Under the pieces are notes generated by a model. It saw only the letters and a program-made list of their open reading frames with translations, was not told where the DNA came from and searched no databases. Source: Oscillospiraceae bacterium (GTDB taxonomy: Bacteria; Bacillota; Clostridia; Oscillospirales; Ruminococcaceae). From it: a stretch of 64,000 nucleotides of DNA. The stretch lies in NCBI GenBank assembly GCA_017828975.1, contig JAGAJN010000018.1, positions 1 to 64,000 on the forward strand. The letters are read 5' to 3'. Of the stretch, positions 1-64,000 are shown in pieces. The position numbers were made by a program, and so were the translations under genes. The stretch's first letter is position 1; every line of letters starts with the position of its first letter.

Positions 1-104
1 CGCTCGGATTGTCAATAAGCGCAAGATAAAAGCCTAACATAATAATCACATCCAATATAGTTTCTTTTACTGATAATACCTATACATAATATACTATATT
101 CATT

Positions 105-142
105 AAAAAAAAGCAAGAGCACCACCATAAAATGTGATGCTC
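105..142 (-). terminator. Intrinsic terminator after the helicase remnant
   Basis: Read on the minus strand, GAGCATCAC pairs with GTGGTGCTC around an 8-base loop (one G-T pair), followed by TTGC and a run of eight T. A second partial copy of the GAGCATCACATTTATGGTG arm lies directly upstream at 142-160, so the hairpin region is a tandem near-repeat. Confidence 0.75.
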
Positions 143-159
143 CACCATAAATGTGATGC

Positions 160-1770
160 TCATTTGCTTAAACAACGTAAAATCGGCATTTCTGACCGTT
201 GATACCCTGTGATTATGGGCGTTCCGCTGGCAAAGGTTAAGCCCCTACCACCCGTTATCTCATCAAGATACTTTGACTTCATCAACAAATTGAACGCTCT
301 GGCAGAACCCTGTGAACCTAACCCGGAAACATTGTGCATTTTTGTCGCTGTTGCAAGGTTCTTATACATATGACTTTCGTCCACAAAAATCTTGTCAAAT
401 CCCAGCTGTTCAAAGTCGATAAAGCCGTCCTTTACCTGTGCATCATTAAGTTTCTCCAGCTTGCTCTCATAGCTTGCCAGAGATTTTTCTATCTGCTTAA
501 CAGTAAAGCTCTTTTTGCCGCCGCTTTCGGCAGCAGCCATTTCAAGCTCACGCCGCAGCTTGTTGACCTCTGCCACAAGGTAAGCCCTTTCTCTTTCGGG
601 AGATAAGCCCATTCTGTCAAATTGGCTGTGCCCTACAATTACCGCATCCCAATCGTTAGCTGCAATCTTGCCCAGAAGCTGCAACCTATTTTCTTTTTCG
701 AAATCCTTCTGTGTTGCCACAAGGATATTAGCGTTGGGATACAGCTTGCGGAAATCGCTGCCCATCTGCTCTGTTAAAGCATTTGGAACAGCAAACAGAC
801 ACTTGTTATGAAGTCCCAGCCGCTTACCTTCCATTGCGATCGCTATCATCTCAAACGTCTTGCCCGCACCGACAGCGTGAGCAAGCAGACTGTTTCCACC
901 GTATAAACCTCTAGCGACAGCGTTTTTCTGATGCTCCTTGAGCGTAATATCAGCACCATACGACTCATTATCTCCCATACCTATGGTATAATAATCAACG
1001 GTAACATCAATATTCTTTCTGCCCGTATCATAGATATAGTCCTGATATTCTTCAAGTGCGGTAATATCGTCCTCGTCAATATAGCTGCCAATAACAACGG
1101 GCTTTTCTCCTTCAATAGTAACAACAGAGAATGTGATAGTGTTGTTTTTAAGGTCAAGTGCCTTTGCTATTTCATCAAAATCCGACTTTATTTCATCAAA
1201 TGAAACAATAGGCTTGTCCGCACCGTAAACGTGCATAGTCTGCTCGTCAATATCCACATCAACAGCAGTTACACCGTTTCTCTGTGAATACTCTGCAAAT
1301 TGAGCTTCTGTTATCTGCCTTTCGCCAAGCGCACAAATGTCGGTAAACAGCTTGTCGGAGCTTGCAATAGCTTCTCTCACATCATCAACGGAAACGTTAT
1401 TTGCAGCATAATATCTGCTTGTATCATTCTGCGAAACTGCAAGCACAGCATTGACCTTTTCCTCAGAACGTGAGTTTTCACGGTCAAGGGAAATGAGAAT
1501 GCGGTCGGCTGTTTCCTCAAGGGCAATACCAACATCTTCAAAGCTGCTCAGTTCGCCGTTCTGTACCCACTGCTCATATATTTCATCAAGCGGGTTTGGT
1601 CTTGACAGCAGAGCTTCATACTGTTCATCGGAAAGAGGAGCAGTTCCCTCCAGAATATACTGTGTAATCTTCTCCTTATCCGCTATTTCGGCAGCCGAAC
1701 GAACAAGCACATCGGGGCTTTCCTTTTTTATCCGACCGATATAATCGCTGTATTCGTCATTTACTCTTGT
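160..1770 (-). pseudogene. Remnant of a giant ICE/plasmid-type DNA helicase
   Basis: A 516-residue open frame is drawn from a GTG at 1710; the frame stays open upstream to about 1791 and the helicase-like sequence seems to continue to about 1765. It shows a superfamily 2 ATPase core: Walker [21 protein letters not shown], a DESH box ([10 protein letters not shown]) and motif III-like FASGTPI. It resembles the helicase part of the very large methyltransferase/helicase proteins carried by integrative conjugative elements in gut Firmicutes, which normally exceed 2000 residues. Homology appears to stop right after SGTPI, where an unrelated 17-residue tail leads to a TGA, and the start is cut as well. 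No other conjugation gene is present. I infer a decayed fragment left by deletion or recombination, probably non-functional. Confidence 0.7.
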
Positions 1771-1970
1771 ATATGTGCGGCGATAATCAGGTCACACCCG
1801 AAACGGGCATAGAAAACCGCCATATCATCGGTGTTGTCCGACGCATTACCCGAAACGGCAGACCGCTTACCGACCGCACATTTTCTTACAGGCTGTACAA
1901 ACTCATATGGCGGAGTTTTTTTGTACGCCGAGTGTATTCAAGACTGCGGAGGTTGAAAAATGGCGGTTAA
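1767..1970 (+). pseudogene. C-terminal fragment of an S24/S26 (signal-peptidase-like) peptidase
   Basis: The frame reads [20 protein letters not shown] followed by a basic tail. GDN-x(n)-E-x-I-x(n)-IIGV is the end of the S24/S26 fold in the small peptidases found beside lasso-peptide and other RiPP export genes. The catalytic Ser and Lys would lie upstream, where the sequence is instead the antisense of the helicase remnant, so only about the last 65 residues survive. The stop overlaps the start of the ABC exporter by 11 bases, as expected for an operon. The TTG at 1767 is only the edge of the open frame, not a proven start. The assignment rests on one motif region. Confidence 0.55.
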
Positions 1971-3633
1971 AAAAATATCCGACAGGGACAGCGAGGTACT
2001 GAAATGGCTTATAGGCTGTACGGCGGGACAGCGGCGGAAAATTGTCCTGATGATACTGTCAATAATGCTGAACGCTGCCATCGGCGTGGCATTTGCGCTG
2101 TTATGCCGAGGGATAGTCGATTCTGCGGCAGGCGGCAGTATTGACGGTATCGTGCGGTACGGCATTATGCTGGGTATAGCGAGCATTCTGCAGCTTTTTC
2201 TGCAGCTGCTGGCAGGCGGTCTGGAGGAAAATGTCCGTGCAAAGCTTGAAATGAATATGCGCAGCGATATGCTACGTGAGCTTATGCAAAGGGAGTATTC
2301 CGCTGTCGGCAGGATACACAGCGGCGAGCTTCTCAACAGAATGTTCTCCGATGTGGCGATAGCTGCGGACGGTCTGACGGTCATCGTGCCGTCTGCGGTG
2401 AACAGCTGCACAAGGATAGTCTGTGCGGCAGCGGTCCTGCTTCTGCTGGACAAACGGTTTGCACTGATACTTATTGTCGGCGGGATAACGGTATTTCTGC
2501 TGACAAAAAAATTCCGCGGAAGGATAAAGCGGCTGCATACCGATGTTCAGGAAAAGGAAGGCAGGGTGCGCTCGTTTTTACAGGAAACCGTGGGAAATCT
2601 GCTGGTGATAAAGGTCTTTGGTGCGGAAAACAAAATGCTTGCCCGCAGCCTTGTCAACGAGTCGGAGCATTATGATTCCCGTATGAAGCGGCGCAGCATA
2701 AGCATTGCGGCAAATACGGGGCTGGGCTTCGTGTTTCGGGCGGGATATATTTTTGCGCTGATATGGGGTGCTGTGGGCATATTTTCAAAGCATATGTCCT
2801 ACGGAACTCTGACGGCGGTGCTGCAGCTTGTCAATCAGATACAGTCACCCTTTGCGGGACTGTCCTCGCTGTTTCCCAGATATTTCGGTATGATAGCCAG
2901 TGCTGAGCGTATTATGGAGCTTGAAAGGCTCCCCGAGGAAAAGCCCGCAGAAAGGCAGCTTTCCTACTCCGAGCTGCAAAGGATCTCCCTTGATAATGTC
3001 AGCTTTTCATACGGCGAAAGCCCTGTGCTGAAAAACGTCAGCCTTGACATTGAAAAAGGCGAGCTTATCTCGCTGACGGGAATTTCGGGCGGAGGAAAAT
3101 CAACACTTTTCCTGCTTCTTCTGGGTGCTTACACTCAGCAGAGCGGAAGTATTTCCTTCCTGTCGGAAAACGGCAGCTGTTCGGCGGGACGGGAAACACG
3201 TTCTCTGTTTGCATACGTTCCTCAGGGAAACATTTTGTTTTCGGGGACAATTGCGGAAAATATCGCATTTCTCAAAAGCGATGCTTCAAAAGAAGAGATA
3301 CTTTCCGCAGCTGAAACTGCCTGTGCAAGGGAATTTATAGACGATCTGCCGGACGGGCTTGACACTATGGTCGGTGAAAACGGCTTTGGTCTTTCCGAGG
3401 GACAGGCACAGAGGATCGCCATTGCACGTGCCATTCTCAGCGGCGCACCCATACTTTTGCTGGACGAGGCGACTTCCGCTCTGGACGAGGCTGCCGAGGC
3501 AAGGCTTCTGAAAAACATTGCGTCGCTGGACGGGAAAACGGTGCTTATCGTAACTCACCGTCCCGCAGCACTAAAAATCTGCAGCAAGCACCTGCTGCTG
3601 AAAGACGGTAAAATTAGCTATGAGCAATTATAA
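1960..3633 (+). CDS. ABC exporter, fused permease/ATPase (peptide or bacteriocin type)
   Basis: This 557-residue half-transporter has an N-terminal membrane domain (about residues 20-310, six hydrophobic segments) and a C-terminal ATPase. Visible motifs are Walker A TGISGGGKST, signature LSEGQ, Walker B ILLLDEATSALD and the H-loop LIVTHRP. No N-terminal C39 peptidase is present. The start is set by GGAGG seven bases before ATG 1960. It follows a signal-peptidase-like fragment and precedes a nucleotidyltransferase-fold gene, a trio seen at the export end of lasso-peptide and related RiPP clusters. No precursor peptide, cyclase or transglutaminase homologue is in the window, so the cargo is unknown and the cluster is probably truncated at its 5' end. 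Family is clear; substrate is inference. Confidence 0.85.
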   Translation: MAVKKISDRDSEVLKWLIGCTAGQRRKIVLMILSIMLNAAIGVAFALLCRGIVDSAAGGSIDGIVRYGIMLGIASILQLFLQLLAGGLEENVRAKLEMNMRSDMLRELMQREYSAVGRIHSGELLNRMFSDVAIAADGLTVIVPSAVNSCTRIVCAAAVLLLLDKRFALILIVGGITVFLLTKKFRGRIKRLHTDVQEKEGRVRSFLQETVGNLLVIKVFGAENKMLARSLVNESEHYDSRMKRRSISIAANTGLGFVFRAGYIFALIWGAVGIFSKHMSYGTLTAVLQLVNQIQSPFAGLSSLFPRYFGMIASAERIMELERLPEEKPAERQLSYSELQRISLDNVSFSYGESPVLKNVSLDIEKGELISLTGISGGGKSTLFLLLLGAYTQQSGSISFLSENGSCSAGRETRSLFAYVPQGNILFSGTIAENIAFLKSDASKEEILSAAETACAREFIDDLPDGLDTMVGENGFGLSEGQAQRIAIARAILSGAPILLLDEATSALDEAAEARLLKNIASLDGKTVLIVTHRPAALKICSKHLLLKDGKISYEQL

Positions 3634-4729
3634 AAATGAGTTTGATTATCTTATACACCTGCTGAAATGCGTTCTTACGGACGAAAAGCCCGATGAAAAG
3701 CCCGACAGCATCTCCTTTAAAAGGCTGTTTAAGCTGGCACGGGATCACAGCGTTGCAAATATGGCGTTCTATGCGGTTGAGCAGCTGTCTGTTCAGCCGG
3801 AGGAGCCGCTGTTCTCGGAATGGAGTCAGCTTCGGGACAAGGACATTGTAAAGGACATTACGCAGCTTTCCGAGCTGGAAATGATAGCTGCTGCCTTTGC
3901 GGAGGCGGGGGTGCGTTTTCTGCCGCTGAAGGGAAGTATTCTGAAAAATTATTACCCGCAAAGCGATATGCGTACCATGTCGGACATCGACCTTCTCATT
4001 GATGAGGAAAATGCCGAAAAGGTGCGTGACCTGCTGTCGGAGCTGGGTTACAGCTGTGAGGAATTCGGCATTGATGTCCATGACGTCTATTTCAAGCCGC
4101 CTGTGATGAATGTGGAGGTGCACCGGCAGTTTTTCGGGACGCACGGTCAGGAGTTCATAGGGGTGTTCGATGATGCCTTTGCAATGTGCAGTCCGCCGGA
4201 AGGATTTCGTTACAGCTTCACAGACGAATGTTTTTTTGCATACGTTCTCTCCCATACCGCCAAGCATTACAACGACGGTGGAACAGGTATCCGCTCTATT
4301 ATGGACATTTGGGTGTATATGAAGGCAAAGGGTGCGTCCCTGAATGCCGAAAAAGCCTGTTCAATGCTGGACGGCTCAGGCTTAGGTGAACTGGTGCGGG
4401 ATTTTATAAAGCTCTCGCAGATATGGTTTGACGGTGCGGATACAACGGAAAAATACCAAAAGATGACAGGCTATATCCTGTCCAGCGGTACATACGGAAC
4501 GATCGAGAACTCGGTGGAAAACAGGGTGCAGAACGGAGGAAAGCTGCATTATCTGTTCCGAGCGATGTTCCCTGATTTTTTCTATATGAAGCAGACTTAT
4601 CCCGTTCTGCAAAAAGCCCCTGTGCTTCTTCCCTTCTGCTGGCTGGCAAGGCTGATAACAAAACCCTTAGCCAACCGCAAAGAAACCGCCGAAAAGCTTC
4701 GTGTTTTGATGAAGCGGAAGAAAAAATAA
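3620..4729 (+). CDS. Nucleotidyltransferase-fold protein (NTP_transf_5 type)
   Basis: A 369-residue protein whose ATG lies inside the last codons of the ABC exporter (14-base overlap), implying translational coupling. The core LPLKGSILKNYYPQSDMRTM followed by SDIDLLID fits the polymerase-beta nucleotidyltransferase fold with its two-Asp motif, then NVEVHRQFF. Proteins of this type (Pfam Uncharacterised nucleotidyltransferase, PF14907) recur in lasso-peptide and other RiPP clusters next to ABC exporters and S24/S26 peptidases, where their chemical role is unsettled. I infer it modified or regulated the product of the truncated upstream cluster. A bidirectional terminator follows at once. Confidence 0.75.
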   Translation: MSNYKNEFDYLIHLLKCVLTDEKPDEKPDSISFKRLFKLARDHSVANMAFYAVEQLSVQPEEPLFSEWSQLRDKDIVKDITQLSELEMIAAAFAEAGVRFLPLKGSILKNYYPQSDMRTMSDIDLLIDEENAEKVRDLLSELGYSCEEFGIDVHDVYFKPPVMNVEVHRQFFGTHGQEFIGVFDDAFAMCSPPEGFRYSFTDECFFAYVLSHTAKHYNDGGTGIRSIMDIWVYMKAKGASLNAEKACSMLDGSGLGELVRDFIKLSQIWFDGADTTEKYQKMTGYILSSGTYGTIENSVENRVQNGGKLHYLFRAMFPDFFYMKQTYPVLQKAPVLLPFCWLARLITKPLANRKETAEKLRVLMKRKKK

Positions 4730-4730
4730 A

Positions 4731-4850
4731 TTATTTGGGAAACACTTATTTTTGCCTAAAACAAAACCTGCGAAGTGCCGATAATATCTTTACGGCACTT
4801 CGCAGGTTTTTAGTGAACACCCGAATGTCGAATAAATCAGTGTTTCCCTA
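4731..4850. repeat. Nested palindromic element between convergent genes
   Basis: Outer arms GGGAAACACT (4737-4746) and AGTGTTTCCC (4839-4848) are inverted and flanked by AT-rich sequence that also roughly pairs (ATTATTT / AATTA). Inside them sits a separate perfect 18-bp hairpin. The right outer arm contains the stop codon region of the FtsX gene. The layout resembles a small MITE-like or bidirectional-terminator element, but only one copy is visible here. Confidence 0.6.
4763..4810. terminator. Bidirectional terminator, 18-bp perfect stem
   Basis: AAAACCTGCGAAGTGCCG pairs perfectly with CGGCACTTCGCAGGTTTT around a 12-base loop. It serves the convergent ends of the nucleotidyltransferase gene (plus) and the FtsX gene (minus), with T-rich sequence on the 3' side in either direction. 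Confidence 0.85.
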
Positions 4851-7613
4851 ATTACCGCCGACATTTGTAAGATTCAGGTGCTTTATCTTCCGCAATGCGA
4901 TCAGATTCACGATCAGAGCAAACAAAGCGCCGACTGCACAGGCATAAAGGCAGGCAGGAATATTCGGCGTTCGCACATAACGATTAGCTCCCGTTTCGAT
5001 TATGCGCACTACCACATAAGAAAGCACAATGCCAAACCCGCTGCCCAGAATAAGCCCCATTAAGGTAAGAACAATATTATCCTTGTAGACATACGCCTTT
5101 GTTTCGCTCATGGTGTAACCGTTGATGCGCATAACAGCCAGCTCCCTTGCCTTTCTGTTGATATGCATAGATATCTGGTTCAAAAGCACCAGCAAAGCCA
5201 TAACAGCCGACAAAGCAAGACATATCCAGATTACCAGATTGATGCTGTCCGCATTCTTTGCGAACTCACTGTTATCCTTCAAAGATAAATATCCGTCCAT
5301 GTCACGAACTCTATCGTACAGTCCGCTGATATTACCTTTAAGCAAAAATACACACTCGTCCGTTTTCTCTCCCATGGCAGCTTCATAATAGCTGTCGGTG
5401 GTAACAAACAGATGATACGGGAGATAATGCTCGATAACTCCCACCACACTGAACTCCTTGGGATTTCCCTCCGAATCCATAAATTCAACCGTGCTGCCCT
5501 CGGACAGACCGTTAAGCTCCGCACACTTTCGTGAAACCAGCACACCATTCTCGGGAACAGCAGCTCTGCTCTTTGTGTTTATATCCCAGACATTCATAAA
5601 CTCACTAAGCTCATCAAAATCAGATGCCGCAACGATATGTGCATTTTCCCAGCTGCCGCCGTTTACCCTGAAATTTTTCAGCTTGTCCTGAATGACCGTA
5701 TAGCTTATATTTTCCTCACGAAGCACATTTTCAAAGTCCTCCGCTTTACCCACGCTGCTGTCGATAACCAAACGGTTTTCATACAGGAAATATTCATCAT
5801 ACTGAGTCACCGAGGAATTCTCAAGTGCAAGCTTCAAAGAAAAGCATATTACCAGAAGTGCAATACAGCCCACAACGCCCATAATAGTTGTCATCATACG
5901 TCCCTTATCGCTCAGAACATTTTTTATCATAGTACGGGAATACAGGCTTAGTTTTTTATAGCTCTTCCATTTCTCAAAGAAAAATCCCTTTCCGCGAACG
6001 GGAACTTCACCCCTCAGCAATTCCGTTGCAGGCATGCTAACAAGCTTTGCACATGCAGCATAAGTGGACGCCATAAACACAGTCAAGCAAATAACTGCCG
6101 TGATAACAGCCTCCTTTACCGCAAAGGTCAGCGGAATGTTTTCCAGCAGAAAATTCGGCTTGAATATATGGTTCACCAGATTCTCAACGATAACAACGCT
6201 TGCCAGCCACCCTATGGCAATACCGAGAACAGCACACAGCACGTTATAAAGCATATAGTGATTCAGAATTTCTTTGGAACGGAATCCCAACGCCTTTTGT
6301 GCACCAATAAGTGTTCTCTGCTCATCTATCATTCTGGAAATTGACGCATGGCAGACAACTACCGCTACCAGCAGAAAAATTATCGACATGGAATAGCTCA
6401 GACCGTAAATTCCGTCTACGATAGTTTTCACACCCCGAATATCTCCTACGTCATTTCGTACAGAAATTATCCAGTCCTTATGCTGAATGTCAGCCGCCTT
6501 CTCTTCTGCATCGGCAAGCTCCGACTTTGCATTGTCCAGCTTTTCACGGGAATCATTCAGCTCATTTTCGGCGTCCTCTATCTGCACAATTCCTTCCCGA
6601 TAATCGAGAATAGCAGTCTTTAACGGAGCAGCTTCACCGAACATATCAAGCTGAGTCAGCGCAGCATCAAGATCTGTATCAAGTCCCATAGCAATGAGGT
6701 TCGCATTGATTTCTTCAAGTGCCTTATCAAGCTTTTCTCTGTTTTCTTCGATACTGCTTTCTGCTTCGGAAAGCTCATTTTCGCTGTCGGAGATCTTTAG
6801 TCTTGCTTCCTCTATTTCAGCTTCTGCGTCACCCGTGAGGGAATCATAACGAAGCTGTGCACGTTCCTGTGCAAGCAGATCTATCTTATCCTTGAACGCT
6901 TCTTCCTGCTTTTTATATTCATCGGAAAAATAGTAATAGTTATCCAAAGCATTATTTTTAATAAATGCAGTTGTATAGCAGTCACTGTAATAAGAGGAAT
7001 CAAAAGCATCTTTGGTAAGCATTATGTAGTAGGAAGCAGAACCCAGCCCCTCCGAGCTTTTTCCTCGGGCATCACGAACCGCGGCACAACAGAAAAACGG
7101 TTCATTCACTATTGCCGTTACGCTGAATGTATCCGAAAAGAACATACCGTCATGCTCCAATGTGATCTCGTCACCGAGCTTTATTTCATGCTCCTTTGCA
7201 AACTTTTCCTCTATTGCAGCTTCATTTGGTGCGGTGGGTAGAACACCCTCAATAACAATAGGGTCGTTCATCTCGCTGCACAGGGAACGTGCCTGTATGG
7301 TTACTTTCTCACGATCGCTGTTCATCAGTGCCATGGCAGAATATCCGCCCTCTGCGGCATCTACCTCGTCCCAGCCCTTTATCGCTTCTATATCTTCACT
7401 TGTGATACCGTTTGCACAGGTGATCTCCAGGGATTCCAGATGATTTGTAACGAAATAACGGTTAGTTTCTTTCAGTATCGCTGTTGCGGAGGATTGCAGT
7501 CCCAGAAAAATAGCAATACTTGTTGCCGCAATAAACGCAACGGCAAAAAATGGAACACCGTTTTTCTTTATCGTTCTTAAAAGATGCTTCGTCCTTGCTT
7601 TCCTTTTTACCAT
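4848..7613 (-). CDS. MacB/FtsX-type ABC permease with large coiled-coil ectodomain
   Basis: A 921-residue permease. One membrane segment lies near residues 20-40, then a large extracytoplasmic region, three membrane segments around 405-530, a second ectodomain, and three C-terminal segments near 800-905; this is the duplicated FtsX layout. Residues about 239-381 are a long Glu/Lys/Leu coiled coil with a short break, unlike the MacB periplasmic domain of Gram-negatives and closer to Firmicute peptide-sensing or exporting FtsX proteins. GGAG precedes ATG 7613. The gene overlaps the upstream ATPase by 7 bases, so the two form one transporter. The substrate cannot be read from the sequence; export or mechanotransmission of peptides or lipids is the family expectation. 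Confidence 0.85.
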   Translation of the reverse strand: MVKRKARTKHLLRTIKKNGVPFFAVAFIAATSIAIFLGLQSSATAILKETNRYFVTNHLESLEITCANGITSEDIEAIKGWDEVDAAEGGYSAMALMNSDREKVTIQARSLCSEMNDPIVIEGVLPTAPNEAAIEEKFAKEHEIKLGDEITLEHDGMFFSDTFSVTAIVNEPFFCCAAVRDARGKSSEGLGSASYYIMLTKDAFDSSYYSDCYTTAFIKNNALDNYYYFSDEYKKQEEAFKDKIDLLAQERAQLRYDSLTGDAEAEIEEARLKISDSENELSEAESSIEENREKLDKALEEINANLIAMGLDTDLDAALTQLDMFGEAAPLKTAILDYREGIVQIEDAENELNDSREKLDNAKSELADAEEKAADIQHKDWIISVRNDVGDIRGVKTIVDGIYGLSYSMSIIFLLVAVVVCHASISRMIDEQRTLIGAQKALGFRSKEILNHYMLYNVLCAVLGIAIGWLASVVIVENLVNHIFKPNFLLENIPLTFAVKEAVITAVICLTVFMASTYAACAKLVSMPATELLRGEVPVRGKGFFFEKWKSYKKLSLYSRTMIKNVLSDKGRMMTTIMGVVGCIALLVICFSLKLALENSSVTQYDEYFLYENRLVIDSSVGKAEDFENVLREENISYTVIQDKLKNFRVNGGSWENAHIVAASDFDELSEFMNVWDINTKSRAAVPENGVLVSRKCAELNGLSEGSTVEFMDSEGNPKEFSVVGVIEHYLPYHLFVTTDSYYEAAMGEKTDECVFLLKGNISGLYDRVRDMDGYLSLKDNSEFAKNADSINLVIWICLALSAVMALLVLLNQISMHINRKARELAVMRINGYTMSETKAYVYKDNIVLTLMGLILGSGFGIVLSYVVVRIIETGANRYVRTPNIPACLYACAVGALFALIVNLIALRKIKHLNLTNVGGN

Positions 7614-8836
7614 ACTAACTCCTTTGCACTTGCAGGGTGTCTGTTTACGATAACCTCCGCAACTACTCCGCCCTTCATGCGTATAACACGGTTTGCCATT
7701 TTCGCTATTTCCTCATTATGCGTAACCATCAAAAGAGTTGTACCAGATTTTATGACCTCTTCAAGAACAGTAAGTACCTCGATGCTTGTTTCATAGTCAA
7801 GTGCGGCAGTGGGTTCGTCTGCGAGAATAATCCTCGGCTTCTTCACAAGTGCTCTGGCTATGGATACTCGCTGCTGCTGACCGCCTGACATCTGCGCGGG
7901 ATAATTATCCTTTCGCTGGGAAAGACCTACCCGTTCCAGAGCCTCTGCTGCGTCCATGGAGTTGTCACACAATTCTCCGATAAAATCAAGATTTTCCTCT
8001 GCGGTAAGAGTAGGCATAAGATTGTAAGCTTGGAAAATAAATCCCACAGAATGTCTGCGGTACTCCGTCAATGTCTTTTCATCTGCCTTGGAATAGTCCT
8101 TGCCGTCGAAAAGAAAGGTTCCCGTGGTGAGCTGATCCATACCGCCTATGATATTGAGCATAGTGGATTTTCCGCAGCCCGATTCGCCCAAAATTACAAG
8201 GAACTCGCCCTCTCTGATATCAAGATTGACTCCTTTCAGCACCTGGAGCTTAGTTTCTCCCGTGCCAAAGGTCTTTGTTACATTTTTCAGGGAAATGATA
8301 GATTTCTTGTCCTCCGAAAAGCCAAGATTGAGTCCCCTGCCGTCCACCGCAATAGCAGTCAGCATAGCCAGATTTTCACACAGGCTGATATCCTCATCAT
8401 TGAACAGAGAACCGTCTTTTTTATTGATGATCTGAATACAGCCTATGACCTCATATCTGTTTACGAGAGGTACACAGATCATACTTTTTGTTTCAAAGCC
8501 CGTAGTTTCATCAAAACGCCCTGCCCATCGCTTATCCTTCCGGCAATCCTTGACTACGGTGGACTTTCCCTCTTTAACGACCGCACCTGCGATTCCCTCT
8601 CCAAGCTCCAGGCTAAGACCTGTCAGATCTGCCCCGCCGATAGTAAAGGATGGATATATTCTTTTATCCCCCGATACGTTGTAAAACCAGATAGTACCTG
8701 CCTCGGCACCGACTGCCTTTACCACTTCTCCAAGGCTGGTACGCAATGCTTCTTCCAGCGATTCTGCTTTTTGAAGCAGCGAGGTTATCTCCCAGATGAC
8801 CTGTGTATATTCGATTTTTGTGTTTTGTTTACTCAT
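7607..8836 (-). CDS. GAF domain fused to LolD/MacB-type ABC ATPase
   Basis: A 409-residue fusion. Residues about 10-170 form a GAF domain (VGAEAGTIWFYNVSGDKRIY; then MICVPLVNRYEVIGCIQIIN), a fold that binds small ligands or senses redox or nucleotides. Residues about 180-400 are an MJ0796-like ATPase: Walker A GESGCGKST, signature MSGGQQQR, Walker B IILADEPTAALD and the switch histidine in MVTHNEE. LolD/MacB ATPases usually have no extra N-terminal domain. GGTGG precedes ATG 8836. With the overlapping FtsX permease this suggests a transporter gated directly by a cytoplasmic signal. Domain calls are strong; the ligand is unknown. Confidence 0.85.
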   Translation of the reverse strand: MSKQNTKIEYTQVIWEITSLLQKAESLEEALRTSLGEVVKAVGAEAGTIWFYNVSGDKRIYPSFTIGGADLTGLSLELGEGIAGAVVKEGKSTVVKDCRKDKRWAGRFDETTGFETKSMICVPLVNRYEVIGCIQIINKKDGSLFNDEDISLCENLAMLTAIAVDGRGLNLGFSEDKKSIISLKNVTKTFGTGETKLQVLKGVNLDIREGEFLVILGESGCGKSTMLNIIGGMDQLTTGTFLFDGKDYSKADEKTLTEYRRHSVGFIFQAYNLMPTLTAEENLDFIGELCDNSMDAAEALERVGLSQRKDNYPAQMSGGQQQRVSIARALVKKPRIILADEPTAALDYETSIEVLTVLEEVIKSGTTLLMVTHNEEIAKMANRVIRMKGGVVAEVIVNRHPASAKELVW

Positions 8837-8903
8837 TTTACCACCTGCATATCCATGCTTTACCCTTTCTGTCTGGCAAGTTACTGCCTTCCAAAATTTT
8901 TAT

Positions 8904-8947
8904 GGTTATCCGAATCATATGCACTATATGAGGTGCTTTGGATAACC
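8904..8947. other. Hairpin in the leader of the GAF-ABC operon
   Basis: GGTTATCC (8904-8911) and GGATAACC (8940-8947) form a perfect 8-bp inverted repeat about 70 bases upstream of the GAF-ABC start, inside its probable 5' leader. No T-run follows on the minus strand, so a regulatory structure or operator is more likely than a terminator. The rest of 8837-9160 shows no gene. Confidence 0.4.
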
Positions 8948-9167
8948 TTATGCCGTTTAATATAAAATTGAGAATGATCGTCCTTTTGTGCGGAAATGTG
9001 TCAAGAAATTCTATTCATTTATTATAGCATATTTTGCCGGGAGAAGCAAGAAGTTTTACATGAAAATCGTGCTGTATTTTGGATAAGCAGATCTACTGAT
9101 GTTAGGTTAAGCAATTAAATAAATTCCAAAATGCACAAAAAGTCACTAAATCCGACTGCATAGGATA

Positions 9168-9196
9168 TTGTACAACAGGAGATAAGGTGCTATAAT
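9168..9196 (+). promoter_or_regulatory. Strong sigma-A promoter of the lipoprotein remnant
   Basis: TTGTAC, 17-base spacer, TATAAT, ending 22 bases before the ATG at 9219. Confidence 0.75.
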
Positions 9197-9218
9197 TATA
9201 AAAAAGGAAATGTTAGTT

Positions 9219-9363
9219 ATGACATTCAAAAACAGCAGCAATTTGTTTAGCAGCTTCTATGACCGCCTGCGGAAGCAGTTCCGACGACGGAGAACACGGC
9301 TATCTCCTTGAAGAGGAAACCACAACAGCATTTATGGGCGGTCTTTGCGGGCAAAAATACTAA
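9219..9363 (+). pseudogene. Short lipoprotein remnant, frameshifted in an A-run
   Basis: After a promoter and an AAAAGGAAA ribosome site, ATG 9219 opens MTFKNSS and soon stops at a TGA. In the next frame the same stretch reads ICLAASMTACGSSSDDGE, a hydrophobic segment ending in a lipobox (MTAC), an Asp/Glu/Ser linker, and a stop at 9361. Removing one A from the run near 9228-9232 would join them as MTFKTAAICLAASMTACG, a normal lipoprotein signal peptide. Even when repaired it encodes only about 47 residues, so it is either a broken 5' end of a larger lost lipoprotein or a small lipoprotein with a sequencing or phase-variable frameshift. A terminator follows at 9422. Confidence 0.5.
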
Positions 9364-9421
9364 TCCCTCATTAAAGTGCAAAAAATCGAAGATTTCAAAA
9401 TCTTCACAAAACCCATATACG

Positions 9422-9444
9422 CAAGCTTTTGCTTGATTTTTTTT
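9422..9444 (+). terminator. Terminator after the lipoprotein remnant
   Basis: CAAGC-TTTT-GCTTG followed by A and eight T. A second small hairpin (GAAGATT/AATCTTC) lies just upstream near 9389-9406. Confidence 0.7.
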
Positions 9445-9456
9445 CCACTTTATAAT
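9429..9456 (+). promoter_or_regulatory. Probable promoter of the GH43 gene
   Basis: TTGCTT, 16-base spacer, TATAAT. The -35 box overlaps the upstream terminator stem; GH43 starts 33 bases after the -10. Confidence 0.5.
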
Positions 9457-9488
9457 CGGAATTAGTATATAGAAAGGCGGTAAATATT

Positions 9489-10829
9489 ATGAATCCATAT
9501 CTTCCAAATTATGAGTATATCCCCGACGGCGAACCGAGAGTTTTCGGTGACAGAGTATATGTCTACGGTTCCCACGACAGATCAGGTTCGGACAGCTTCT
9601 GCGATTTTGTTCTGAAATGCTGGAGCGCACCCGTAAACGACCTTACCAAATGGGTCTGCCACGGCGATATTTTCCATACAAAAGCAGACAGAGATCACCC
9701 CTCGGACATCGACTGGAACGGCGACAATACTTTCCTTTTCGCTCCCGATGTTGTCAGGGGCGTTGACGGAAAATACTATCTTTACGCATACATTGTAAAC
9801 GCAAAGGGTTGTGTTGCCGTCAGCGACAAGCCCGAGGGACCATTCAAGCTTGTTTCCAAATACAAGTACACCATTCCCGACGAGGTCTGCTGCAACGGCT
9901 GGTTCATTGACCCGGGTGTTCTCGTGGACGACGACGGCAGGACATATATCTACTGCGGCTTTGAGCGGTCTTTTCTTGCCGAAGTAAACAGTGAAAATAT
10001 GTATGAGATAATTGACGGCAGCTGCATTGAACATTTTATCCCATGCACCGAAACAGAAGAAGGCGGATTTTCCGAAAAGGAATCGCTTTTCTATGAAGCC
10101 TGCTCGCCCCGAAAAATAAACGGCACCTATTATATGATATATTCCCCGAAACAAGGCAGCCGTCTTGCCTATGCCACCTCGGACAGTCCCACAGGGCCGT
10201 ACACCTATCGGGGATATATTGTTGACAACGGTGTTGATTATCCCGGTGGAAACAATCACGGTTCTGTTGCCTGCATAAACGGTCAGTGGTATATTTTCTA
10301 TCACCGTATGACGAACGGCACAATTATGTCAAGAAGAGGCTGCGTCGAGAAGATCGAGATACTTCCGGACGGCACTATCCCGCCCGTTGAAATGACATCT
10401 CTCGGCTTCGAGGACAGCCTTAATCCTTATGAAATTACTCCCGCTGATATTGCCTGCGTGCTGAAAGGAAGCGCATTTATTACCGAAAGAAATGTGTTTG
10501 ACAGAGCCGTTATCAACATACAGGACGGCGATGTTATCGGCTATAAATACTTCGATTTCGGCGAGGATAATTCAAGCAAAACCATGGAATTTGCCGCAAA
10601 GATCAGAGGAATGGGCTGCGACTGTCATATACACATTTTTGCAGACGATGAGGAAATAGGCGTTTGTGACATCGGGCAGGACGGCGGCATGGTAAAAACC
10701 GTTGTAAAAGCCGTTACGGGCAGACACGCCGTTTATTTCAAAATATCCACCGATTACAGCGGCTGGACAGCGGATTACTTCAAGGGCAGAAGCCTTTTTG
10801 AACTTTCCGAATTTGTGTTTATGAAATAG
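9489..10829 (+). CDS. GH43 family glycoside hydrolase (xylosidase/arabinofuranosidase type)
   Basis: A 446-residue protein without a signal peptide, so a cytoplasmic enzyme acting on imported oligosaccharides. The five-bladed propeller spans about residues 1-310 with the expected acidic triad: a candidate base Asp13 (YIPDGEPRVFGDRVYVYGSH), Asp141 in FIDPGVLVDDDG, and the acid Glu203 in FYEACSPRKINGTYYMIYS. Residues about 320-446 form a beta-rich C-terminal module of the kind that accompanies many GH43 enzymes (xylan-binding, CBM6-like). AGAAAGGCGG precedes ATG 9489. Hemicellulose side-chain or backbone cleavage is expected; exact specificity cannot be told from motifs. Its 3' end overlaps the convergent FIST-EAL gene by 11 bases. 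Confidence 0.85.
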   Translation: MNPYLPNYEYIPDGEPRVFGDRVYVYGSHDRSGSDSFCDFVLKCWSAPVNDLTKWVCHGDIFHTKADRDHPSDIDWNGDNTFLFAPDVVRGVDGKYYLYAYIVNAKGCVAVSDKPEGPFKLVSKYKYTIPDEVCCNGWFIDPGVLVDDDGRTYIYCGFERSFLAEVNSENMYEIIDGSCIEHFIPCTETEEGGFSEKESLFYEACSPRKINGTYYMIYSPKQGSRLAYATSDSPTGPYTYRGYIVDNGVDYPGGNNHGSVACINGQWYIFYHRMTNGTIMSRRGCVEKIEILPDGTIPPVEMTSLGFEDSLNPYEITPADIACVLKGSAFITERNVFDRAVINIQDGDVIGYKYFDFGEDNSSKTMEFAAKIRGMGCDCHIHIFADDEEIGVCDIGQDGGMVKTVVKAVTGRHAVYFKISTDYSGWTADYFKGRSLFELSEFVFMK

Positions 10830-13293
10830 TTTTAATGTCGGTCACATCAGCGTTTTCCCAAGGCTGCGGTTTAGAAAAATAATAACCCTGGGAGTATCTG
10901 ATGCCCATTTCTTCAATAATGGCCTGTATCTTCTCATTTTCAACAAATTCGGCGATCACCTGCTTTTGCTGATTGCCGCACCAGCTTGTGATGATCCCCA
11001 CAAACTGCATGCACTTTTCATCATCACAGATGGAACGGATAATTTCACCGTCAATTTTCAAGAAATCAGCGTCAATTCTGATAATGTGCATAAGATTTGA
11101 AAATCCGCTGCCGAAATCGTCAATAGCTATCTTTGCATTTTTTTCGTGTATTCTGTCGGCAAATTCCTTTATGTACTGATAATCGGTGACCTCCTCCGAT
11201 TCCACCAGCTCAAAAATAAAATTCTCGGGGTGAGCGGCTTTGTTCAGATATTGGAATATTATCTTTATCATTTCACGGTCGTAAATATCACGGACATTGA
11301 GATTTACAGTCACTTTTACATCGCTGTCAATAAACATTTTCATTACTTTTTTTACCATAGCGACCGACAGCAGCTCGTAAAGATCATACTTTTTTGCAAT
11401 GGGCAGAAACTGATTCGGAAAATATATTTTACCGCTTTTATCCGGTATTCTCATCAGCGATTCGTACAGCCCGAAGCGCTTTTCAATGTTATCGTAAATA
11501 CCCTGAAAATACGGCACCACACGTTCCTCCGAAAGTGCGTCCCTGATGACTTGAAGAATGTGTATTTCCTCCGTTTTATCCATTATACTGTCGGCTATTT
11601 GTTCGTATTTTACAAAGGGCATATTATGCTCGAAACCGTATTGCAGCGCCGTTTCCGCATGGTGAAGCGGCTCATTTTTATCCTCCACAACAGCACATTG
11701 ATAGGACAGCCGAACGTCGCTTAAAGAGATAGAATTAAGATACCTGAGCGTGCTCTCTGCAATTTTTTCAAACTCATTGCTGCTGATATTATCGTCGGCA
11801 GCAATAAGCAGGGACGAGGTCTCATAGCTGTAAATATGGACGATCCCGCACTCATTAAGCCTTGCGGAAACATTACCGTAAACCTTTTTAAGTTCCTCAA
11901 AGATCTCCTTGCGTCCTACGAACAGCTTGACCATTTTTTCGTTGCACAGAGCATACAGAGCGATCTTATTCAGATGTATTTTTTCTCTTTCACCGAGATA
12001 ACAAAACTGATTATCAAGTCCCAGCGCTTCATTTCGCAGAAGAGAATTTTTTATCTTGTTCTGCTGAGTTTCCAGCTGTTCGTTCAGCTGTCTGTTTCCC
12101 GATGCAAGCAGGTAATTAACCGCCTTGACATTGTTCTGACGAATTGCGGAGGAGTCGGAAAAATCTCTGCTCCTGAGAGGAATATGAGCGTTTTCATTTT
12201 CCGAAAGACAGGCAACGGCAAAAGTAAAGTTTGCAAAATAATTCTTGTTTTCTCTGCAAACGATCTCCCCCGACAGCAGTGCGCCGCTGATGTTGGTGGC
12301 TGTAAACTGCTCCGTTTCCCATCTTGCACAGCTGTGCATTACTATCATTCTCGACTGACAATCATACGCAAAAAGCAGTTCCGAAGGAGCTTCTTTCAGC
12401 GCCATATAGACCGTCCGCATTTCGCCCAATGTTTTCTGGGGGTTAAAATATCCCGAATAAATTCTCGAACCGCTTGGAAGCTCGCAGGAAAGCTCAAGCT
12501 GCTCTTCTTTTTTGTGTTCGTATTTCACAAAATACGGTATCCGTATATCTTCTTCCCTGATTATCGGGAATAAAACAGAAAGCTCGGGGTCATTTTCAAG
12601 CTCAGATTTATCGAGAAATTCCGAATACCACTTTGCACCGCTCACTCCGTCGATCTTTTCAATACAGCATTTACGTGATTTTGTGACAGTGCAGCTTTTT
12701 CCCGAATTGTCGGCACCGCATACGAAATCTTCATAAACAAAAAGATCGTCAGAAGATATAAATGCTGCCGAAACTGCTTTTTCGGATGCCCTGCCGCCCG
12801 CAAGCACATAGGAACGGCTTTTCTTCGCCTTATACCCTGCCGAACCGCCCAGCATTTTTACTCCCGGAGCTTTTTCATTTATCAGGTCGGCAAGCATTAT
12901 TCCCTTGGTAAATCCTGCCGGAAGAAAGATAAGCAGAAATCCGCTTCTGCCTTTAATAAGCTTTTCGGAAAGCTCAGAGCATATTTGCTTTTCGTTTTTC
13001 GTTCTGTCGATGAGAATGGAATCAATTTCGCATTTATCAAAGGTAGTGATCGACACAAGGCAGGAATCGGGAATTATTTTTCCGTCAAGTATGACCCCCG
13101 GTGTGGAACAGCCGATTATTTTGGCGTTTGGCAGAAGACCGCTTATCTCTGCCGACAATGAACTCATTTCCTCCGCTGAATGGACCGAGCTGTGTATTCG
13201 AATAAGCGCATGTTTGCTTCTGTCAATTCCTGTGCCGCTCAGAAAAATATCAAATTTCTGCTTGTTTTTATAAAGGTGATTATATACTTTCAT
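10819..13293 (-). CDS. FIST-sensor EAL-domain protein (c-di-GMP phosphodiesterase type)
   Basis: An 824-residue soluble protein. Residues about 20-210 match a FIST N domain (LSAEISGLLPNAKIIGCSTP), followed by FIST C to about 390; FIST domains are thought to bind small ligands such as amino acids. A linker and a vestigial GGDEF-like region (about 440-570) lead to an EAL domain (about 585-820). The signature is ESL (Glu611-Leu613) instead of EAL, while the downstream motifs NLNVRD, FELVESEEV, IAIDDFGSGFSNL and DFLKIDG look intact, so phosphodiesterase activity is plausible. No transmembrane segment is seen. It is monocistronic and convergent with GH43. Confidence 0.85.
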   Translation of the reverse strand: MKVYNHLYKNKQKFDIFLSGTGIDRSKHALIRIHSSVHSAEEMSSLSAEISGLLPNAKIIGCSTPGVILDGKIIPDSCLVSITTFDKCEIDSILIDRTKNEKQICSELSEKLIKGRSGFLLIFLPAGFTKGIMLADLINEKAPGVKMLGGSAGYKAKKSRSYVLAGGRASEKAVSAAFISSDDLFVYEDFVCGADNSGKSCTVTKSRKCCIEKIDGVSGAKWYSEFLDKSELENDPELSVLFPIIREEDIRIPYFVKYEHKKEEQLELSCELPSGSRIYSGYFNPQKTLGEMRTVYMALKEAPSELLFAYDCQSRMIVMHSCARWETEQFTATNISGALLSGEIVCRENKNYFANFTFAVACLSENENAHIPLRSRDFSDSSAIRQNNVKAVNYLLASGNRQLNEQLETQQNKIKNSLLRNEALGLDNQFCYLGEREKIHLNKIALYALCNEKMVKLFVGRKEIFEELKKVYGNVSARLNECGIVHIYSYETSSLLIAADDNISSNEFEKIAESTLRYLNSISLSDVRLSYQCAVVEDKNEPLHHAETALQYGFEHNMPFVKYEQIADSIMDKTEEIHILQVIRDALSEERVVPYFQGIYDNIEKRFGLYESLMRIPDKSGKIYFPNQFLPIAKKYDLYELLSVAMVKKVMKMFIDSDVKVTVNLNVRDIYDREMIKIIFQYLNKAAHPENFIFELVESEEVTDYQYIKEFADRIHEKNAKIAIDDFGSGFSNLMHIIRIDADFLKIDGEIIRSICDDEKCMQFVGIITSWCGNQQKQVIAEFVENEKIQAIIEEMGIRYSQGYYFSKPQPWENADVTDIKTIS

Positions 13294-13513
13294 ATTTTTT
13301 CTTCTTTCGTTTGTTTTATTAAAAACCGATTGATATTATATTGCACTTTTGTAAAATTCATTATCAGGCAAATGTAAAATTTGCAAAAAGTCCCGCACAC
13401 CAAGGCTTGTATTACGATTTTACTCAGATTTTACATTAACTTGATTTCAGATTCCACATAGTTGATTTAAAATTACAACGTTAGAATAAAATCAGGTAAT
13501 GTGGAGGAAATTT

Positions 13514-15250
13514 ATGAACGAGAATATTAAGGTGATTTTCGGGCTTGTGGGAGGGCTTGCAATGTTCCTTTACGGAATGAACAGCATGAGCGACGCTCTC
13601 CAGAAGGCTGCGGGAGAAAAAATGAAAAAGGTGCTGAGCTTTCTGACGAAAAATCCCATAATGGGCGCTCTTGCAGGTGCGCTTGTTACAGCAGTTCTGC
13701 AAAGCAGCTCGGCTACAACCGTAATGGTCATCGGATTTGTCAGCGCAGGACTTATGACTCTGCCGCAGGCTATCTCCGTTATTTTCGGTGCAAATATCGG
13801 TACAACAATGACGGCTCAGCTTATGGCATTTAAGATAAGCAACTACATTTATCCAATAATTTTTATCGGATTTATGCTGTACTTTGTGTCCAAAAGCGAA
13901 AAGGTGAAAAATATAGGAATGGTCATCTTCTCGTTCGGACTGCTTTTCGAGGGTATCGAAATAATGGGCGGAGTTATGAAGCCGCTGGCGGGAAGTCCCA
14001 TATTCACCGACCTTATGGGCAAGGTGGCTGAAATACCCGTGCTCGGAATACTTCTCGGTGCGGTCATGACCGTTGTGGTGCAGAGCAGCTCCGCAACGAT
14101 AGCTGTTCTCCAGAATTTTGCTTCACAGGCAGGCCCCGACGGAGTCACAAGCGTTATCGGACTTGCGGGAGCTATACCCATTCTGCTGGGCGACAACATC
14201 GGTACGACCATTACAGCACTTCTTGCATCTATCGGACAGTCAAAAAATGCAAAGCGCACAGCTATTGCACACAGCGTATTCAATATCAGCGGAAGTATTC
14301 TCTTTGCTTTTCTTATCCCTGTGCTTGCAAAATTCGTTCAGTATATTTCACCCAAGGGCAACGAGGTTGATGTTATTGCAAGGCAGATCGCAAATGCACA
14401 CACAACCTTCAATATTGTCTGCACGATCATCTGGCTGCCGCTTATTCCGATAATGGTAAAAATCGTCATGTTTATCGTAAGGGGCGAGGACAAGAATGTT
14501 TTTGCGGATTCAAAGCCCAGATTTCTTGATGAAAAGCTTATCGGTCAGCCTGTTGCGGCAATGTTTCTTGTTTCAGAGGAGATAAGACGTCTTTCGGAAT
14601 TCGGCGCAGAACTGCTTAAAAAAGCAAGAGCACTTTTTGAAAACGGAAACTCGGAGGTCGTTCGTGCTGATTTCGGCAGAGATTACGGCACCGTCAAAAA
14701 TCTTCACGACAGCATTTCCTCATACATAACCAAAATGCTTTCAAGCGGAAATCTTACCGAGGCACAGTCCGAACAGACGGCAGGACTTTTGTTTGTGACA
14801 AATAATATCGAGCGTATCTCCGACCGCTGCTTTGATATGTCGGTGGTCCTGAACAAGCTTTACGGCAGAAAAAAAGCATTGTCAAAATCGGCGGTCTCCG
14901 AGCTTGGAGAGTGCTTTGATATTGCAGATGAAATTTTTGAAAAAGCTATGCTGTCGGTGGAAAACGGCGATGAGGACGCTGTAAAAAAGGTATCAAAAAG
15001 TAAGGATAAAATGCGCAAAACACAGAAAAAGCTCAGCAAGGCTCATCTGTCAAGAGTGAAAAAGCAGGACTGCGATGCCGCTCTTACTCCCGATTATGCG
15101 GAGATACTTCACAGCCTTGACAGAATTGCGGATAACTGCATAGGAATTGCCGAGGAAGCGTCGGATAACATCTCCTTCGTTGACCTGAAAGCGGAAGCGG
15201 AATCTGTGGAAGAGAATATCTTCGGAGGTGCTCAATGCGTAACCGTCTGA
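13514..15250 (+). CDS. Na+/phosphate cotransporter with PhoU-like tail
   Basis: A 578-residue NptA/NaPi-II type carrier. Two inverted membrane repeats each contain the hallmark QSSSAT motif (LQSSSATTVMVIGF near residue 60 and VVQSSSATIAVLQNF near 195), and TIGTTMTA / NIGTTITA elements follow. From about residue 340 a cytoplasmic helical PhoU-like domain is present. I set the start at ATG 13514, behind GTGGAGGAAA, rather than the in-frame ATG at 13499 that overlaps the ribosome site. It begins a three-gene operon with a PstS-like lipoprotein (16-base overlap) and polyphosphate kinase, so its likely job is phosphate uptake feeding polyphosphate synthesis. Confidence 0.9.
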   Translation: MNENIKVIFGLVGGLAMFLYGMNSMSDALQKAAGEKMKKVLSFLTKNPIMGALAGALVTAVLQSSSATTVMVIGFVSAGLMTLPQAISVIFGANIGTTMTAQLMAFKISNYIYPIIFIGFMLYFVSKSEKVKNIGMVIFSFGLLFEGIEIMGGVMKPLAGSPIFTDLMGKVAEIPVLGILLGAVMTVVVQSSSATIAVLQNFASQAGPDGVTSVIGLAGAIPILLGDNIGTTITALLASIGQSKNAKRTAIAHSVFNISGSILFAFLIPVLAKFVQYISPKGNEVDVIARQIANAHTTFNIVCTIIWLPLIPIMVKIVMFIVRGEDKNVFADSKPRFLDEKLIGQPVAAMFLVSEEIRRLSEFGAELLKKARALFENGNSEVVRADFGRDYGTVKNLHDSISSYITKMLSSGNLTEAQSEQTAGLLFVTNNIERISDRCFDMSVVLNKLYGRKKALSKSAVSELGECFDIADEIFEKAMLSVENGDEDAVKKVSKSKDKMRKTQKKLSKAHLSRVKKQDCDAALTPDYAEILHSLDRIADNCIGIAEEASDNISFVDLKAEAESVEENIFGGAQCVTV

Positions 15251-16071
15251 TATTGACCCTTGGTATCTGCGCCGTGCTGGCTCTCTCCTCCTGCTCCGTA
15301 AAAAATGAGCTGCCCGACCTTTCGGGAATGGGTGAGATAACCGCTATTTCCCGTGAGGAAGGCTCGGGAACGAGAGATGAATTTGAGAATATTATCGGTA
15401 CAAATTCAAGCGGTACAGTAAATATTGCACTATCCACCGCCGAGGTATCTGATATTATTTCGGGCGACAAAAATGCTGTCGGATATGCCGCATACAGCAC
15501 ATCTGAGCTGCCCGAAAGCGTAAAGGCTGTTTCCGTAAACGGCATATCCCCCACCGAGGAAAATATCGGCAGCGGAAAATATCCCTTGTGCAGAAGCTAT
15601 TATCTTGCATACACCGGAGAATTGTCCGCCGCTGAAACGGATTTCCTTGCGTATGTAATGAGTGCGGGACAGACTGTCGCAGATGAGGAATGTGCAGCCG
15701 TAAAGAAAAGCAGCAGCTTTCTGTCGGATAAATCGTCGGGGAAAATAAAAATATGCGGTTCCACATCAATGGCTCCCCTCATTGAAAAAATGGCAGAGAA
15801 CTACAAAAGCTATAATCCTAATGCAGTTATCGAAATAAACGCAACCGACTCCTCGGACGGACTAAATTCGGCTATACGAGGCGAGTGCGATATAGCTATG
15901 TCCTCCCGTGAGCTTACCGATTATGAAAACGAACTTCTCACCAAAAAAGCGGTGGCGAGGGACGGTATCGCAGTAATTGTTAATTCGGAAAATCCCGTTA
16001 AAAATCTTTCAGAGGAACAAATAAAGCAAATTTATGATAATAATGCGGAGAAATGGAGCGATCTAAAATGA
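15235..16071 (+). CDS. PstS-like phosphate-binding lipoprotein with swapped half-domains
   Basis: A 278-residue lipoprotein (signal peptide 1-19, lipobox LSSC, Cys20). It has all the hallmarks of PstS but in permuted order. The segment that is normally C-terminal comes first: SREEGSGTRDEF (39-50), VGYAAYSTS (82-90), YPLCRSYYLAYTG (116-128). The normally N-terminal half follows: GKIKICGSTSMAPL (169-182), AMSSREL (221-227), ARDGIAVIVN (241-250), and it ends in NNAEKWSDLK, which in ordinary PstS precedes the SGTR loop. Thus the chain is cut at the hinge and the original ends are joined by a Ser/Lys-rich linker (about 150-170). GGAGGTG precedes ATG 15235. No pst ABC genes are nearby; it is encoded between the Na/Pi carrier and PPK1. 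Confidence 0.85.
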   Translation: MRNRLILTLGICAVLALSSCSVKNELPDLSGMGEITAISREEGSGTRDEFENIIGTNSSGTVNIALSTAEVSDIISGDKNAVGYAAYSTSELPESVKAVSVNGISPTEENIGSGKYPLCRSYYLAYTGELSAAETDFLAYVMSAGQTVADEECAAVKKSSSFLSDKSSGKIKICGSTSMAPLIEKMAENYKSYNPNAVIEINATDSSDGLNSAIRGECDIAMSSRELTDYENELLTKKAVARDGIAVIVNSENPVKNLSEEQIKQIYDNNAEKWSDLK

Positions 16072-18155
16072 GCAAATCGGCGGTATGCGAAAAGCAGGTC
16101 TATATGAACAGGGAAATTTCCTGGCTGAAATTTAACGAGAGAGTTCTGGAGGAAGCGGAGAGCGAGAAAAATCCGCTCTGCGAAAGACTTTCCTTCGTGT
16201 CCATTTATCAGAGCAATCTGGACGAATTTTTTATGGTGAGAGTAGGTTCTCTTATCGACCAGATGCTTGTTGACAAAAATATTCGTGAAAACAAAACGGA
16301 TATGACTGCTGGAGAACAGCTTGATGCCGTTCTTGACAGGGTACACACCCTTAATGAACGAAAGGACATTGTTTACGGAAAGCTGATGGGCAGACTTGAG
16401 GAGCATAATGTAAGAATAGTCAATTTCAGAAACATTAACAAGAAGGAAAACGAGCATCTTGAAGAGTATTTTAATTCGGAAATTGCACCATTTCTTTCTC
16501 CCGTTATCGTGGGCGAAAGACAGCCCTTTCCGTTCCTCAAAAACAAGGATATTTATGCGGCTGCTGTCCTTGAAAAGAAAAGCGGAAAGAAGAAGATCGG
16601 CATAATTCCCTGCGGCAGCGGCGTTATTCCCCGTCTTATTGAAGTAGGCAAAAACAGCGGTACATATATCCTTTCCGAGGAGCTTATCCTGCATTTTGCG
16701 CCGCAGGTTTTCAAGGAATATACCGTAAAATCCAAGTCGCTGCTGAGAGTGACGAGAAATGCGGATATTGATGCAGATGCACTTTATGACGAGGACCTTG
16801 ATTATCGTGAATTTATGGCGGATATTATCAGGCAAAGAAAAAGACTTTCTCCCGTTCGTCTTGAGCTTTCAAGAGAGCTTGACGAGGAGATAGTTGAGAA
16901 GCTTTGCGGATATATGGACATTGAGCGGAAGTATGTTTTCCGTAATATTTCTCCCCTTGACCTTTCCTTTGTGTTTGAATTGCAGGACCGTCTGCGTCAG
17001 AGAGCCGAGCTTTTCTATCCCAAAAGAATACCCCAAAAATCGGCGCAGTTTATTGACGGCAGACCTATACTTGAACAGATAAAGGAAAAGGATAAGCTGC
17101 TTGCGTATCCCTTTGACAGTATAAAACCGTTCCTGAATATGCTTCACGAAGCGGCAGCCGACAAGGATGTTGTATCCATAAAAATGACTCTTTACCGAGT
17201 TGCAAAAAACAGCGAAGTGGTAAACGCACTTATCGAAGCCGCCGAAAACGGCAAGAACGTGCTTGTGCTTGTTGAACTGAAAGCCAGATTTGACGAGGAA
17301 AACAACATCGAATGGTCACGCCGCCTTGAAGCTGCGGGCTGTACGGTGATTTACGGTCTGAACGGCTTCAAGGTACATTCAAAGCTTTGCCTTATCACGA
17401 AAAATATTAACGGCAATCCCGAATATTACACTCAGATCGGCACGGGAAATTATAACGAAAAGACTTCCCGTATTTACACAGATCTGTCCCTTATGACCGC
17501 CGACAGCACTATCGGACGGAACGCCAACGACGTTTTCAACGCCCTTGCCTCCGACACGACGGTAAAAACCTCCGAGGCTCTTCTTGTTGCGCCCAATTGT
17601 CTGCAAAACAAAGTAATTGAAATGATAGATGAGCAGATAGCTCTTGCCGAAAAAGGTGAGGAAGCGTATATCGGCGTGAAGATAAATTCCCTCACCGACA
17701 AGACCATAATCGACGAGCTTATCAAGGCTTCAAAGGCGGGGGTCAAAATCGAGCTTGCCGTCAGAGGAATATGCTGCCTTATCCCCGGTGTTCCCGGCGA
17801 AACGGATAATATCAGGGTGATAAGCGTTGTGGGACGTTTCCTTGAACATTCGAGGATCTACATCTTCGGCAAGGGCGAAGCTGCAAAGGTTTATATTGCG
17901 TCGGCTGATTTTATGACCAGAAACACCCTCCGCAGAGTTGAGGTCGCAGCACCCGTTTATGACGACAGCATAAGAGAGCAGATAGTTTATATGTTTGACA
18001 GGATAATGTCCGACAATGTTCAGGCAAGAGAAATGAAAAGCGACGGAAATTATGTCCGTGTGGAAAATGACAATGAAAAGCTGAACAGTCAGGAGCATTT
18101 CTACGACAAGGCTTACGAACAGGCTCAGACTGCGGAAATGATAAGCGGAAATTAA
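16068..18155 (+). CDS. ppk1: Polyphosphate kinase 1 (first copy)
   Basis: A 695-residue PPK1 that makes polyphosphate from ATP. The N domain opens with YMNREISWLKFNERVLEEA; the two catalytic histidines are His437 in FKVHSKLCLI (autophosphorylated residue) and His594 in FLEHSRIYIF. The tail TRNTLRRVEVAAPVYD is typical. I chose ATG 16068, nine bases after GGAG and forming an ATGA overlap with the stop of the PstS-like gene; the in-frame ATG 16053 has poor spacing. Third gene of the phosphate operon, followed by a strong terminator. A second full-length copy lies at 34307-36418. Confidence 0.95.
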   Translation: MSKSAVCEKQVYMNREISWLKFNERVLEEAESEKNPLCERLSFVSIYQSNLDEFFMVRVGSLIDQMLVDKNIRENKTDMTAGEQLDAVLDRVHTLNERKDIVYGKLMGRLEEHNVRIVNFRNINKKENEHLEEYFNSEIAPFLSPVIVGERQPFPFLKNKDIYAAAVLEKKSGKKKIGIIPCGSGVIPRLIEVGKNSGTYILSEELILHFAPQVFKEYTVKSKSLLRVTRNADIDADALYDEDLDYREFMADIIRQRKRLSPVRLELSRELDEEIVEKLCGYMDIERKYVFRNISPLDLSFVFELQDRLRQRAELFYPKRIPQKSAQFIDGRPILEQIKEKDKLLAYPFDSIKPFLNMLHEAAADKDVVSIKMTLYRVAKNSEVVNALIEAAENGKNVLVLVELKARFDEENNIEWSRRLEAAGCTVIYGLNGFKVHSKLCLITKNINGNPEYYTQIGTGNYNEKTSRIYTDLSLMTADSTIGRNANDVFNALASDTTVKTSEALLVAPNCLQNKVIEMIDEQIALAEKGEEAYIGVKINSLTDKTIIDELIKASKAGVKIELAVRGICCLIPGVPGETDNIRVISVVGRFLEHSRIYIFGKGEAAKVYIASADFMTRNTLRRVEVAAPVYDDSIREQIVYMFDRIMSDNVQAREMKSDGNYVRVENDNEKLNSQEHFYDKAYEQAQTAEMISGN

Positions 18156-18162
18156 AAATACC

Positions 18163-18207
18163 GAGGCTTTAAACGTTAAGAAAAAATACGTTTAAAGCCT
18201 CTTTTTT
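18163..18207 (+). terminator. Terminator of the phosphate operon
   Basis: GAGGCTTTAAACGT pairs perfectly with ACGTTTAAAGCCTC (14 bp), then six T. Confidence 0.9.
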
Positions 18208-18273
18208 GCCGCTCTGCGAAAATGCGGAAGGACCAATATTCTCCTTATCCGCACAAGTGATAAAAACGCATCG

Positions 18274-18302
18274 TTGACAAAAAGTCATGCCAATGATATA
18301 AT
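18274..18302 (+). promoter_or_regulatory. Consensus promoter of the MFS gene
   Basis: TTGACA, 17-base spacer, TATAAT; a leader of about 65 bases to ATG 18374. Confidence 0.85.
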
Positions 18303-18373
18303 AATATGGTATTCGTATATTTTGCTTGAAAGCCTTATTTCCCGCATTTAAAGCCGAAAGGAACATCAATAAA

Positions 18374-19558
18374 ATGAATTACAGAAAAACGCTTATAGCC
18401 TGTTATCTGGGATTTGTCACGCAGGCAATAACCGCAAATTTTGCGCCGCTGCTGTTTCTTACCTTTCACAATTCCTACAATATCCCTCTTGGAAAAATTG
18501 CGCTTATTTCGTCGCTGTTTTTCATCACACAGCTTGTTGTGGACGTCCTGTGCGCACGTTTTGCGGATATTATCGGCTACCGAAAATGCGTTGTGGGTTC
18601 GCAGCTGCTTTCGGCGGTCGGACTTGTGGGACTTGCCTTTCTTCCCGAAATTTTCCCCGACCCGTTTGCGGGAATAATCATCAGCACAATGGTCTACGCC
18701 ATAGGCAGCGGACTGACGGAGGTGCTTGTAAGCCCTATCGTCGAGGCATGTCCCTTTGAGCATAAGGAGGCGGCAATGAGCCTGCTGCACTCCTTTTACT
18801 GCTGGGGTTCGGTGGGAGTTATACTGCTTTCAACGGTGTTCTTCTCGGTTTTCGGAATAACGAACTGGAAATGGGTTTCCTGCATATGGGCGCTCATTCC
18901 GCTGTATAATGTGTACAACTTTGCCGTCTGCCCCATCGAACACCCTACGGAGGACGGCAAGGGCATGAATATCGGCAGTCTGCTGAAGGTCCCGTCGTTT
19001 CGGATATCCATACTGCTTATGATATGTGCGGGAGCATCGGAGCTTTCAATGGCGCAGTGGGCGTCCGCCTTTGCGGAATCCGCACTTGGTCTGTCAAAGG
19101 CAATGGGAGATATTGCAGGACCATGTATGTTCGCCGTAACAATGGGCATCAGCCGTGCGATTTACGGAAAATACGGCGGCAGGCTTGACCTTATGAAATT
19201 TATGATAGGTTCGGGCGGACTTTGCCTTATCTGCTATATCGTCGCTGCTCTGTCGGACATACCTTTGCTGGGACTTGCGGGCTGCATAATGTGTGGATTT
19301 TCCGTCGGCATAATGTGGCCGGGAACTATCAGCATCTGTTCTGCAAAGATCCCGTCGGGCGGTACGGCTATGTTTGCTCTGCTGGCAATGGCAGGTGATC
19401 TGGGCGGTGCGATGGGACCGGGAATTGTAGGAAATATATCCCAGCGTGCGGGCGACGATATGCAAAAGGGTATGCTTGCAGGCTGCATATTCCCCATAGT
19501 GCTTATCATCTCTGTTCTTATAATAAAAAACATAAAGCAAAAGGATGCCGTGACCTGA
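18374..19558 (+). CDS. MFS transporter
   Basis: A 394-residue protein with about twelve hydrophobic segments. After TM2 it carries the MFS A-loop DVLCARFADIIGYRKCVVGS, a variant of the G-x-x-x-D-R/K-x-G-R-R/K signature, and the second half has the looser equivalent around YGKYGGRLDL. The start is ATG 18374 behind AAAGGAACAT; the longer open frame from 18326 lacks a ribosome site. It resembles the Firmicute sugar/drug MFS family related to fucose-type permeases; the substrate is unknown. It is a single-gene unit with its own promoter, and ends 21 bases before a GC-rich hairpin shared with the convergent microprotein gene. Confidence 0.85.
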   Translation: MNYRKTLIACYLGFVTQAITANFAPLLFLTFHNSYNIPLGKIALISSLFFITQLVVDVLCARFADIIGYRKCVVGSQLLSAVGLVGLAFLPEIFPDPFAGIIISTMVYAIGSGLTEVLVSPIVEACPFEHKEAAMSLLHSFYCWGSVGVILLSTVFFSVFGITNWKWVSCIWALIPLYNVYNFAVCPIEHPTEDGKGMNIGSLLKVPSFRISILLMICAGASELSMAQWASAFAESALGLSKAMGDIAGPCMFAVTMGISRAIYGKYGGRLDLMKFMIGSGGLCLICYIVAALSDIPLLGLAGCIMCGFSVGIMWPGTISICSAKIPSGGTAMFALLAMAGDLGGAMGPGIVGNISQRAGDDMQKGMLAGCIFPIVLIISVLIIKNIKQKDAVT

Positions 19559-19578
19559 ACGGGGTTGCCATATAAATA

Positions 19579-19612
19579 GGGCTGCCGCAGCACAAATATG
19601 CTGCGGCAGCCC
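19579..19612. terminator. GC-rich hairpin between convergent genes
   Basis: GGGCTGCCGCAGCA and TGCTGCGGCAGCCC form a perfect 14-bp stem with a 6-base loop. No proper T-run on either side, so it may be a weak terminator or an mRNA-stabilising structure. Confidence 0.6.
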
Positions 19613-19646
19613 CTGTCTGTGACAGATAGATCAGCAGAAGCGGATA

Positions 19647-19805
19647 TTATTCAAAGCGGTTTTCCTGCTGCTTGTTCTGCTCCTGACGGTTCTGCTTGTT
19701 CTGGAGGTTGTTATTGTTTTTGTTCTGCTGATTGTTCTGCTGTCTGTTCTGATTGTTGTTCTGCTGGTTGCGGCAGTTATTTTCATTATTGTTGAAGTTA
19801 TTCAT
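19647..19805 (-). CDS. Asn/Gln-rich 52-residue microprotein
   Basis: On the minus strand an ATG at 19805, seven bases after a GAGG ribosome site, opens a 52-codon frame ending in TAA. Of 52 residues 23 are Asn and 13 are Gln, with scattered Lys, Arg and Glu and a single Cys; it begins MNNFNNNENNCRNQQNNNQN. There is no signal peptide or hydrophobic stretch. The plus-strand frame across the same bases is Cys/Ser-rich and has no ribosome site, so I take the minus strand as coding. I do not know its function. Similar short N/Q-rich peptides occur in other Clostridia, some spore-associated, but a family match is only a guess. Confidence 0.6.
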   Translation of the reverse strand: MNNFNNNENNCRNQQNNNQNRQQNNQQNKNNNNLQNKQNRQEQNKQQENRFE

Positions 19806-19932
19806 AGTATCCTCATTTCTCCGCAGATAGAATTTTTACCGGCAATTTCTGCGGTTTGCCGGCTTATTTAGTATTGCTAGAACGCTTTTGCATATTCCGA
19901 AAATCAGCTTGAAGATTTTTCCGATTGTTTTA

Positions 19933-19961
19933 TTGCATTTTACAAAAAAATATGTTATAAT
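19933..19961 (+). promoter_or_regulatory. Promoter of the 4-alpha-glucanotransferase gene
   Basis: TTGCAT, 17-base spacer, TATAAT. The leader (about 19968-20028) contains an 8-bp hairpin TCCGCCGA (19980-19987) / TCGGCGGA (20008-20015) just before the ribosome site, which could modulate initiation. Confidence 0.75.
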
Positions 19962-20028
19962 AATTCACAGCGGGAAAACGTCCGCCGACGCTTCCGCAGA
20001 ATTTCCATCGGCGGAGATTGGAGTTTTT

Positions 20029-21726
20029 ATGAACAGCTGCGGTGTACTTCTGCATATTACAAGCCTGCCCGGACGTTACGGCTGCGGAACTATGGGAAAA
20101 AAGGCTTTTGAATTTATCGACTTTTTAAAGGAAAGCGGACAAAGCTGCTGGCAGCTTCTCCCTATCGGTCCGACGGGCTTCGGAGATTCCCCCTATCAGT
20201 CCTACTCGGCTTTTGCGGGAAATCCGCTGTTTATCGACATTGACGAGCTTATTGAAGACGGGCTTATCAGCAGCGGGGACGCCGACCTGAAAATCATGGA
20301 AAACAAGAGCTTTTCAAGCTATGAGGAGCTGATGTCATTTAAATCGGCGGTGCTGCATAAGGCTTACCTTAAATATACGGAGGATTTCGAGCAGGCGGAT
20401 TTTCACAGATTCTGCTCGGAGAACAAGGCTTGGCTGGACGATTATGCGCTGTATATGTCCCTGAAGCAGCACTTTGCAAAGCGTCCCTGGGGCGAATGGG
20501 AGGACGATATTCGCCTGAGAAAGCCCGAAGCAATTGAACATTACACAAAGCTTCTTTCATCACAAATAGAATTCTGCAAATTTGAGCAGTTCCTGTTTTT
20601 CCGTCAGTGGGCGGAGTTAAAGAAATATGCCGAAAAGAAGGGCATCAAGCTGTTCGGCGATATGGCAATTTACGTTTCAATGGACAGCTCCGATATATGG
20701 GCATCTCCTCACCTGTTTATGCTGGACGGGGATATGCGTCCCACCAACGTCGCAGGCTGTCCCCCCGATGATTTCTCCGCAGACGGTCAGCTTTGGGGAA
20801 ATCCTCTCTACGATTGGGACGCTATGGAAAAGGACGACTATAAGTGGTGGATCGAACGCATCAGATTTTCCGAAAGGCTGTTTGACATTGTGCGGATAGA
20901 CCATTTCAGAGGCTTTGAAAGCTTCTATGCTATCCCCGCAGGCAGCAAGAACGCAAGAGTCGGAGAGTGGCTGGGGGGCCCCGGAATGAAGCTGTTCAAT
21001 GCGGTCAAAGAGGAGCTGGGCGAGGTTTCGCTGGTGGCTGAAAATCTCGGTTTCCTCACCGACGAGGTCAACAAAATGCTGGACGACAGCGGCTATCCCG
21101 GAATGAACGTCCTTGAATTTGCCTTCTGGAAGAAGAACGAAAGCAATTATATGCCCCACAACTACATTCACAACAGCGTTTCCTATATCGGAACTCACGA
21201 CAATGACACCGCTATGGGCTGGTACGGCTCTCTGGATAAAAAAACCAAGAAATTCACCGACCGATACCTTGATATAAGAGAAGGCGACAGTCCCGCATGG
21301 GCAATGATAAGGGCGCTGTACGCAAGCGTTTCCGAGCTGGTCATCATTCAGATGCAGGATTTTCTGGAGCTGGGCTCGGAGGCGAGAATGAATATCCCCT
21401 CAACTCTCGGTTGCAACTGGCATTGGCGCATGAATGACGGTGACCTTACCAAGGAGCTTGCAAAGCGCATCAAGCGTCTTGCAAGGACATACTTCCGTAC
21501 TCCGCCCAAAAAGAAAAAGAAGAAGTCGGAGAGTGAGAGCGTTGTTTCCATTCCCGCCGAAAAGTCCAAAACCGTTTCCGAGGATAATTTTGAAAATGAA
21601 CTGAAGCAGGTGTTGGAAAATCACAGGAGGATAGTTTCCGTTAAGCTGAAAAAGCCCGTTATTGTCGATGATGACAAGGATATTTTCGATATTATCGAGG
21701 AAGAAACAGACAGCGATAAGAAATAA
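20029..21726 (+). CDS. malQ: 4-alpha-glucanotransferase (amylomaltase, GH77)
   Basis: A 565-residue GH77 enzyme that transfers maltooligosaccharide segments in glycogen or maltodextrin metabolism. It opens with CGVLLHITSLPGRYGCGTMG; the nucleophile is Asp291 in IVRIDHFRGFESFYAIP, the acid/base Glu338 in LVAENLGFL, and the third acid lies in GTHDNDT. I chose ATG 20029 because the promoter and leader lie upstream; the longer frame from 19888 runs through the promoter. Bacterial MalQ of this type usually ends soon after the LAKRIKRLARTYFR helix, about residue 490. Here a further 75 residues follow: a PPKKKKKK basic patch, a Ser/Glu stretch and an acidic IVDDDKDIFDIIEEETD tail, probably disordered. 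Confidence 0.9.
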   Translation: MNSCGVLLHITSLPGRYGCGTMGKKAFEFIDFLKESGQSCWQLLPIGPTGFGDSPYQSYSAFAGNPLFIDIDELIEDGLISSGDADLKIMENKSFSSYEELMSFKSAVLHKAYLKYTEDFEQADFHRFCSENKAWLDDYALYMSLKQHFAKRPWGEWEDDIRLRKPEAIEHYTKLLSSQIEFCKFEQFLFFRQWAELKKYAEKKGIKLFGDMAIYVSMDSSDIWASPHLFMLDGDMRPTNVAGCPPDDFSADGQLWGNPLYDWDAMEKDDYKWWIERIRFSERLFDIVRIDHFRGFESFYAIPAGSKNARVGEWLGGPGMKLFNAVKEELGEVSLVAENLGFLTDEVNKMLDDSGYPGMNVLEFAFWKKNESNYMPHNYIHNSVSYIGTHDNDTAMGWYGSLDKKTKKFTDRYLDIREGDSPAWAMIRALYASVSELVIIQMQDFLELGSEARMNIPSTLGCNWHWRMNDGDLTKELAKRIKRLARTYFRTPPKKKKKKSESESVVSIPAEKSKTVSEDNFENELKQVLENHRRIVSVKLKKPVIVDDDKDIFDIIEEETDSDKK

Positions 21727-21795
21727 TAGAAAAGTTTCTCAAAACATCCCCGCAGGACACTATTCTGCGGGGATTAAAAATAAGGAGTTGTTCAG

Positions 21796-22461
21796 ATGTC
21801 AAAAGCCGAAACCGCAAAACGATATATCCTCTGCATAGCAGGGCTGTTTTTCGCCGCCGTGGGAGTGGCATTTTCAAAGCACGGAGAGCTGGGAGTTTCC
21901 CCTATCTCCTCGGTGTCGAACGTGCTGTACTGCCGATTTGACGATATTTCTCTGGGAATGTGGCTGGTCATTTGGAACTGCGTTATGATAGTGGGACAGG
22001 TCCTCATTCTTCGGCGGGACTTCAAGCTTATGGAGCTTTTGCAGGTGCCGCTGTCCTTCCTGTTCGGGTGGTTCACAGACCTTGGAATGATATTCGTAAG
22101 CCTTATTCCCGTCGATACATACCCTGTCAGACTGCTGATGATAATTATCGGTACGGTCATACTCAGCTTCGGTATCTCACTTTCGGTCATTGCCAACGTG
22201 ATAATGAATTCGGGAGAAGCATTCGTCCGTGCGCTCTCCGACAAAATGCACAAGGAGTTCGGCTATGTGAAGATAGGCTTCGATATTTTCTGCGTGCTGC
22301 TGGCGGTAACGCTGTCGATGATATTCTTTGACCTTACTATTGTCGGTGTCAGGGAGGGCACTGTTATTGCCGCCGTGTTTACGGGAATTATCGTGAAATT
22401 TTTCGGCAGTATCCTGAAAAAGCCCCTTGACAGATTTCTGACAGGAAACCGTCCCGAATAA
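21796..22461 (+). CDS. YczE/YitT-like integral membrane protein
   Basis: A 221-residue protein with five or six membrane segments. Features such as GVAFSKHGELGVSPISSVSN near the start and the hydrophobic repeats match the YczE/YyaS group, some members of which support antibiotic synthesis or transport in Bacillus; the biochemical role is unknown. ATG 21796 follows AAGGAGTTGTTCAG. A CCCCGCAG / CTGCGGGG hairpin (21749-21773) without a T-run separates it from malQ, so read-through is possible. Medium certainty on family, none on function. Confidence 0.75.
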   Translation: MSKAETAKRYILCIAGLFFAAVGVAFSKHGELGVSPISSVSNVLYCRFDDISLGMWLVIWNCVMIVGQVLILRRDFKLMELLQVPLSFLFGWFTDLGMIFVSLIPVDTYPVRLLMIIIGTVILSFGISLSVIANVIMNSGEAFVRALSDKMHKEFGYVKIGFDIFCVLLAVTLSMIFFDLTIVGVREGTVIAAVFTGIIVKFFGSILKKPLDRFLTGNRPE

Positions 22462-22618
22462 AAATCGTCCAAAAGAAGTAACAATTCGTTGTTTATTTCT
22501 AAGTGAAACGTTAATATTTTTCGTATATAATGATAGTATATACAGTTGTGCGACTGCTGAATTTTGTATCAATCGATGGTAATATACACTTTTACCGTAT
22601 GAAAAGGACGGCGATATT

Positions 22619-25150
22619 ATGGGCGTTTTTAATTTTGAAGCACTCTCGGGCGATCTGCTCAGCGCACTAAAAAATTCATACAGCGAAATTGTCGAATATG
22701 ACCCCGATAGCGCCGAGCTTTATGTGATATTAAGCGACGGTACCTTCCCCAAAACCGACAAGCTCTATTCTGTTGACGATAACAGCGGACTTATCCACCC
22801 CGATGACGTGAAAACCTTCGGAAATGCCATTAACGCCGATTGCTTCAAGCAGGGCATCTCCGAAAAGGGCGAAACAAAGCGTACAGTGGAGATACGCAGA
22901 CGTGCATCGGACGGACAGTACCGCTGGTGCAGCGTAAGCATCGTTGTAGCCAGAAATGACGACGGGAAGATTTTCTGCTGCATCTTCACAAGGGACATTG
23001 ACGATACCAAAAAGCAGGAGATAGCACGGCAGCATAAGTCCATGAATATCGACAACGCATTTAAAGAAAGCTGTGTTTTCGTCTGCGAAGTAAGCATAAA
23101 AACAGGAAGAATAAAGATAATCAAGCATGACTCCGACAGGACGGCAGAATATATTCCCGAACATTTTGACACACTTTCCGGAGAGATAGGCAGAAGATAT
23201 GTCTGCGAAGAGGACAGAGATGAATTTATTTCCTCCGTAAATGTCGAAAGCATTGCAGATGCCCTTGAAACAGGCTCGTTCAGCCTTTCCTATCGGATAA
23301 ACAACGACAGCGGCGAAGTGCGGTGGGACAACTGCGTCGCTATCCCGTCCGTTGACGAGGAAACAGGTGAAAAGCTGTTCATCTACTATGTCAGGGACGT
23401 TACCGAGGAAAAAGAGTCCCAGCAGATGGAAACAAACCTGAAAATTATGCAGAAGGAGCTGGAATACCGCCGAATGAGCGACTATCACGAGGCAAGGTAC
23501 AAGGCTATCATCGAGCAGACGGACATTATCAGCTTCGAGTATTGCAGCGATAACGGGAAAATGTACATATCCCCGAATTTCATGAAGAAAATAGACACAT
23601 CCGTTGACACCTCCTCGGAAATAGATTTGAGCGACATTAAGGATATGATCGCTGAGGGCGTTGTTTATGAGGACGATGTTCCCGCATTTACCGAATATAT
23701 CGAAAATTTTAAAGAAGCAAGGGTAAGCGAATATATCTGCCGGCTGCGGACGGTTAACGGCGAATATTGCTGGTTTAAATTCAACAGCAGCCCCGTTTCC
23801 GACGAACACGGCTGCGGAAATATCATAGGCACCCTTCAGGACGTTGACAGCCAGTTCAAGGCAATGAATGCGCTCAGGATAAGAGCTGAAAAGGATCTGC
23901 TTACAGGGCTGAACAATGAATCAAAGTTCTTTGACGACATTGATGTTGTAATGCACGATGAAAGCGGCAGGAAGTTCGCTCTGGTGCTGTTTGACATTGA
24001 CAAATTCAAGATCATAAACGAGATCTACGGCGGAAAGGCTGCGGATAAGCTGCTGAGGTCTATCGGCGTTAAGCTGAAAGCGGAGTTTTCCGACAAAATG
24101 TCCGTGGGCAGACTTCAGGGAGATAACTTCGGTATCCTGACCGAGTATGAAGATACCTCCGAGCTTGTTGCGATAGCCGAACGGATAGCAGATATGCTGG
24201 GAACATACGAGGCCATTCGTTACACAACCTCCTGCGGTATCTACAAGATCGAAAAGAGAAACGCAAATCCCCGTTCTGTCTTTGACTATGCAAAGCTTGC
24301 GAAATCCACCATAAAGGGCAATCTTATGCAGACCTACGCATTTTACGATGAAACTGTCAAGACGAAAATGCTCTATGACAAAGAGATCGAGGACGAAATG
24401 GAGCTGGCTCTGATAGACAGACAGTTTGAAATGTGGCTCCAGCCAAAGTATGATATTGCAACCTCAAAAATAATCGGCGCAGAAGCACTTGTCCGCTGGA
24501 ATCACCCCACAAAGGGTCTTATACCTCCGAGTGATTTTATCCCACTTTTCGAGCGAAACGGGTTTATTGTCAAGCTGGACGAATATATGTGGCGTGAAGC
24601 CTGTATTACCATCAGGGACTGGCTGGACAAGGAATATGAGCCTGTGCCTATCTCCGTAAATGTTTCAAGGCTGCATATCTCCAATCCAAACCTGATAAAT
24701 ATTCTGAACGATATGACTGCCAAGTTCAATATCCCGAAAAAGCTTCTGGAGCTGGAGATCACCGAGTCGGTTTTCTATGACAATCAGAAGGAGCTTTTTG
24801 ACGCTCTCATCGACCTGAAAAATGAGGGCTATGTGCTGGAAATGGACGATTTCGGTTCGGGATATTCTTCGCTGAATATGCTGAAAAATACGCCATTTGA
24901 CGTGCTGAAAATAGACAGAGGCTTCCTTAACGAAACTCTGGTCACCGACAGGGGCAAAAAGATAATTCTCCACACCATTGCAATGTCCAACGACATCGGG
25001 CTGAAAATAATCGCTGAGGGAGTTGAAACACGCAATCAGGCGGATTATCTGCTGGAATGCGGCTGCGGCTCTGCTCAGGGCTACTTCTATTCAAAGCCTG
25101 TTCCGCGTGCTGTGTTCAATGAAAAGGCTTTCGGGGAAAAGCAGCAGTAA
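22619..25150 (+). CDS. PAS-GGDEF-EAL cyclic-di-GMP phosphodiesterase
   Basis: An 843-residue soluble signalling protein. Three PAS-like segments span about residues 15-420 (the first ends RRASDGQYRWCSVSIVVARN, the third CRLRTVNGEYCWFKFNSSP). A GGDEF-fold domain (about 430-585) keeps DLLTGLNNESKFFDDI but has RLQGDNFG (498-505) where RxGGDEF belongs, so it should not make c-di-GMP. The EAL domain (about 600-840) is complete: EAL at 622-624, ELEITESVF, EMDDFGSGYSSL, VLKIDRGFL and AEGVETRNQADYL. Most likely a PAS-controlled phosphodiesterase. Single-gene unit with its own terminator. Confidence 0.9.
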   Translation: MGVFNFEALSGDLLSALKNSYSEIVEYDPDSAELYVILSDGTFPKTDKLYSVDDNSGLIHPDDVKTFGNAINADCFKQGISEKGETKRTVEIRRRASDGQYRWCSVSIVVARNDDGKIFCCIFTRDIDDTKKQEIARQHKSMNIDNAFKESCVFVCEVSIKTGRIKIIKHDSDRTAEYIPEHFDTLSGEIGRRYVCEEDRDEFISSVNVESIADALETGSFSLSYRINNDSGEVRWDNCVAIPSVDEETGEKLFIYYVRDVTEEKESQQMETNLKIMQKELEYRRMSDYHEARYKAIIEQTDIISFEYCSDNGKMYISPNFMKKIDTSVDTSSEIDLSDIKDMIAEGVVYEDDVPAFTEYIENFKEARVSEYICRLRTVNGEYCWFKFNSSPVSDEHGCGNIIGTLQDVDSQFKAMNALRIRAEKDLLTGLNNESKFFDDIDVVMHDESGRKFALVLFDIDKFKIINEIYGGKAADKLLRSIGVKLKAEFSDKMSVGRLQGDNFGILTEYEDTSELVAIAERIADMLGTYEAIRYTTSCGIYKIEKRNANPRSVFDYAKLAKSTIKGNLMQTYAFYDETVKTKMLYDKEIEDEMELALIDRQFEMWLQPKYDIATSKIIGAEALVRWNHPTKGLIPPSDFIPLFERNGFIVKLDEYMWREACITIRDWLDKEYEPVPISVNVSRLHISNPNLINILNDMTAKFNIPKKLLELEITESVFYDNQKELFDALIDLKNEGYVLEMDDFGSGYSSLNMLKNTPFDVLKIDRGFLNETLVTDRGKKIILHTIAMSNDIGLKIIAEGVETRNQADYLLECGCGSAQGYFYSKPVPRAVFNEKAFGEKQQ

Positions 25151-25171
25151 GCTTTTGAAACTGTCCAATAA

Positions 25172-25208
25172 AAGGGACACCGCATCTTTGGGTGAGGTGT
25201 CCTTTTTG
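25172..25208 (+). terminator. Terminator of the PAS-EAL gene
   Basis: AAAGGGACACC pairs with GGTGTCCTTTT across a 14-base loop, ending in a T-run. Confidence 0.8.
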
Positions 25209-25223
25209 ATTTTTCACAAATAG

Positions 25224-25252
25224 TTGACTTTTGCCGTTTTTTGTGATAAAAT
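25224..25252 (+). promoter_or_regulatory. Promoter of the GH4 gene
   Basis: TTGACT, 17-base spacer, TAAAAT; GH4 starts 39 bases after the -10. Confidence 0.7.
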
Positions 25253-25291
25253 GTAATTAAATATACTTATATACTAGGAAGGGACGTTATT

Positions 25292-26659
25292 ATGGACAGC
25301 GGCAAAAGATTGAAAATCGCATATATCGGCGGCGGCTCGTTCCGGTTCGGTTGGCGTTTTATGTCGGAGATGGCTTCCGAGGAGATATGCGGAACGGTCA
25401 GCCTTTACGATATTGAAAAAAAGCCCGCTCTTGCCAACGAGGTCATCGGAAATAAGTTTAGGGAGCAGAAGGGCTGCCGCAGCGACATTATCTATCTTGC
25501 GGCGGATAATATAAATGAGTGTCTGAGGGACGCAGATTTCGTTATACTGTCTATTTCGGGGGATATGGAGGACTATGTTTCCGACCTGCATCTGCCCGAA
25601 ATGTACGGGATATATCAGTCCTACGGCGAAAATACGGGGCCTGCGGGAATTCTCAGAGCGCTGAGGATACTGCCCCATTACATCGAATTTGCACGGAAGA
25701 TAAAAGAGCTTTGCCCGAATGCCTGGGTAATAAATCTCACAAATCCCATGAACGTCTGCCTGATGACGCTTTATCGGGAATTTCCGCAAATAAAGGCGTT
25801 CGGAAGCAGCTCGGAGCCCTTTTCCGTTTCGGAGCTGCTGGCGGAAATTACGGGCAGGAGCCTGTCCGTGCCCTCCGTTCACAGGCGTGAAATAAAGACA
25901 AATCTTGTGGGAATAAACGGATTTTCGTTTGTAAATGAGGCTTCCTACAATGGTATCGACGTTATGCCCATGTTTGCGGAATTTGCACGGAAATATGCAG
26001 ACGACGGCTATGAACGCCGTCCCGAGGAGTTCAGGCTGAACCCCGCTGCTTGCGCCAATAAGGTCAGATTTGATATGTTCCTGAGATATGGTATGATACC
26101 CGCCCAGAGCGACAGGATAACTGCGGAGTTCTGTCCCCCGTGGTATCTGAGATCGCCGAAAACCGCCGCTTCATGGAAGTTTGCACAGGTCAACATCAAC
26201 CTTCTGAAAAAGCAGCAGGCTGAGCGTGCAGCCCGTTCAAAGCTGCTGATGGAAGGCGGAGATTCACTCAGGATAGGCGGCTACACCTCCGACTGCATCT
26301 CACAGATAAAGGCGCTTGCGGGTATGGGAAATCTCATCACCAACGCCTGCCTGCCTAACAACGGTCAGGTGGAAAACCTGCCAAAGGGCGTTATTGCGGA
26401 AACCAACGCTCTGTTTTCCAAGAACTGCGTCCGTGCGGTCACATCGGGGGGACTTTCCGAGGAGCTTTATGCGCTGACCGTGCGTCATACCGTAAATCAG
26501 AAGCTCATTGTGGACGCTGTTTTTGAGAAGGACCTGGATATTGCGTTCAATGCGTTTATCAATGACCCGCTGATGAGTGCGGACCTGTCCAGCGCAGGAG
26601 AGCTTTACAAGGAAATGCTTACGGCAGTCAGCACAAAGCTGCTGTATTACACAAGCTGA
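25292..26659 (+). CDS. GH4-family protein lacking the Cys/His metal ligands
   Basis: A 455-residue member of the NAD-dependent GH4 family (alpha-galactosidases, alpha-glucosidases, phospho-glycosidases). The Rossmann start KIAYIGGGSFRFGW, SISGDMEDYVSD, the YGENTGPAGILRALR segment and INLTNPMNVCLM are clear. In GH4 the next elements are G-x-C-H/N/D-x, which gives the catalytic-metal Cys, and GINH, which gives His. Here they read GSSSE (171-175, Ser173 at the Cys position) and GING (207-210, Gly210 at the His position), so the Mn2+ site appears lost. AAGGGACG precedes ATG 25292. It may be a pseudoenzyme, an NAD-dependent oxidoreductase-like variant, or use other ligands. Own promoter and terminator. 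Confidence 0.8.
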   Translation: MDSGKRLKIAYIGGGSFRFGWRFMSEMASEEICGTVSLYDIEKKPALANEVIGNKFREQKGCRSDIIYLAADNINECLRDADFVILSISGDMEDYVSDLHLPEMYGIYQSYGENTGPAGILRALRILPHYIEFARKIKELCPNAWVINLTNPMNVCLMTLYREFPQIKAFGSSSEPFSVSELLAEITGRSLSVPSVHRREIKTNLVGINGFSFVNEASYNGIDVMPMFAEFARKYADDGYERRPEEFRLNPAACANKVRFDMFLRYGMIPAQSDRITAEFCPPWYLRSPKTAASWKFAQVNINLLKKQQAERAARSKLLMEGGDSLRIGGYTSDCISQIKALAGMGNLITNACLPNNGQVENLPKGVIAETNALFSKNCVRAVTSGGLSEELYALTVRHTVNQKLIVDAVFEKDLDIAFNAFINDPLMSADLSSAGELYKEMLTAVSTKLLYYTS

Positions 26660-26684
26660 TATGTACCGTTAAACGGACACTTAG

Positions 26685-26727
26685 GGAGATGATTCTTGCT
26701 TCGTCGAGCATCTCCTTTTCTTTTTTC
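26685..26727 (+). terminator. Terminator of the GH4 gene
   Basis: GGAGATG pairs with CATCTCC, followed by TTTTCTTTTTT. Confidence 0.8.
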
Positions 26728-26757
26728 GTGAAAATATATAAAAGTTGTTTTTGATTA

Positions 26758-26786
26758 TTGCATTAATTGGATTGTTGTGGTATAAT
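26758..26786 (+). promoter_or_regulatory. Promoter of the glycosyltransferase operon
   Basis: TTGCAT, 17-base spacer, TATAAT, about 23-32 bases before the first start codon. Confidence 0.75.
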
Positions 26787-26808
26787 AAAGTAAATATGCT
26801 TAAAAGGG

Positions 26809-27960
26809 ATGGGTGCATTGTCCGGTAAAACCGAAAAACGAGTGCTTTTTGTTGCCTCGGTGCTGAAAAAGCACATTATACAATTTCATATCCCCTATCT
26901 CCGATGGTTCAGGGAGCAAGGTTTTATCGTTGACGTGTGTGCCGCAAACGACCTGGAGGGTAACGAAAATATCCCCCTTGATTTCTGCGATAATTACTAT
27001 GACGTGCCGTTCTGCCGCTCTCCCTTTCATCTGAAAAACATCGCCGCCTATCATAAGCTAAAAGGTATAATCTCCGAAAACAATTACGACATTATCCACT
27101 GCCACACCCCCACCGCCGCAGCTATTGCAAGAATTGCCGCAGCGGACGCACGGAAAAAGGGCTGCCGCCTGCTTTACACCGCTCACGGATTTCACTTTTT
27201 CAAGGGTGCATCCCCTGTCAGCAGGCTGTACTATTTTATTGAGAAAATGCTTTCGGGCATGACAGATGCCATTATAACCATAAACAGTGAGGATTTTGAA
27301 GCCTCGAAGCGGCTCTGCGGTGGAAAATGTGATACATATCTGCTCCACGGCGTCGGCGTTGACACGAAGAAGATAGCCGCAATTACCGACGGAAAAGCGG
27401 AGATACGCCGTCGGCTGAACATTCCCGAAGATGCTTTCACGGTCATGACCACCGCCGAGCTTAACCGAAACAAAAACATCTTCACCGCCCTTAAAGCCAT
27501 TTCCCTGTGCAAAACGGAAAATCTCCGATACATAATATGCGGCAGCGGCGAGCTTCGCAAAGAATGTGAGAAATACGCCGAAAAACTGGGCATCGGCGGC
27601 ATCACCCATTTTCTGGGATACAGATACGACGTGCCGACGCTGCTTCACGCTGCCGATGTTTTCCTGTTTCCCTCCTACCGTGAGGGGCTGGGTATCGCCG
27701 CTATCGAAGCAATGTCAGCGGGAGTTCCCGTTGTCGGCTCAAATATCCGGGGAATAACGGAATATGCCGCAAACGGCGTAAACAGCATACTTCTGAACCC
27801 CTCCGACGCTGCGGGCTTTGCCGATGCTATCGACAGGCTGACGGCAGACGGTGAGCTTCTCCGACGTCTGGGAGCAGCGGCGCAGTCCTCGGTGGACAAG
27901 TTCGACATTTCCAATTCCGTCAGCACGATGGCTGAAATTTATCGTAAATATATGAGGTGA
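26809..27960 (+). CDS. Glycosyltransferase family 4 (GT-B fold)
   Basis: A 383-residue retaining GT-B glycosyltransferase of the EpsD/capsule type. The N domain shows VLFVASVLKKHIIQFHIPYL, DIIHCHTPTAAAIARIAA and YTAHGFHFFKG; the C domain has the GT4 donor motif FPSYREGLGIAAIEAMSAGV with the E-x7-E pair. It should add a sugar to an undecaprenyl-linked glycan. Start is uncertain: ATG 26809 abuts the AAAAGGG, while TTG 26818 has normal 9-base spacing and would drop three residues. First of three tightly overlapping genes. Confidence 0.85.
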   Translation: MGALSGKTEKRVLFVASVLKKHIIQFHIPYLRWFREQGFIVDVCAANDLEGNENIPLDFCDNYYDVPFCRSPFHLKNIAAYHKLKGIISENNYDIIHCHTPTAAAIARIAAADARKKGCRLLYTAHGFHFFKGASPVSRLYYFIEKMLSGMTDAIITINSEDFEASKRLCGGKCDTYLLHGVGVDTKKIAAITDGKAEIRRRLNIPEDAFTVMTTAELNRNKNIFTALKAISLCKTENLRYIICGSGELRKECEKYAEKLGIGGITHFLGYRYDVPTLLHAADVFLFPSYREGLGIAAIEAMSAGVPVVGSNIRGITEYAANGVNSILLNPSDAAGFADAIDRLTADGELLRRLGAAAQSSVDKFDISNSVSTMAEIYRKYMR

Positions 27961-28787
27961 AAAAAGTGCGGAGTTCCCCAAAAAAGCCCGTAATTTCGGT
28001 AATTATGGGAGTTTACAACTGTCCCGACAGGCAGACAGCCGAACGTTCGGTGAACTCTGTGCTGAACCAAAGCTACCGTGATTTCGAGTTCATTATCTGC
28101 GACGACGGCTCGGACAACGGCACATATCAATGGCTGAAAGCGCTGGCACATTCGGATAAACGTATAAAGCTTATCCGACGGCATAAAAACAAAGGTCTGG
28201 CGTCTGCCCTGAACCGCTGCATTTCCCTGTCGCAGGGAGATTTCATTGCCAGACAGGACATTGACGATATTTCGGAGCCAAGCCGTTTCGGACAGCAGCT
28301 GGACTTCCTGAATGAACACGAAAACATCGCATTTGTCGGCTCCGACTGCCTGCTTGCGGACGAAAACGGCGGGATATTCGGCAGGCGGCATATGCCCGAA
28401 AGACCGAAGGCACCCGATTTTCTGTTCAATCAGCCCTTTATCCACGGCTCGGTCATGTTCAGACGGTCGGCACTCACCTCCGCCGGCGGGTACAGAACGG
28501 TGGGGATCTCCCGAAAATACGAGGATTACGAGCTTTTTATGCGGCTCTACTCCACGGGGCAGAAAGGCGCAAACATTCCGCACTGCCTTTATCGGTTCAG
28601 CGAAAAAAGTTTCGGCAGAAGGGTTTCACCGCAAATGCGCATTGACGAATTTTTCGTAAGACTGCGGGGCTTTCACGCCCTGGGACTGCTCCCCCGCTCA
28701 CTTCCGTTTCTGCTCAAGCCCTTGGCTATGATACTTCTTCCGCCCCGTCTGACGGCGAAAATACGGGCATTTTCCGAGGCAAGGTGA
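27957..28787 (+). CDS. Glycosyltransferase family 2 (GT-A fold)
   Basis: A 276-residue inverting GT-A enzyme. VISVIMGVYNC, the FIICDDGSDNG nucleotide-binding motif, ARQDIDDIS (the DxD-like metal site) and FIHGSVMFRR are in the expected order. It starts at GTG 27957, overlapping the stop of the GT4 gene (GTGA), with AGG of the preceding codons as ribosome site. The C-terminal ~60 residues are basic and hydrophobic and may touch the membrane. With its neighbours it suggests synthesis of a short cell-surface glycan; sugar identity cannot be told. Confidence 0.85.
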   Translation: MKKVRSSPKKPVISVIMGVYNCPDRQTAERSVNSVLNQSYRDFEFIICDDGSDNGTYQWLKALAHSDKRIKLIRRHKNKGLASALNRCISLSQGDFIARQDIDDISEPSRFGQQLDFLNEHENIAFVGSDCLLADENGGIFGRRHMPERPKAPDFLFNQPFIHGSVMFRRSALTSAGGYRTVGISRKYEDYELFMRLYSTGQKGANIPHCLYRFSEKSFGRRVSPQMRIDEFFVRLRGFHALGLLPRSLPFLLKPLAMILLPPRLTAKIRAFSEAR

Positions 28788-29536
28788 AATTTTCAATGGT
28801 TGTAGATGTTAAAAATGTTACTATCGGCTATATGGTGGGCGATTTTCGGGACATCGGACTGAAAGACCTCATTGCCCGAAAAATCAAGGGTACATACAGC
28901 GTAAAGACCTTCAATGCGGTGGAAAATGTTTCCTTTTCGCTGAACAGGGGCGATTTTCTCGGCATAATCGGCAGAAACGGCGCAGGAAAATCCACTCTGC
29001 TAAAGGCAATAAGCGGCGTTATGGAGCCTTTGGAGGGCAGTATCACCGTTGATGGGAACGTTTCCGCTCTGCTGGAGCTGGGCGCAGGCTTTGACAGCGA
29101 GATGACCGTCAAGGAAAACACCCTTCTGAGAGGTGCGCTGATGGGCTATTCCAAGGCGACTATGCAGCAGGAGTATGACCGAATTATCGAATTTGCGGAA
29201 CTGAAGGAATTCGAGGGCTACCGATTTTCGCAGCTGTCCTCAGGTATGAAATCAAGGCTGGCATTTTCCGTGGCAAGCCTTATAAAGCCCGAAATTTTGG
29301 TGGTTGACGAGGTCCTTTCCGTCGGGGACGGCGCATTCAGAGAGAAAAGCGAGAAGAAAATGCTGGAGATAATGCGGGGCGGCGTCACGACCATATTTGT
29401 GTCCCACTCCGTCAGTCAGATAAGGAAGCTCTGCAACAAGGCGCTCTGGCTGGAAAAGGGCAAAACTATGGCGTTCGGCGATACAAAATCCGTCTGCAAT
29501 GAGTATGACAAATTTCTGAAAAATCTGAACAAGTAA
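28784..29536 (+). CDS. Wzt/TagH-like polysaccharide-export ABC ATPase
   Basis: A 250-residue ATPase of the teichoic acid/O-antigen exporter type. Walker A GRNGAGKSTLL, signature LSSGMKSRLAFSVA and Walker B ILVVDEVLSVGDGAF are typical of Wzt, including the E-V-L-S-V-G-D variant seen only in this subgroup. The start is GTG 28784 overlapping the previous stop (GTGA) or ATG 28796. No Wzm/TagG permease is encoded next to it; a terminator follows. It also lacks the C-terminal glycan-binding domain of long Wzt proteins. It presumably partners with a permease elsewhere. Confidence 0.85.
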   Translation: MKFSMVVDVKNVTIGYMVGDFRDIGLKDLIARKIKGTYSVKTFNAVENVSFSLNRGDFLGIIGRNGAGKSTLLKAISGVMEPLEGSITVDGNVSALLELGAGFDSEMTVKENTLLRGALMGYSKATMQQEYDRIIEFAELKEFEGYRFSQLSSGMKSRLAFSVASLIKPEILVVDEVLSVGDGAFREKSEKKMLEIMRGGVTTIFVSHSVSQIRKLCNKALWLEKGKTMAFGDTKSVCNEYDKFLKNLNK

Positions 29537-29566
29537 CGTCTTTCACATTTGAAGGGCGTTTTTGTC
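29535..29566 (+). terminator. Terminator of the glycosyltransferase operon
   Basis: AACGTCTTTC pairs (with G-T wobbles) to GAAGGGCGTT, followed by TTTTG and a further T-rich stretch. Confidence 0.65.
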
Positions 29567-29588
29567 GTTTTAGCAAGATATATTTTCA

Positions 29589-29629
29589 TTGACTTTCCAT
29601 ATATTGTAATGTATAATAACAATATATGG
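29589..29629 (+). promoter_or_regulatory. Promoter with an operator-like palindrome across the -10
   Basis: TTGACT (29589), 17-base spacer, TATAAT (29612). A perfect 11-bp inverted repeat CCATATATTGT (29597-29607) / ACAATATATGG (29619-29629) brackets the -10 box and reaches the ribosome site. This is either a repressor operator or, if transcription starts upstream, a hairpin. Confidence 0.7.
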
Positions 29630-29640
29630 AGGCGATGACA

Positions 29641-29898
29641 ATGGGCAGATGTATCAAGGAAGAAAAATATCACCGAAGCAGAATTTCCTGTCGGCTGACA
29701 GTTTGCGGTTCGGGCAGGAAGGTCGAGATAAGCGACGGCAGCATTACCGCCGAGGAAGTATTCTCCGATGCGGAGGAGGCTGAACTGGTCTACCTGTCCG
29801 CCTGCGGGCTGGAGCTGCTCCCCGACTGCCTGCACGCACTCTGTCTGCATATCAGGCGGGAAATGTCCGAAAATCGGGAAGATGAAATTGTAAATTAA
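29641..29898 (+). CDS. Small Cys-containing protein, unknown
   Basis: An 85-residue acidic-and-basic protein starting at ATG 29641, eight bases after GGAGG; the open frame extends to ATG 29626 inside the operator palindrome, which I reject. It has six cysteines, including C-R-L-T-V-C and L-P-D-C-L-H-A-L-C-L-H, and an ITAEEVFSDAEEAELVYLSA helix. No signal peptide or membrane segment. I do not recognise the family. The dedicated promoter with a palindromic site suggests tight control, possibly self-control, but no DNA-binding motif is evident. Confidence 0.6.
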   Translation: MGRCIKEEKYHRSRISCRLTVCGSGRKVEISDGSITAEEVFSDAEEAELVYLSACGLELLPDCLHALCLHIRREMSENREDEIVN

Positions 29899-29999
29899 AT
29901 ATGAAATCGACTGTTTTTTTGTACCGACGAGCCGTCAAACCGCCTTTTTACGGGATTTTCCGACATTTTTTACTTTTCGGGAAAAATTCAAAAAAATGC

Positions 30000-30028
30000 T
30001 TGACATTTCGATTTAGTTGTGATATAAT
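30000..30028 (+). promoter_or_regulatory. Promoter of tRNA-Leu
   Basis: TTGACA, 17-base spacer, TATAAT, about 70 bases before the tRNA. The open frame at 29901-30095 crosses this promoter and is not a gene. Confidence 0.8.
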
Positions 30029-30098
30029 AATAAAGCAGTCGGGAGAGAGAACAAAATCCCTTAAAGATTTTTCCTCCTTCTGCAAAAAATGTTAAGAT

Positions 30099-30185
30099 GC
30101 GAGTGTGCTGGAATCGGCAGACAGGCTAGCTTGAGGTGCTAGTGTTGGAAACGACGTGTGGGTTCAAGTCCCGTCACTCGCACCA
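30099..30185 (+). tRNA. tRNA-Leu (anticodon GAG)
   Basis: An 87-base class II tRNA with CCA encoded. Acceptor GCGAGTG/CACTCGC, anticodon stem CTAGC/GCTAG around the loop TTGAGGT (anticodon GAG), a long variable arm, and T-loop GGTTCAAGTCC. It reads CUC/CUU leucine codons. Flanked by its own promoter and terminator; no integrated element is visible at its 3' end. Confidence 0.95.
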
Positions 30186-30191
30186 GATTTA

Positions 30192-30231
30192 GTCCGCAGA
30201 ATGTGTAAGCGTTCTGCGGACTTTCTGTTTT
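30192..30231 (+). terminator. Terminator of tRNA-Leu
   Basis: GTCCGCAGAA pairs perfectly with TTCTGCGGAC, followed by TTTCTGTTTT. Confidence 0.85.
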
Positions 30232-30302
30232 ATCCGACAAAACAGCGTTTCCAAAAGGCTTTGAAAAGATGGGCAAGGCATCAATATATGCAAAAATCAT
30301 AT

Positions 30303-30330
30303 TGACATTTACAGAGAAAAATGCTACTAT
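30303..30330 (+). promoter_or_regulatory. Promoter of the secreted-protein pair
   Basis: TTGACA, 16-base spacer, TACTAT, 40 bases before ATG 30371. Confidence 0.6.
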
Positions 30331-30370
30331 TATATACAGATAATCTCATATATGACAGGAGGATACATAA

Positions 30371-31279
30371 ATGAAAATTTCAAAGAGAATTACGGCTGTT
30401 CTGGCTGCTGCCGTTATGAGCTGCACTGCTGTTGCTCCCGTTTCTGCGTCCGCGGCAACCGAAAAGCCCGCCGCTAAAACATCAACTTCCGCAAAAACAG
30501 GCTTCTCAAAGAAAAACGGCAAATACTACTATTACAAGAACGGAACTATGGTAAAAAGCAGCTTTGTCAAGTATAACGACAAATACTACTACTTCCTTTC
30601 CGACGGTCAGATGGCGACCTCTTGGGTCAAGCTGGACGGCACCTACTACCGCTTCGGCACCGACGGTATCATGTACACAGGCTGGAAAAAGATAGACAAC
30701 AAGTGGTACTATTTCGGCAATGACGGAAAGATGCGCACAGGCACAGTGACCATCGGCGGAAAGAGCTATAATTTCAGCTCCGCAGGCGTCTGGGACGGTA
30801 AGGCGGGAACAGCTGTCACCACCACAGCAGCTGCTTCTACCACCAAAAAATCCGTAGACTACACCTGCACCAAGGACGATATTATCGCTATCAAGGGGCT
30901 TAAAGAAGGTCAGTACACCTATGTGAGCAGCAAAAATCTCCTTTACTACCGCTGCAAATTCCTGGACAAGGACGCTATTGCCTACTACTATTTCGATAAC
31001 GGAAAGCTTGCTTTCTATGCGACAGGTATCCTTGACTTCAACCTTTCCGAAAACGATATGCAGTCCGCTTATAAGACGCTTGCAGACACCTACACCAAGT
31101 CCCTGGGCAAGTCGATCCTGACCTACAATGAGATCCAGGGCGAGGTATGGCAGTCAGGCAAAAACTTCGTTATCGTTGCTTACACAAACGGCGTTGTTAT
31201 GTCTATGAATGTCAGCGAGGATTACATGAAGGCACTCAACAGCGGCAAGGCAACACTGCCCGATTTCAGTGATCGTTAA
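30371..31279 (+). CDS. Secreted cell-wall-binding-repeat protein with a novel C-terminal domain
   Basis: A 302-residue exported protein. A signal peptide (cleavage near VSASA-ATEK, residue ~29) is followed by about five choline-binding-type repeats (residues 45-145; GKYYYYKNGTMVKS, DKYYYFLSDGQMATSW, GTYYRFGTDGIMYTGW, NKWYYFGNDGKMRTG), a Thr/Ala linker, and a domain of about 130 residues starting VDYTCTKDDIIAIKGLKEGQ. The repeats should anchor it to wall polymers. The C-terminal domain recurs alone in the next gene and is not one I recognise. AGGAGGATACATA precedes the start. Confidence 0.8.
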   Translation: MKISKRITAVLAAAVMSCTAVAPVSASAATEKPAAKTSTSAKTGFSKKNGKYYYYKNGTMVKSSFVKYNDKYYYFLSDGQMATSWVKLDGTYYRFGTDGIMYTGWKKIDNKWYYFGNDGKMRTGTVTIGGKSYNFSSAGVWDGKAGTAVTTTAAASTTKKSVDYTCTKDDIIAIKGLKEGQYTYVSSKNLLYYRCKFLDKDAIAYYYFDNGKLAFYATGILDFNLSENDMQSAYKTLADTYTKSLGKSILTYNEIQGEVWQSGKNFVIVAYTNGVVMSMNVSEDYMKALNSGKATLPDFSDR

Positions 31280-31299
31280 CAGAACAAGGAGAATATGAT

Positions 31300-31881
31300 A
31301 TGAAGCTTTCAGGGAGATTTTCGGCTCTGCTGACTGCCGCCGTTATATGCTGCACCGCTGCCCCTCTGTCCGTGTCTGCGGTCAGACAGAAAACAGATGC
31401 AGTCCTGCCCGAGGTTTCAGAATCACAGCAGGAAACAGCAGCCCCGACGCAGAAAACATCTATCGACTACACCTGTACCGCAGATGAAGTCATAGCCATC
31501 AAGGGGCTTAAAGAAAATCAGTATACTTACAAAAATAACATTCTCAGCTACCGCTGCAAGTCTATGGGAAAAGACGCCGTTACCTGCTGCTATTTTTACA
31601 GCGGCGTACTTGCTTTCTCCGTAACGGGGATAATCAAGGCGGACCTCCCCGACAGCGAGCTTCAGTCAGCCTTTGATTCCATTGTGAATTCCTACTCCGC
31701 TTCATTGGGCGAACCGATGATAAACTACGAGAACACACAGGGCGGCGTCTGGAGATCGGGGGAAAACTACGTTATTGCCGCATATCCCGGTGACGCCGTT
31801 GTTACAATGAACATGAGCAAAAGCTACATGAACGAGCTTGTTTCGGGAAACACGGTAATGCCGAATTTGTGGAATCCTTGA
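31300..31881 (+). CDS. Secreted paralogue carrying only the novel domain
   Basis: A 193-residue exported protein with a signal peptide (cleaved near SVSA-VRQK) and a Gln/Glu/Thr linker, then the same domain as its neighbour: IDYTCTADEVIAIKGLKENQ, YRCKSMGKDAVTCCYFYSGV, and a shared GGVWRSGENYVIAAYPGDAV end. It lacks the wall-binding repeats, so it would be released rather than anchored. Ribosome site AAGGAGAATATGAT, 20 bases after the previous stop; co-transcribed. The two Cys of CxxxxxC-C positions differ from the paralogue. A tandem duplication followed by gain or loss of repeats is inferred. Confidence 0.75.
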   Translation: MKLSGRFSALLTAAVICCTAAPLSVSAVRQKTDAVLPEVSESQQETAAPTQKTSIDYTCTADEVIAIKGLKENQYTYKNNILSYRCKSMGKDAVTCCYFYSGVLAFSVTGIIKADLPDSELQSAFDSIVNSYSASLGEPMINYENTQGGVWRSGENYVIAAYPGDAVVTMNMSKSYMNELVSGNTVMPNLWNP

Positions 31882-31894
31882 CAAGTAAAAAACA

Positions 31895-31938
31895 CAGCCG
31901 TCCGAGGCATATACGCTTCGGACGGCTGATTCTGTTTT
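31895..31938. terminator. Bidirectional terminator between secreted pair and HPr
   Basis: CAGCCGTCCGA...GCG pairs with CGC...TCGGACGGCTG (about 14 bp), followed on the plus strand by TTCTGTTTT. Confidence 0.8.
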
Positions 31939-32194
31939 ATACGTTCTCCTTGAAAAATGCTTCCATTGCGGCAATAGCTTCATCTTCGTCCGCACCCTCG
32001 GCGCTGACCATTACCGATGCTCCGCATTTTACCGCAAGACCCATAATACCGAAAAGCCTTGTAGCTTCTGCGGACCTGCCGTTGCTTGTTACCTTAATGA
32101 CCGATGAAAATTTGCCCGCTTCCTTAACGAGCATTCCTGCGGGCCGTGCGTGAAGTCCCATTGGATCCGTTACCTGATAATCGAAGCTTTTCAT
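31937..32194 (-). CDS. HPr-family phosphocarrier without the regulatory Ser46
   Basis: An 85-residue HPr-like protein. The phosphorylatable His15 is present in DPMGLHARPAG. The Ser46 site phosphorylated by HPr kinase for carbon catabolite control, normally A-K-S-I-x-G-V-M-S/G, reads A-T-R-L-F-G-I-M-G, putting Arg at 46. The start is ATG 32194 behind AAGGAGGCGAAGC; a longer open frame to 32224 lacks a site. It may act in a phosphotransferase chain or as a non-PTS phosphorelay element but should be blind to HPrK. No PTS genes are near. Confidence 0.85.
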   Translation of the reverse strand: MKSFDYQVTDPMGLHARPAGMLVKEAGKFSSVIKVTSNGRSAEATRLFGIMGLAVKCGASVMVSAEGADEDEAIAAMEAFFKENV

Positions 32195-32351
32195 ATGCTT
32201 CGCCTCCTTGTTCACCGTGAACACGGCTTTATTACTTATATTTTATCACATTTCCTTAATAATGTAAATACCTTATCCTGCAATTTTTCGGAATATTTTT
32301 TTGAGATGGACAATACCTATATAACATAACCGAAATAAAGGAGTGCAGCCT

Positions 32352-32897
32352 ATGCCCGAAAAATATACCGATAAAGTCAGCGATAAATACCGTGAGGAGC
32401 TAATGCGGCTATACAACAGCACGAAAAATGAACGATATGCCGTTTCAGAGGATAAGCTAAAGCCCCCCGACCCCTTTGCGGCTGCGGGTGTATCTCCGAA
32501 ATTTCCGCCGCCCGACGAATCTACATTCTCAAAACCGCCCGAAAAGGAAGCTCCCCTTCCCGAAACCGTCCCCGACACAGGCGGCACCGAGGGCTATTTG
32601 CAAGCTGAGATAACCACGGGCGGCAGCTTCCCCGTTAAATCGGCGGTGGTCACAGTTACCGAGCTTGTTGACGGGAGATTAATTATCCGAAAGATACTTT
32701 TCTCCGACCAAAACGGACGGACGGAAACCGCCTCACTCTCCGCAGAAGTCCCCGAGGGTTCTCCCTATAAGCCCTACAATATCAAGGTAACGGCGGAGGG
32801 ATATTACGCTTCCGATGACATTACCGTTCCCATTTTTCCCGACATAAAATCCGTCCAGCCCGTAGACCTTATCCCGCTGCCCGAGGGAACGCAGTGA
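32352..32897 (+). CDS. Spore/cell-wall associated protein with a carboxypeptidase-regulatory-like domain
   Basis: A 181-residue protein without a signal peptide. An N-terminal Lys/Glu/Pro-rich part (1-85) precedes a beta-sandwich-like stretch: YLQAEITTGGSFPVKSAVVT, KILFSDQNGRTETASL, YNIKVTAEGYYASDDITVP, the pattern of a carboxypeptidase-regulatory (CNA-B-like) fold. ATG 32352 follows AAAGGAG. It heads a three-gene run with two peptidoglycan-binding proteins, an arrangement found near spore cortex-lytic functions in Clostridia. A structural role in the spore coat or cortex is inferred only from this context. Confidence 0.55.
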   Translation: MPEKYTDKVSDKYREELMRLYNSTKNERYAVSEDKLKPPDPFAAAGVSPKFPPPDESTFSKPPEKEAPLPETVPDTGGTEGYLQAEITTGGSFPVKSAVVTVTELVDGRLIIRKILFSDQNGRTETASLSAEVPEGSPYKPYNIKVTAEGYYASDDITVPIFPDIKSVQPVDLIPLPEGTQ

Positions 32898-32910
32898 AAG
32901 GAGCAAGCCA

Positions 32911-33732
32911 ATGGACATAAAAACCAATCATGCCGCCCTTCGCATTGTAATGAACAGAATATCCGCAGTTTACACGGACATTCCGAAAATCATTCCCGTC
33001 GAAGCCGACGGCGGCATCTCCGAACGGGATGCCCTGAAAAGGTTCGGGGAAATATTTTCCGTATCCGACATCGACAACAGATTTTACGACAAAATAATGT
33101 CCGTCTGCACCGCACTGAAAAGGCTCTGCCGCACCGATGTTTCACGGGAAATATCCTTGCAGTATGACGGCGACCTGAAATTCGGCGACAGGGGCGAGCG
33201 TGTGACCGCACTCCAGCGAATGCTCTCAGCCGTGCTGCTGTTCCACGGGACGGATATTTTCACGGAGATTACGGGAGATTTCGATTCCGACACCGAAGCG
33301 GCAGTCTGCGCCTTTGCAAAGCTCTACGACCTCCCGCCCACGGGAATTGCCGACAAAAAGCTGACCGACTATCTTGTGAGATGCTACCTGGGGATAGCCG
33401 CTGTTATCCCACATTTTTGCCGTGAAGAAATTGTCCCGTTTAACGGACAGATGCTCAGAGAGGGAATGTCAGGCGATGACGTTCTGCAGCTGCAAAAAAT
33501 GCTCAACCACCTTCACGAGGAATTTCCCGAAATACCCAAGCTGACCGTTACGGGACGCTTCGGAAGCCTTACCGCAAAGGCAGTCAAGGAAGCACAGCGG
33601 CTTCTGGAAATACCGGCCACGGGAGCGGCAGGCAGCAACACATGGAACGGCATTGCCGAAATATGCTCCGACCTGTACGCAGGATCGCAAACCGCAGAGG
33701 GACAGTTCCCCGGCTACATTATGAAACAGTAG
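32911..33732 (+). CDS. Protein with two peptidoglycan-binding (PG_binding_1) domains
   Basis: A 273-residue protein without a signal peptide or catalytic domain. Residues about 80-160 (LKFGDRGERVTALQRML ... FDSDTEAAVCAFAKLYDLPP) and 178-255 (LREGMSGDDVLQLQKML ... RFGSLTAKAVKEAQRLLEIP) are two PG_binding_1 repeats; residues 1-75 are a separate helical region. AAAGGAGCAAGCC precedes ATG 32911, 13 bases after the previous gene. Lack of a signal peptide with wall-binding domains fits proteins acting inside the mother cell on the forespore. Confidence 0.75.
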   Translation: MDIKTNHAALRIVMNRISAVYTDIPKIIPVEADGGISERDALKRFGEIFSVSDIDNRFYDKIMSVCTALKRLCRTDVSREISLQYDGDLKFGDRGERVTALQRMLSAVLLFHGTDIFTEITGDFDSDTEAAVCAFAKLYDLPPTGIADKKLTDYLVRCYLGIAAVIPHFCREEIVPFNGQMLREGMSGDDVLQLQKMLNHLHEEFPEIPKLTVTGRFGSLTAKAVKEAQRLLEIPATGAAGSNTWNGIAEICSDLYAGSQTAEGQFPGYIMKQ

Positions 33733-33747
33733 AAAGGCGGCGATACT

Positions 33748-34266
33748 TTGTCTTACACAACGGCAGAAAAAGCGGAGCATATCAGGCAGCTTCAGATGAT
33801 GCTCAGAACCATCTCCTTTGCGGACGAAAACGTGCCGAGGATAGTCCCCGACGGCTTTTACGGCTCGGCAACGGCGGAAGCGGTCAAGGCATTCCAACAG
33901 GCATACGGTCTGCCGCCAACGGGAGAAACCGATTTTGCCACATGGGAGGAGCTGAAAAAGCGAAGCCAAACTGCCGCAGTTTATCATTCCCAACCGCTTA
34001 TGATCAATCCATTCGGTTCGGCGGTGAATGTTATCAAAAAGGGCGGCAAATCCCCCGCTGCGGCAATAGTTCAGGCTATGCTGCTTGCGGTTTCCGAGAA
34101 ATATCCGAACATCGGAAACATTACCGTAAACGGCAGCTTTGACAGTTCCTCGGAAATTGCCCTCCGCAGATTTCAGAAGCTTTGCGGACTTCCCCCCACA
34201 GGCGAAGCGGACATTTTTACATGGAACTGTCTTGCGAGATTTTTTAATTCTTTAAATGAACACTAA
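33748..34266 (+). CDS. Small protein with two peptidoglycan-binding domains
   Basis: A 172-residue protein starting at TTG 33748 behind AAAGGCGG. Two PG_binding_1 repeats fill most of it: residues 10-70 (IRQLQMMLRTISF ... FYGSATAEAVKAFQQAYGLP) and 95-165 (AAAIVQAMLLAVSEKYPNI ... FDSSSEIALRRFQKLCGLP). No catalytic residues or signal peptide. Third gene of the set; a terminator follows. Probably binds cortex or wall glycan as a scaffold. Confidence 0.75.
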   Translation: MSYTTAEKAEHIRQLQMMLRTISFADENVPRIVPDGFYGSATAEAVKAFQQAYGLPPTGETDFATWEELKKRSQTAAVYHSQPLMINPFGSAVNVIKKGGKSPAAAIVQAMLLAVSEKYPNIGNITVNGSFDSSSEIALRRFQKLCGLPPTGEADIFTWNCLARFFNSLNEH

Positions 34267-34272
34267 GCAAAA

Positions 34273-34311
34273 CGGCAGCCGGCATATTTCAGCCGACTGC
34301 CGATTTTTATT
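34273..34311. terminator. Bidirectional terminator between the wall-protein operon and ppk1
   Basis: CGGCAGCCGGC and GCCGACTGCCG pair with one mismatch; a T-run follows on the plus strand. Confidence 0.75.
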
Positions 34312-36418
34312 TATCTCCTGACAAAAGCTTTTTCAGGCTGATAAGAATACCCTTTTTCTTCTGTGTTGTCTGAGGGATTTTTGCAGAATTGTCGTAAGCC
34401 TGCCTGATGAAATATTCCTGACTGTCAATAGGCATTCCCACGACCTCACGGCGGATATATTCACCATTTGAGTTCATACGCCTTGCCTTCATATTGTCCG
34501 AAAGGATAATGCTGAACATATCCAAGATCCGTGCCTTAATGTCCTTGTCGTAAACGGGAGCAGCCACCTCAACACGTCGGAGAGTGTTTCTCGTCATAAA
34601 GTCCGCCGAGGATATGTACAGCCTGCACCGCTCCTTTGTGCCGAAAATGTAAATTCTCGAATGTTCAAGATACCGTCCCACCACGCTGATAATGCTGATA
34701 TTTTCCGTATACCCGGGGACGCCCGCCACAAGGCAGCAAATTCCCCTGACAATAAGGTCAATGCGGACCCCCGCCTGAGATGCCTCCACCAACTTATCCA
34801 TGATTATCTTATCGGTCAGCGAATTCAGCTTGAAGCCGAGATATGCGGGCTGACCGCTCTTTGCAACGGCAATTTCCTCGTCTATCATATCAAGAATACG
34901 ATTTTGCAGACATTTCGGAGCAACAAGCAGATGCTTCATATCCTCCGCAAGATTGCCCAGAGCAAGGGCGTTGAACACCTGAGCAGCTTCATTTGCAATG
35001 TTTTCGTCCGCCGTCATCAGGGACAGATCGGTATACAGATTTGATGTCTTTTCGTTGTAATTTCCCGTGCCTATCTGGGTGATATGCTCCACCTTTGAAC
35101 CATTTTTGCGGGTGATAAGCAGCAGCTTTGAATGTACCTTGAGATCCTCGGGACCGTAGATAACACGGCAGCCCGCTTCTTCAAGCCGCTTTGACCAGCC
35201 GATGTTGTTTTCCTCGTCAAAACGTGCGCGAAGCTCCACCAAGACCATAACGTCCTTGCCGTTTTCAGCCATATTTACAAGGGCTTCGACTATCTTGGAA
35301 TTTTTCGCAACACGGTAAAGGGTTATCTTCACGGAAACCACATTTTCGTCCTCGGCGGCTTCGTTCAGCAGCCTGATAAACGGGCGAATGCTCTCATAAG
35401 GATAGAAAAGCAGCATATCCTTTTTGAGTATCTGCTTTATCATCGGTTCGTGATGATTTACGTAGAGCGACTTCTGCGGCTCTGCCTTGTTATAGAAAAT
35501 GGGACAGCCCGCCGCCGCAATTTTGTCCCGAAGCGTGAACACAAAGGACAGGTCCAGGGGCGATTTTATACGAAAGACCTGCTCTGCGGACAGCTCCAGA
35601 TTTTCGCAAAGATAATCAAGCGTTGCCTGTGAAATATTCCTCGACAATTCCAGCCTTACGGGGGACAGCTTTTTCCGCTTTTTCAGCAGCTCCTCCATCA
35701 CCTGACGGAAATCAAGGTCATGGTCAAGTGCCTCTTCCACGTTAATATCAGCGTTTCGGGTAACCCTGAAAAGCGTCTTGTCAATGATCTTGTAATTCCC
35801 GAAAACCTGTCCGACATAATGGAGAATGAGTTCCTCGACCAGCATAAAACGCTTGTTATCGGGCAGGAATATCAGTCGGCTGAAATTTCCGCTGGCGGGG
35901 ATAATGCCCACCTTTGCGGTGCTGTTTTTTCCCTCTATGCTGACAGCTGCGTATATCTCCTTATTCTTCAGAAACGGGAACGGGTGACGCTTGTCAATGA
36001 CCTGCGGAGAGATGAGCGGCAGTATCTCCGAATTAAAATACGCCTGCAAATACTGCTCCTCCTCGGCGCTGAGCGAACGGAAATCCACCTGAATAAAGCC
36101 GTACTCCGAAAGGCTTTTCATAATGTCCGCATAAGCCTTGTCCTTGCGGGGGGTAAGCTCTTTTGTGCGTTCAAAAATAGCCTTAATCTGCTCGCCCACA
36201 AGCATTCCCGTCTTGTTTTCCCTAAATTCGGGGTCAACCATAAACTGGTCATGCAGCGAACCCACACGCACCATAAAAAATTCGTCCAGATTGCTCTGAT
36301 AAATAGCCGCAAATGCCAGTCTTTCGGCAAGGGGCACAGAGGTATTTTCCGCTTCCTCCAGAACTCTTTCGTTGAATTTGAGCCAAGACAGCTCACGGTT
36401 ATCGTAGCATTGTACCAT
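34307..36418 (-). CDS. ppk1: Polyphosphate kinase 1 (second copy)
   Basis: A 703-residue PPK1 that is full length and closely similar throughout to the copy at 16068-18155 (same opening NRELSWLKFNERVLEEAE; same VRGICCL and TRNTLRRVEVAAPVYD segments). Catalytic histidines are His429 (LKVHSKLLLI) and His586 (YLEHSRIYIF). Unlike the first copy it is a single-gene unit, so its regulation should be independent of the phosphate operon. The C-terminal ~20 residues are Lys-rich. TCAAAGGAGTTTAAGATAT lies before ATG 36418. Either a specialised paralogue (stress, or the reverse ATP-forming reaction) or a redundant duplicate. Confidence 0.92.
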   Translation of the reverse strand: MVQCYDNRELSWLKFNERVLEEAENTSVPLAERLAFAAIYQSNLDEFFMVRVGSLHDQFMVDPEFRENKTGMLVGEQIKAIFERTKELTPRKDKAYADIMKSLSEYGFIQVDFRSLSAEEEQYLQAYFNSEILPLISPQVIDKRHPFPFLKNKEIYAAVSIEGKNSTAKVGIIPASGNFSRLIFLPDNKRFMLVEELILHYVGQVFGNYKIIDKTLFRVTRNADINVEEALDHDLDFRQVMEELLKKRKKLSPVRLELSRNISQATLDYLCENLELSAEQVFRIKSPLDLSFVFTLRDKIAAAGCPIFYNKAEPQKSLYVNHHEPMIKQILKKDMLLFYPYESIRPFIRLLNEAAEDENVVSVKITLYRVAKNSKIVEALVNMAENGKDVMVLVELRARFDEENNIGWSKRLEEAGCRVIYGPEDLKVHSKLLLITRKNGSKVEHITQIGTGNYNEKTSNLYTDLSLMTADENIANEAAQVFNALALGNLAEDMKHLLVAPKCLQNRILDMIDEEIAVAKSGQPAYLGFKLNSLTDKIIMDKLVEASQAGVRIDLIVRGICCLVAGVPGYTENISIISVVGRYLEHSRIYIFGTKERCRLYISSADFMTRNTLRRVEVAAPVYDKDIKARILDMFSIILSDNMKARRMNSNGEYIRREVVGMPIDSQEYFIRQAYDNSAKIPQTTQKKKGILISLKKLLSGDK

Positions 36419-36660
36419 ATATATCTTAAACTCCTTTGAGATGAGGTTGTTTTAAGCTTATTTATAGTATAACACATTATATTCGTTTTGTCACCCGAAA
36501 AAGAAAAAATTATCCGATTTCTACAAAAACTCCCCGACAATTTTGCCGTTCTCGCTTTTAAGAGATTTTCACAATGAAACAGAAAATTAACACATACCGT
36601 CGAAAAATGATATATAATGTAGTCAATGACCTGTTTACCAAAATGAAAGGATTGTTTCAA

Positions 36661-37578
36661 ATGAGCATAAATTACCATCTCCCCGATTTTCTCAGACATT
36701 TCGGGCTTAACATTCTTTTTGCGGACTATATGAAGAAGCACCCCGAACGCTTTTATGACGATGTAAAAATCGCTTCGGTATACGGCACATTTCCCACGTC
36801 CGTATGGAACGGCGGACGGTATTTCGAGGGAAACTGCGACAAGCGTGTAATAAGCGAAGTGCTGAAGCAGTTTAACACAAGAGGTATCCCCTGCCGATTT
36901 ACCTTTACAAATCCCCTGCTGACAGAAGAACATCTCTCCGACCCGTTCTGCAACTATGTGATGAAAACCGCAAACAACGGTCTGAACGAAGTCATCGTGG
37001 CATCTCCCCTGCTGGAGGATTACATCAGAAAGACCTATCCCCGATATAAAATAACAAGCTCCACCTGCAAGCAGATAGAGGACTTTCAGATGCTTGACGA
37101 GGAGCTGGACAAGCCTTATAACCTTGTTGTTCTGGACTACAACTGGAACAACCGCTTTGACGATTTGGAAAAAATGCCCCACAAAGAAAAGATAGAAATA
37201 CTCGTGAATGCCTGCTGCACCGCTGCCTGTCCCCGAAGAGGCGAGCATTACCGTTCTATCGGTGAAGCGCAGATAAAGTGCTGGGAATTCAAGAAAAAGT
37301 TCCCGAACGGTCAGTTCAAATATCCCGAATTTAAGTGCGAACAGCAGTTAAAGCATCTGTACGAAACAACGGACTATCCCACCCACGTTTCACCGTCAAA
37401 TATTTACGAAAAGTATGTCCCTATGGGCTTTGAGAATTTCAAGATTGAGGGTCGTTCCGTCCCCGATATAAACGTCCTTGAAGCTTACGTTTACTATATG
37501 GCAAAGCCCGAATACAGGGATATTGTAAGGCTGGAAATACTGCTTAGCCTGACTAAGAAGCACAAATATTTTATGTAA
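36661..37578 (+). CDS. Possible U32-peptidase-like TIM-barrel protein
   Basis: A 305-residue soluble protein starting at ATG 36661 (AAAGGA nine bases before); the upstream in-frame start at 36574 crosses low-complexity sequence. Alternating hydrophobic strands and a segment VNACCTAACPRRGEHYRSIG recall the Cys-bearing barrel of collagenase-like U32 proteins; RFTFTNPLLTEEH and EVIVASPLLEDYI fit barrel strands. U32 homologues in Firmicutes modify RNA or act on unknown substrates. I am unsure of the family: sequence identity to U32 cannot be judged by eye. It stands alone, divergent from ppk1. Confidence 0.5.
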   Translation: MSINYHLPDFLRHFGLNILFADYMKKHPERFYDDVKIASVYGTFPTSVWNGGRYFEGNCDKRVISEVLKQFNTRGIPCRFTFTNPLLTEEHLSDPFCNYVMKTANNGLNEVIVASPLLEDYIRKTYPRYKITSSTCKQIEDFQMLDEELDKPYNLVVLDYNWNNRFDDLEKMPHKEKIEILVNACCTAACPRRGEHYRSIGEAQIKCWEFKKKFPNGQFKYPEFKCEQQLKHLYETTDYPTHVSPSNIYEKYVPMGFENFKIEGRSVPDINVLEAYVYYMAKPEYRDIVRLEILLSLTKKHKYFM

Positions 37579-37600
37579 GAAAAAATCTCCCGAAAAACTG

Positions 37601-37629
37601 TTTACAAACGCAAGAAAAAATGTTATAAT
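37601..37629 (+). promoter_or_regulatory. Promoter of the small-membrane-protein/proS operon
   Basis: TTTACA, 17-base spacer, TATAAT; 33 bases to ATG 37662. Confidence 0.75.
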
Positions 37630-37661
37630 GTCTTTATGTGAAAAAACGGGAGGTTTGGAAA

Positions 37662-37904
37662 ATGCTTGCGGTAAATACAGACGCTCTAAAGCTGATGACA
37701 AAATTTGCCCTGATAATGATCGGTCTGCTGCTTCTGGTGTTTGTCATTGCCGTGCTGACGCCGAAGCTTGCAAAGCTGGTGGATAAGATAGCAGGCAAGG
37801 AGGACAAGCCTCATCTGTCCCCCGAGGAAGCCGCTGTAAGAAGCATTTACGACGGCAATGCCCCCGAAGAAATTTCGGATAATTCCGAAGATAAATCAAA
37901 TTAA
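37662..37904 (+). CDS. Small single-pass membrane protein
   Basis: An 80-residue protein with one membrane segment ([18 protein letters not shown], about residues 15-32) and a charged tail ending in an acidic stretch. The start is ATG 37662, eight bases after GGGAGG; the GTG at 37638 precedes the ribosome site. It sits 13 bases before proS and shares its promoter. The layout is reminiscent of small OadG-type subunits, but no decarboxylase genes are near and I make no functional claim. Confidence 0.65.
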
Positions 37905-37917
37905 GGAGAATAGTCAA

Positions 37918-39363
37918 ATGGCAAAGGATAACAAAAAAATGGTTGACGCAATAACCTCAATGGACGAGGATTTTGCGAAGTGGTACACCGATATATGCAA
38001 GAAAGCCGAGCTTGTGGAATACACCAGCGTTAAGGGCTGTATGGTAATTCGTCCCTACGGCTATGCTATCTGGGAGAATATCCAGCGTATCTTAGACGGT
38101 ATGTTCAAGGCAACGGGTCATGAGAATGTTTGTATGCCTATGTTTATCCCCGAAAGCCTGCTCCAGAAGGAAAAGGACCACGTTGAGGGATTTGCTCCCG
38201 AGGTTGCGTGGGTAACTCACGGCGGCAGCGAAAAGCTGGAGGACAGACTTTGCGTCCGCCCCACCTCCGAAACGCTGTTTTGCGAGCATTATTCCAATAT
38301 CGTTCACTCATACAGAGATCTGCCTAAGCTGTATAATCAGTGGGTTTCCGTTGTCAGATGGGAAAAGACCACCCGTCCCTTCCTCCGTTCAAGAGAATTC
38401 CTCTGGCAGGAGGGACACACCATTCACGCAACTGCTGAGGAGGCTATCGAGGAAACAGAGCGTATGCTGAACGTGTACGCAAAGTTCTGCGAGGAATGTC
38501 TTGCTATGCCCGTTATCAAGGGCAAAAAGACCGAGAGCGACAAGTTTGCGGGTGCAGTTTCCACCTATGCTATCGAGGCGCTTATGCACGACGGTCAGGC
38601 ACTTCAGGCGGGTACTTCCCACTATTTCGGAGATGGCTTTGCAAAGGCGTTCGACATTATGTACACCGACAAGGACAATAAGAAGGTATATCCTCATCAG
38701 ACCTCGTGGGGCGTTACAACACGTCTTATAGGCGCTGTAATTATGACTCACGGCGATAACAACGGTCTTGTTCTGCCCCCTGCCGTGGCTCCCGTTCAGG
38801 CTGTTATCATTCCCGTTCAGCAGCATAAGGAGGGCGTTCTTGAGAAGGCTAACGAGCTTAAGGAGCGTCTTGTTAAGGCGGGCGTTAGAGTTAAGCTTGA
38901 TGATTCCGACAATACTCCCGGCTGGAAGTTTGCTGAATATGAAATGAAGGGTGTTCCCGTCCGCATTGAGATAGGTCCCAAGGATATTGAGCAGAATCAG
39001 TGTGTTATCGTTACACGTCACAACAGAGAGAAGTTCTTTGTATCTCTGGATAACCTTGAAAAGGAAGTTGATGAGAAGCTTACCGCAGTTCGTGACGGAC
39101 TTTTCGCAAACGCCCTTGCCAACAGAGAAAAGCGCACCTACGCATGCAAGACTATGGACGAGATAACCGAAGCTCTCGAAAAGAACGGCAACGGTTTTGT
39201 CAAGGCAATGTGGTGCGGCGACGAGGCCTGCGAGGACAAGGTAAAGGAAGTTACAGGCGTTGGCTCAAGATGTATTCCCTTTGAGCAGGAGCAGATCTCC
39301 GACACCTGCGTATGCTGCGGAAAACCCGCTAAGCAGATGGTTTACTGGGGCAGAGCATACTGA
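37918..39363 (+). CDS. proS: Prolyl-tRNA synthetase, short (archaeal/eukaryotic-like) type
   Basis: A 481-residue class II synthetase charging tRNA-Pro. Motif 1 region [11 protein letters not shown], motif 2 [20 protein letters not shown] and motif 3 [15 protein letters not shown] are visible, and the C-terminal [15 protein letters not shown] ... [18 protein letters not shown] carries the Zn-binding cysteines and terminal Tyr typical of the ProS type 3 form. There is no insertion editing domain between motifs 2 and 3. AAGGAG precedes ATG 37918. It overlaps the ProX-like editing gene, which should supply Ala-tRNA-Pro clearance in trans. Confidence 0.95.
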
Positions 39364-39854
39364 TGAAATATTACAAACGGGAGATTTACGACCTGCTTGA
39401 AAAAAGCGGCGTCCGTTACAAAATCATCGAACACAAGGCGATGTTCTGCGAGGCGGACGAGGACCCTGCCCTTTACTCGGAAAATGACGTTGTTATCAAA
39501 AATCTCTTTTTGCGGGACTCAAAAGGACGGCATTTTTACCTGATAGTCCTCCCCCTCCACAAACGTGCAGACCTGAAAAAAATAGCGGAGGAGATAGGCT
39601 CGACCCGTCTGGGATTTGCCTCGGAAACAAGGCTTATGGAATATCTTGCAATAACCCCCGGTTCGGTGTCGCCCTTCTGTCTGCTGAATAACGAAGCGGG
39701 AGATATTCCCGTATACTTCGACAAGGATTTAAAAGGACTGGAAAGCGTCGGCGCACACCCTAATGACAACACGGCTACCGTGCTGATGTCCTTTGATGAC
39801 CTGCTCAGATTGTCCACCGCCAACGGAAATCCCGTGCAGTTTATCGAAATATAA
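39363..39854 (+). CDS. YbaK/ProX-family trans-editing deacylase
   Basis: A 163-residue protein of the YbaK/PrdX fold that hydrolyses mischarged aminoacyl-tRNA-Pro. The conserved lysine is Lys46 in DVVIKNLFLRD; the GSVSPFCLLN loop is also typical. Its ATG overlaps the TGA of proS by one base, direct evidence of an operon with the synthetase that lacks its own editing domain. PrdX-type (ProXp-ala) specificity for Ala-tRNA-Pro is the best inference; Cys-tRNA-Pro (YbaK) is the alternative. Confidence 0.9.
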   Translation: MKYYKREIYDLLEKSGVRYKIIEHKAMFCEADEDPALYSENDVVIKNLFLRDSKGRHFYLIVLPLHKRADLKKIAEEIGSTRLGFASETRLMEYLAITPGSVSPFCLLNNEAGDIPVYFDKDLKGLESVGAHPNDNTATVLMSFDDLLRLSTANGNPVQFIEI

Positions 39855-39857
39855 AAT

Positions 39858-39895
39858 ATGCCGTATCACACATTTTCTTTCGTGTGATACGGCAT
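39858..39895. terminator. Bidirectional terminator between proX and lacI
   Basis: ATGCCGTATCACAC and GTGTGATACGGCAT form a perfect 14-bp stem; T-rich on the plus side. Confidence 0.85.
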
Positions 39896-39897
39896 TA

Positions 39898-40905
39898 TTA
39901 TTTCTTTATAGCCCTGACCGAATTTTTATAAACAATAGTCCCGTTCACCCGAATACGGCCGATGGAAGTACCGGGCTTTGCAATCTTTTTCAGCAGCGAA
40001 TCCACCGCCAGACGGGACATCTGCTCGGTATTTACCTCAACTGTTGTAATTTTCGGGTCGCAGATCGATGAGTAAACGGAATTGTCAAAGCCCGTAACGG
40101 AAACGTCCTCTGGAACTCTTACGCCCATTTCCCGCAAAGCTTTAACAAGAAACGCCGCCGTACCGTCGCAGTTGCAGACGAACGCCGTCGGCAGGTCCTC
40201 GGGAAGTTTCCCCAGACGGAGCATTCCCCGCTCGTCCCTGTCCTCGATAAGGTAATCCGAACGGACATAAATATCATGCTCCATCAGCGACTTCACATAT
40301 CCCAGATACCTGTCCTGAATGCTGCCCGTTGCCTTCACCGAACCCACAAAGCCTATCTGCCTGTGACCGTTTCGGATAAGATAATTCGTCATATCGTAAG
40401 CCGCATAAAAGCTGTCGCAGATGATGCAGTCTATCTCCGTCCGCTCGTCGTAATAGTCCAGAAACACCGTGGGAACGCCGCAGGAAGCTATAAGCTCGGT
40501 GTATTCCCCCGAAATTTTCCCGAGAATGATAACACCGTCCGCACTGCCCGTCACAAGGGCTTTGGGCAGCACAAGGTCACGCTCGTCCTCGGCGCTGATG
40601 CTGTAAAAAAATCCGCAGTAATCGTTGGATTGCAGCATATCGGAGATGTGCTTGTAGTATTTCAGATAAAACGAATCGTCGCTGAGAAAACGCTCCGCCG
40701 TCACCACCGCAACGCTCTTTGTTGCCGCACGGCGGGGCTTTTTCCGTGTGTCCGCCGCACGGTAGCCTATCTCAAGGGCAGTCTGCCGCACCTTAACACG
40801 CAGCTCGGGGCTTATCCCAGGCTTATCCGCAAGTGCCTTGGACACCGCCGCAACGCTGACACCCAGCCGTTCGGCAATATCCGCCATTCTGACCGATTTT
40901 TTCAT
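39898..40905 (-). CDS. LacI-family repressor, probably of the GH130 gene
   Basis: A 335-residue regulator: N-terminal helix-turn-helix RMADIAERLGVSVAAVSKAL, hinge region, then a periplasmic-binding-protein-like sensor (GVIILGKISGEY, PTVFLDYYD, ISVTGFDNS variant DVSVTGFDNSVYSSICDP). The start is ATG 40905 behind AAAGGAGGGCGGAC; the open frame extends to 40938 across the ribosome site. It is divergent from the GH130 phosphorylase across 476 bases with palindromic sites, so control by a mannooligosaccharide or mannosylglucose is inferred. Confidence 0.9.
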   Translation of the reverse strand: MKKSVRMADIAERLGVSVAAVSKALADKPGISPELRVKVRQTALEIGYRAADTRKKPRRAATKSVAVVTAERFLSDDSFYLKYYKHISDMLQSNDYCGFFYSISAEDERDLVLPKALVTGSADGVIILGKISGEYTELIASCGVPTVFLDYYDERTEIDCIICDSFYAAYDMTNYLIRNGHRQIGFVGSVKATGSIQDRYLGYVKSLMEHDIYVRSDYLIEDRDERGMLRLGKLPEDLPTAFVCNCDGTAAFLVKALREMGVRVPEDVSVTGFDNSVYSSICDPKITTVEVNTEQMSRLAVDSLLKKIAKPGTSIGRIRVNGTIVYKNSVRAIKK

Positions 40906-40926
40906 TGTCCGCCCTCCTTTTAAATT

Positions 40927-40955
40927 ATAGTAGCACATTATTTAACTATTGTCAA
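40927..40955 (-). promoter_or_regulatory. Promoter of the LacI-family gene
   Basis: On the minus strand TTGACA, 17-base spacer, TACTAT, 22 bases before ATG 40905. Confidence 0.75.
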
Positions 40956-41020
40956 CCGCTTAATTATAAAGTTAATTATACATTATATTTAATTAAAATA
41001 TTCATCAAACACACTTATAT

Positions 41021-41039
41021 TTAACTTGAATTAAGTTAA
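41021..41039. promoter_or_regulatory. Candidate operator, AT-rich palindrome
   Basis: TTAACTT-GAATT-AAGTTAA, a perfect 7-bp inverted repeat, in the intergenic space between lacI and GH130. Related AAGTTAATTATA and TTAATTAAAATA motifs lie nearby (40965-41000). Nothing coding is seen in 40939-41381. Confidence 0.45.
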
Positions 41040-41262
41040 ATTAACCAACTTTTTTTGATATTGTACGTATACGAAAACCTTTTCGGAGAACCGGGCAGCT
41101 GTCCCCCGCTAGATCAATTGACAAAATGCAAAAGTTATCCCCCGATACTTTTGTGAAATACCTACTAAAACAGCGGACAGCTTTGTTCATTGAGCCGAAA
41201 TTTCACAGACAAAAGGAAGCTTATAAGTAATATTGTTCAAACTCAAATCAGAATATATGTGC

Positions 41263-41281
41263 AAAACGCTAAAAGCGGTTT
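41263..41281. promoter_or_regulatory. Candidate LacI-type operator upstream of GH130
   Basis: AAAACGC-TAAAA-GCGGTTT, an imperfect inverted repeat immediately upstream of the GH130 -35 box, resembling LacI-family operators with central CG-containing half sites. Confidence 0.45.
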
Positions 41282-41288
41282 ATCCTTG

Positions 41289-41317
41289 TTGACAAAAGTT
41301 AATTTTCGTGTTAAAGT
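41289..41317 (+). promoter_or_regulatory. Promoter of the GH130 gene
   Basis: TTGACA, 17-base spacer, weak TAAAGT -10, consistent with a regulated promoter. Confidence 0.65.
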
Positions 41318-41381
41318 GACCTTAGAGCCGAGAGCTTCGGCGAACGAATCGAAATAAAATTTTTGAAAGGCGGAAATCAGA

Positions 41382-42407
41382 ATGAACGTTAAGGTTATCA
41401 ACGGTACTTCCCTCCCCAATATTCCCTGGCAGGACAAGCCCGAGGGCTGCAGAGATGTAGTTTGGCGTTACAGCGCAAACCCCATCATCAAGAGAGATCA
41501 GATCATGGTAAAGAAGGCTAACGGTTACAGAGAGCCCTCCAACTCCATCTTCAACAGCTCCGTAGTTCCCTTTGAGAACGGCGACTACAAGTTCGCAGGC
41601 GTTTTCAGAGTTGACGACAGAGAGAGAAATATGGAGCTGCACGTTGGCTTCTCCAAGGACGGCATCAACTGGGACATCAACGAAGAGCGTATCCACTTCA
41701 ACTGCGATATCCCCGAGGTTGCAGAGTGGCAGTACGGCTATGACCCCAGAGTCTGCAAGCTTGAGGACAAGTACATTGTAACATGGTGCAACGCTTACGG
41801 CTGGAAGCCCACTATCGGCATTGCATACACCTACGATTTCAAGGAATTCACACAGCTGGAGAACGCTTATCTGCCCTTCAACAGAAACGGCGTTATGTTC
41901 CCCAGAAAGATCGGCGACAAGTATATGATGATGAGCCGTCCTTCCGACAGCGGACACACTCCCTTCGGCGATATGTTCATCAGCCAGTCCCCCGATCTGA
42001 CCTTCTGGGGACAGCACAGACACGTTATGGGTCCCTCCAAGGGCTGGGAATCCACAAAGATGGGCGCAGGTCCTATTCCTATCGAAACAGACCGCGGCTG
42101 GCTCATTTTCTATCACGGCGTTCTGACCTCCTGCAACGGCTACGTTTACAGCTTCTCCGCTGCTCTCCTCGATAAGGACGAGCCCTGGAAGGTCCTCAAG
42201 AGAGGTGCTTCCTACCTGCTCAGCCCTCAGGAATACTATGAGCTGGTCGGCGATACAGACGCAGTAACATTCCCCTGCGCTAACCTCGTTGACGCTGACA
42301 CAGGCAGAATCTGCATCTACTACGGCTGCGCTGACACCTGCACCGCTCTGGCATTCACCACCGTTGATGATGTTATGGACTTCCTCGATCACAACAGCCA
42401 GGTTTGA
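41382..42407 (+). CDS. GH130 beta-1,4-mannooligosaccharide phosphorylase (RaMP2-like)
   Basis: A 341-residue cytoplasmic GH130 enzyme. The start VINGTSLPNIPWQDKP and the FRVDDRERNMELHVGFS segment, whose Asp78/Asp79 includes the catalytic acid, match the GH130_2 group typified by RaMP2 of Ruminococcus albus. It should phosphorolyse beta-1,4-linked mannose from mannooligosaccharides to mannose 1-phosphate. YMMMSRPSDSGHTPF and GAGPIPIETDRGWLIFYHG supply phosphate- and sugar-site residues. Codon use is strongly biased (AGA, GAG, TTC, CTC), suggesting high expression. AAAGGCGGAAATCAGA precedes ATG 41382. No GH26, epimerase or RaMP1 partner is in the window. Confidence 0.88.
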   Translation: MNVKVINGTSLPNIPWQDKPEGCRDVVWRYSANPIIKRDQIMVKKANGYREPSNSIFNSSVVPFENGDYKFAGVFRVDDRERNMELHVGFSKDGINWDINEERIHFNCDIPEVAEWQYGYDPRVCKLEDKYIVTWCNAYGWKPTIGIAYTYDFKEFTQLENAYLPFNRNGVMFPRKIGDKYMMMSRPSDSGHTPFGDMFISQSPDLTFWGQHRHVMGPSKGWESTKMGAGPIPIETDRGWLIFYHGVLTSCNGYVYSFSAALLDKDEPWKVLKRGASYLLSPQEYYELVGDTDAVTFPCANLVDADTGRICIYYGCADTCTALAFTTVDDVMDFLDHNSQV

Positions 42408-42441
42408 TCTGACGGTTTCCGCATAATTCAATAAAAAAACG

Positions 42442-42486
42442 ACCGCCGTACTGCACGCCTTAAAGCAGTACGGCGGTTTTTTTATT
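42442..42486 (+). terminator. Terminator of the GH130 gene
   Basis: ACCGCCGTACTGC pairs perfectly with GCAGTACGGCGGT; seven or more T follow. Confidence 0.9.
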
Positions 42487-42540
42487 TATCTGATATTTTT
42501 GTTATTTAAAAAATAATTATCGTTTTTCGATAAAAAACTA

Positions 42541-42569
42541 TTGACAAACAGATTTTTATGTGTTATACT
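42541..42569 (+). promoter_or_regulatory. Promoter of the DUF2975 operon
   Basis: TTGACA, 17-base spacer, TATACT; 32 bases to ATG 42602. Confidence 0.8.
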
Positions 42570-42601
42570 GACATCATCAAAGCAAGAAAGGACAGATATA
42601 A

Positions 42602-43078
42602 ATGAAAATTCTCTGCAAATCCTCGAAATCGGTGCTGCTCACCCAGATACTTACAATTCTGCTGCTTATATTTCTGGTGTCGGCGCTGTTTTTCATCCCC
42701 GTAATAGGCAGCTGGTACGCCGCCGTCCCCCATGCCACCGCACTTCGTCCCACCAATGGCGCAGATTCGGAGATCGCCCTGAACATCACCCTCTATGCCG
42801 CCGAGATACCCGCTCTCACTGCCGCAATATCGGTCTGGCTGCTGCTTCTGAACATCACCAACGAAAAGGTGTTTGTACATTCAAATGTTAAGCTGCTGCG
42901 GATACTGTCCTACTGCTGCTTTTCCGTCACGCTGATTTTCATCTACTTTAGCATCTACACCCCCGTATCCCTGGCAATTGCCCTTGCTGCGGCATTTATG
43001 GGACTTATCCTCCGAGTGCTGAAAAATGTTTTCTCACAGGCTGTTGAGCTTCGTGAGGAAAATGATCTTACGGTTTAA
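42602..43078 (+). CDS. DUF2975-type membrane protein
   Basis: A 158-residue protein with four membrane segments (about 12-35, 62-85, 100-118 and 120-140). DUF2975 proteins are regularly encoded directly before a short XRE-type regulator, as here (12-base gap), as in the B. subtilis YoaS/YozG pair. The regulator and membrane protein are thought to act together, but the signal is unknown. Ribosome site AAGAAAGGACAG. Confidence 0.75.
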   Translation: MKILCKSSKSVLLTQILTILLLIFLVSALFFIPVIGSWYAAVPHATALRPTNGADSEIALNITLYAAEIPALTAAISVWLLLLNITNEKVFVHSNVKLLRILSYCCFSVTLIFIYFSIYTPVSLAIALAAAFMGLILRVLKNVFSQAVELREENDLTV

Positions 43079-43090
43079 GGAGGGTTTCAT

Positions 43091-43318
43091 ATGCCGATAA
43101 TAGTCAATCTGGATGTAATGATGGCGAAGCGGAAAATTTCCTCGGGCGAGCTTGCGGAAATGATCGACCTTACCCCCGCAAATCTGTCCATCCTCAAAAC
43201 GGGAAAGGCAAAGGCTGTCCGCTTCTCCACTCTGGAAAATATCTGCAAAGCCCTGAACTGCCAGCCGGGCGACATTCTGGAATTCACCCCCGACGAAAAC
43301 GACGAAAGGATGAAGTAA
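43091..43318 (+). CDS. Short XRE-family regulator (YozG-like)
   Basis: A 75-residue single-domain helix-turn-helix protein: MMAKRKISSGELAEMIDLT, then NLSILKTGKAKAVRFSTLEN, ending ICKALNCQPGDILEFTPDE, the classic Cro/CI-type pattern of the group paired with DUF2975. AAGGAGGGTTTCAT precedes ATG 43091. It presumably regulates its own operon, which also contains the DUF4173 gene two bases downstream. Confidence 0.88.
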   Translation: MPIIVNLDVMMAKRKISSGELAEMIDLTPANLSILKTGKAKAVRFSTLENICKALNCQPGDILEFTPDENDERMK

Positions 43319-43319
43319 A

Positions 43320-44858
43320 ATGTGCGAGCTTACCGAACCTTACAAAAATATCCCCCCTCAGACGGAGATAAAAACGCCCAAGGTCTACACCCCGATCGAG
43401 CAGATATGCTCATTTATCTGCATAATTCTCGGATATTTCTGGCTTGATACCGTGCTGCTTCACGGCGGCAGAAGCACTGGCGGAGCACTTTTCTGCATTG
43501 CCCTTTCGATTACAGCATTTTTTGCAATGAAAAAAATCGGTGCCGCAATGACCCGCTTTGTGATATTCCTGTTTGCAATGTCCCTGCTTTTCGGGGGAAA
43601 TCTCTTTATCACGTCCAACGAATACGCCAAATTTGCCTCGGGATTTTCCTCGGTGACCGCCACGGCAATGTTCCTTTGGTGTACCTCCTGCGGATATTCA
43701 AAGCCCCAGCCATATATGGGACTTGACCTGATGAATGCCGTCCTGAAACGTCCCTTTGAAAGCTATTCCGAAACGCTGCCCGCAGCAGTTTCCGTCACCC
43801 GCAAAATTAAAGGGAACAATCTCAAAAATGTCAAATATATAGTGCTCGGACTGCTTTTCGCCCTGCCCGCCACCGCCGTTATTACCGTGCTTCTGTCAAT
43901 GGCAGACGAACGCATGGAAAGCCTTATGGACAGCATTTTTGACTTTGAATTTATCCCCTCCGAAATGGTTTCCCATATAATAACCTTTGTATTTTCCCTG
44001 CTTATCTCCTGCGGGATATTCAGCCTGATATTCTCCGCAATTCGCACTAAACGGACTCCCGATGAAGCCAATTTCCTGAAATCCACCTTTGCGGAAACCT
44101 GCGGCAAGGCAAACGGACTGCTTGTTTACTCGGCTGTCACTCCCATCTGCCTTATTTATGTGATTTTCTTCTTTCTCCAAGCGGACTATTTTCTCGGCGG
44201 ATTTATGGGAAATCTCCCCGACGGTCAGAGCTTTTCGGAATATGCAAGACGAGGATTTTTTGAGCTTTGTGCGGTCGCCGTTATAAACGCCGCAATTATC
44301 CTGTTCATCAACGGCATCTGCGAGAAGCAAAGCGGCAGACCGAAAGCCCTGAAATTTTTCACCATATTCCTGTCAGCGTCAACGGTGCTTTTAGTTGCCA
44401 CCGCCATGAGCAAAATGGTTATGTATATAAATGAATATGGCTATACACAAAAGCGAATCTACGCATCTATCCTGATGATCTCCCTTGCAATTCTGTTCAT
44501 TTTTGTTATCGTAAAACAGGTCTGGGAACAGTTTGATTTGTCAATGACAGCGTTCGTTCTGACGGTAACAATGCTTTCCGTTTTCAGCTTTGCAAATGTT
44601 GACAGCTTTATTGTCAACGAGAATTATCGGCTGTACACAAGTGGAAAGATCTCCGAGTTTGGTGTTTCATATTACGATATTTCCGCAGATGCCATTCCCG
44701 CACTTGACCGTCTGGCAAAAGATAATTTCAAAAAAGCACAAAATATTATAAAGGATAAAGGCGAGGTGCTTGAGCTTGACCATAAACACGGAAGCATTTA
44801 TCAAGCAAATCTTCGTGAATATGTGGGACGTATGATCGCCGGCGAATACCGCAGTTAA
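43320..44858 (+). CDS. DUF4173/DUF4153-like polytopic membrane protein
   Basis: A 512-residue protein with about eleven membrane segments and a short C-terminal cytoplasmic tail. YARRGFFELCAVAVINAAII near residue 305-325 is the conserved core of the DUF4173 family. Function unknown; family members cluster with sensory or regulatory genes. The start ATG 43320 directly follows the XRE gene (AAGG in the last codons), so it is translationally coupled. It converges on the radical SAM gene with a 4-base overlap. Confidence 0.75.
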   Translation: MCELTEPYKNIPPQTEIKTPKVYTPIEQICSFICIILGYFWLDTVLLHGGRSTGGALFCIALSITAFFAMKKIGAAMTRFVIFLFAMSLLFGGNLFITSNEYAKFASGFSSVTATAMFLWCTSCGYSKPQPYMGLDLMNAVLKRPFESYSETLPAAVSVTRKIKGNNLKNVKYIVLGLLFALPATAVITVLLSMADERMESLMDSIFDFEFIPSEMVSHIITFVFSLLISCGIFSLIFSAIRTKRTPDEANFLKSTFAETCGKANGLLVYSAVTPICLIYVIFFFLQADYFLGGFMGNLPDGQSFSEYARRGFFELCAVAVINAAIILFINGICEKQSGRPKALKFFTIFLSASTVLLVATAMSKMVMYINEYGYTQKRIYASILMISLAILFIFVIVKQVWEQFDLSMTAFVLTVTMLSVFSFANVDSFIVNENYRLYTSGKISEFGVSYYDISADAIPALDRLAKDNFKKAQNIIKDKGEVLELDHKHGSIYQANLREYVGRMIAGEYRS

Positions 44859-45736
44859 AAAAAGCTAAGCTGCGTATCATACCCCGACTTGTAAGCAGCA
44901 CAAATATCCTCCATTTTATATAGTATACCGTACCGCTCACATTCCGAAGCAAACCTTGCCCAAAGCTTCTTAACATTCGGCGATGTGCAGCCGTAATTCT
45001 CCCCGAAATAGGACTCGTATTTCCTCCGAAGTCCCTTTTCGGGGAATATTTTTTCCAGCTGACTGAGATAGTGTTCCCGCTGACGCCCCCGAAGGGTCAT
45101 GCCGAATGCGGGATAGATGAACCTTGCCCCACATTCGTGAGCGGTTTTCACTATGCCGATAATGTTCTCCTCGGTGTCCTCGATAAACGGGAGAACGGGC
45201 ATAAGCGTTATCCCCGTGAAAATTCCCTTTCCGGACATTTCCGCAATTGCCGAAAATCTCTCGGAAGATACGGAAACATTCGGCTCGATAAGCCTGCAAA
45301 GCTCATCATCGCAGGTGGTGACTGTCATTTTTGCCATTGCGGGGGAATGTTCGGCTATCTCCAGAAGAATATCCATGTCACGAACTATCAACGCACTTTT
45401 GGACAGTACCACCGCCCCGAAGCCGTAAGCATTGATAAGCTCCAGCGCATGGCGGGTCAGCAGCTCGGTTTCCTCAAAGGGATTGTACGGGTCGGACATT
45501 GAACCCGTCCCCACAACGCCCGTGCGCACCTTTCTCCGCAGCTCGTCCCTAAGAATGGTCAGAGCGTTCTCCTTTGCCCGAACCCTTTCAAAATCGTCAA
45601 TGCCGTAGCAGTCGCTTCGGCTGTCGCAGTAAATGCAGCCGTGACAGCAGCCTCTGTACAGATTCATCATATAATCCGTCCCGAACCAGCTGCCCTTTGT
45701 CCTCCCCAGAATGGTTTTTGCGGGAATTGTTTCCAT
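44855..45736 (-). CDS. SPL-type radical SAM protein
   Basis: A 293-residue radical SAM protein. The cluster-binding Cx3Cx2C is Cys30-Cys34-Cys37 in LYRGCCHGCIYCDSR (Cys31 is extra). TGSMSDPYNPFEE and LSKSALIVRDMDIL match the spore photoproduct lyase-like (SplB-related) group and the radical SAM mobile pair proteins. No second member of a mobile pair is adjacent. Start ATG 45736 behind AGGGGGTG. The substrate is unknown; DNA repair or protein modification are both possible. Confidence 0.8.
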   Translation of the reverse strand: METIPAKTILGRTKGSWFGTDYMMNLYRGCCHGCIYCDSRSDCYGIDDFERVRAKENALTILRDELRRKVRTGVVGTGSMSDPYNPFEETELLTRHALELINAYGFGAVVLSKSALIVRDMDILLEIAEHSPAMAKMTVTTCDDELCRLIEPNVSVSSERFSAIAEMSGKGIFTGITLMPVLPFIEDTEENIIGIVKTAHECGARFIYPAFGMTLRGRQREHYLSQLEKIFPEKGLRRKYESYFGENYGCTSPNVKKLWARFASECERYGILYKMEDICAAYKSGYDTQLSFF

Positions 45737-45769
45737 AAAATCACCCCCTTATATAATGATAATAACAAA

Positions 45770-45799
45770 CCGAATATGACAGCAGTATGTCATATTCGG
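45770..45799 (-). terminator. Terminator of the DUF896 gene
   Basis: CCGAATATGACA and TGTCATATTCGG form a perfect 12-bp stem; TTTGTTATT follows on the minus strand. Confidence 0.75.
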
Positions 45800-45807
45800 C
45801 AAAAAAA

Positions 45808-46032
45808 TCAATCATCTTCAACAACGTCAATTTTTCTCTTATCACCCTCGGCAAGCTTGGGGGCGTCCACTATCTCAATGTTGTCAAGCTGAGCCTTCAG
45901 ATTGCGGACAAAGCCTGCTCTGTATTCGTTGCGCAAAGCGGTCTGCTCCTCCTTTTCCTCGGGGGTTAGACCCTCGGGAGTGCGGGATTTGCGGGCAAGT
46001 TCGTTGATACGGTCTATTTTTTCCTGTGTCAT
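45808..46032 (-). CDS. DUF896/UPF0291 (YnzC-like) small protein
   Basis: A 74-residue charged helical protein. TQEKIDRINELARKSRTPEG, then LTPEEKEEQTALRNEYRAGF, is the complete DUF896 signature; B. subtilis YnzC is in the SOS-controlled yneA operon. Here it stands alone. The start is ATG 46032 after AGAGGAGAAACG; the longer frame from 46059 crosses the ribosome site. The acidic C-terminal tail is family typical. Function unknown. Confidence 0.9.
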   Translation of the reverse strand: MTQEKIDRINELARKSRTPEGLTPEEKEEQTALRNEYRAGFVRNLKAQLDNIEIVDAPKLAEGDKRKIDVVEDD

Positions 46033-46128
46033 TTTCGTTTCTCCTCTTTTCGGTAGCATTTGATTTTATTATACGTCATTTATAAGGATAATTTATGAAT
46101 ATGCTGTGCAAGTTTTGATAATTTACAA

Positions 46129-47409
46129 TCATCGACCGTAAAGGACATATTCAAAACAGTCGGAGATATTTTCCTCAAAATAGCCGCAGACCCGCATTGC
46201 CCGTTCAAAGGTCTGCTCAAATTCATCGGTATCACAGTTTTGTATATTATCCTTGAGATATGCCTCGGTATCATCGAAAAGCAGACGGTTTATTCCATAG
46301 ATAATATACCTTTCGTCCTCGAATATCTTCAAGTCCTCAAGCTCCGAAAATCTATAAAATTTACCGTGAATAAAACAATATTTTTCGGGGGATACCTCCT
46401 CAGCGCCAAAGGAAACACCTGCGTAAACGGGAAGCTGTACCGTACCGCCGTTTTTATCGGAATATTCAACATATATCTGAAAGCAGCCGTCCTTGCGGTT
46501 GTATACCTTTTCGCCGTCCGAAATATCATAAAACCTCTCGCCCAAAATACAGCGGTGAGTATGGTCAAGCTCTGCTCCCCTGCCCGATACAAACAGATAG
46601 CGGTTGTCCTCGCCGTTATTTAGCGGGGAACGCTCATATTCTGTCACAAAGAGAGAATATTCGGGAAAACAGGTCATAGAACGGGCACTGACATAGCTGT
46701 CGCCCATAGCGGAAATGTCCTTTTGCACAGCCTCATAGTAATCGGATAAAATATCTTCGGAATCGGGGTCGCCCTCAAAGTAGAAGCTGTATTTTGAATC
46801 TGCTGACGCATAATATTCGGGCTGAACAGTCGGCGTTTCGGGTCGGTAAACTTCGGGTTCTTCATCGGGAACAGGCGTTGGCTGAACAAATCTGAATGAG
46901 CATTGCCAGTCGTGTTCGTGAACGAAATTATCGTCCGTCAGCTGAATATAATAAACGGAATCGTCCTGCTCTATCTCCGAAATATCATACGATTTCTTTA
47001 GGTCGATACGCACAGTTTCCCTCTGCTCGGACTTTACCTTCTTGGAATTATAGTCCCGTTTATCGGACAGTTCGGGAATTATATTATTGTCAAAGCTGCC
47101 CAGCCTGTAACTGTCCTGAAAGTACACCGTTTTGTCGGTACCGTTGTATATCTCTATCTCAACAATGCCGTTTCCCATATATTCTGCGGTAAAATTCAGA
47201 TCGTCGGGGTCGTAGAGCTTGCTGCCGTATGCCATTACAGTTCCTATCCCCACAGCAGAAGCAGCACAAAGGCAGACCGCTGCAACAGGCTTAAGGCTGT
47301 GCCGTCCCGCCAGCTTTTTCATCTCCATGACGGTTTTTTCCTTTAGTGCTTCGGGTGCTTTCAGGCTTTTATAATATGTATCGGAAATTTCAAACTTCAT
47401 ATCCTTCAC
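46129..47409 (-). CDS. Probable anti-sigma factor with large extracytoplasmic domain
   Basis: A 426-residue protein co-transcribed with and overlapping the sigma factor gene by 4 bases. The N-terminus (1-45, FEISDTYYKSLKAPEALKEK) is cytoplasmic and helical, one membrane segment lies at about 42-64 (KPVAAVCLCAASAVGIGTVM), and about 360 residues lie outside, including FTAEYMGNGIVEIEIYNGTD and a Pro/Glu linker. This is the layout of the Firmicute anti-sigma proteins paired with SigW/SigV-like factors (DUF4179-like N-terminus). The ectodomain is not recognised; it may sense envelope stress. Confidence 0.7.
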   Translation of the reverse strand: MKDMKFEISDTYYKSLKAPEALKEKTVMEMKKLAGRHSLKPVAAVCLCAASAVGIGTVMAYGSKLYDPDDLNFTAEYMGNGIVEIEIYNGTDKTVYFQDSYRLGSFDNNIIPELSDKRDYNSKKVKSEQRETVRIDLKKSYDISEIEQDDSVYYIQLTDDNFVHEHDWQCSFRFVQPTPVPDEEPEVYRPETPTVQPEYYASADSKYSFYFEGDPDSEDILSDYYEAVQKDISAMGDSYVSARSMTCFPEYSLFVTEYERSPLNNGEDNRYLFVSGRGAELDHTHRCILGERFYDISDGEKVYNRKDGCFQIYVEYSDKNGGTVQLPVYAGVSFGAEEVSPEKYCFIHGKFYRFSELEDLKIFEDERYIIYGINRLLFDDTEAYLKDNIQNCDTDEFEQTFERAMRVCGYFEENISDCFEYVLYGR

Positions 47410-47861
47410 TCCATTTCTTTTTTCAACAGCTGCCTTGCTTTAAAAAGGCGAGATTTTATCGTACCGGACGGTTTGCCGAGTATCCTTGCCGCTTCATCGG
47501 CAGTATATCCCTCCAAACAGCAAAGGATCATTACCTCTCTGAATTTTTGCGGAAGGTCGCCTATTATTATCCTAAGGTCGCTTTGGGAAAAATCATCGCC
47601 TGTTTCGGCTGCACGATCGGTATCGGCAGCGGTTGATCTCAGCCGTGAATTTGCATTTTTCGAGAGATTAATGGTTGTTCGTATAAGCCAGAATTTCAGA
47701 TGCTCCTCGTCCTTTATCCTGCCTATATTCTTAACAAGCCTTAAAAAAGCCTCCTGAAAAATATCCTCCGCCGAGGACTTATCCATAATGTGAGTGAGAG
47801 CTATCCGATAGACCATATCTCCGTAGGTTTCCACAATTTTTTCAAAATCGGCATTCTGCAA
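47406..47861 (-). CDS. ECF-type RNA polymerase sigma factor
   Basis: A 151-residue sigma-70 family factor with region 2 (YGDMVYRIALTHIMDKSSAE DIFQ) and region 4 (LPQKFREVMILCCLEGYTAD EAARILGKPSGTIKSRLFKAR). I take TTG 47861, six bases after GGAGGTG, as start; the longer frame begins with TTG 47876 inside that ribosome site. A perfect palindrome TGAAAGATCTTTCA (47884-47897) lies just upstream. Paired with the overlapping membrane anti-sigma gene. Confidence 0.9.
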   Translation of the reverse strand: MQNADFEKIVETYGDMVYRIALTHIMDKSSAEDIFQEAFLRLVKNIGRIKDEEHLKFWLIRTTINLSKNANSRLRSTAADTDRAAETGDDFSQSDLRIIIGDLPQKFREVMILCCLEGYTADEAARILGKPSGTIKSRLFKARQLLKKEME

Positions 47862-47999
47862 AATTTTCACCTCCAATGTATTGTGAAAGATCTTTCATTT
47901 ATAAAACCGTTCAAGGAGCGATTTAGTTCATTTTTTTCAGAATTTATTTTCCCGACATAATAACCGTTTAAAACACATAATTTTTGTTAATAAAGTGCA

Positions 48000-48028
48000 T
48001 TGATTTCAACAATTTACCGTGATATAAT
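48000..48028 (+). promoter_or_regulatory. Promoter of the repeat-tailed membrane protein
   Basis: TTGATT, 17-base spacer, TATAAT; 34 bases to ATG 48063. Confidence 0.7.
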
Positions 48029-48062
48029 TATTGAGAAAAATATATTATCGGGGGTAATTTTA

Positions 48063-49181
48063 ATGGGAAGAATAAAAACAAGACTTTTGCTGACGCTTGC
48101 CATAATGGGAGTTATGTTCACAGGCTTCGGCATTTCAAGCATATCCTTTGACGGAAAGAAAGCCAAGGATTTCGCCACAGCGTCCTCCTATCAGCTTACG
48201 AAAAACGCTAAATTTGAGGGTGTCATAGATACTTGCTTAGGAAACTACGCTTATGAAACCGATGATGATTCGACAACAGAATACTACCTTATTCCTCTGC
48301 CGTCATCTATGAACAAATCCGACGATCCCGCCGATTGGTACTATGTATCATTCAGCACAGGCAACCACAGCCACCCCATAACAATGGACAGAATAATCGA
48401 CTACACCTACGGCGACACAGATACATATGTCTACCTGCCGTTTACGGGACAGGTCAAGGATCTCGATTCCGAGATAGAGGGCTACCTGTATGAAGCAATA
48501 ATTGAAGCCGATTTATTTGGAACAGACGATATGGCGGAGATAAAGCAGCACGTTTCCCCATACTGTATCGAATACCGTGCAACAGGCTTTGGCGGTTTCC
48601 TTCTTGTGATCGGACTTATCTGCTTAGGTATCCTTGCTGCGATATTCATTCCCGTTATCAGACGCGGCGAAATGCAGATGTCCTTCAAGCCCGCAGGCGG
48701 GTTCCGTCATACAGGCGAAGCAATGGATATGCCTATGTCCGGCGGAACAGCCGCACCTTATAATATGAACGCTGCTCCTTCTTACACTCAGCCGCAGAAT
48801 ATGTCGGGAACAACTCCTTCCTACGCACAGCCACGGAGTATGAACAACACTCCTTCCTATGCTCAGCCGCAGAGCATGAACAGCACTCCTTCTTACGCTC
48901 AGCCGCAGAGCATGAACAACACTCCTTCTTATGCTCAGCCGCAAAGCATGAACAGCACCCCATCTTACGCTCAGCCGCAAAGCATGAACAGCACTCCTTC
49001 TTATGCTCAGCCGCAAAGCATGAACAGCACTCCATCTTACGCTCAGCCGCAGAGTGCAAGCGTAAAACCCGCCGCTCCCAATGGCTTTGAGGAACCGTCC
49101 GCAGGCGTCGGGGTTATGGACGAGCTGGACACATCAAGCCTTTCCTTTGATGATTACGACGACCTTGACCAAAAGCTTTGA
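48063..49181 (+). CDS. Two-pass membrane protein with a Pro/Gln repeat tail
   Basis: A 372-residue protein: membrane segment 1 (residues 7-27), an outside domain of about 150 residues, membrane segment 2 (about 182-203), and a cytoplasmic tail made of eight 12-residue repeats of the type TPSYAQPQSMNS (about residues 238-330), ending in an acidic DDYDDLDQKL. The start ATG 48063 follows a GGGGG ribosome site; the longer frame to 48000 crosses the promoter. Function unknown. Tails of this kind are low complexity and could bind SH3-like or SpoIID-type partners, but that is speculation. Confidence 0.75.
   Translation: MGRIKTRLLLTLAIMGVMFTGFGISSISFDGKKAKDFATASSYQLTKNAKFEGVIDTCLGNYAYETDDDSTTEYYLIPLPSSMNKSDDPADWYYVSFSTGNHSHPITMDRIIDYTYGDTDTYVYLPFTGQVKDLDSEIEGYLYEAIIEADLFGTDDMAEIKQHVSPYCIEYRATGFGGFLLVIGLICLGILAAIFIPVIRRGEMQMSFKPAGGFRHTGEAMDMPMSGGTAAPYNMNAAPSYTQPQNMSGTTPSYAQPRSMNNTPSYAQPQSMNSTPSYAQPQSMNNTPSYAQPQSMNSTPSYAQPQSMNSTPSYAQPQSMNSTPSYAQPQSASVKPAAPNGFEEPSAGVGVMDELDTSSLSFDDYDDLDQKL
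48774..49053. repeat. 36-bp tandem minisatellite in a coding region
   Basis: Eight near-identical 36-bp units (CCTTCTTACGCTCAGCCGCA-type) encode 12-residue repeats. Differences are mainly synonymous or N/S swaps, so copy number may vary by slippage. Confidence 0.9.
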
Positions 49182-49198
49182 TATTCAAAGATAAAAGC

Positions 49199-49240
49199 AG
49201 TCCCCTTGATGCAATTCAAACGCATCAAGGGGACTTTTTA
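49199..49240 (+). terminator. Terminator after the repeat-tailed membrane protein
   Basis: AGTCCCCTTGATGC pairs with GCATCAAGGGGACT, followed by TTTTTA. Confidence 0.88.
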
Positions 49241-49275
49241 CTGCGGGAAGTATAATTCCACTTTTCACATTTTCA

Positions 49276-50925
49276 TTACTCCGCCATTGCGGAAATAGCC
49301 GAAAGAGCCTTGTCGGTACTCCAATAGAACAGTTCATCGCTGTATTCCTCTGTCAAACCGCATCTGCCGAACATCTCCTTAACAGGGGGCTGGACACAGG
49401 AGAAATAAATCTTCGAGCCCTTTGCGGTGTGCTTCCTGCATATTTCCAGAAGTGAGGAAACGCCCGAAATATCAGCAAGAGGAACACCTCGCATTGAGAA
49501 GATGATTATCTCGCTGCCCTTAACGTCCTCCAGCTTTTCTTCAAGCTTGTTGGCTGTTCCGAAATAGAGGGGTCCTGTTATGTATGCGACCTTTGTTTTT
49601 TCCAGAGCCTCGGGGTGTGCAACATCGTCACCCAGCTTGTCCGCATCAACATCGGAAACACACACCTGCATATCCGAAACCTTTACAACGAACATGATTA
49701 TGGAGAACACAACGCCGATAACGATAGCAACAGTAAGGTCGAAAACAACGGTAGCCGCCATTGTAATAAGGAACTGCGACATTGCCGTCTTTATCTTCTT
49801 GCCGAAAATGGACTTGATAGCCTCCCACTCGTTCATACGCCATGCGGTCACGATAAGCACTCCCGCCAGCGCAGAAAGAGGTATCTGCGACATTACGCCG
49901 CCCAGCACGAACATAGAAAGCAGCAGCACAACAGCGTGAATTACCGAGGTCAGACGGGTAACACAGCCCGACTTGATAGCAACGCTTGTTCTTGCAATAG
50001 CCGCAGTCGCAGGAACGCCGCCAAAGAAGGGTATCAGCATATTGCCCACGCCCTGAGCGACCAGCTCCTGGTCTGCGTTCAGCTTTTTGCCTGTCATACG
50101 TCCCGCAGATGCACCGCAGAGAAGGCTCTCGATAAGTCCCAGAGCAGCGATAGAAAGTGCGCTGACAGACAGATTTGCCATTGCAGAGAGGTCAAAATCA
50201 GCAAATGTCAGACGGTCTGCAAGGAAAATGCTCTTAGGTATCTCGCCCACAACGGGAACGTCAAACTTCACGATCATATTAACAGCCGTTGCGATAATAA
50301 TAGCCGCCAGCGAACCGGGACAGTATTTCGTCAGCTTTTTGGGATAAACAAACATAAACAGTATGACCGCCGCACCGATGATAAGTCCCGTATAATTGGG
50401 GTGCTGCTCCAAACGGAAATAGCTCACCAGCTTCTCAACGGTGGTAAGTCCCTCCGAGGTAAGTCCTGTGAGATTGTTCACCTGACCGAGGGCGATAATG
50501 ATTGCAATACCGCTTGTAAAGCCCGTGATTACGGGAGATGGGATAAAGGAAACCAGCCCGCCCAGCTTCAGAAGTCCGCAGAGCAGCAGAATAACGCCCG
50601 ACATAAAGCTTGCGATAAACACGCCCTTCAGACCGTACTGCGCCACCAGAGAAACCAGAATTGCCGTCATTGCACCCGTAGGACCGCTTATCTGATAAAA
50701 TCCGCCCGAAAGCAGACCGATAACGATACCCGAGATAACAGCAGTGACCAGTCCCGAAGCGGCAGATGCACCCGAGCCTACACCGAATGCCAGAGCCAGC
50801 GGCAGCGCAACAGCAGCGCAGGTTATTCCCGCAAGCACGTCCTTACCGAATTTTGCCGCATTATACCCCGAAAATTCTTCCTTGAGATCCTTGACATAAT
50901 CCTTGACAATCATATTTTTGACCAT
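49276..50925 (-). CDS. SulP-family anion transporter with STAS domain
   Basis: A SulP permease of about 549 residues. GPTGAMTAILVSLVAQYGLK and SGIAIIIALGQV fit the SulP fold; about eleven membrane segments run to residue ~420, then a STAS domain (GSEIIIFSMRGVPLADISGV). Bacterial SulP proteins carry sulfate, bicarbonate or dicarboxylates; the substrate here is unknown. Start is uncertain: ATG 50925 has a close GGAAAG, ATG 50913 none, and the longer frame reaches 50961. Confidence 0.85.
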   Translation of the reverse strand: MVKNMIVKDYVKDLKEEFSGYNAAKFGKDVLAGITCAAVALPLALAFGVGSGASAASGLVTAVISGIVIGLLSGGFYQISGPTGAMTAILVSLVAQYGLKGVFIASFMSGVILLLCGLLKLGGLVSFIPSPVITGFTSGIAIIIALGQVNNLTGLTSEGLTTVEKLVSYFRLEQHPNYTGLIIGAAVILFMFVYPKKLTKYCPGSLAAIIIATAVNMIVKFDVPVVGEIPKSIFLADRLTFADFDLSAMANLSVSALSIAALGLIESLLCGASAGRMTGKKLNADQELVAQGVGNMLIPFFGGVPATAAIARTSVAIKSGCVTRLTSVIHAVVLLLSMFVLGGVMSQIPLSALAGVLIVTAWRMNEWEAIKSIFGKKIKTAMSQFLITMAATVVFDLTVAIVIGVVFSIIMFVVKVSDMQVCVSDVDADKLGDDVAHPEALEKTKVAYITGPLYFGTANKLEEKLEDVKGSEIIIFSMRGVPLADISGVSSLLEICRKHTAKGSKIYFSCVQPPVKEMFGRCGLTEEYSDELFYWSTDKALSAISAMAE

Positions 50926-50970
50926 TCTTTCCAATAAAGTAAGTGATTTTCCAAAAAACACACCTTTTTT

Positions 50971-50999
50971 ATTTTACTCTCTGTTTTGCACAATGTCAA
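50971..50999 (-). promoter_or_regulatory. Promoter of the SulP gene
   Basis: On the minus strand TTGACA, 17-base spacer, TAAAAT, about 46 bases before ATG 50925. Confidence 0.7.
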
Positions 51000-51114
51000 G
51001 CAGAAATTTTCTGCCCTTTTGCCAAAATTTCTGTGTATTTTGTCGATTTCGGGAGGATATTTCAAGCAAAATCAACAGTTTATGCGAAATATGTCACCTT
51101 TTTCCCAAACAGTA

Positions 51115-51149
51115 AAAAACGCCGTCCGATGCAAAAGCAAGGAACGGCG
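51115..51149 (-). terminator. Terminator of the degenerate P-type ATPase gene
   Basis: On the minus strand CGCCGTTCC and GGACGGCG pair with one bulge; TTTTTTA follows. Confidence 0.7.
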
Positions 51150-51153
51150 GAAT

Positions 51154-54100
51154 TTACGGCTTATTGAAAAGCTGTGAAATAAGCGTAATTATCAGGAATA
51201 TCAGATTATATATAATAGTATTGGAAACAGAAAGCGCCCCGAACTCCTTCATGCAGATAAGTGCAATGACCAGCACGATGCCCAGAAGCATAGCAGTCGC
51301 CTGAATGCAGACACCCAGCGTAACACTTCTGCGGAGCTTCTTTGCCGTCATTATCATGCTTGTCATAGCCGAGAAGCTGTCCGAGCAGACCATAGCCGTC
51401 GATGTCTTGGGCTGATATTCCGTAAGCTCCTCATAAACGGGGTGCAGTCTGAAGGGTATCAGCTTGAACATTTCCGGCGAAACACCGAACATCTCCGAAA
51501 GCCGGTTGATGCTGATGATGGAATCCACCGAACGCAGCATCAGGTAAATATGGTTCTTCTCCAGCTGACGCAGCGCATTTTCCACATCTATATTCACCTT
51601 CAGATCGAGAATGAACATTGCCGAAAGCTCGCCCGAAATGGACAGATAAACAGCGCACCTGTTGCCCTCGGTGTACTCAAGTTCCTTCTCCGCAGAGGGC
51701 AGCCCTTCAATGCTGTGATTTATCATCAGATCTCTGTTTCCGAGAAGTATGCGCCTGTTGTTTATCCAGCCGCAAAGTCCCATGGAATCCTCGTAAATGT
51801 AGCTTTCAACGGGGTTCAGCAGCTCTGTTTTTCCCGCAATAATGTCATAGAACATATTTCTGAGAACGCTTCCCGCCTGTGCAGTAAGGCTGGCAGCCTC
51901 AACGATAGCCTCGTCAATGCGTGTTTCCGAGAATATCTTTATTCTGTACAGCGAAACCATTCCCTGAGGGAAAAGCTGTGCGGCATCGGCAACAATGCTG
52001 TTGGTTTCCGCAAAATCCTGTGCGCTGTCATATCCGATAATAGCCGCCTGCATGGGACGCAGCTTTTTCGACGCCGCCGCCATGGGAAGATTTGCCACCA
52101 GCATCATAGCAAAGCAGGAGCAGATGCAGATAGTTCCCGTAAACACGGAAAGCGCAGGATAAAATGCCGACTCGCTGTACCCGCCGCTTTTGAACAGCGG
52201 AACAGCCACCGCACCCGCAATTACCGCCAGTCCGATAAGAATAGGCGTAAATATGCGGCAGAAACGGTCGGTAATGTCGGAATTGTAGGAATTTTTCACG
52301 AAATCGGAGATAAACTCGGTCTTTCTCATAGCAGCCAAAGCGGGAATGTCGTTCAGCGTTCCCCTTGTGAAAACCTGAGCCTTTTCCTCGTCCTTGACCA
52401 TAAACATAGCACATTTCTTGCTTGTTCCCGAAATGTAGCGGAAATTCCGCTCGGTCCTCGAAACGATAAGCAGCTTTCCTATGGTATTGAACAGCAGACA
52501 GCCAATGGCAGCGGGGACGTAGTTATGTACTATACCCGCCTTGACAAGATTGGGAGATGCAAGCATAGTAAAGGACTGCACCAGCGACGCAATGACCGCA
52601 GCAGCAGTAAGGCTGTCACAGTCGCCCTTCATGGACAAAAGCTTAGAGATGCCGCAGGCAATGACCGTGTAGGAAACAAACGCCGCCAGCACTCCGATTA
52701 TGGAGTTCACGAAAACAAAAGCGGGTGTCTGTGTCTGCTTGTCGAGAAGCTGTATTATAGGCAGTCCGAAATCATTTGCCAGTGCCATATAAGCCGTCAG
52801 CAGCAGACAGATGGTCAGCACCGCCAGACGCACAATAAGCGTGCTTTTCAGCTGCAAAATGTCATCGTTGATGGAGGCAGCGTCATCGAAGCTGTTGAAA
52901 TCGTCGATAGAACCCTTTTCCTCGGCGTTCTCGGCAACCTCTTCTTCGGGAGTTTCCTCCTCATCGCCCACAAGACGGAAATTATCGATCACCATGTTGC
53001 GGCGTTTTTTCAGAGCAATTGCCTTTTCGACCTCCTCGGAACGCTCAAAAACGTCCTCCGGCTCGGTCTGTACGGGATTTCCCTCCTCCGTCTTGGGACG
53101 GCTTATCTTTGCCGTGTCGGGGATTATCTTGTCGCTCAGCAGGTCGAGATTCAGGTCGGAGGGCTTGCTGCGCTCCACAGGCACAACGGGCGCACCCCTT
53201 CGTTCCTGCTTGATACGGCGCATTTCGTCCATTAGCTGGGGATTTTCAGGCTCCTCGCCGCTTTGCTTGGCAAGCATTCCCGTAAAGCCCGACAGCACGT
53301 CCTGCAAGCCTGTCCGTGACGCCTTTTCCTTGTAATATTCGGAAAAGCCGTTATTTTCCTTCTCGGGCGGATTGTCGGCGGGAAGCTCTGCGGGATTAGG
53401 CTCCTTGGCAGCAGCTGCCAGCTCTTCACGCCGTGCGATCATTTCCTTCTGAACCTTCAGCTTGCTGAATATTGCAGTAAAGCCCTTAAACAGAGTGTTT
53501 TCACGCTTTGATGCTTCAACTGCCTTGGGTATCCCGCCTGTTTTATCCATATAAATATCCGAAAGCTCGTCCGAACTCTTATCTTTCGTCCTGATGTCGG
53601 AATATTTTTCCAAAGGCGGTTTTCTTGCGGGACGCTTATTGTAGACCTCCGCATACCGGTTGACATTCTTTTCGGTCTGCGGCTCGGACTTTTCACCCGC
53701 ATAGGACCGCATAAGCTCCTCTGAGGGCTTCTGATGCTCAGCCTCTTTTATGTCAAAAAGTCCTGTCTGAGAGGTTATCTCAGCCCTTTTGATGCTTCCC
53801 GTATTGGCGATGCGCTGCTCATCGGCTCTGCGCCTTATCTCCTCACGCTCCGCCTTCATTTCGGGCGATCTGCCCTTCAAATCTATATCCAGCGATTTAT
53901 AGAATTCGTCCAGCACCTTTTTGCGGTGACTGTCCTCGGAACTGATTTTTTTCTCGGGAGCGGGCTTTTCCTTGACCGTTTCCTCCGAAGGCTTTTCCTT
54001 GACTGCTTCCTCCGCAGGCTTCTCCTTCACCGCCGACGACGCAGCGGAAACGGGCTTGCGAACCTCCTCGGCAGCGGGCTTGCTTCCCGATCTGTCCAGC

Positions 54101-54510
54101 TTGGGAACAGCCCCCGAGCTTCTCAGCTCCGCAAATGGGTCCTTCTTGTATTTATCCTTTGTAATGCTTTCCTCGGGTTTCACGGGAGTTGTCCTCGACG
54201 AAGCATTTTTCTCCTCAAACGCCTTTTTAAGGGAGGACTTCACGCTGTCGGGCGCTTCCTCCCAGGGAACCTCCGCAGTTTTCTCGGGAATTGGCATGGT
54301 AACATGGGTGAACCGTTCCTGCTCGATAATTTCCGCAGACTCAGCCTTTTTGGGACTCTCCGCAGCCTTCTCCGAACTGCTTTTATAGCTGCCGTTTAAG
54401 ATAGCCTCAAGATCATCGTCCGAATAAGAGGAGCGTCCGAAGTCATCCGACCTGTCTTTTTTGGGATATTCATTTAGTATATCATCTAACGAAAACTGTC
54501 CGTCAGCCAA
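51154..54510 (-). CDS. Degenerate P-type-ATPase-like membrane protein with a long disordered N-terminus
   Basis: An 1118-residue protein. Residues 1-540 are charged and disordered, with repeated KPxEE/EKP stretches and predicted coil. From about 545 there are hydrophobic segments and a soluble part resembling P-type cation ATPases: LVANLPMAAASKKL (around 807) sits where CPx normally lies, and IVADAAQLFPQ (840-850) sits where V-F-D-K-T-G-T belongs; Asp842 is kept but KTGT is not. GWINNRRILLGNRDLM matches the nucleotide-domain GRGV...G-N-x-x-L stretch, while VCSDSFSAM stands for VGDGxND. It is probably not an ion pump. ATG 54510 lies 15 bases after rlmB; operon. Confidence 0.75.
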   Translation of the reverse strand: MADGQFSLDDILNEYPKKDRSDDFGRSSYSDDDLEAILNGSYKSSSEKAAESPKKAESAEIIEQERFTHVTMPIPEKTAEVPWEEAPDSVKSSLKKAFEEKNASSRTTPVKPEESITKDKYKKDPFAELRSSGAVPKLDRSGSKPAAEEVRKPVSAASSAVKEKPAEEAVKEKPSEETVKEKPAPEKKISSEDSHRKKVLDEFYKSLDIDLKGRSPEMKAEREEIRRRADEQRIANTGSIKRAEITSQTGLFDIKEAEHQKPSEELMRSYAGEKSEPQTEKNVNRYAEVYNKRPARKPPLEKYSDIRTKDKSSDELSDIYMDKTGGIPKAVEASKRENTLFKGFTAIFSKLKVQKEMIARREELAAAAKEPNPAELPADNPPEKENNGFSEYYKEKASRTGLQDVLSGFTGMLAKQSGEEPENPQLMDEMRRIKQERRGAPVVPVERSKPSDLNLDLLSDKIIPDTAKISRPKTEEGNPVQTEPEDVFERSEEVEKAIALKKRRNMVIDNFRLVGDEEETPEEEVAENAEEKGSIDDFNSFDDAASINDDILQLKSTLIVRLAVLTICLLLTAYMALANDFGLPIIQLLDKQTQTPAFVFVNSIIGVLAAFVSYTVIACGISKLLSMKGDCDSLTAAAVIASLVQSFTMLASPNLVKAGIVHNYVPAAIGCLLFNTIGKLLIVSRTERNFRYISGTSKKCAMFMVKDEEKAQVFTRGTLNDIPALAAMRKTEFISDFVKNSYNSDITDRFCRIFTPILIGLAVIAGAVAVPLFKSGGYSESAFYPALSVFTGTICICSCFAMMLVANLPMAAASKKLRPMQAAIIGYDSAQDFAETNSIVADAAQLFPQGMVSLYRIKIFSETRIDEAIVEAASLTAQAGSVLRNMFYDIIAGKTELLNPVESYIYEDSMGLCGWINNRRILLGNRDLMINHSIEGLPSAEKELEYTEGNRCAVYLSISGELSAMFILDLKVNIDVENALRQLEKNHIYLMLRSVDSIISINRLSEMFGVSPEMFKLIPFRLHPVYEELTEYQPKTSTAMVCSDSFSAMTSMIMTAKKLRRSVTLGVCIQATAMLLGIVLVIALICMKEFGALSVSNTIIYNLIFLIITLISQLFNKP

Positions 54511-54524
54511 CTAAAGACACTCCT

Positions 54525-55412
54525 TTACATAATTTTTTTGATTCTTCTCTGACGAACAGCTTCATACATAAAAATGCCTGCCGCCACAGAAGCGTTAAGG
54601 GAGGTTATCTTCCCGAACATTGGGATACTCAGCAGAAAATCGCACTTTTCCTTGATAAGTCTGCCCATGCCGAAGCCCTCCGAGCCTACCACCAGAGCGC
54701 AGGGACCCGTCAGGTCGCAGTCGGCGTAATCTGTGCCGCTGCCGTCGGTGCCGTATATCCAGACGCCGTTTTCCTTTAGCTCGTCAATAGCCGCCGCCAG
54801 ATTTGCCACTCTTGCCACAGGCAGATAGCTTGCAGCCCCCGCCGAGGTCTTGAACACCGTGTGTCCGAGTGCCGCCGAACGTCTTTTGGGGATAATGATA
54901 CCGTCCGCACCCGCAGTTTCGGCAGTTCTTATGATAGCCCCCAGATTGTGGGGATCCTCGATCTCATCACAGATAATGATAAACGGCGGTCTGCCCTTTT
55001 CCTTGGCGGAAGCGAGAATGTCCTCAACTGTGGAATATTCCGCACATGCACCAACCGCAATAACGCCCTGATGCGACGCACCGCCCGACATAGCCGTAAG
55101 CTTCTTGTCGTCGGTCTTTTTGATAAGCACGCCCTTTTCCGCAGCCAGCTTGAGGATAACAGCAATGCTGCCCCCCGCAGCGGAGTTCACGTAGATGCAG
55201 TTAAGGGATTTCCCCGCTTTAAGCGCTTCGGTAACGGGATTTCTTCCGATAATGTAGTCGGAATCCTCGTCCATAGGCGAAAAGCTGTCCGCAGGCTTGC
55301 TGTCACGGGGCTTAGGGGGACGTCCCCTGCTGTCCCTCGGCTTGAAGCCGCCCTTTCGGTCATCGCTGCGGGCAGTTCTGCCTGTTTTATTATATTTATT
55401 GTAATCTGACAT
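54525..55412 (-). CDS. rlmB: TrmH/SpoU-family 23S rRNA 2'-O-methyltransferase (RlmB-like)
   Basis: A 295-residue SPOUT methyltransferase. After a 50-residue Lys/Arg-rich tail come the substrate-binding domain (IIGRNPVTEALKAGKSLNCI, then AMSGGASHQGVIA) and the knotted catalytic domain with DPHNLGAIIRTAETAGADGI, CALVVGSEGFGMG and LSIPMFGKITSLNASVAAGI. It should methylate G2251 of 23S rRNA or a similar site (TrmH-like on tRNA is the alternative). AAGGAGTTTATTCTAT precedes ATG 55412. First gene of a two-gene unit with the P-type-like gene. Confidence 0.9.
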   Translation of the reverse strand: MSDYNKYNKTGRTARSDDRKGGFKPRDSRGRPPKPRDSKPADSFSPMDEDSDYIIGRNPVTEALKAGKSLNCIYVNSAAGGSIAVILKLAAEKGVLIKKTDDKKLTAMSGGASHQGVIAVGACAEYSTVEDILASAKEKGRPPFIIICDEIEDPHNLGAIIRTAETAGADGIIIPKRRSAALGHTVFKTSAGAASYLPVARVANLAAAIDELKENGVWIYGTDGSGTDYADCDLTGPCALVVGSEGFGMGRLIKEKCDFLLSIPMFGKITSLNASVAAGIFMYEAVRQRRIKKIM

Positions 55413-55459
55413 ATAGAATAAACTCCTTATAAAAATCGACCTATAATCATATTTATACT

Positions 55460-55488
55460 ATTATATCAGAAAATGTTCAGCTTTTCAA
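55460..55488 (-). promoter_or_regulatory. Promoter of rlmB
   Basis: On the minus strand TTGAAA, 17-base spacer, TATAAT. Confidence 0.75.
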
Positions 55489-55516
55489 CAATATTTTCGG
55501 AAAATTTTATATATGT

Positions 55517-55780
55517 TCACATAGTAAATAGAATTGTCATAATAATCAGGGTAACGACCGCCGTCAAAGCGGAGGACAGCCCCGCAATTTCCGCAGATGT
55601 CATCACCTTTCTCCGTCCCCTCGAACCGGTTATCCTTTGCACATAGGCAGCAGCCTCATCGTTCAGAAGCTTCGGCGGGAGATCGTCGCTCCCCGGACGG
55701 AGATACAGCACCGCCTTCTCAAAGTAATCGCTTTCCGTTGAATTTATCTCGATAACTCGCCTGTTTACACCCTTTATCAT
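55517..55780 (-). CDS. Small tail-anchored membrane protein, unknown
   Basis: An 87-residue protein with a soluble N-terminus (VIEINSTESDYFEKAVLYLR) and a C-terminal membrane segment (about residues 65-86) with no charged tail, so it would be tail-anchored with the N-terminus inside. AAAAAAGGAGCATTTTTCT precedes ATG 55780. No family recognised. Upstream lies an inverted-repeat region (55862-55990). Confidence 0.65.
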   Translation of the reverse strand: MIKGVNRRVIEINSTESDYFEKAVLYLRPGSDDLPPKLLNDEAAAYVQRITGSRGRRKVMTSAEIAGLSSALTAVVTLIIMTILFTM

Positions 55781-55861
55781 AGAAAAATGCTCCTTTTTTT
55801 CGATATTCGGGAATATTATTGGCAGTTATGACCGTGATATACAAAAAGTAGAAGGACACTT

Positions 55862-55990
55862 ACAGAGTTTTCAACAACTTGTTGGAAAATAAGTTGAAAA
55901 CTTTTCTGTTTACCGTGAGTTCTATGTTGAAAACTCTGTTGAAAAGGTTGAAAACTCCCATAGCAGCGACGGTCACAAAATTGTGGAAAA
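55862..55990. repeat. Cluster of TTTTCAACA-type 9-mers with a 15-bp inverted repeat
   Basis: ACAGAGTTTTCAACA (55862-55876) and TGTTGAAAACTCTGT (55925-55939) are perfect inverted copies 48 bases apart. Within the region TTTTCAACA or one-base variants occur five times (55868, 55892, 55925, 55937, 55946; all but the first on the minus strand) and TTTTCCACA once on the minus strand (55982-55990), an exact match to a DnaA-box variant. No gene is present in 55781-56052. Confidence 0.65.
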
Positions 55991-56052
55991 AGCAATTACA
56001 GCGGGTATTATGAAATAAAAGGAAAATCCATGTAATGCCGTGATGAAAAATA

Positions 56053-56736
56053 TCACTTTCTCGATGTCAGGAACTCAATTGCACGCTCAATGCTGTCCTT
56101 GGAATTTCCCCAATCGGCGTCCTTTCCCGTGTTGCGGTAGTCATACATTGTGCAATATTTGGAAACGTCGCTGTACAATTCCTCCAGATAATTTTTGACA
56201 AGCTTTGAGGTCGCCGAATTGAAATCCTCCAGTTCCTTTTTCTGTAAATAAACCGGTGCCAGCGACAGCAGCAGGTCATAATGGGGCAGACAGATAAACT
56301 GCTGCTCCTCGTACAGCGTGCGGAACTCCCTGTTTGCGAACATTTCAAAGAGGGTCTTCATCAGACGCTCCATTCCCCAGTCCACCTTTTCGCAGACAAA
56401 GCAGCTTTCGTTGATGGCGGAGAGCTTCGCTTTTCGGGCATTTTTCGGTTCAAACAGACGGCGGCGTTCAAACATCTGCTGATCGACTGCGGCAAGATGT
56501 GTCTGGAGCATCAACGCCAGAGAAAGGCGGTTTTTCTGCTTCTGCATCTGGGAAAAATGCGTCTTGCAGAAGCCTGCACGGTTGGTTTCTATACGTACAT
56601 CGGGTTCCATCATGGCAGCACCCATAATGTATTCAACGGTGCGGCTTTCCAGCATATCCCTCATTCGGCAGATAGGGCAGCCGCACTTTGGCTCAAAGAT
56701 CTCGCTGATAGGTATCGTAAGAATACTTTCACGCAT
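56053..56736 (-). CDS. DUF6062-family Cys-rich protein
   Basis: A 227-residue soluble protein with four conserved Cys/His clusters: KCGCPICRM, GFCKTHF, SCFVCEKV and ICLPHYDLLL. The spacing suggests a bound metal or iron-sulfur site; family function is unknown. The start ATG 56736 follows AAAGGAATTTAAATT. It is a single-gene unit with its own promoter. Confidence is good on family because the C-x2-C/C-x2-H pattern is distinctive. Confidence 0.75.
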   Translation of the reverse strand: MRESILTIPISEIFEPKCGCPICRMRDMLESRTVEYIMGAAMMEPDVRIETNRAGFCKTHFSQMQKQKNRLSLALMLQTHLAAVDQQMFERRRLFEPKNARKAKLSAINESCFVCEKVDWGMERLMKTLFEMFANREFRTLYEEQQFICLPHYDLLLSLAPVYLQKKELEDFNSATSKLVKNYLEELYSDVSKYCTMYDYRNTGKDADWGNSKDSIERAIEFLTSRK

Positions 56737-56790
56737 AATTTAAATTCCTTTCATATTTGATTAATGTTATCCCAAATCGAATTTATTATA

Positions 56791-56819
56791 ATTATATCAT
56801 AGCTTTCGGCACATTTCAA
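56791..56819 (-). promoter_or_regulatory. Promoter of the DUF6062 gene
   Basis: On the minus strand TTGAAA, 17-base spacer, TATAAT. Confidence 0.75.
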
Positions 56820-56922
56820 CAGTTATTGCGGATTTATCATAGTTCATCGCCAAAAGCAAGGCAGTAATTACCAAAAACTTAACTCTCATCACTCAACACT
56901 CAACACTACCCGGAGGTGCTTT

Positions 56923-57714
56923 ATGGAATATTTTACCCGTGGAAACGATATTATCCTGAAACAGCAGGACTTCGACCTTGCGGAAACTCTCGACTGCGGA
57001 CAGGCATTCCGCTGGACGGCTGACGGTGACGGCTTTACCGGATTTTTCCTCGACCGTCCCCTGACTATTCTGAATGAGAAAGACTATTTCGTCCTGAAAA
57101 ATACCTCCGAAGAGGATTTTCTGAACGTCTGGGCAGATTATTTCGACCTGAACACCGACTACGGCGAGCTGAAACGACTTTTTTCACAGGACGAAACCCT
57201 ATCAAAGGCATGCGCCTATGCGGGCGGGATAAGGCTTCTCCGTCAGGATTTTTTTGAGTGCCTTATCTCGTTCATTATCTCACAGAACAACAATATTCCC
57301 CGAATAAAGGGCATTATCGGGCGGCTTTGCGATATGTTCGGCGGATTTCCCGCACCGAACGACCTTGCCGAAAAAACTGTTGACGACCTCGCCCCTCTCC
57401 GTTCGGGATTTCGCGCAAAATACATATGCGACGCTGCGGCAAAGTCTGCTTCCGGTGAAATTTCCCGTGAAACAATTTCGGAGATGTCAACGGAGGACGC
57501 ACGCAAGGCACTTATGACCATCAAAGGCGTCGGACCGAAGGTGGCGGAATGTGTCCTGCTTTTCGGGCTGCACCGTGTGGAAGCGTTCCCCGTTGATGTG
57601 TGGATAAAGCGGGTCATGGCTGAGTATTACCCGAACGGTCTGCCCGAGTACGCAATGCCGTTTGGCGGAATTGCACAACAATATCTCTTCCATTATATTA
57701 GAAATAACCATTGA
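56923..57714 (+). CDS. ogg: 8-oxoguanine DNA glycosylase, OGG1 type
   Basis: A 263-residue bifunctional DNA glycosylase with an N-terminal OGG_N-like part and a helix-hairpin-helix GPD core. Lys206 (IKGVGPKVAECVLLFGLHRV) aligns with the Schiff-base Lys of OGG1, and Asp225 (FPVDVWIKR) with its catalytic Asp; the 19-residue spacing equals Lys249 and Asp268 in human OGG1. Lacks the C-terminal Fe-S cluster of MutY/Nth. Excises 8-oxoguanine and cleaves the AP site. CCGGAGGTGC precedes ATG 56923. Confidence 0.9.
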   Translation: MEYFTRGNDIILKQQDFDLAETLDCGQAFRWTADGDGFTGFFLDRPLTILNEKDYFVLKNTSEEDFLNVWADYFDLNTDYGELKRLFSQDETLSKACAYAGGIRLLRQDFFECLISFIISQNNNIPRIKGIIGRLCDMFGGFPAPNDLAEKTVDDLAPLRSGFRAKYICDAAAKSASGEISRETISEMSTEDARKALMTIKGVGPKVAECVLLFGLHRVEAFPVDVWIKRVMAEYYPNGLPEYAMPFGGIAQQYLFHYIRNNH

Positions 57715-57812
57715 CACCGCAGGCAGTCAGACATCTGACGTTTCGGTTTACGGTTAAATTTGTCGATTATTCGCTCTAAATCTTAACATTATTTAAAATC
57801 CACAAAATATCG

Positions 57813-57841
57813 TTGACTTTACGGCATATTTTAGTTATAAT
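57813..57841 (+). promoter_or_regulatory. Promoter of the giant repeat protein
   Basis: TTGACT, 17-base spacer, TATAAT. The leader of about 90 bases contains GC hairpins (GGGG-TATTT-CCCC, and GTTCGCC-TTCG-GGGCGGAC) before the GTG start. Confidence 0.8.
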
Positions 57842-57935
57842 TATATTATATATTTTACTTGAAATGGGGTATTTCCCCTGCAGAGCGTACAAAACAGGTT
57901 CGCCTTCGGGGCGGACAGAAAGGTGTGATTTCAGC

Positions 57936-60900
57936 GTGGAAATTTTCAAGGACTATGACCAATTCAAGGAAAAGTGTCTGAACTTCTCCTCCAGATTTAT
58001 GGAGGCATATTTTAAGGATAACTGTCCCGTTTGTCACCCAACGGTGGAAAACATGATCCTCGTTGCCTGCTCAGAGGAGGAGGCTCGCAGCAACGCCATT
58101 TACATCGCCCGTATGGCGGATATGATGCTTATGTCCGATATGGGAACAGAGTGGGATACCTTTAACCTTCAGGAGGCTAGAAAGATCGCCGCCGAGAACG
58201 GTCATGTCCTGCTTACCGACCTTCTTTTTGAAAACGCATTCTTCTCCGAGGACTGGATGATAAACGGTCAGAACGACCGTGTAGTTGTCAGCGAAGCATA
58301 TATGAGAGAACAGGGCAAGAAATACGCCCCCGTCACCCCTCTCACCAACAAGGTCCTCTGCTTTAAGAAAATAAGCAACAGCTTCTTCTGGCAGAACGCC
58401 GACCCCTCAGAGTTGCTTGTTCTCAATAAGGAATACATAGGCTCCCGCCTTGCGGAGTATGCCGCTGCCGCTGCCGAAAAGCTGCCCTCTCTCGCTTCTG
58501 CGGAGGACAAGACCATTCCTGCCTTCGGTGGAAAGATCGTTATCGGCAAGGCCGAGGTGCGTCAGAAGATAACCAATCAGATATTTGCCGCCATTGATGA
58601 AGCAGTTTCCGTAATGAAGGATAATCTTACCATTATCTATGCAGCAAATTACAGCTTCAGCATGGTGGATTATATCTCCGAAATTCTCGTTAAATATCTC
58701 GCAAAGGAAGGCATAAGCGTTTCCAAGGAAAGCTTTATGAGCGTTTACTGCCTGCCCCTTACCGCAAAGATAAACGACGAAGCCGTTAAGGAACAGCTGA
58801 ACATCATCGACGTGCGTTCCGAGGACGAGGACGTTGACTGCGTTAAGCTTGCGTTCGTAAAATATCTCGAAAGAGAAGGAAATATCGGATTTAAGTATAT
58901 CCGTCACGATAAGGACGAATATATGGAGAAGCTCCATGCTCTGGAGTGCATTCCCCTGTCCGAGAGGGACGAGGAAAAGAGCGCCCTCATGGATCTGTTG
59001 GGCGACCGTCCCTGCTGCGAGGCTGTATTCAACCTTGCCGAGTCACGTTTCCCCGACGAGGATATTACCGCTGTCAAGGAATTCTGGGGAATGTCCGCTC
59101 TCGATGAAGCTGCCCTGAAGCAGTACGTTTCCGACTCCTATTTTGCAGATGCCCTCACCGACGGCGAGATCACCGCAGGCTATGACAAGGCTGAGATGAT
59201 CCTGAATGCGTTAAAGCCCGTTTCTGAGAAATACGGTCTGGATAATTCCGAGGACGTTAAGCGCCTTGAACACTACATCGACCTGATGGACAGAGAGAGA
59301 AGGACCTATAACGGCACCGTTTTCGATACCATAGAGGATATGAAGAAGGCAATGAAGAACGAGACCGACGTTGCCGACCTCTGCACCGACCTTACCGCAA
59401 TGACCGCCAAGGAGCTGGCAAATCTCCGTCAGTATATCCGCTCAATGCCCCTTGACAACAACACCGCTGCGAAATATCTGGTAAAGATAAAGGTCGCTAT
59501 GAACGAAAGCGAAAAGAACGCTCTTAATCAGATGTGCCTGAAGCTGCCCATGATGAACGAGCAGGAGGTCACCGACCTTTGCGCAAAGATAAAAGAGTAC
59601 GACTGCGACGAGTATGTCAAGAAGCCCTTCCTTGAAAGAGCTTCGGGATATATGCTCTCCGCTCAGAGGGACGCTCTTTCCGAAATGTGCAGAAGCGCTG
59701 CGTCCATGAACGGCGAAGAACTGTCCGCACTGACCGAAAAGATAAAGAACGGCGGCTATGACCCTGTTCTTACAAAATATACGCTGAAAAGGCTGTCTAC
59801 CGTCCGCGATGACGCTGTTCGTCAGGAAATTGCCGATATTTGCGACGGTATGGAAAATATGCCCAACGAGGAGCTTGAAGCTCTCAAAGGAAAGATCACA
59901 GCGAAGAATTATCCCGAGAAATTTACAAGGAAAATTCTCCGCAATATCGAAAATCTTATCAATCAGAATCTCCTCGATGAAGTCGTTGCTATATTCTCCA
60001 ACATTGAAACGGCAGATATGGACCGCATCGAGTCACTCAAGAAGATCGTTTCCGAAAACAAGTACGACGAGGTGCTTATCTCCAAATATATCGAACCCAT
60101 CAAGCAGCGTGAAACCGCACTTAACGACGAGATACTGCTTGGCAAGCTTACTAATGTTTCCAACATGGACAACGAGGCTCTTGCCGAGATAAGAGAGATC
60201 ATCTCCTCCGGAAAGTGCAGCGAAGAAGCCGTTGCAAAGGCTGAAAGCACCATCGCAGAGAGAGAAAACGAGATAATCGCCGCAGAGCTTGCCGAGATCT
60301 GCCGTGACATTCCCGAAATGACCTCCGAGCAGCTTGAAAAGATCAAGGAAGTTATCTCCAGCACAAGATACCCCGAAACCCTTACAGGCAAATACATTAT
60401 ACAGATCGGCGAACGTGAAACCGAGCTGCTGGAGCTGGAGCTTGCCGAGCTTTGCGCCGATGTTTCCGAGATGACACAGGAGCAGCTTGAAAACCTGAAG
60501 CTTGCCCTCAACAGCGACAGATACACTCCCGAACAGACCGAGGAGTATATCGCAAAGCTGGAAACAAGAGAAAGAGAGCTGCTTAAGCTTGAGCTTGTTG
60601 AGATCTGCCACGACATCAAGGAAATGAATCAGGATCAGCTGGATCAGCTCCGTCTGAGGATAGAAAGCGGCAGATATGCCACCGACCTTATTGCTCCCTA
60701 TGAGCAGCAGATCAATGACAGAGAGCTGGTGCTTCTCGATAAGCAGCTGGCAGAACTCTGCGAAAATATCGACGAGATGTCCAAGGAAGATGTCCGCAAG
60801 CTTCGTCCTCTTATTCAGGACGGCGATTATGATCCTAATATTGCCAAGAAATATCTCAATATGCTTGACAAGAGGGAAAAGGATATAATCACCGAGGAAT

Positions 60901-62606
60901 TCAATAAGACCGCAGGAAATATCGACGAAGCTACCATTGAAGAACTGAACAACGCTAAGCTGCAGCTTGCCGAGAACCCCGAATTTGCAAACCTCGAAAG
61001 CTACGACGAAATGTTTGCAAAGATCGACAGGAAGATCGCTGAGCTTAAAAAGGCTGAATTTGACAAGAAGCTTTCGGGAATTTCCGAGCTTGACTTTGAC
61101 GGTATCAAGGAATTCAAGGAAGAGCTGGAAGCCAAAAAGTCCGAAATTTCCGAGGAAGAATACAAGGAAGCTTCCGAAAGGGCTGCTCAGCAGCTTGCTT
61201 CTCTTGAACGCAAGGAGCTGGAAGCCCTCTGCGAAGGCTGCAAGGATTTCACCCTCGACAAGGCAAAGGAAGCTTTGGAAAAGGTCAACAGCTGCGGATA
61301 CGGCGCCGATGTTACCGAATCCTTTGCGGAGCAGCTGGGCAACAGGATCACCGAGCTGCACACCAACTACCTGTTTGAGCTTATCTCCGATATCGACAAT
61401 ATGTCCAAGGAACAGCTTACCGATGCGCTGGCTAAAACCAATGCCTACGGTGAAGGCTGCCCCGAAGAGCTTAAAAAGAAATATGCCGACAAGATCAATG
61501 TCAAGCTTCATGAGATCGAAGATAAGGAGCTTCAGAGCGTCTGCGGAAATCTCAGCGCGCTCAATATCAAGCAGGCTATGGACCTCAAGGTCAAGATCGA
61601 CACCATGCAGATCGACAGAGAAGCCAAGGACCGCTACCTGGACGCTATCGACGAGCATATCCTTATGCTCAAGGGCGTTGAGACCGACGGTTATGTTGAA
61701 CACCTTATCAAGATCATGAGCGACAACAGCATCTCCAATGTTCAGTTCCATGTTCCCAGACTTTCCAAGGTATTCGACCTGAAATTCGGTGACATCTGCA
61801 AAACATATTTAAGCCCCGGAAGATACGAGATCCCCATGCTTATCCACGAGAGCAAGGTTGGCGACGCAAACGAAGGCTTCGCTATCACCAACGAGTACCT
61901 TTACTATAAGTTGCCTCAGGGCAAATTTGACAGGATACTTCTGGAGAATATCTCCGAATTTACTGCTAAGAAGGCAATGTTCGGTCCCTGCAGCATCATC
62001 ATGAAGGAAAAGGACGGAAAGACTCATGAGCTTCCCTGCGGAATTGCCAAGGCAAACGTTGATAACGCTGCCAAGGTACTGACACAGTTCATCAGCTTCA
62101 TCAAGCAGGAACGCTCCGCTGCCAAGTTTGCGGAAATTCAGGAGGCTGCCGAGGCTGAAAAGCATCATCAGCCTGTTGTCGATCCCACCGAGGAGATCAT
62201 CAAAAAGGCAGAGCTGGAAAATACTGCAAAGCATGAAGAAAAACCTGCCGAGCCCAAGCCTGCAGAGCCGAAGCCCGAAGAAAAGCCCGAAGAGCCCAAG
62301 CCCGAGGAAAAGCCCGAGGAAAAACCCGAAGAGCCCAAGCCCGAGGAAAAGCCCGCAGAATCTAAGCCAGAGGAAAAGTCCGAAGAGCCCAAGCCTGAGG
62401 AAAAACCCGAAGAGCCCAAGCCTGAGGAAAAGCCCGCAGAGCCCAAGCCCGAGGAAAAGCCCGCAGAGCCCAAGCCCGAGGAAAAGCCCGCAGAGCCCAA
62501 GCCCGAACCCGCTGCTCCCAAGAAGCGTTTCTGCGAGGAGTGCGGCGCACCTATCCTGAAACCCACAGCAAAATTCTGTATGGAGTGCGGCCACAAGCTT
62601 TCGTAA
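57936..62606 (+). CDS. Giant helical-repeat protein with PH-like domain and zinc ribbon
   Basis: A 1556-residue cytoplasmic protein with no signal peptide or membrane segment. Residues 1-470 are a mixed N-terminal region of unknown fold. About 474-1250 consist of some fifteen tandem repeats of 50-52 residues, consensus around LAEICxDIxEMTxEQLExLK followed by a second and third helix ending in RExELL. About 1255-1395 look like a PH/GRAM-type beta domain (GDICKTYLSPGRYEIPML ... EGFAITNEYLYYKLP). A PKPEEKP Pro/Glu tract (about 1435-1525) leads to a C-terminal zinc ribbon (RFCEECGAPIL, KFCMECGHKLS). GTG 57936 follows AAAGGTG; the frame from 57813 crosses the promoter. I do not recognise the full architecture. 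It may be a scaffold. Confidence 0.7.
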   Translation: MEIFKDYDQFKEKCLNFSSRFMEAYFKDNCPVCHPTVENMILVACSEEEARSNAIYIARMADMMLMSDMGTEWDTFNLQEARKIAAENGHVLLTDLLFENAFFSEDWMINGQNDRVVVSEAYMREQGKKYAPVTPLTNKVLCFKKISNSFFWQNADPSELLVLNKEYIGSRLAEYAAAAAEKLPSLASAEDKTIPAFGGKIVIGKAEVRQKITNQIFAAIDEAVSVMKDNLTIIYAANYSFSMVDYISEILVKYLAKEGISVSKESFMSVYCLPLTAKINDEAVKEQLNIIDVRSEDEDVDCVKLAFVKYLEREGNIGFKYIRHDKDEYMEKLHALECIPLSERDEEKSALMDLLGDRPCCEAVFNLAESRFPDEDITAVKEFWGMSALDEAALKQYVSDSYFADALTDGEITAGYDKAEMILNALKPVSEKYGLDNSEDVKRLEHYIDLMDRERRTYNGTVFDTIEDMKKAMKNETDVADLCTDLTAMTAKELANLRQYIRSMPLDNNTAAKYLVKIKVAMNESEKNALNQMCLKLPMMNEQEVTDLCAKIKEYDCDEYVKKPFLERASGYMLSAQRDALSEMCRSAASMNGEELSALTEKIKNGGYDPVLTKYTLKRLSTVRDDAVRQEIADICDGMENMPNEELEALKGKITAKNYPEKFTRKILRNIENLINQNLLDEVVAIFSNIETADMDRIESLKKIVSENKYDEVLISKYIEPIKQRETALNDEILLGKLTNVSNMDNEALAEIREIISSGKCSEEAVAKAESTIAERENEIIAAELAEICRDIPEMTSEQLEKIKEVISSTRYPETLTGKYIIQIGERETELLELELAELCADVSEMTQEQLENLKLALNSDRYTPEQTEEYIAKLETRERELLKLELVEICHDIKEMNQDQLDQLRLRIESGRYATDLIAPYEQQINDRELVLLDKQLAELCENIDEMSKEDVRKLRPLIQDGDYDPNIAKKYLNMLDKREKDIITEEFNKTAGNIDEATIEELNNAKLQLAENPEFANLESYDEMFAKIDRKIAELKKAEFDKKLSGISELDFDGIKEFKEELEAKKSEISEEEYKEASERAAQQLASLERKELEALCEGCKDFTLDKAKEALEKVNSCGYGADVTESFAEQLGNRITELHTNYLFELISDIDNMSKEQLTDALAKTNAYGEGCPEELKKKYADKINVKLHEIEDKELQSVCGNLSALNIKQAMDLKVKIDTMQIDREAKDRYLDAIDEHILMLKGVETDGYVEHLIKIMSDNSISNVQFHVPRLSKVFDLKFGDICKTYLSPGRYEIPMLIHESKVGDANEGFAITNEYLYYKLPQGKFDRILLENISEFTAKKAMFGPCSIIMKEKDGKTHELPCGIAKANVDNAAKVLTQFISFIKQERSAAKFAEIQEAAEAEKHHQPVVDPTEEIIKKAELENTAKHEEKPAEPKPAEPKPEEKPEEPKPEEKPEEKPEEPKPEEKPAESKPEEKSEEPKPEEKPEEPKPEEKPAEPKPEEKPAEPKPEEKPAEPKPEPAAPKKRFCEECGAPILKPTAKFCMECGHKLS
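62240..62510. repeat. PKPEEKPEE/PKPEEKPAE coding minisatellite
   Basis: Tandem units of 9 codons (GAAGAGCCCAAGCCCGAGGA type) with near-identical bases encode the Pro/Glu/Lys tract of the giant protein; some units vary in length. Confidence 0.85.
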
Positions 62607-62632
62607 TCGGCATAAATTCAAACACACTTACG

Positions 62633-62669
62633 TCAGCTTCGCAGCAAATCACTGCGAAGCTGATTTTTC
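62633..62669 (+). terminator. Terminator after the giant repeat protein
   Basis: TCAGCTTCGCAG pairs perfectly with CTGCGAAGCTGA (7-base loop), then TTTTTCTT. Confidence 0.85.
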
Positions 62670-62683
62670 TTAGGAGAATGTAT

Positions 62684-64000
62684 ATGATCTGGGTAATTCT
62701 CATAATTGCATGGCTGGTGTCCCCGCTCGTGCTGCTGCCGCTGTTTATCGGTGCAAAAAACGACCTGAAAAGCAAGGAAAAGGAACTTCGGCAGTATATG
62801 CAAATTCTCGAGGATATGAAAAACTCTGGAAAAATAACCCCGCAGGAGCACTTCAACTTAGTTTCCGCTGCAAAGTCAGGGACATATTTCAGGGACAACA
62901 CCAACGGCTACAATATGCCTACCTATACCGTCCCCGTTCCGCCTGCACAAAATCTGCAAAGCGAAACGCAAGCTTCCGAACCCGCTCCCGCAGCTGAGAG
63001 CAACAGACCTATTCCCGAAAACAGCGGTTATGTAATGCCAAGCTATCAGCAGCGATCCGTCCCGCAATATGCCGAGAAAAAGCCGTCGGGCGGTGTAAGC
63101 TCCATGAATATCGTGCTGCTGATTGGCGTGATAATGGTGTTTATGGCGGGAATAATTTTCGCCACATCTGCCCTGCTTTTCTTTGACGGCATCGGAAAGC
63201 TGTCGGGAACTGTCCTGATGACTATCCTGCTTTTCCTTCTTTCGGGATTTTTTATGCGCAAGGAAATGGAAAAGACTGCCCTTGCTATGTACAGACTTGG
63301 CTCGGTCTTTCTGCCTGTGAATGTCATTTGTGCAGGATATTTCGCACTTTTCGGGGAACTGTTCAGCTTCGGGGATACGATCGGCACGCTGACGGTCATA
63401 GGAACGGCGGCGGCGGTGTTTGCCATTCCCTGTATAATAGGCGCAAAGCTGTATGAACACAAAAGCTTTGCCGTGCTGACATGGGTATCGGGACTGCTGA
63501 CCTACTGCTGTCTGACAGGCGCCGCGGTCAATGACAAGGATATATTTGCAGTTCTGGCTGCGGCTGCTGCGGTGGTGGTTACGGCAGCTTCCCATTTTGC
63601 CAAAAGGCTGCCCGAAAAGGAGAAAAAAGGCGTATTTTCCAAGGTTTTCGGCATATGCTCCGCAAGCTCCGTGACCGTTCTTTCGGCGGCAGCAATAATC
63701 GCTTCGGGAACCAACATTATCGGCGCTGTCATCTGCGGAGTGCTGGCGGCAGCCGTTCTCAGCGGCGTTCTGGACGAACAGCTGGAAGGCTCGGGTGCGG
63801 TAGCATTTGCCGTTCTGGTGACCGCCTGCTCATTTAAAGCAGCATCTCCGGGCGAGCTGGGAGAGTTTATTTTCATCTGCGGCGCACTGGCTGTTTCCTG
63901 CGGTATCGTGGGATATTCCCTGCCCTCGCTTACCGAAAAAGCGGCAAAGCTTCTGCGGCATATCAGCTTGTTTTCGTTTATCCCCGCTCTCCTGATAGGC
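62684..64000 (+). CDS. Large polytopic membrane protein, cut by the window end
   Basis: An open frame of 439 codons with no stop before the window end. ATG 62684 lies seven bases after TAGGAGAAT; ATG 62678 is too close to the ribosome site. One membrane segment (4-24) is followed by a coiled part and a SHOCT-like MKNSGKITPQEHFNLVSAA, a Pro/Ser-rich linker, then at least ten membrane segments from residue ~145. It recalls DUF2157-like membrane proteins, but the C-terminus is missing. It starts 15 bases after the preceding terminator, so it may be transcribed by read-through or its own weak promoter. Confidence 0.75.
   Translation, partial: MIWVILIIAWLVSPLVLLPLFIGAKNDLKSKEKELRQYMQILEDMKNSGKITPQEHFNLVSAAKSGTYFRDNTNGYNMPTYTVPVPPAQNLQSETQASEPAPAAESNRPIPENSGYVMPSYQQRSVPQYAEKKPSGGVSSMNIVLLIGVIMVFMAGIIFATSALLFFDGIGKLSGTVLMTILLFLLSGFFMRKEMEKTALAMYRLGSVFLPVNVICAGYFALFGELFSFGDTIGTLTVIGTAAAVFAIPCIIGAKLYEHKSFAVLTWVSGLLTYCCLTGAAVNDKDIFAVLAAAAAVVVTAASHFAKRLPEKEKKGVFSKVFGICSASSVTVLSAAAIIASGTNIIGAVICGVLAAAVLSGVLDEQLEGSGAVAFAVLVTACSFKAASPGELGEFIFICGALAVSCGIVGYSLPSLTEKAAKLLRHISLFSFIPALLIG

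Follow-up and report, generated by a model that had tools for sequence, protein, structure and literature searches.

The DNA analysed here, a stretch of 64,000 nucleotides from an Oscillospiraceae bacterium (hereafter the window, meaning that whole stretch), carries on its forward strand three overlapping genes, of which the middle one (15235..16071) encodes a predicted circularly permuted PstS-type lipoprotein of 278 amino acids, which we call PstS'. A ribosome-binding site, GGAGG, is located at 15224..15228 on the same strand with the ATG following 6 nt further on, and the first codons (15235..15294) encode a putative signal peptide, recognised by motif, ending in the lipobox LSSC with C20 as its last codon. 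Thus, the intact open reading frame, the lipobox and the strong ribosome site that had been read from the sequence alone were all recovered. The preceding gene, nptA (13499..15250, forward strand), encodes a Na/Pi cotransporter with a C-terminal PhoU domain (PF02690, 5.7e-64; PF01895, 3e-20), and its last 16 nt are shared with the start of the PstS' gene. The following gene, ppk1, encodes polyphosphate kinase according to its open reading frame and profile matches (16053..18155, forward strand); it can be started at 16053, where the open reading frame begins, or at the ATG at 16068, so that its overlap with the end of the PstS' gene is 19 or 4 nt, the shorter one being the sequence ATGA. The neighbours of the PstS' gene in the window are thus nptA and ppk1, and no pstCAB genes accompany it. 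Around the operon, promoters and terminators were predicted no more often than in shuffled sequence. The sequence-only reading had dealt with the permutation alone and left unmentioned what is more unusual, the coupling of the gene to nptA and ppk1 in place of pstCAB.

The landmarks of the PstS family are present in PstS' in swapped order. Starting from the N terminus, they are SREEGSGTR (residues 39-47), GYAAY (83-87), YPLCRSYYLAY (116-126), GSTS (175-178), SSREL (223-227), DGIAV (243-247) and KW (273-274), after which the protein stops. According to the profile matches, the first half of PstS' (residues 34-150; 15334..15684) corresponds to the second half of canonical PstS, with SREEGSGTR, GY and YPLxRxxY, and the second half (residues 169-277; 15739..16065) corresponds to the canonical first half, with GSTS, SSREL, DGIAV and W. 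Between them lies a linker of 18 residues (151-168; 15685..15738), which connects what were originally the C and N termini. The PBP_like_2 / PstS profile is represented in the protein by both its halves. PF12849 matched PstS' in two stretches with E=5.8e-35 and 121.8 bits against a cut-off of 27, the best stretch placing residues 164-276 on profile positions 5-125, and TIGR02136 likewise matched in two stretches (E=6.3e-47), the best one placing residues 148-277 on positions 16-155. When the genome was searched with profiles, 15331-15663 (first half) matched profile positions 131-265 and 15724-16071 (second half) positions 5-128. The TIGR02136 score of 160.2 bits falls below the curated cut-off of 206.6 and the order of the halves is not canonical, and we therefore file PstS' as a permuted homologue of the PstS family and not as a standard member.

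Solved chains gave a similar picture. In the printed alignments, the canonical PDB chains 4gd5 and 4q8r fall on PstS' as two pieces in swapped order, and 1twy and 4exl also match it in two stretches, with the alignment shown for the best stretch only. Chain 4h1x, which we take to be from Streptococcus pneumoniae, is in contrast colinear with PstS' without a break (residues 30-278 of PstS' on 6-265 of the chain, E=2.4e-40; with a profile as the query, 27-277 on 3-265, again in one piece), and its printed alignment has SGTR early and GSTS later, as in PstS'. Because the canonical chains match swapped and 4h1x matches colinearly, the permutation is real and already present in a solved structure. 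PstS' shares with the branch of this chain the full-length colinear match, a linker of 18-21 residues and a C terminus directly after the W motif, and as judged from its sequence it is a genuine natural circular permutation of a PstS-type phosphate-binding lipoprotein. The swapped landmark order, SGTR to YPL before GSTS to DGIAV, that had originally been noticed by eye is therefore confirmed by sequence, profiles and chains. An AlphaFold model of PstS', computed from a shallow alignment of eight near relatives, had a mean pLDDT of 39.2 and a pTM of 0.27, values too low for the model to be usable.

The breakpoints of the permutation are nearly constant. In all 63 distinct permuted proteins the linker, taken as the gap between both profile matches, is 18-21 residues long, and in 55 of the 63 the new C terminus follows 1-3 residues past the end of the half. 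It had been proposed that the cut lies exactly at the interdomain hinge. This was not supported: if the DGIAV strand is taken as the first lobe crossing, the sequence would place the cut approximately 30 residues past that strand, inside lobe 2, and the lipid anchor would therefore be on lobe 2. This lobe placement is based on the sequence and on the lobes as described for another PstS (PMC12421899).

The residues around the phosphate appear to have been retained through the rearrangement. In the alignment, E. coli PstS T10, S38, R135, S139, G140 and T141, which are phosphate ligands in that protein, correspond to T177, S206, R40, S44, G45 and T46 of PstS', and equivalents of all six are thus kept. 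The arginine and its neighbours (R40, S44, G45, T46) are encoded at 15352..15372, and the remaining positions at 15763..15909, where T177/S178, S206 and S224-R225 are aligned with T10/F11, S38, and D56 with its next residue. R40, S44, G45, T46, S206 and S178 are identical in all 64 permuted rows, and position 177 is Ser in 48 of these and Thr in 16. The position of F11 is Ser in PstS' (S178) and in 44 of 51 canonical rows, and that of D56 is Ser (S224 in PstS', followed by R225) in every one of the 64 permuted rows and in 49 of the 51 canonical ones. As the ligand positions are conserved, PstS' is expected to bind phosphate.

The swapped order is by no means restricted to the window. The genome of the window has a complete pstS-pstC-pstA-pstB-phoU operon on another contig (C13), whose PstS is also permuted, and this second permuted protein was used as the query in surveys of other genomes. 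In a sample of the phylum, the query found a match at E 1e-8 in 83 of 119 genomes, with a permuted match in one piece in at least 5 of the 119. In the family sample (E 1e-10) 46 of 60 genomes matched, with a permuted copy in 17, two swapped pieces in 28 and one unclear case, and 14 gave no match. In the class sample, 32 of 147 genomes matched at a strict limit of E 1e-30 that favours permuted matches; 27 of them had a full-length permuted copy, one a copy truncated in permuted order and four only a half. Judging from the family codes of the phylum and class samples, at least 23 families of the phylum have a permuted PstS. Among named records, plasmid pTS2 of Treponema saccharophilum and Monoglobus pectinilyticus carry a permuted PstS in the order pstS-pstC-pstA-pstB-phoU, both annotated as 'substrate-binding domain-containing protein'. 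A scan of viral contigs gave 10 distant canonical PstS loci, and a further scan of viral contigs for PstS gave no match.

Trees of the transporter subunit speak most clearly on the origin of the permuted form. In a quick PstC tree, 53 rows from permuted operons were separated from 35 rows from canonical operons by one branch with an SH-aLRT of 100; 25 of 115 rows had no PstC in the sequence covered and were left out together with two duplicate or short ones. The PstC of L069 and L122 fell on the permuted side and that of L071 on the canonical side. Since PstC splits by operon type, permuted PstS has been transmitted together with its own transporter, and a single old origin of the permuted PstS is likely. 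Trees from PstS only are soft on the monophyly of the permuted rows. The first quick tree, which excluded L070 and L121 as well as duplicate rows and those whose halves were short, gathered 63 of 64 permuted rows and the canonical row L071 on a branch with support of 97, with the long-branch permuted row L122 outside. When very long branches and near-copies were removed, a quick tree of 95 of the 115 rows separated 54 permuted from 41 canonical rows across one branch (SH-aLRT 97). In the same analysis, a tree in which L071 was forced to join the permuted rows, L122 being left out of that group, scored 50.8 log units above the free quick tree (p-AU 0.918), indicating that this second quick tree was under-searched and leaving the placement of L071 unsettled. 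A careful tree of 77 of the 115 rows separated 36 permuted from 41 canonical rows with a support of 59/20, with L071 among the canonical rows. L071 may be a canonical sister or a reversion. In a chosen set of 48 rows, only 8 of them canonical, the permuted row L069 was found among the canonical ones, where it is not found in the careful tree, and a single permuted clade was not rejected (p-AU 0.263). The permuted form probably arose once, in an ancestral pst operon, and its later inheritance was joint with that of a PstC lineage of its own. In the simplest route, a pstS gene would have been duplicated in tandem and the outer halves then lost. Such a route is plausible, as pstS genes are found in tandem pairs of either form, canonical in L148 and permuted in L141.

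While most permuted PstS genes remain with the ABC transporter, that of the window belongs to a sub-branch that is partnered with NptA instead of pstCAB. The branch consists of nine rows (the window, L006, L007, L008, L187 of genome G514, L128 and L129 of G491 and G623, L140 of G138 and L156 of G764), eight of them distinct as L008 and L187 are identical, and it is supported by UFB 99 and SH-aLRT 97 and by 98% of 200 bootstrap trees. G764 belongs to another family than the rest. All nine rows stand beside NptA, in two gene orders: nptA-pstS'-ppk1 in the window, L006, L007, L008 and L187, and pstS'-nptA in L128, L129, L140 and L156. The same three genes as in the window are found in L006, L007, L008 and L142 (G514), with a corA gene after ppk1 in L006 and L007, and the gaps between PstS' and nptA are 2, 3 and 15 nt in L147, L156 and L140, respectively. 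The remaining permuted PstS genes precede pstC where the flank reaches, those with no pstC in the flank being L157, L202, L203, L204 and the short loci L029 and L121. The NptA-linked kind is rare. With a profile of the NptA-linked group and a threshold of 300 bits, only G000 and G764 were found among 391 class genomes and five (G623, G491, G000, G514, G138) among 396 family genomes, and matches below the group scored approximately 276 bits or less. In G001, a draft genome of the same genus with 97% completeness, an NptA-type PstS' was not found.

On the side of the cotransporter, in a first tree for which the program warned of long branches meeting, the ten NptA rows beside PstS' were set apart by one branch (100/100) from 15 other NptA, including second copies of the same genomes. 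In a wider set, eight linked rows formed a subclade of 11 (100/100) together with three unlinked ones (L250, L267, L268), and a strictly linked NptA clade was rejected (p-AU 0.0017), so that in evolution the partnership with PstS' is optional. L250 has the order nptA-corA-ppk1 without PstS', and its NptA has a PhoU domain. In addition, L010, L011, L012 and L130 hold only part of the second half of PstS', located before ppk1, and L127 has the same layout; the ppk1 of L010, L011 and L130 is split over two frames. The remnants encoded in L011 and L130 are the same, so that these two are probably one lineage seen twice. The half-genes (L009, L010, L011, L012, L126, L127, L130) might also be read as a split PstS, a reading that we rejected: L009 and L126 run to the end of their contigs, and those in L010, L011, L012 and L130 resemble what is left after decay.

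Taking the evidence together, we lean towards explaining the locus as an uptake-and-storage operon in which a permuted phosphate-binding lipoprotein with a single-origin history works with NptA. One permuted branch, including the window gene, would have left pstCAB and joined the operon of a Na/Pi cotransporter. The lipoprotein would be tethered to the outside of the membrane by the end of its second lobe and may clamp phosphate between its lobes by means of the conserved Arg, Ser and Thr residues, capturing or sensing phosphate for NptA; it would then deliver phosphate to the PhoU-bearing Na+/Pi cotransporter or report its level, and PPK1 would store the phosphorus taken up as polyphosphate. 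The narrower version, in which permuted PstS is the dedicated delivery lipoprotein of a NaPi-II type NptA-PhoU, in line with PPK1, and the whole functions as a binding-protein-dependent Na+/phosphate symporter, is tentative and on balance doubtful. PstS' could instead bind phosphate as an additional protein of the PstCAB transporter that is encoded elsewhere in the genome, and its adjacency to nptA would then reflect no more than the shared regulation of phosphate genes. This is the main rival, though less likely than not. In its favour, a complete pst operon that PstS' could serve is present in the same genome, with a PstS that is permuted too, G491 and G623 carry both the NptA-linked and the pst-type kind, and nearly all other permuted PstS examined precede pstC. 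However, the NptA-linked proteins form a divergent branch of their own, and with two gene orders, overlaps or gaps of only 2-15 nt and linkage in nine rows out of nine, shared regulation alone would not predict so strict an association.

A role as a phosphate sensor or brake that signals via the PhoU domain of NptA and hands over no substrate appears unlikely, even though the NptA of the window bears that domain and three NptA of the same subclade, including the one of L250 with its own PhoU, do without PstS', so that transport itself probably does not require PstS'. The profile searches matched no signalling domain in PstS', and as an extracytoplasmic protein it would have to signal through NptA. 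Decay is another consideration, as the five loci with remnants of the second half or less, the nptA of G138 in several frames and the result for G001 could indicate that the locus is relict, dispensable and on its way out. Yet intact copies with the ligand positions are found in the window, L006, L007, L008, L147, L129 and L156 (the halves in L187 equal those of L008), and we consider such a general decay quite improbable. That halves of two different PstS genes were fused by chance or wrongly assembled, as the two-piece database matches might suggest, is barely credible. The same order and breakpoints recur in the 63 proteins, and misassembly is ruled out by chain 4h1x, by the genomes of the phylum and family samples and by the named records of Treponema saccharophilum and Monoglobus, in agreement with the sequence-only reading, which had considered the gene a natural permutation; the search for orthologues with the same order that it had proposed was run and excludes a fusion by misassembly in a single gene. 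Furthermore, when a tree was built from each half, a single group of permuted rows was not rejected by either (p-AU 0.707 and 0.669), arguing against a fusion of halves from different parents.

Canonical PstS (TIGR02136, PF12849, chains 4gd5 and 4q8r, E. coli PstS) has the same halves and ligand positions as PstS' in the opposite order of halves, and the closest known counterpart is 4h1x, 'Phosphate-binding protein pstS 2', which has the same swapped order over its full length. To our knowledge, natural circular permutants of binding proteins have rarely been described, and the sequence-only reading knew of no permuted PstS among them. In the open-access literature we found no paper naming one, with an older description still possible, nor any mention of 4H1X in the papers searched, but the claim has to be narrowed as the chain itself already has the swapped order. 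PstS2 is a subunit of the pneumococcal Pst2 phosphate transporter according to PMC4913102, the main text of which contains no word beginning with 'permut'. The pneumococcal gene belongs to an ABC operon, pst2-phoU2, whereas PstS' of the window belongs to an operon with NptA. What is new here is the NptA-linked sub-branch. A comparable case is Tp0684 (MglB-2) of Treponema pallidum, which PMC4990184 presents as a circularly permuted glucose-binding lipoprotein, with tethering suggested as a possible reason for such topologies. As with PstS', the binding protein is tethered and its permutation natural, and both kinds are known from treponemes and from Gram-positives of the gut; its fold, however, is of the type I sugar-binding class and it is cut at a different point, so that it represents an independent event.

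The recognition of these proteins is hampered by their annotation, as TIGR02136 scores PstS' below its cut-off and the two named relatives carry only a generic description. Permuted PstS provides a second independent case in which the tethering idea, as put forward in PMC4990184, could be examined, and with fixed breakpoints and strict co-inheritance with PstC in the tested rows, the effect of an anchor on the other lobe could be tested against canonical PstS. Secondary transporters that depend on solute-binding proteins are known from the TRAP and TTT families, and we know of no binding-protein partner of a Na/Pi transporter of the PF02690 type. If the hand-off is true, the principle would be the same as in TRAP and TTT, a Venus-flytrap protein feeding a secondary transporter, although NptA is of the Na/Pi type (PF02690). 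In case the partnership with NptA is true, it would add a binding-protein-dependent secondary transporter for phosphate.

Decayed remnants of the nptA-pstS'-ppk1 locus were found in relatives at four of the loci compared, L010 (5959-8456), L011 (5947-8459), L130 (404-1926) and L012 (5160-7477), all of which are without nptA and the first half of the permuted lipoprotein PstS', with its second half or less remaining before ppk1. In L010, L011 and L130 ppk1 is interrupted, and the remnant encoded by L011 and L130 is identical. PstS' is missing from L250 (1501-4659), where the gene order is nptA-corA-ppk1; here corA lies between nptA and ppk1, whereas L006 and L007 have a corA gene after ppk1.

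In the window, nptA is adjoined by an opposite-strand gene for a FIST-EAL protein (10819-13293, minus strand). In Treponema saccharophilum (L094), too, the pst operon that encodes a permuted PstS has a FIST-domain gene close by. On the other side of the operon, a perfect sigma-70 consensus (18274-18302; TTGACA, 17 nt, TATAAT, with TG preceding TATAAT) precedes an MFS gene at 18326.

A 798-aa lipoprotein-like protein (genome G000, contig C10; L015:6704-9100) carries the PBP_like_2 domain in canonical order, and its long C-terminal part had no Pfam match at 0.001. No pstC was found in the downstream stretch examined for the permuted PstS of L157, L202, L203 and L204, which are possibly further orphans beyond the NptA group, the sub-branch adjoining NptA. 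Tandem pstS pairs occur upstream of pstC, permuted in L141 (genome G278) and canonical in L148 (G144), and such pairs represent the type of duplication from which permutation might begin.
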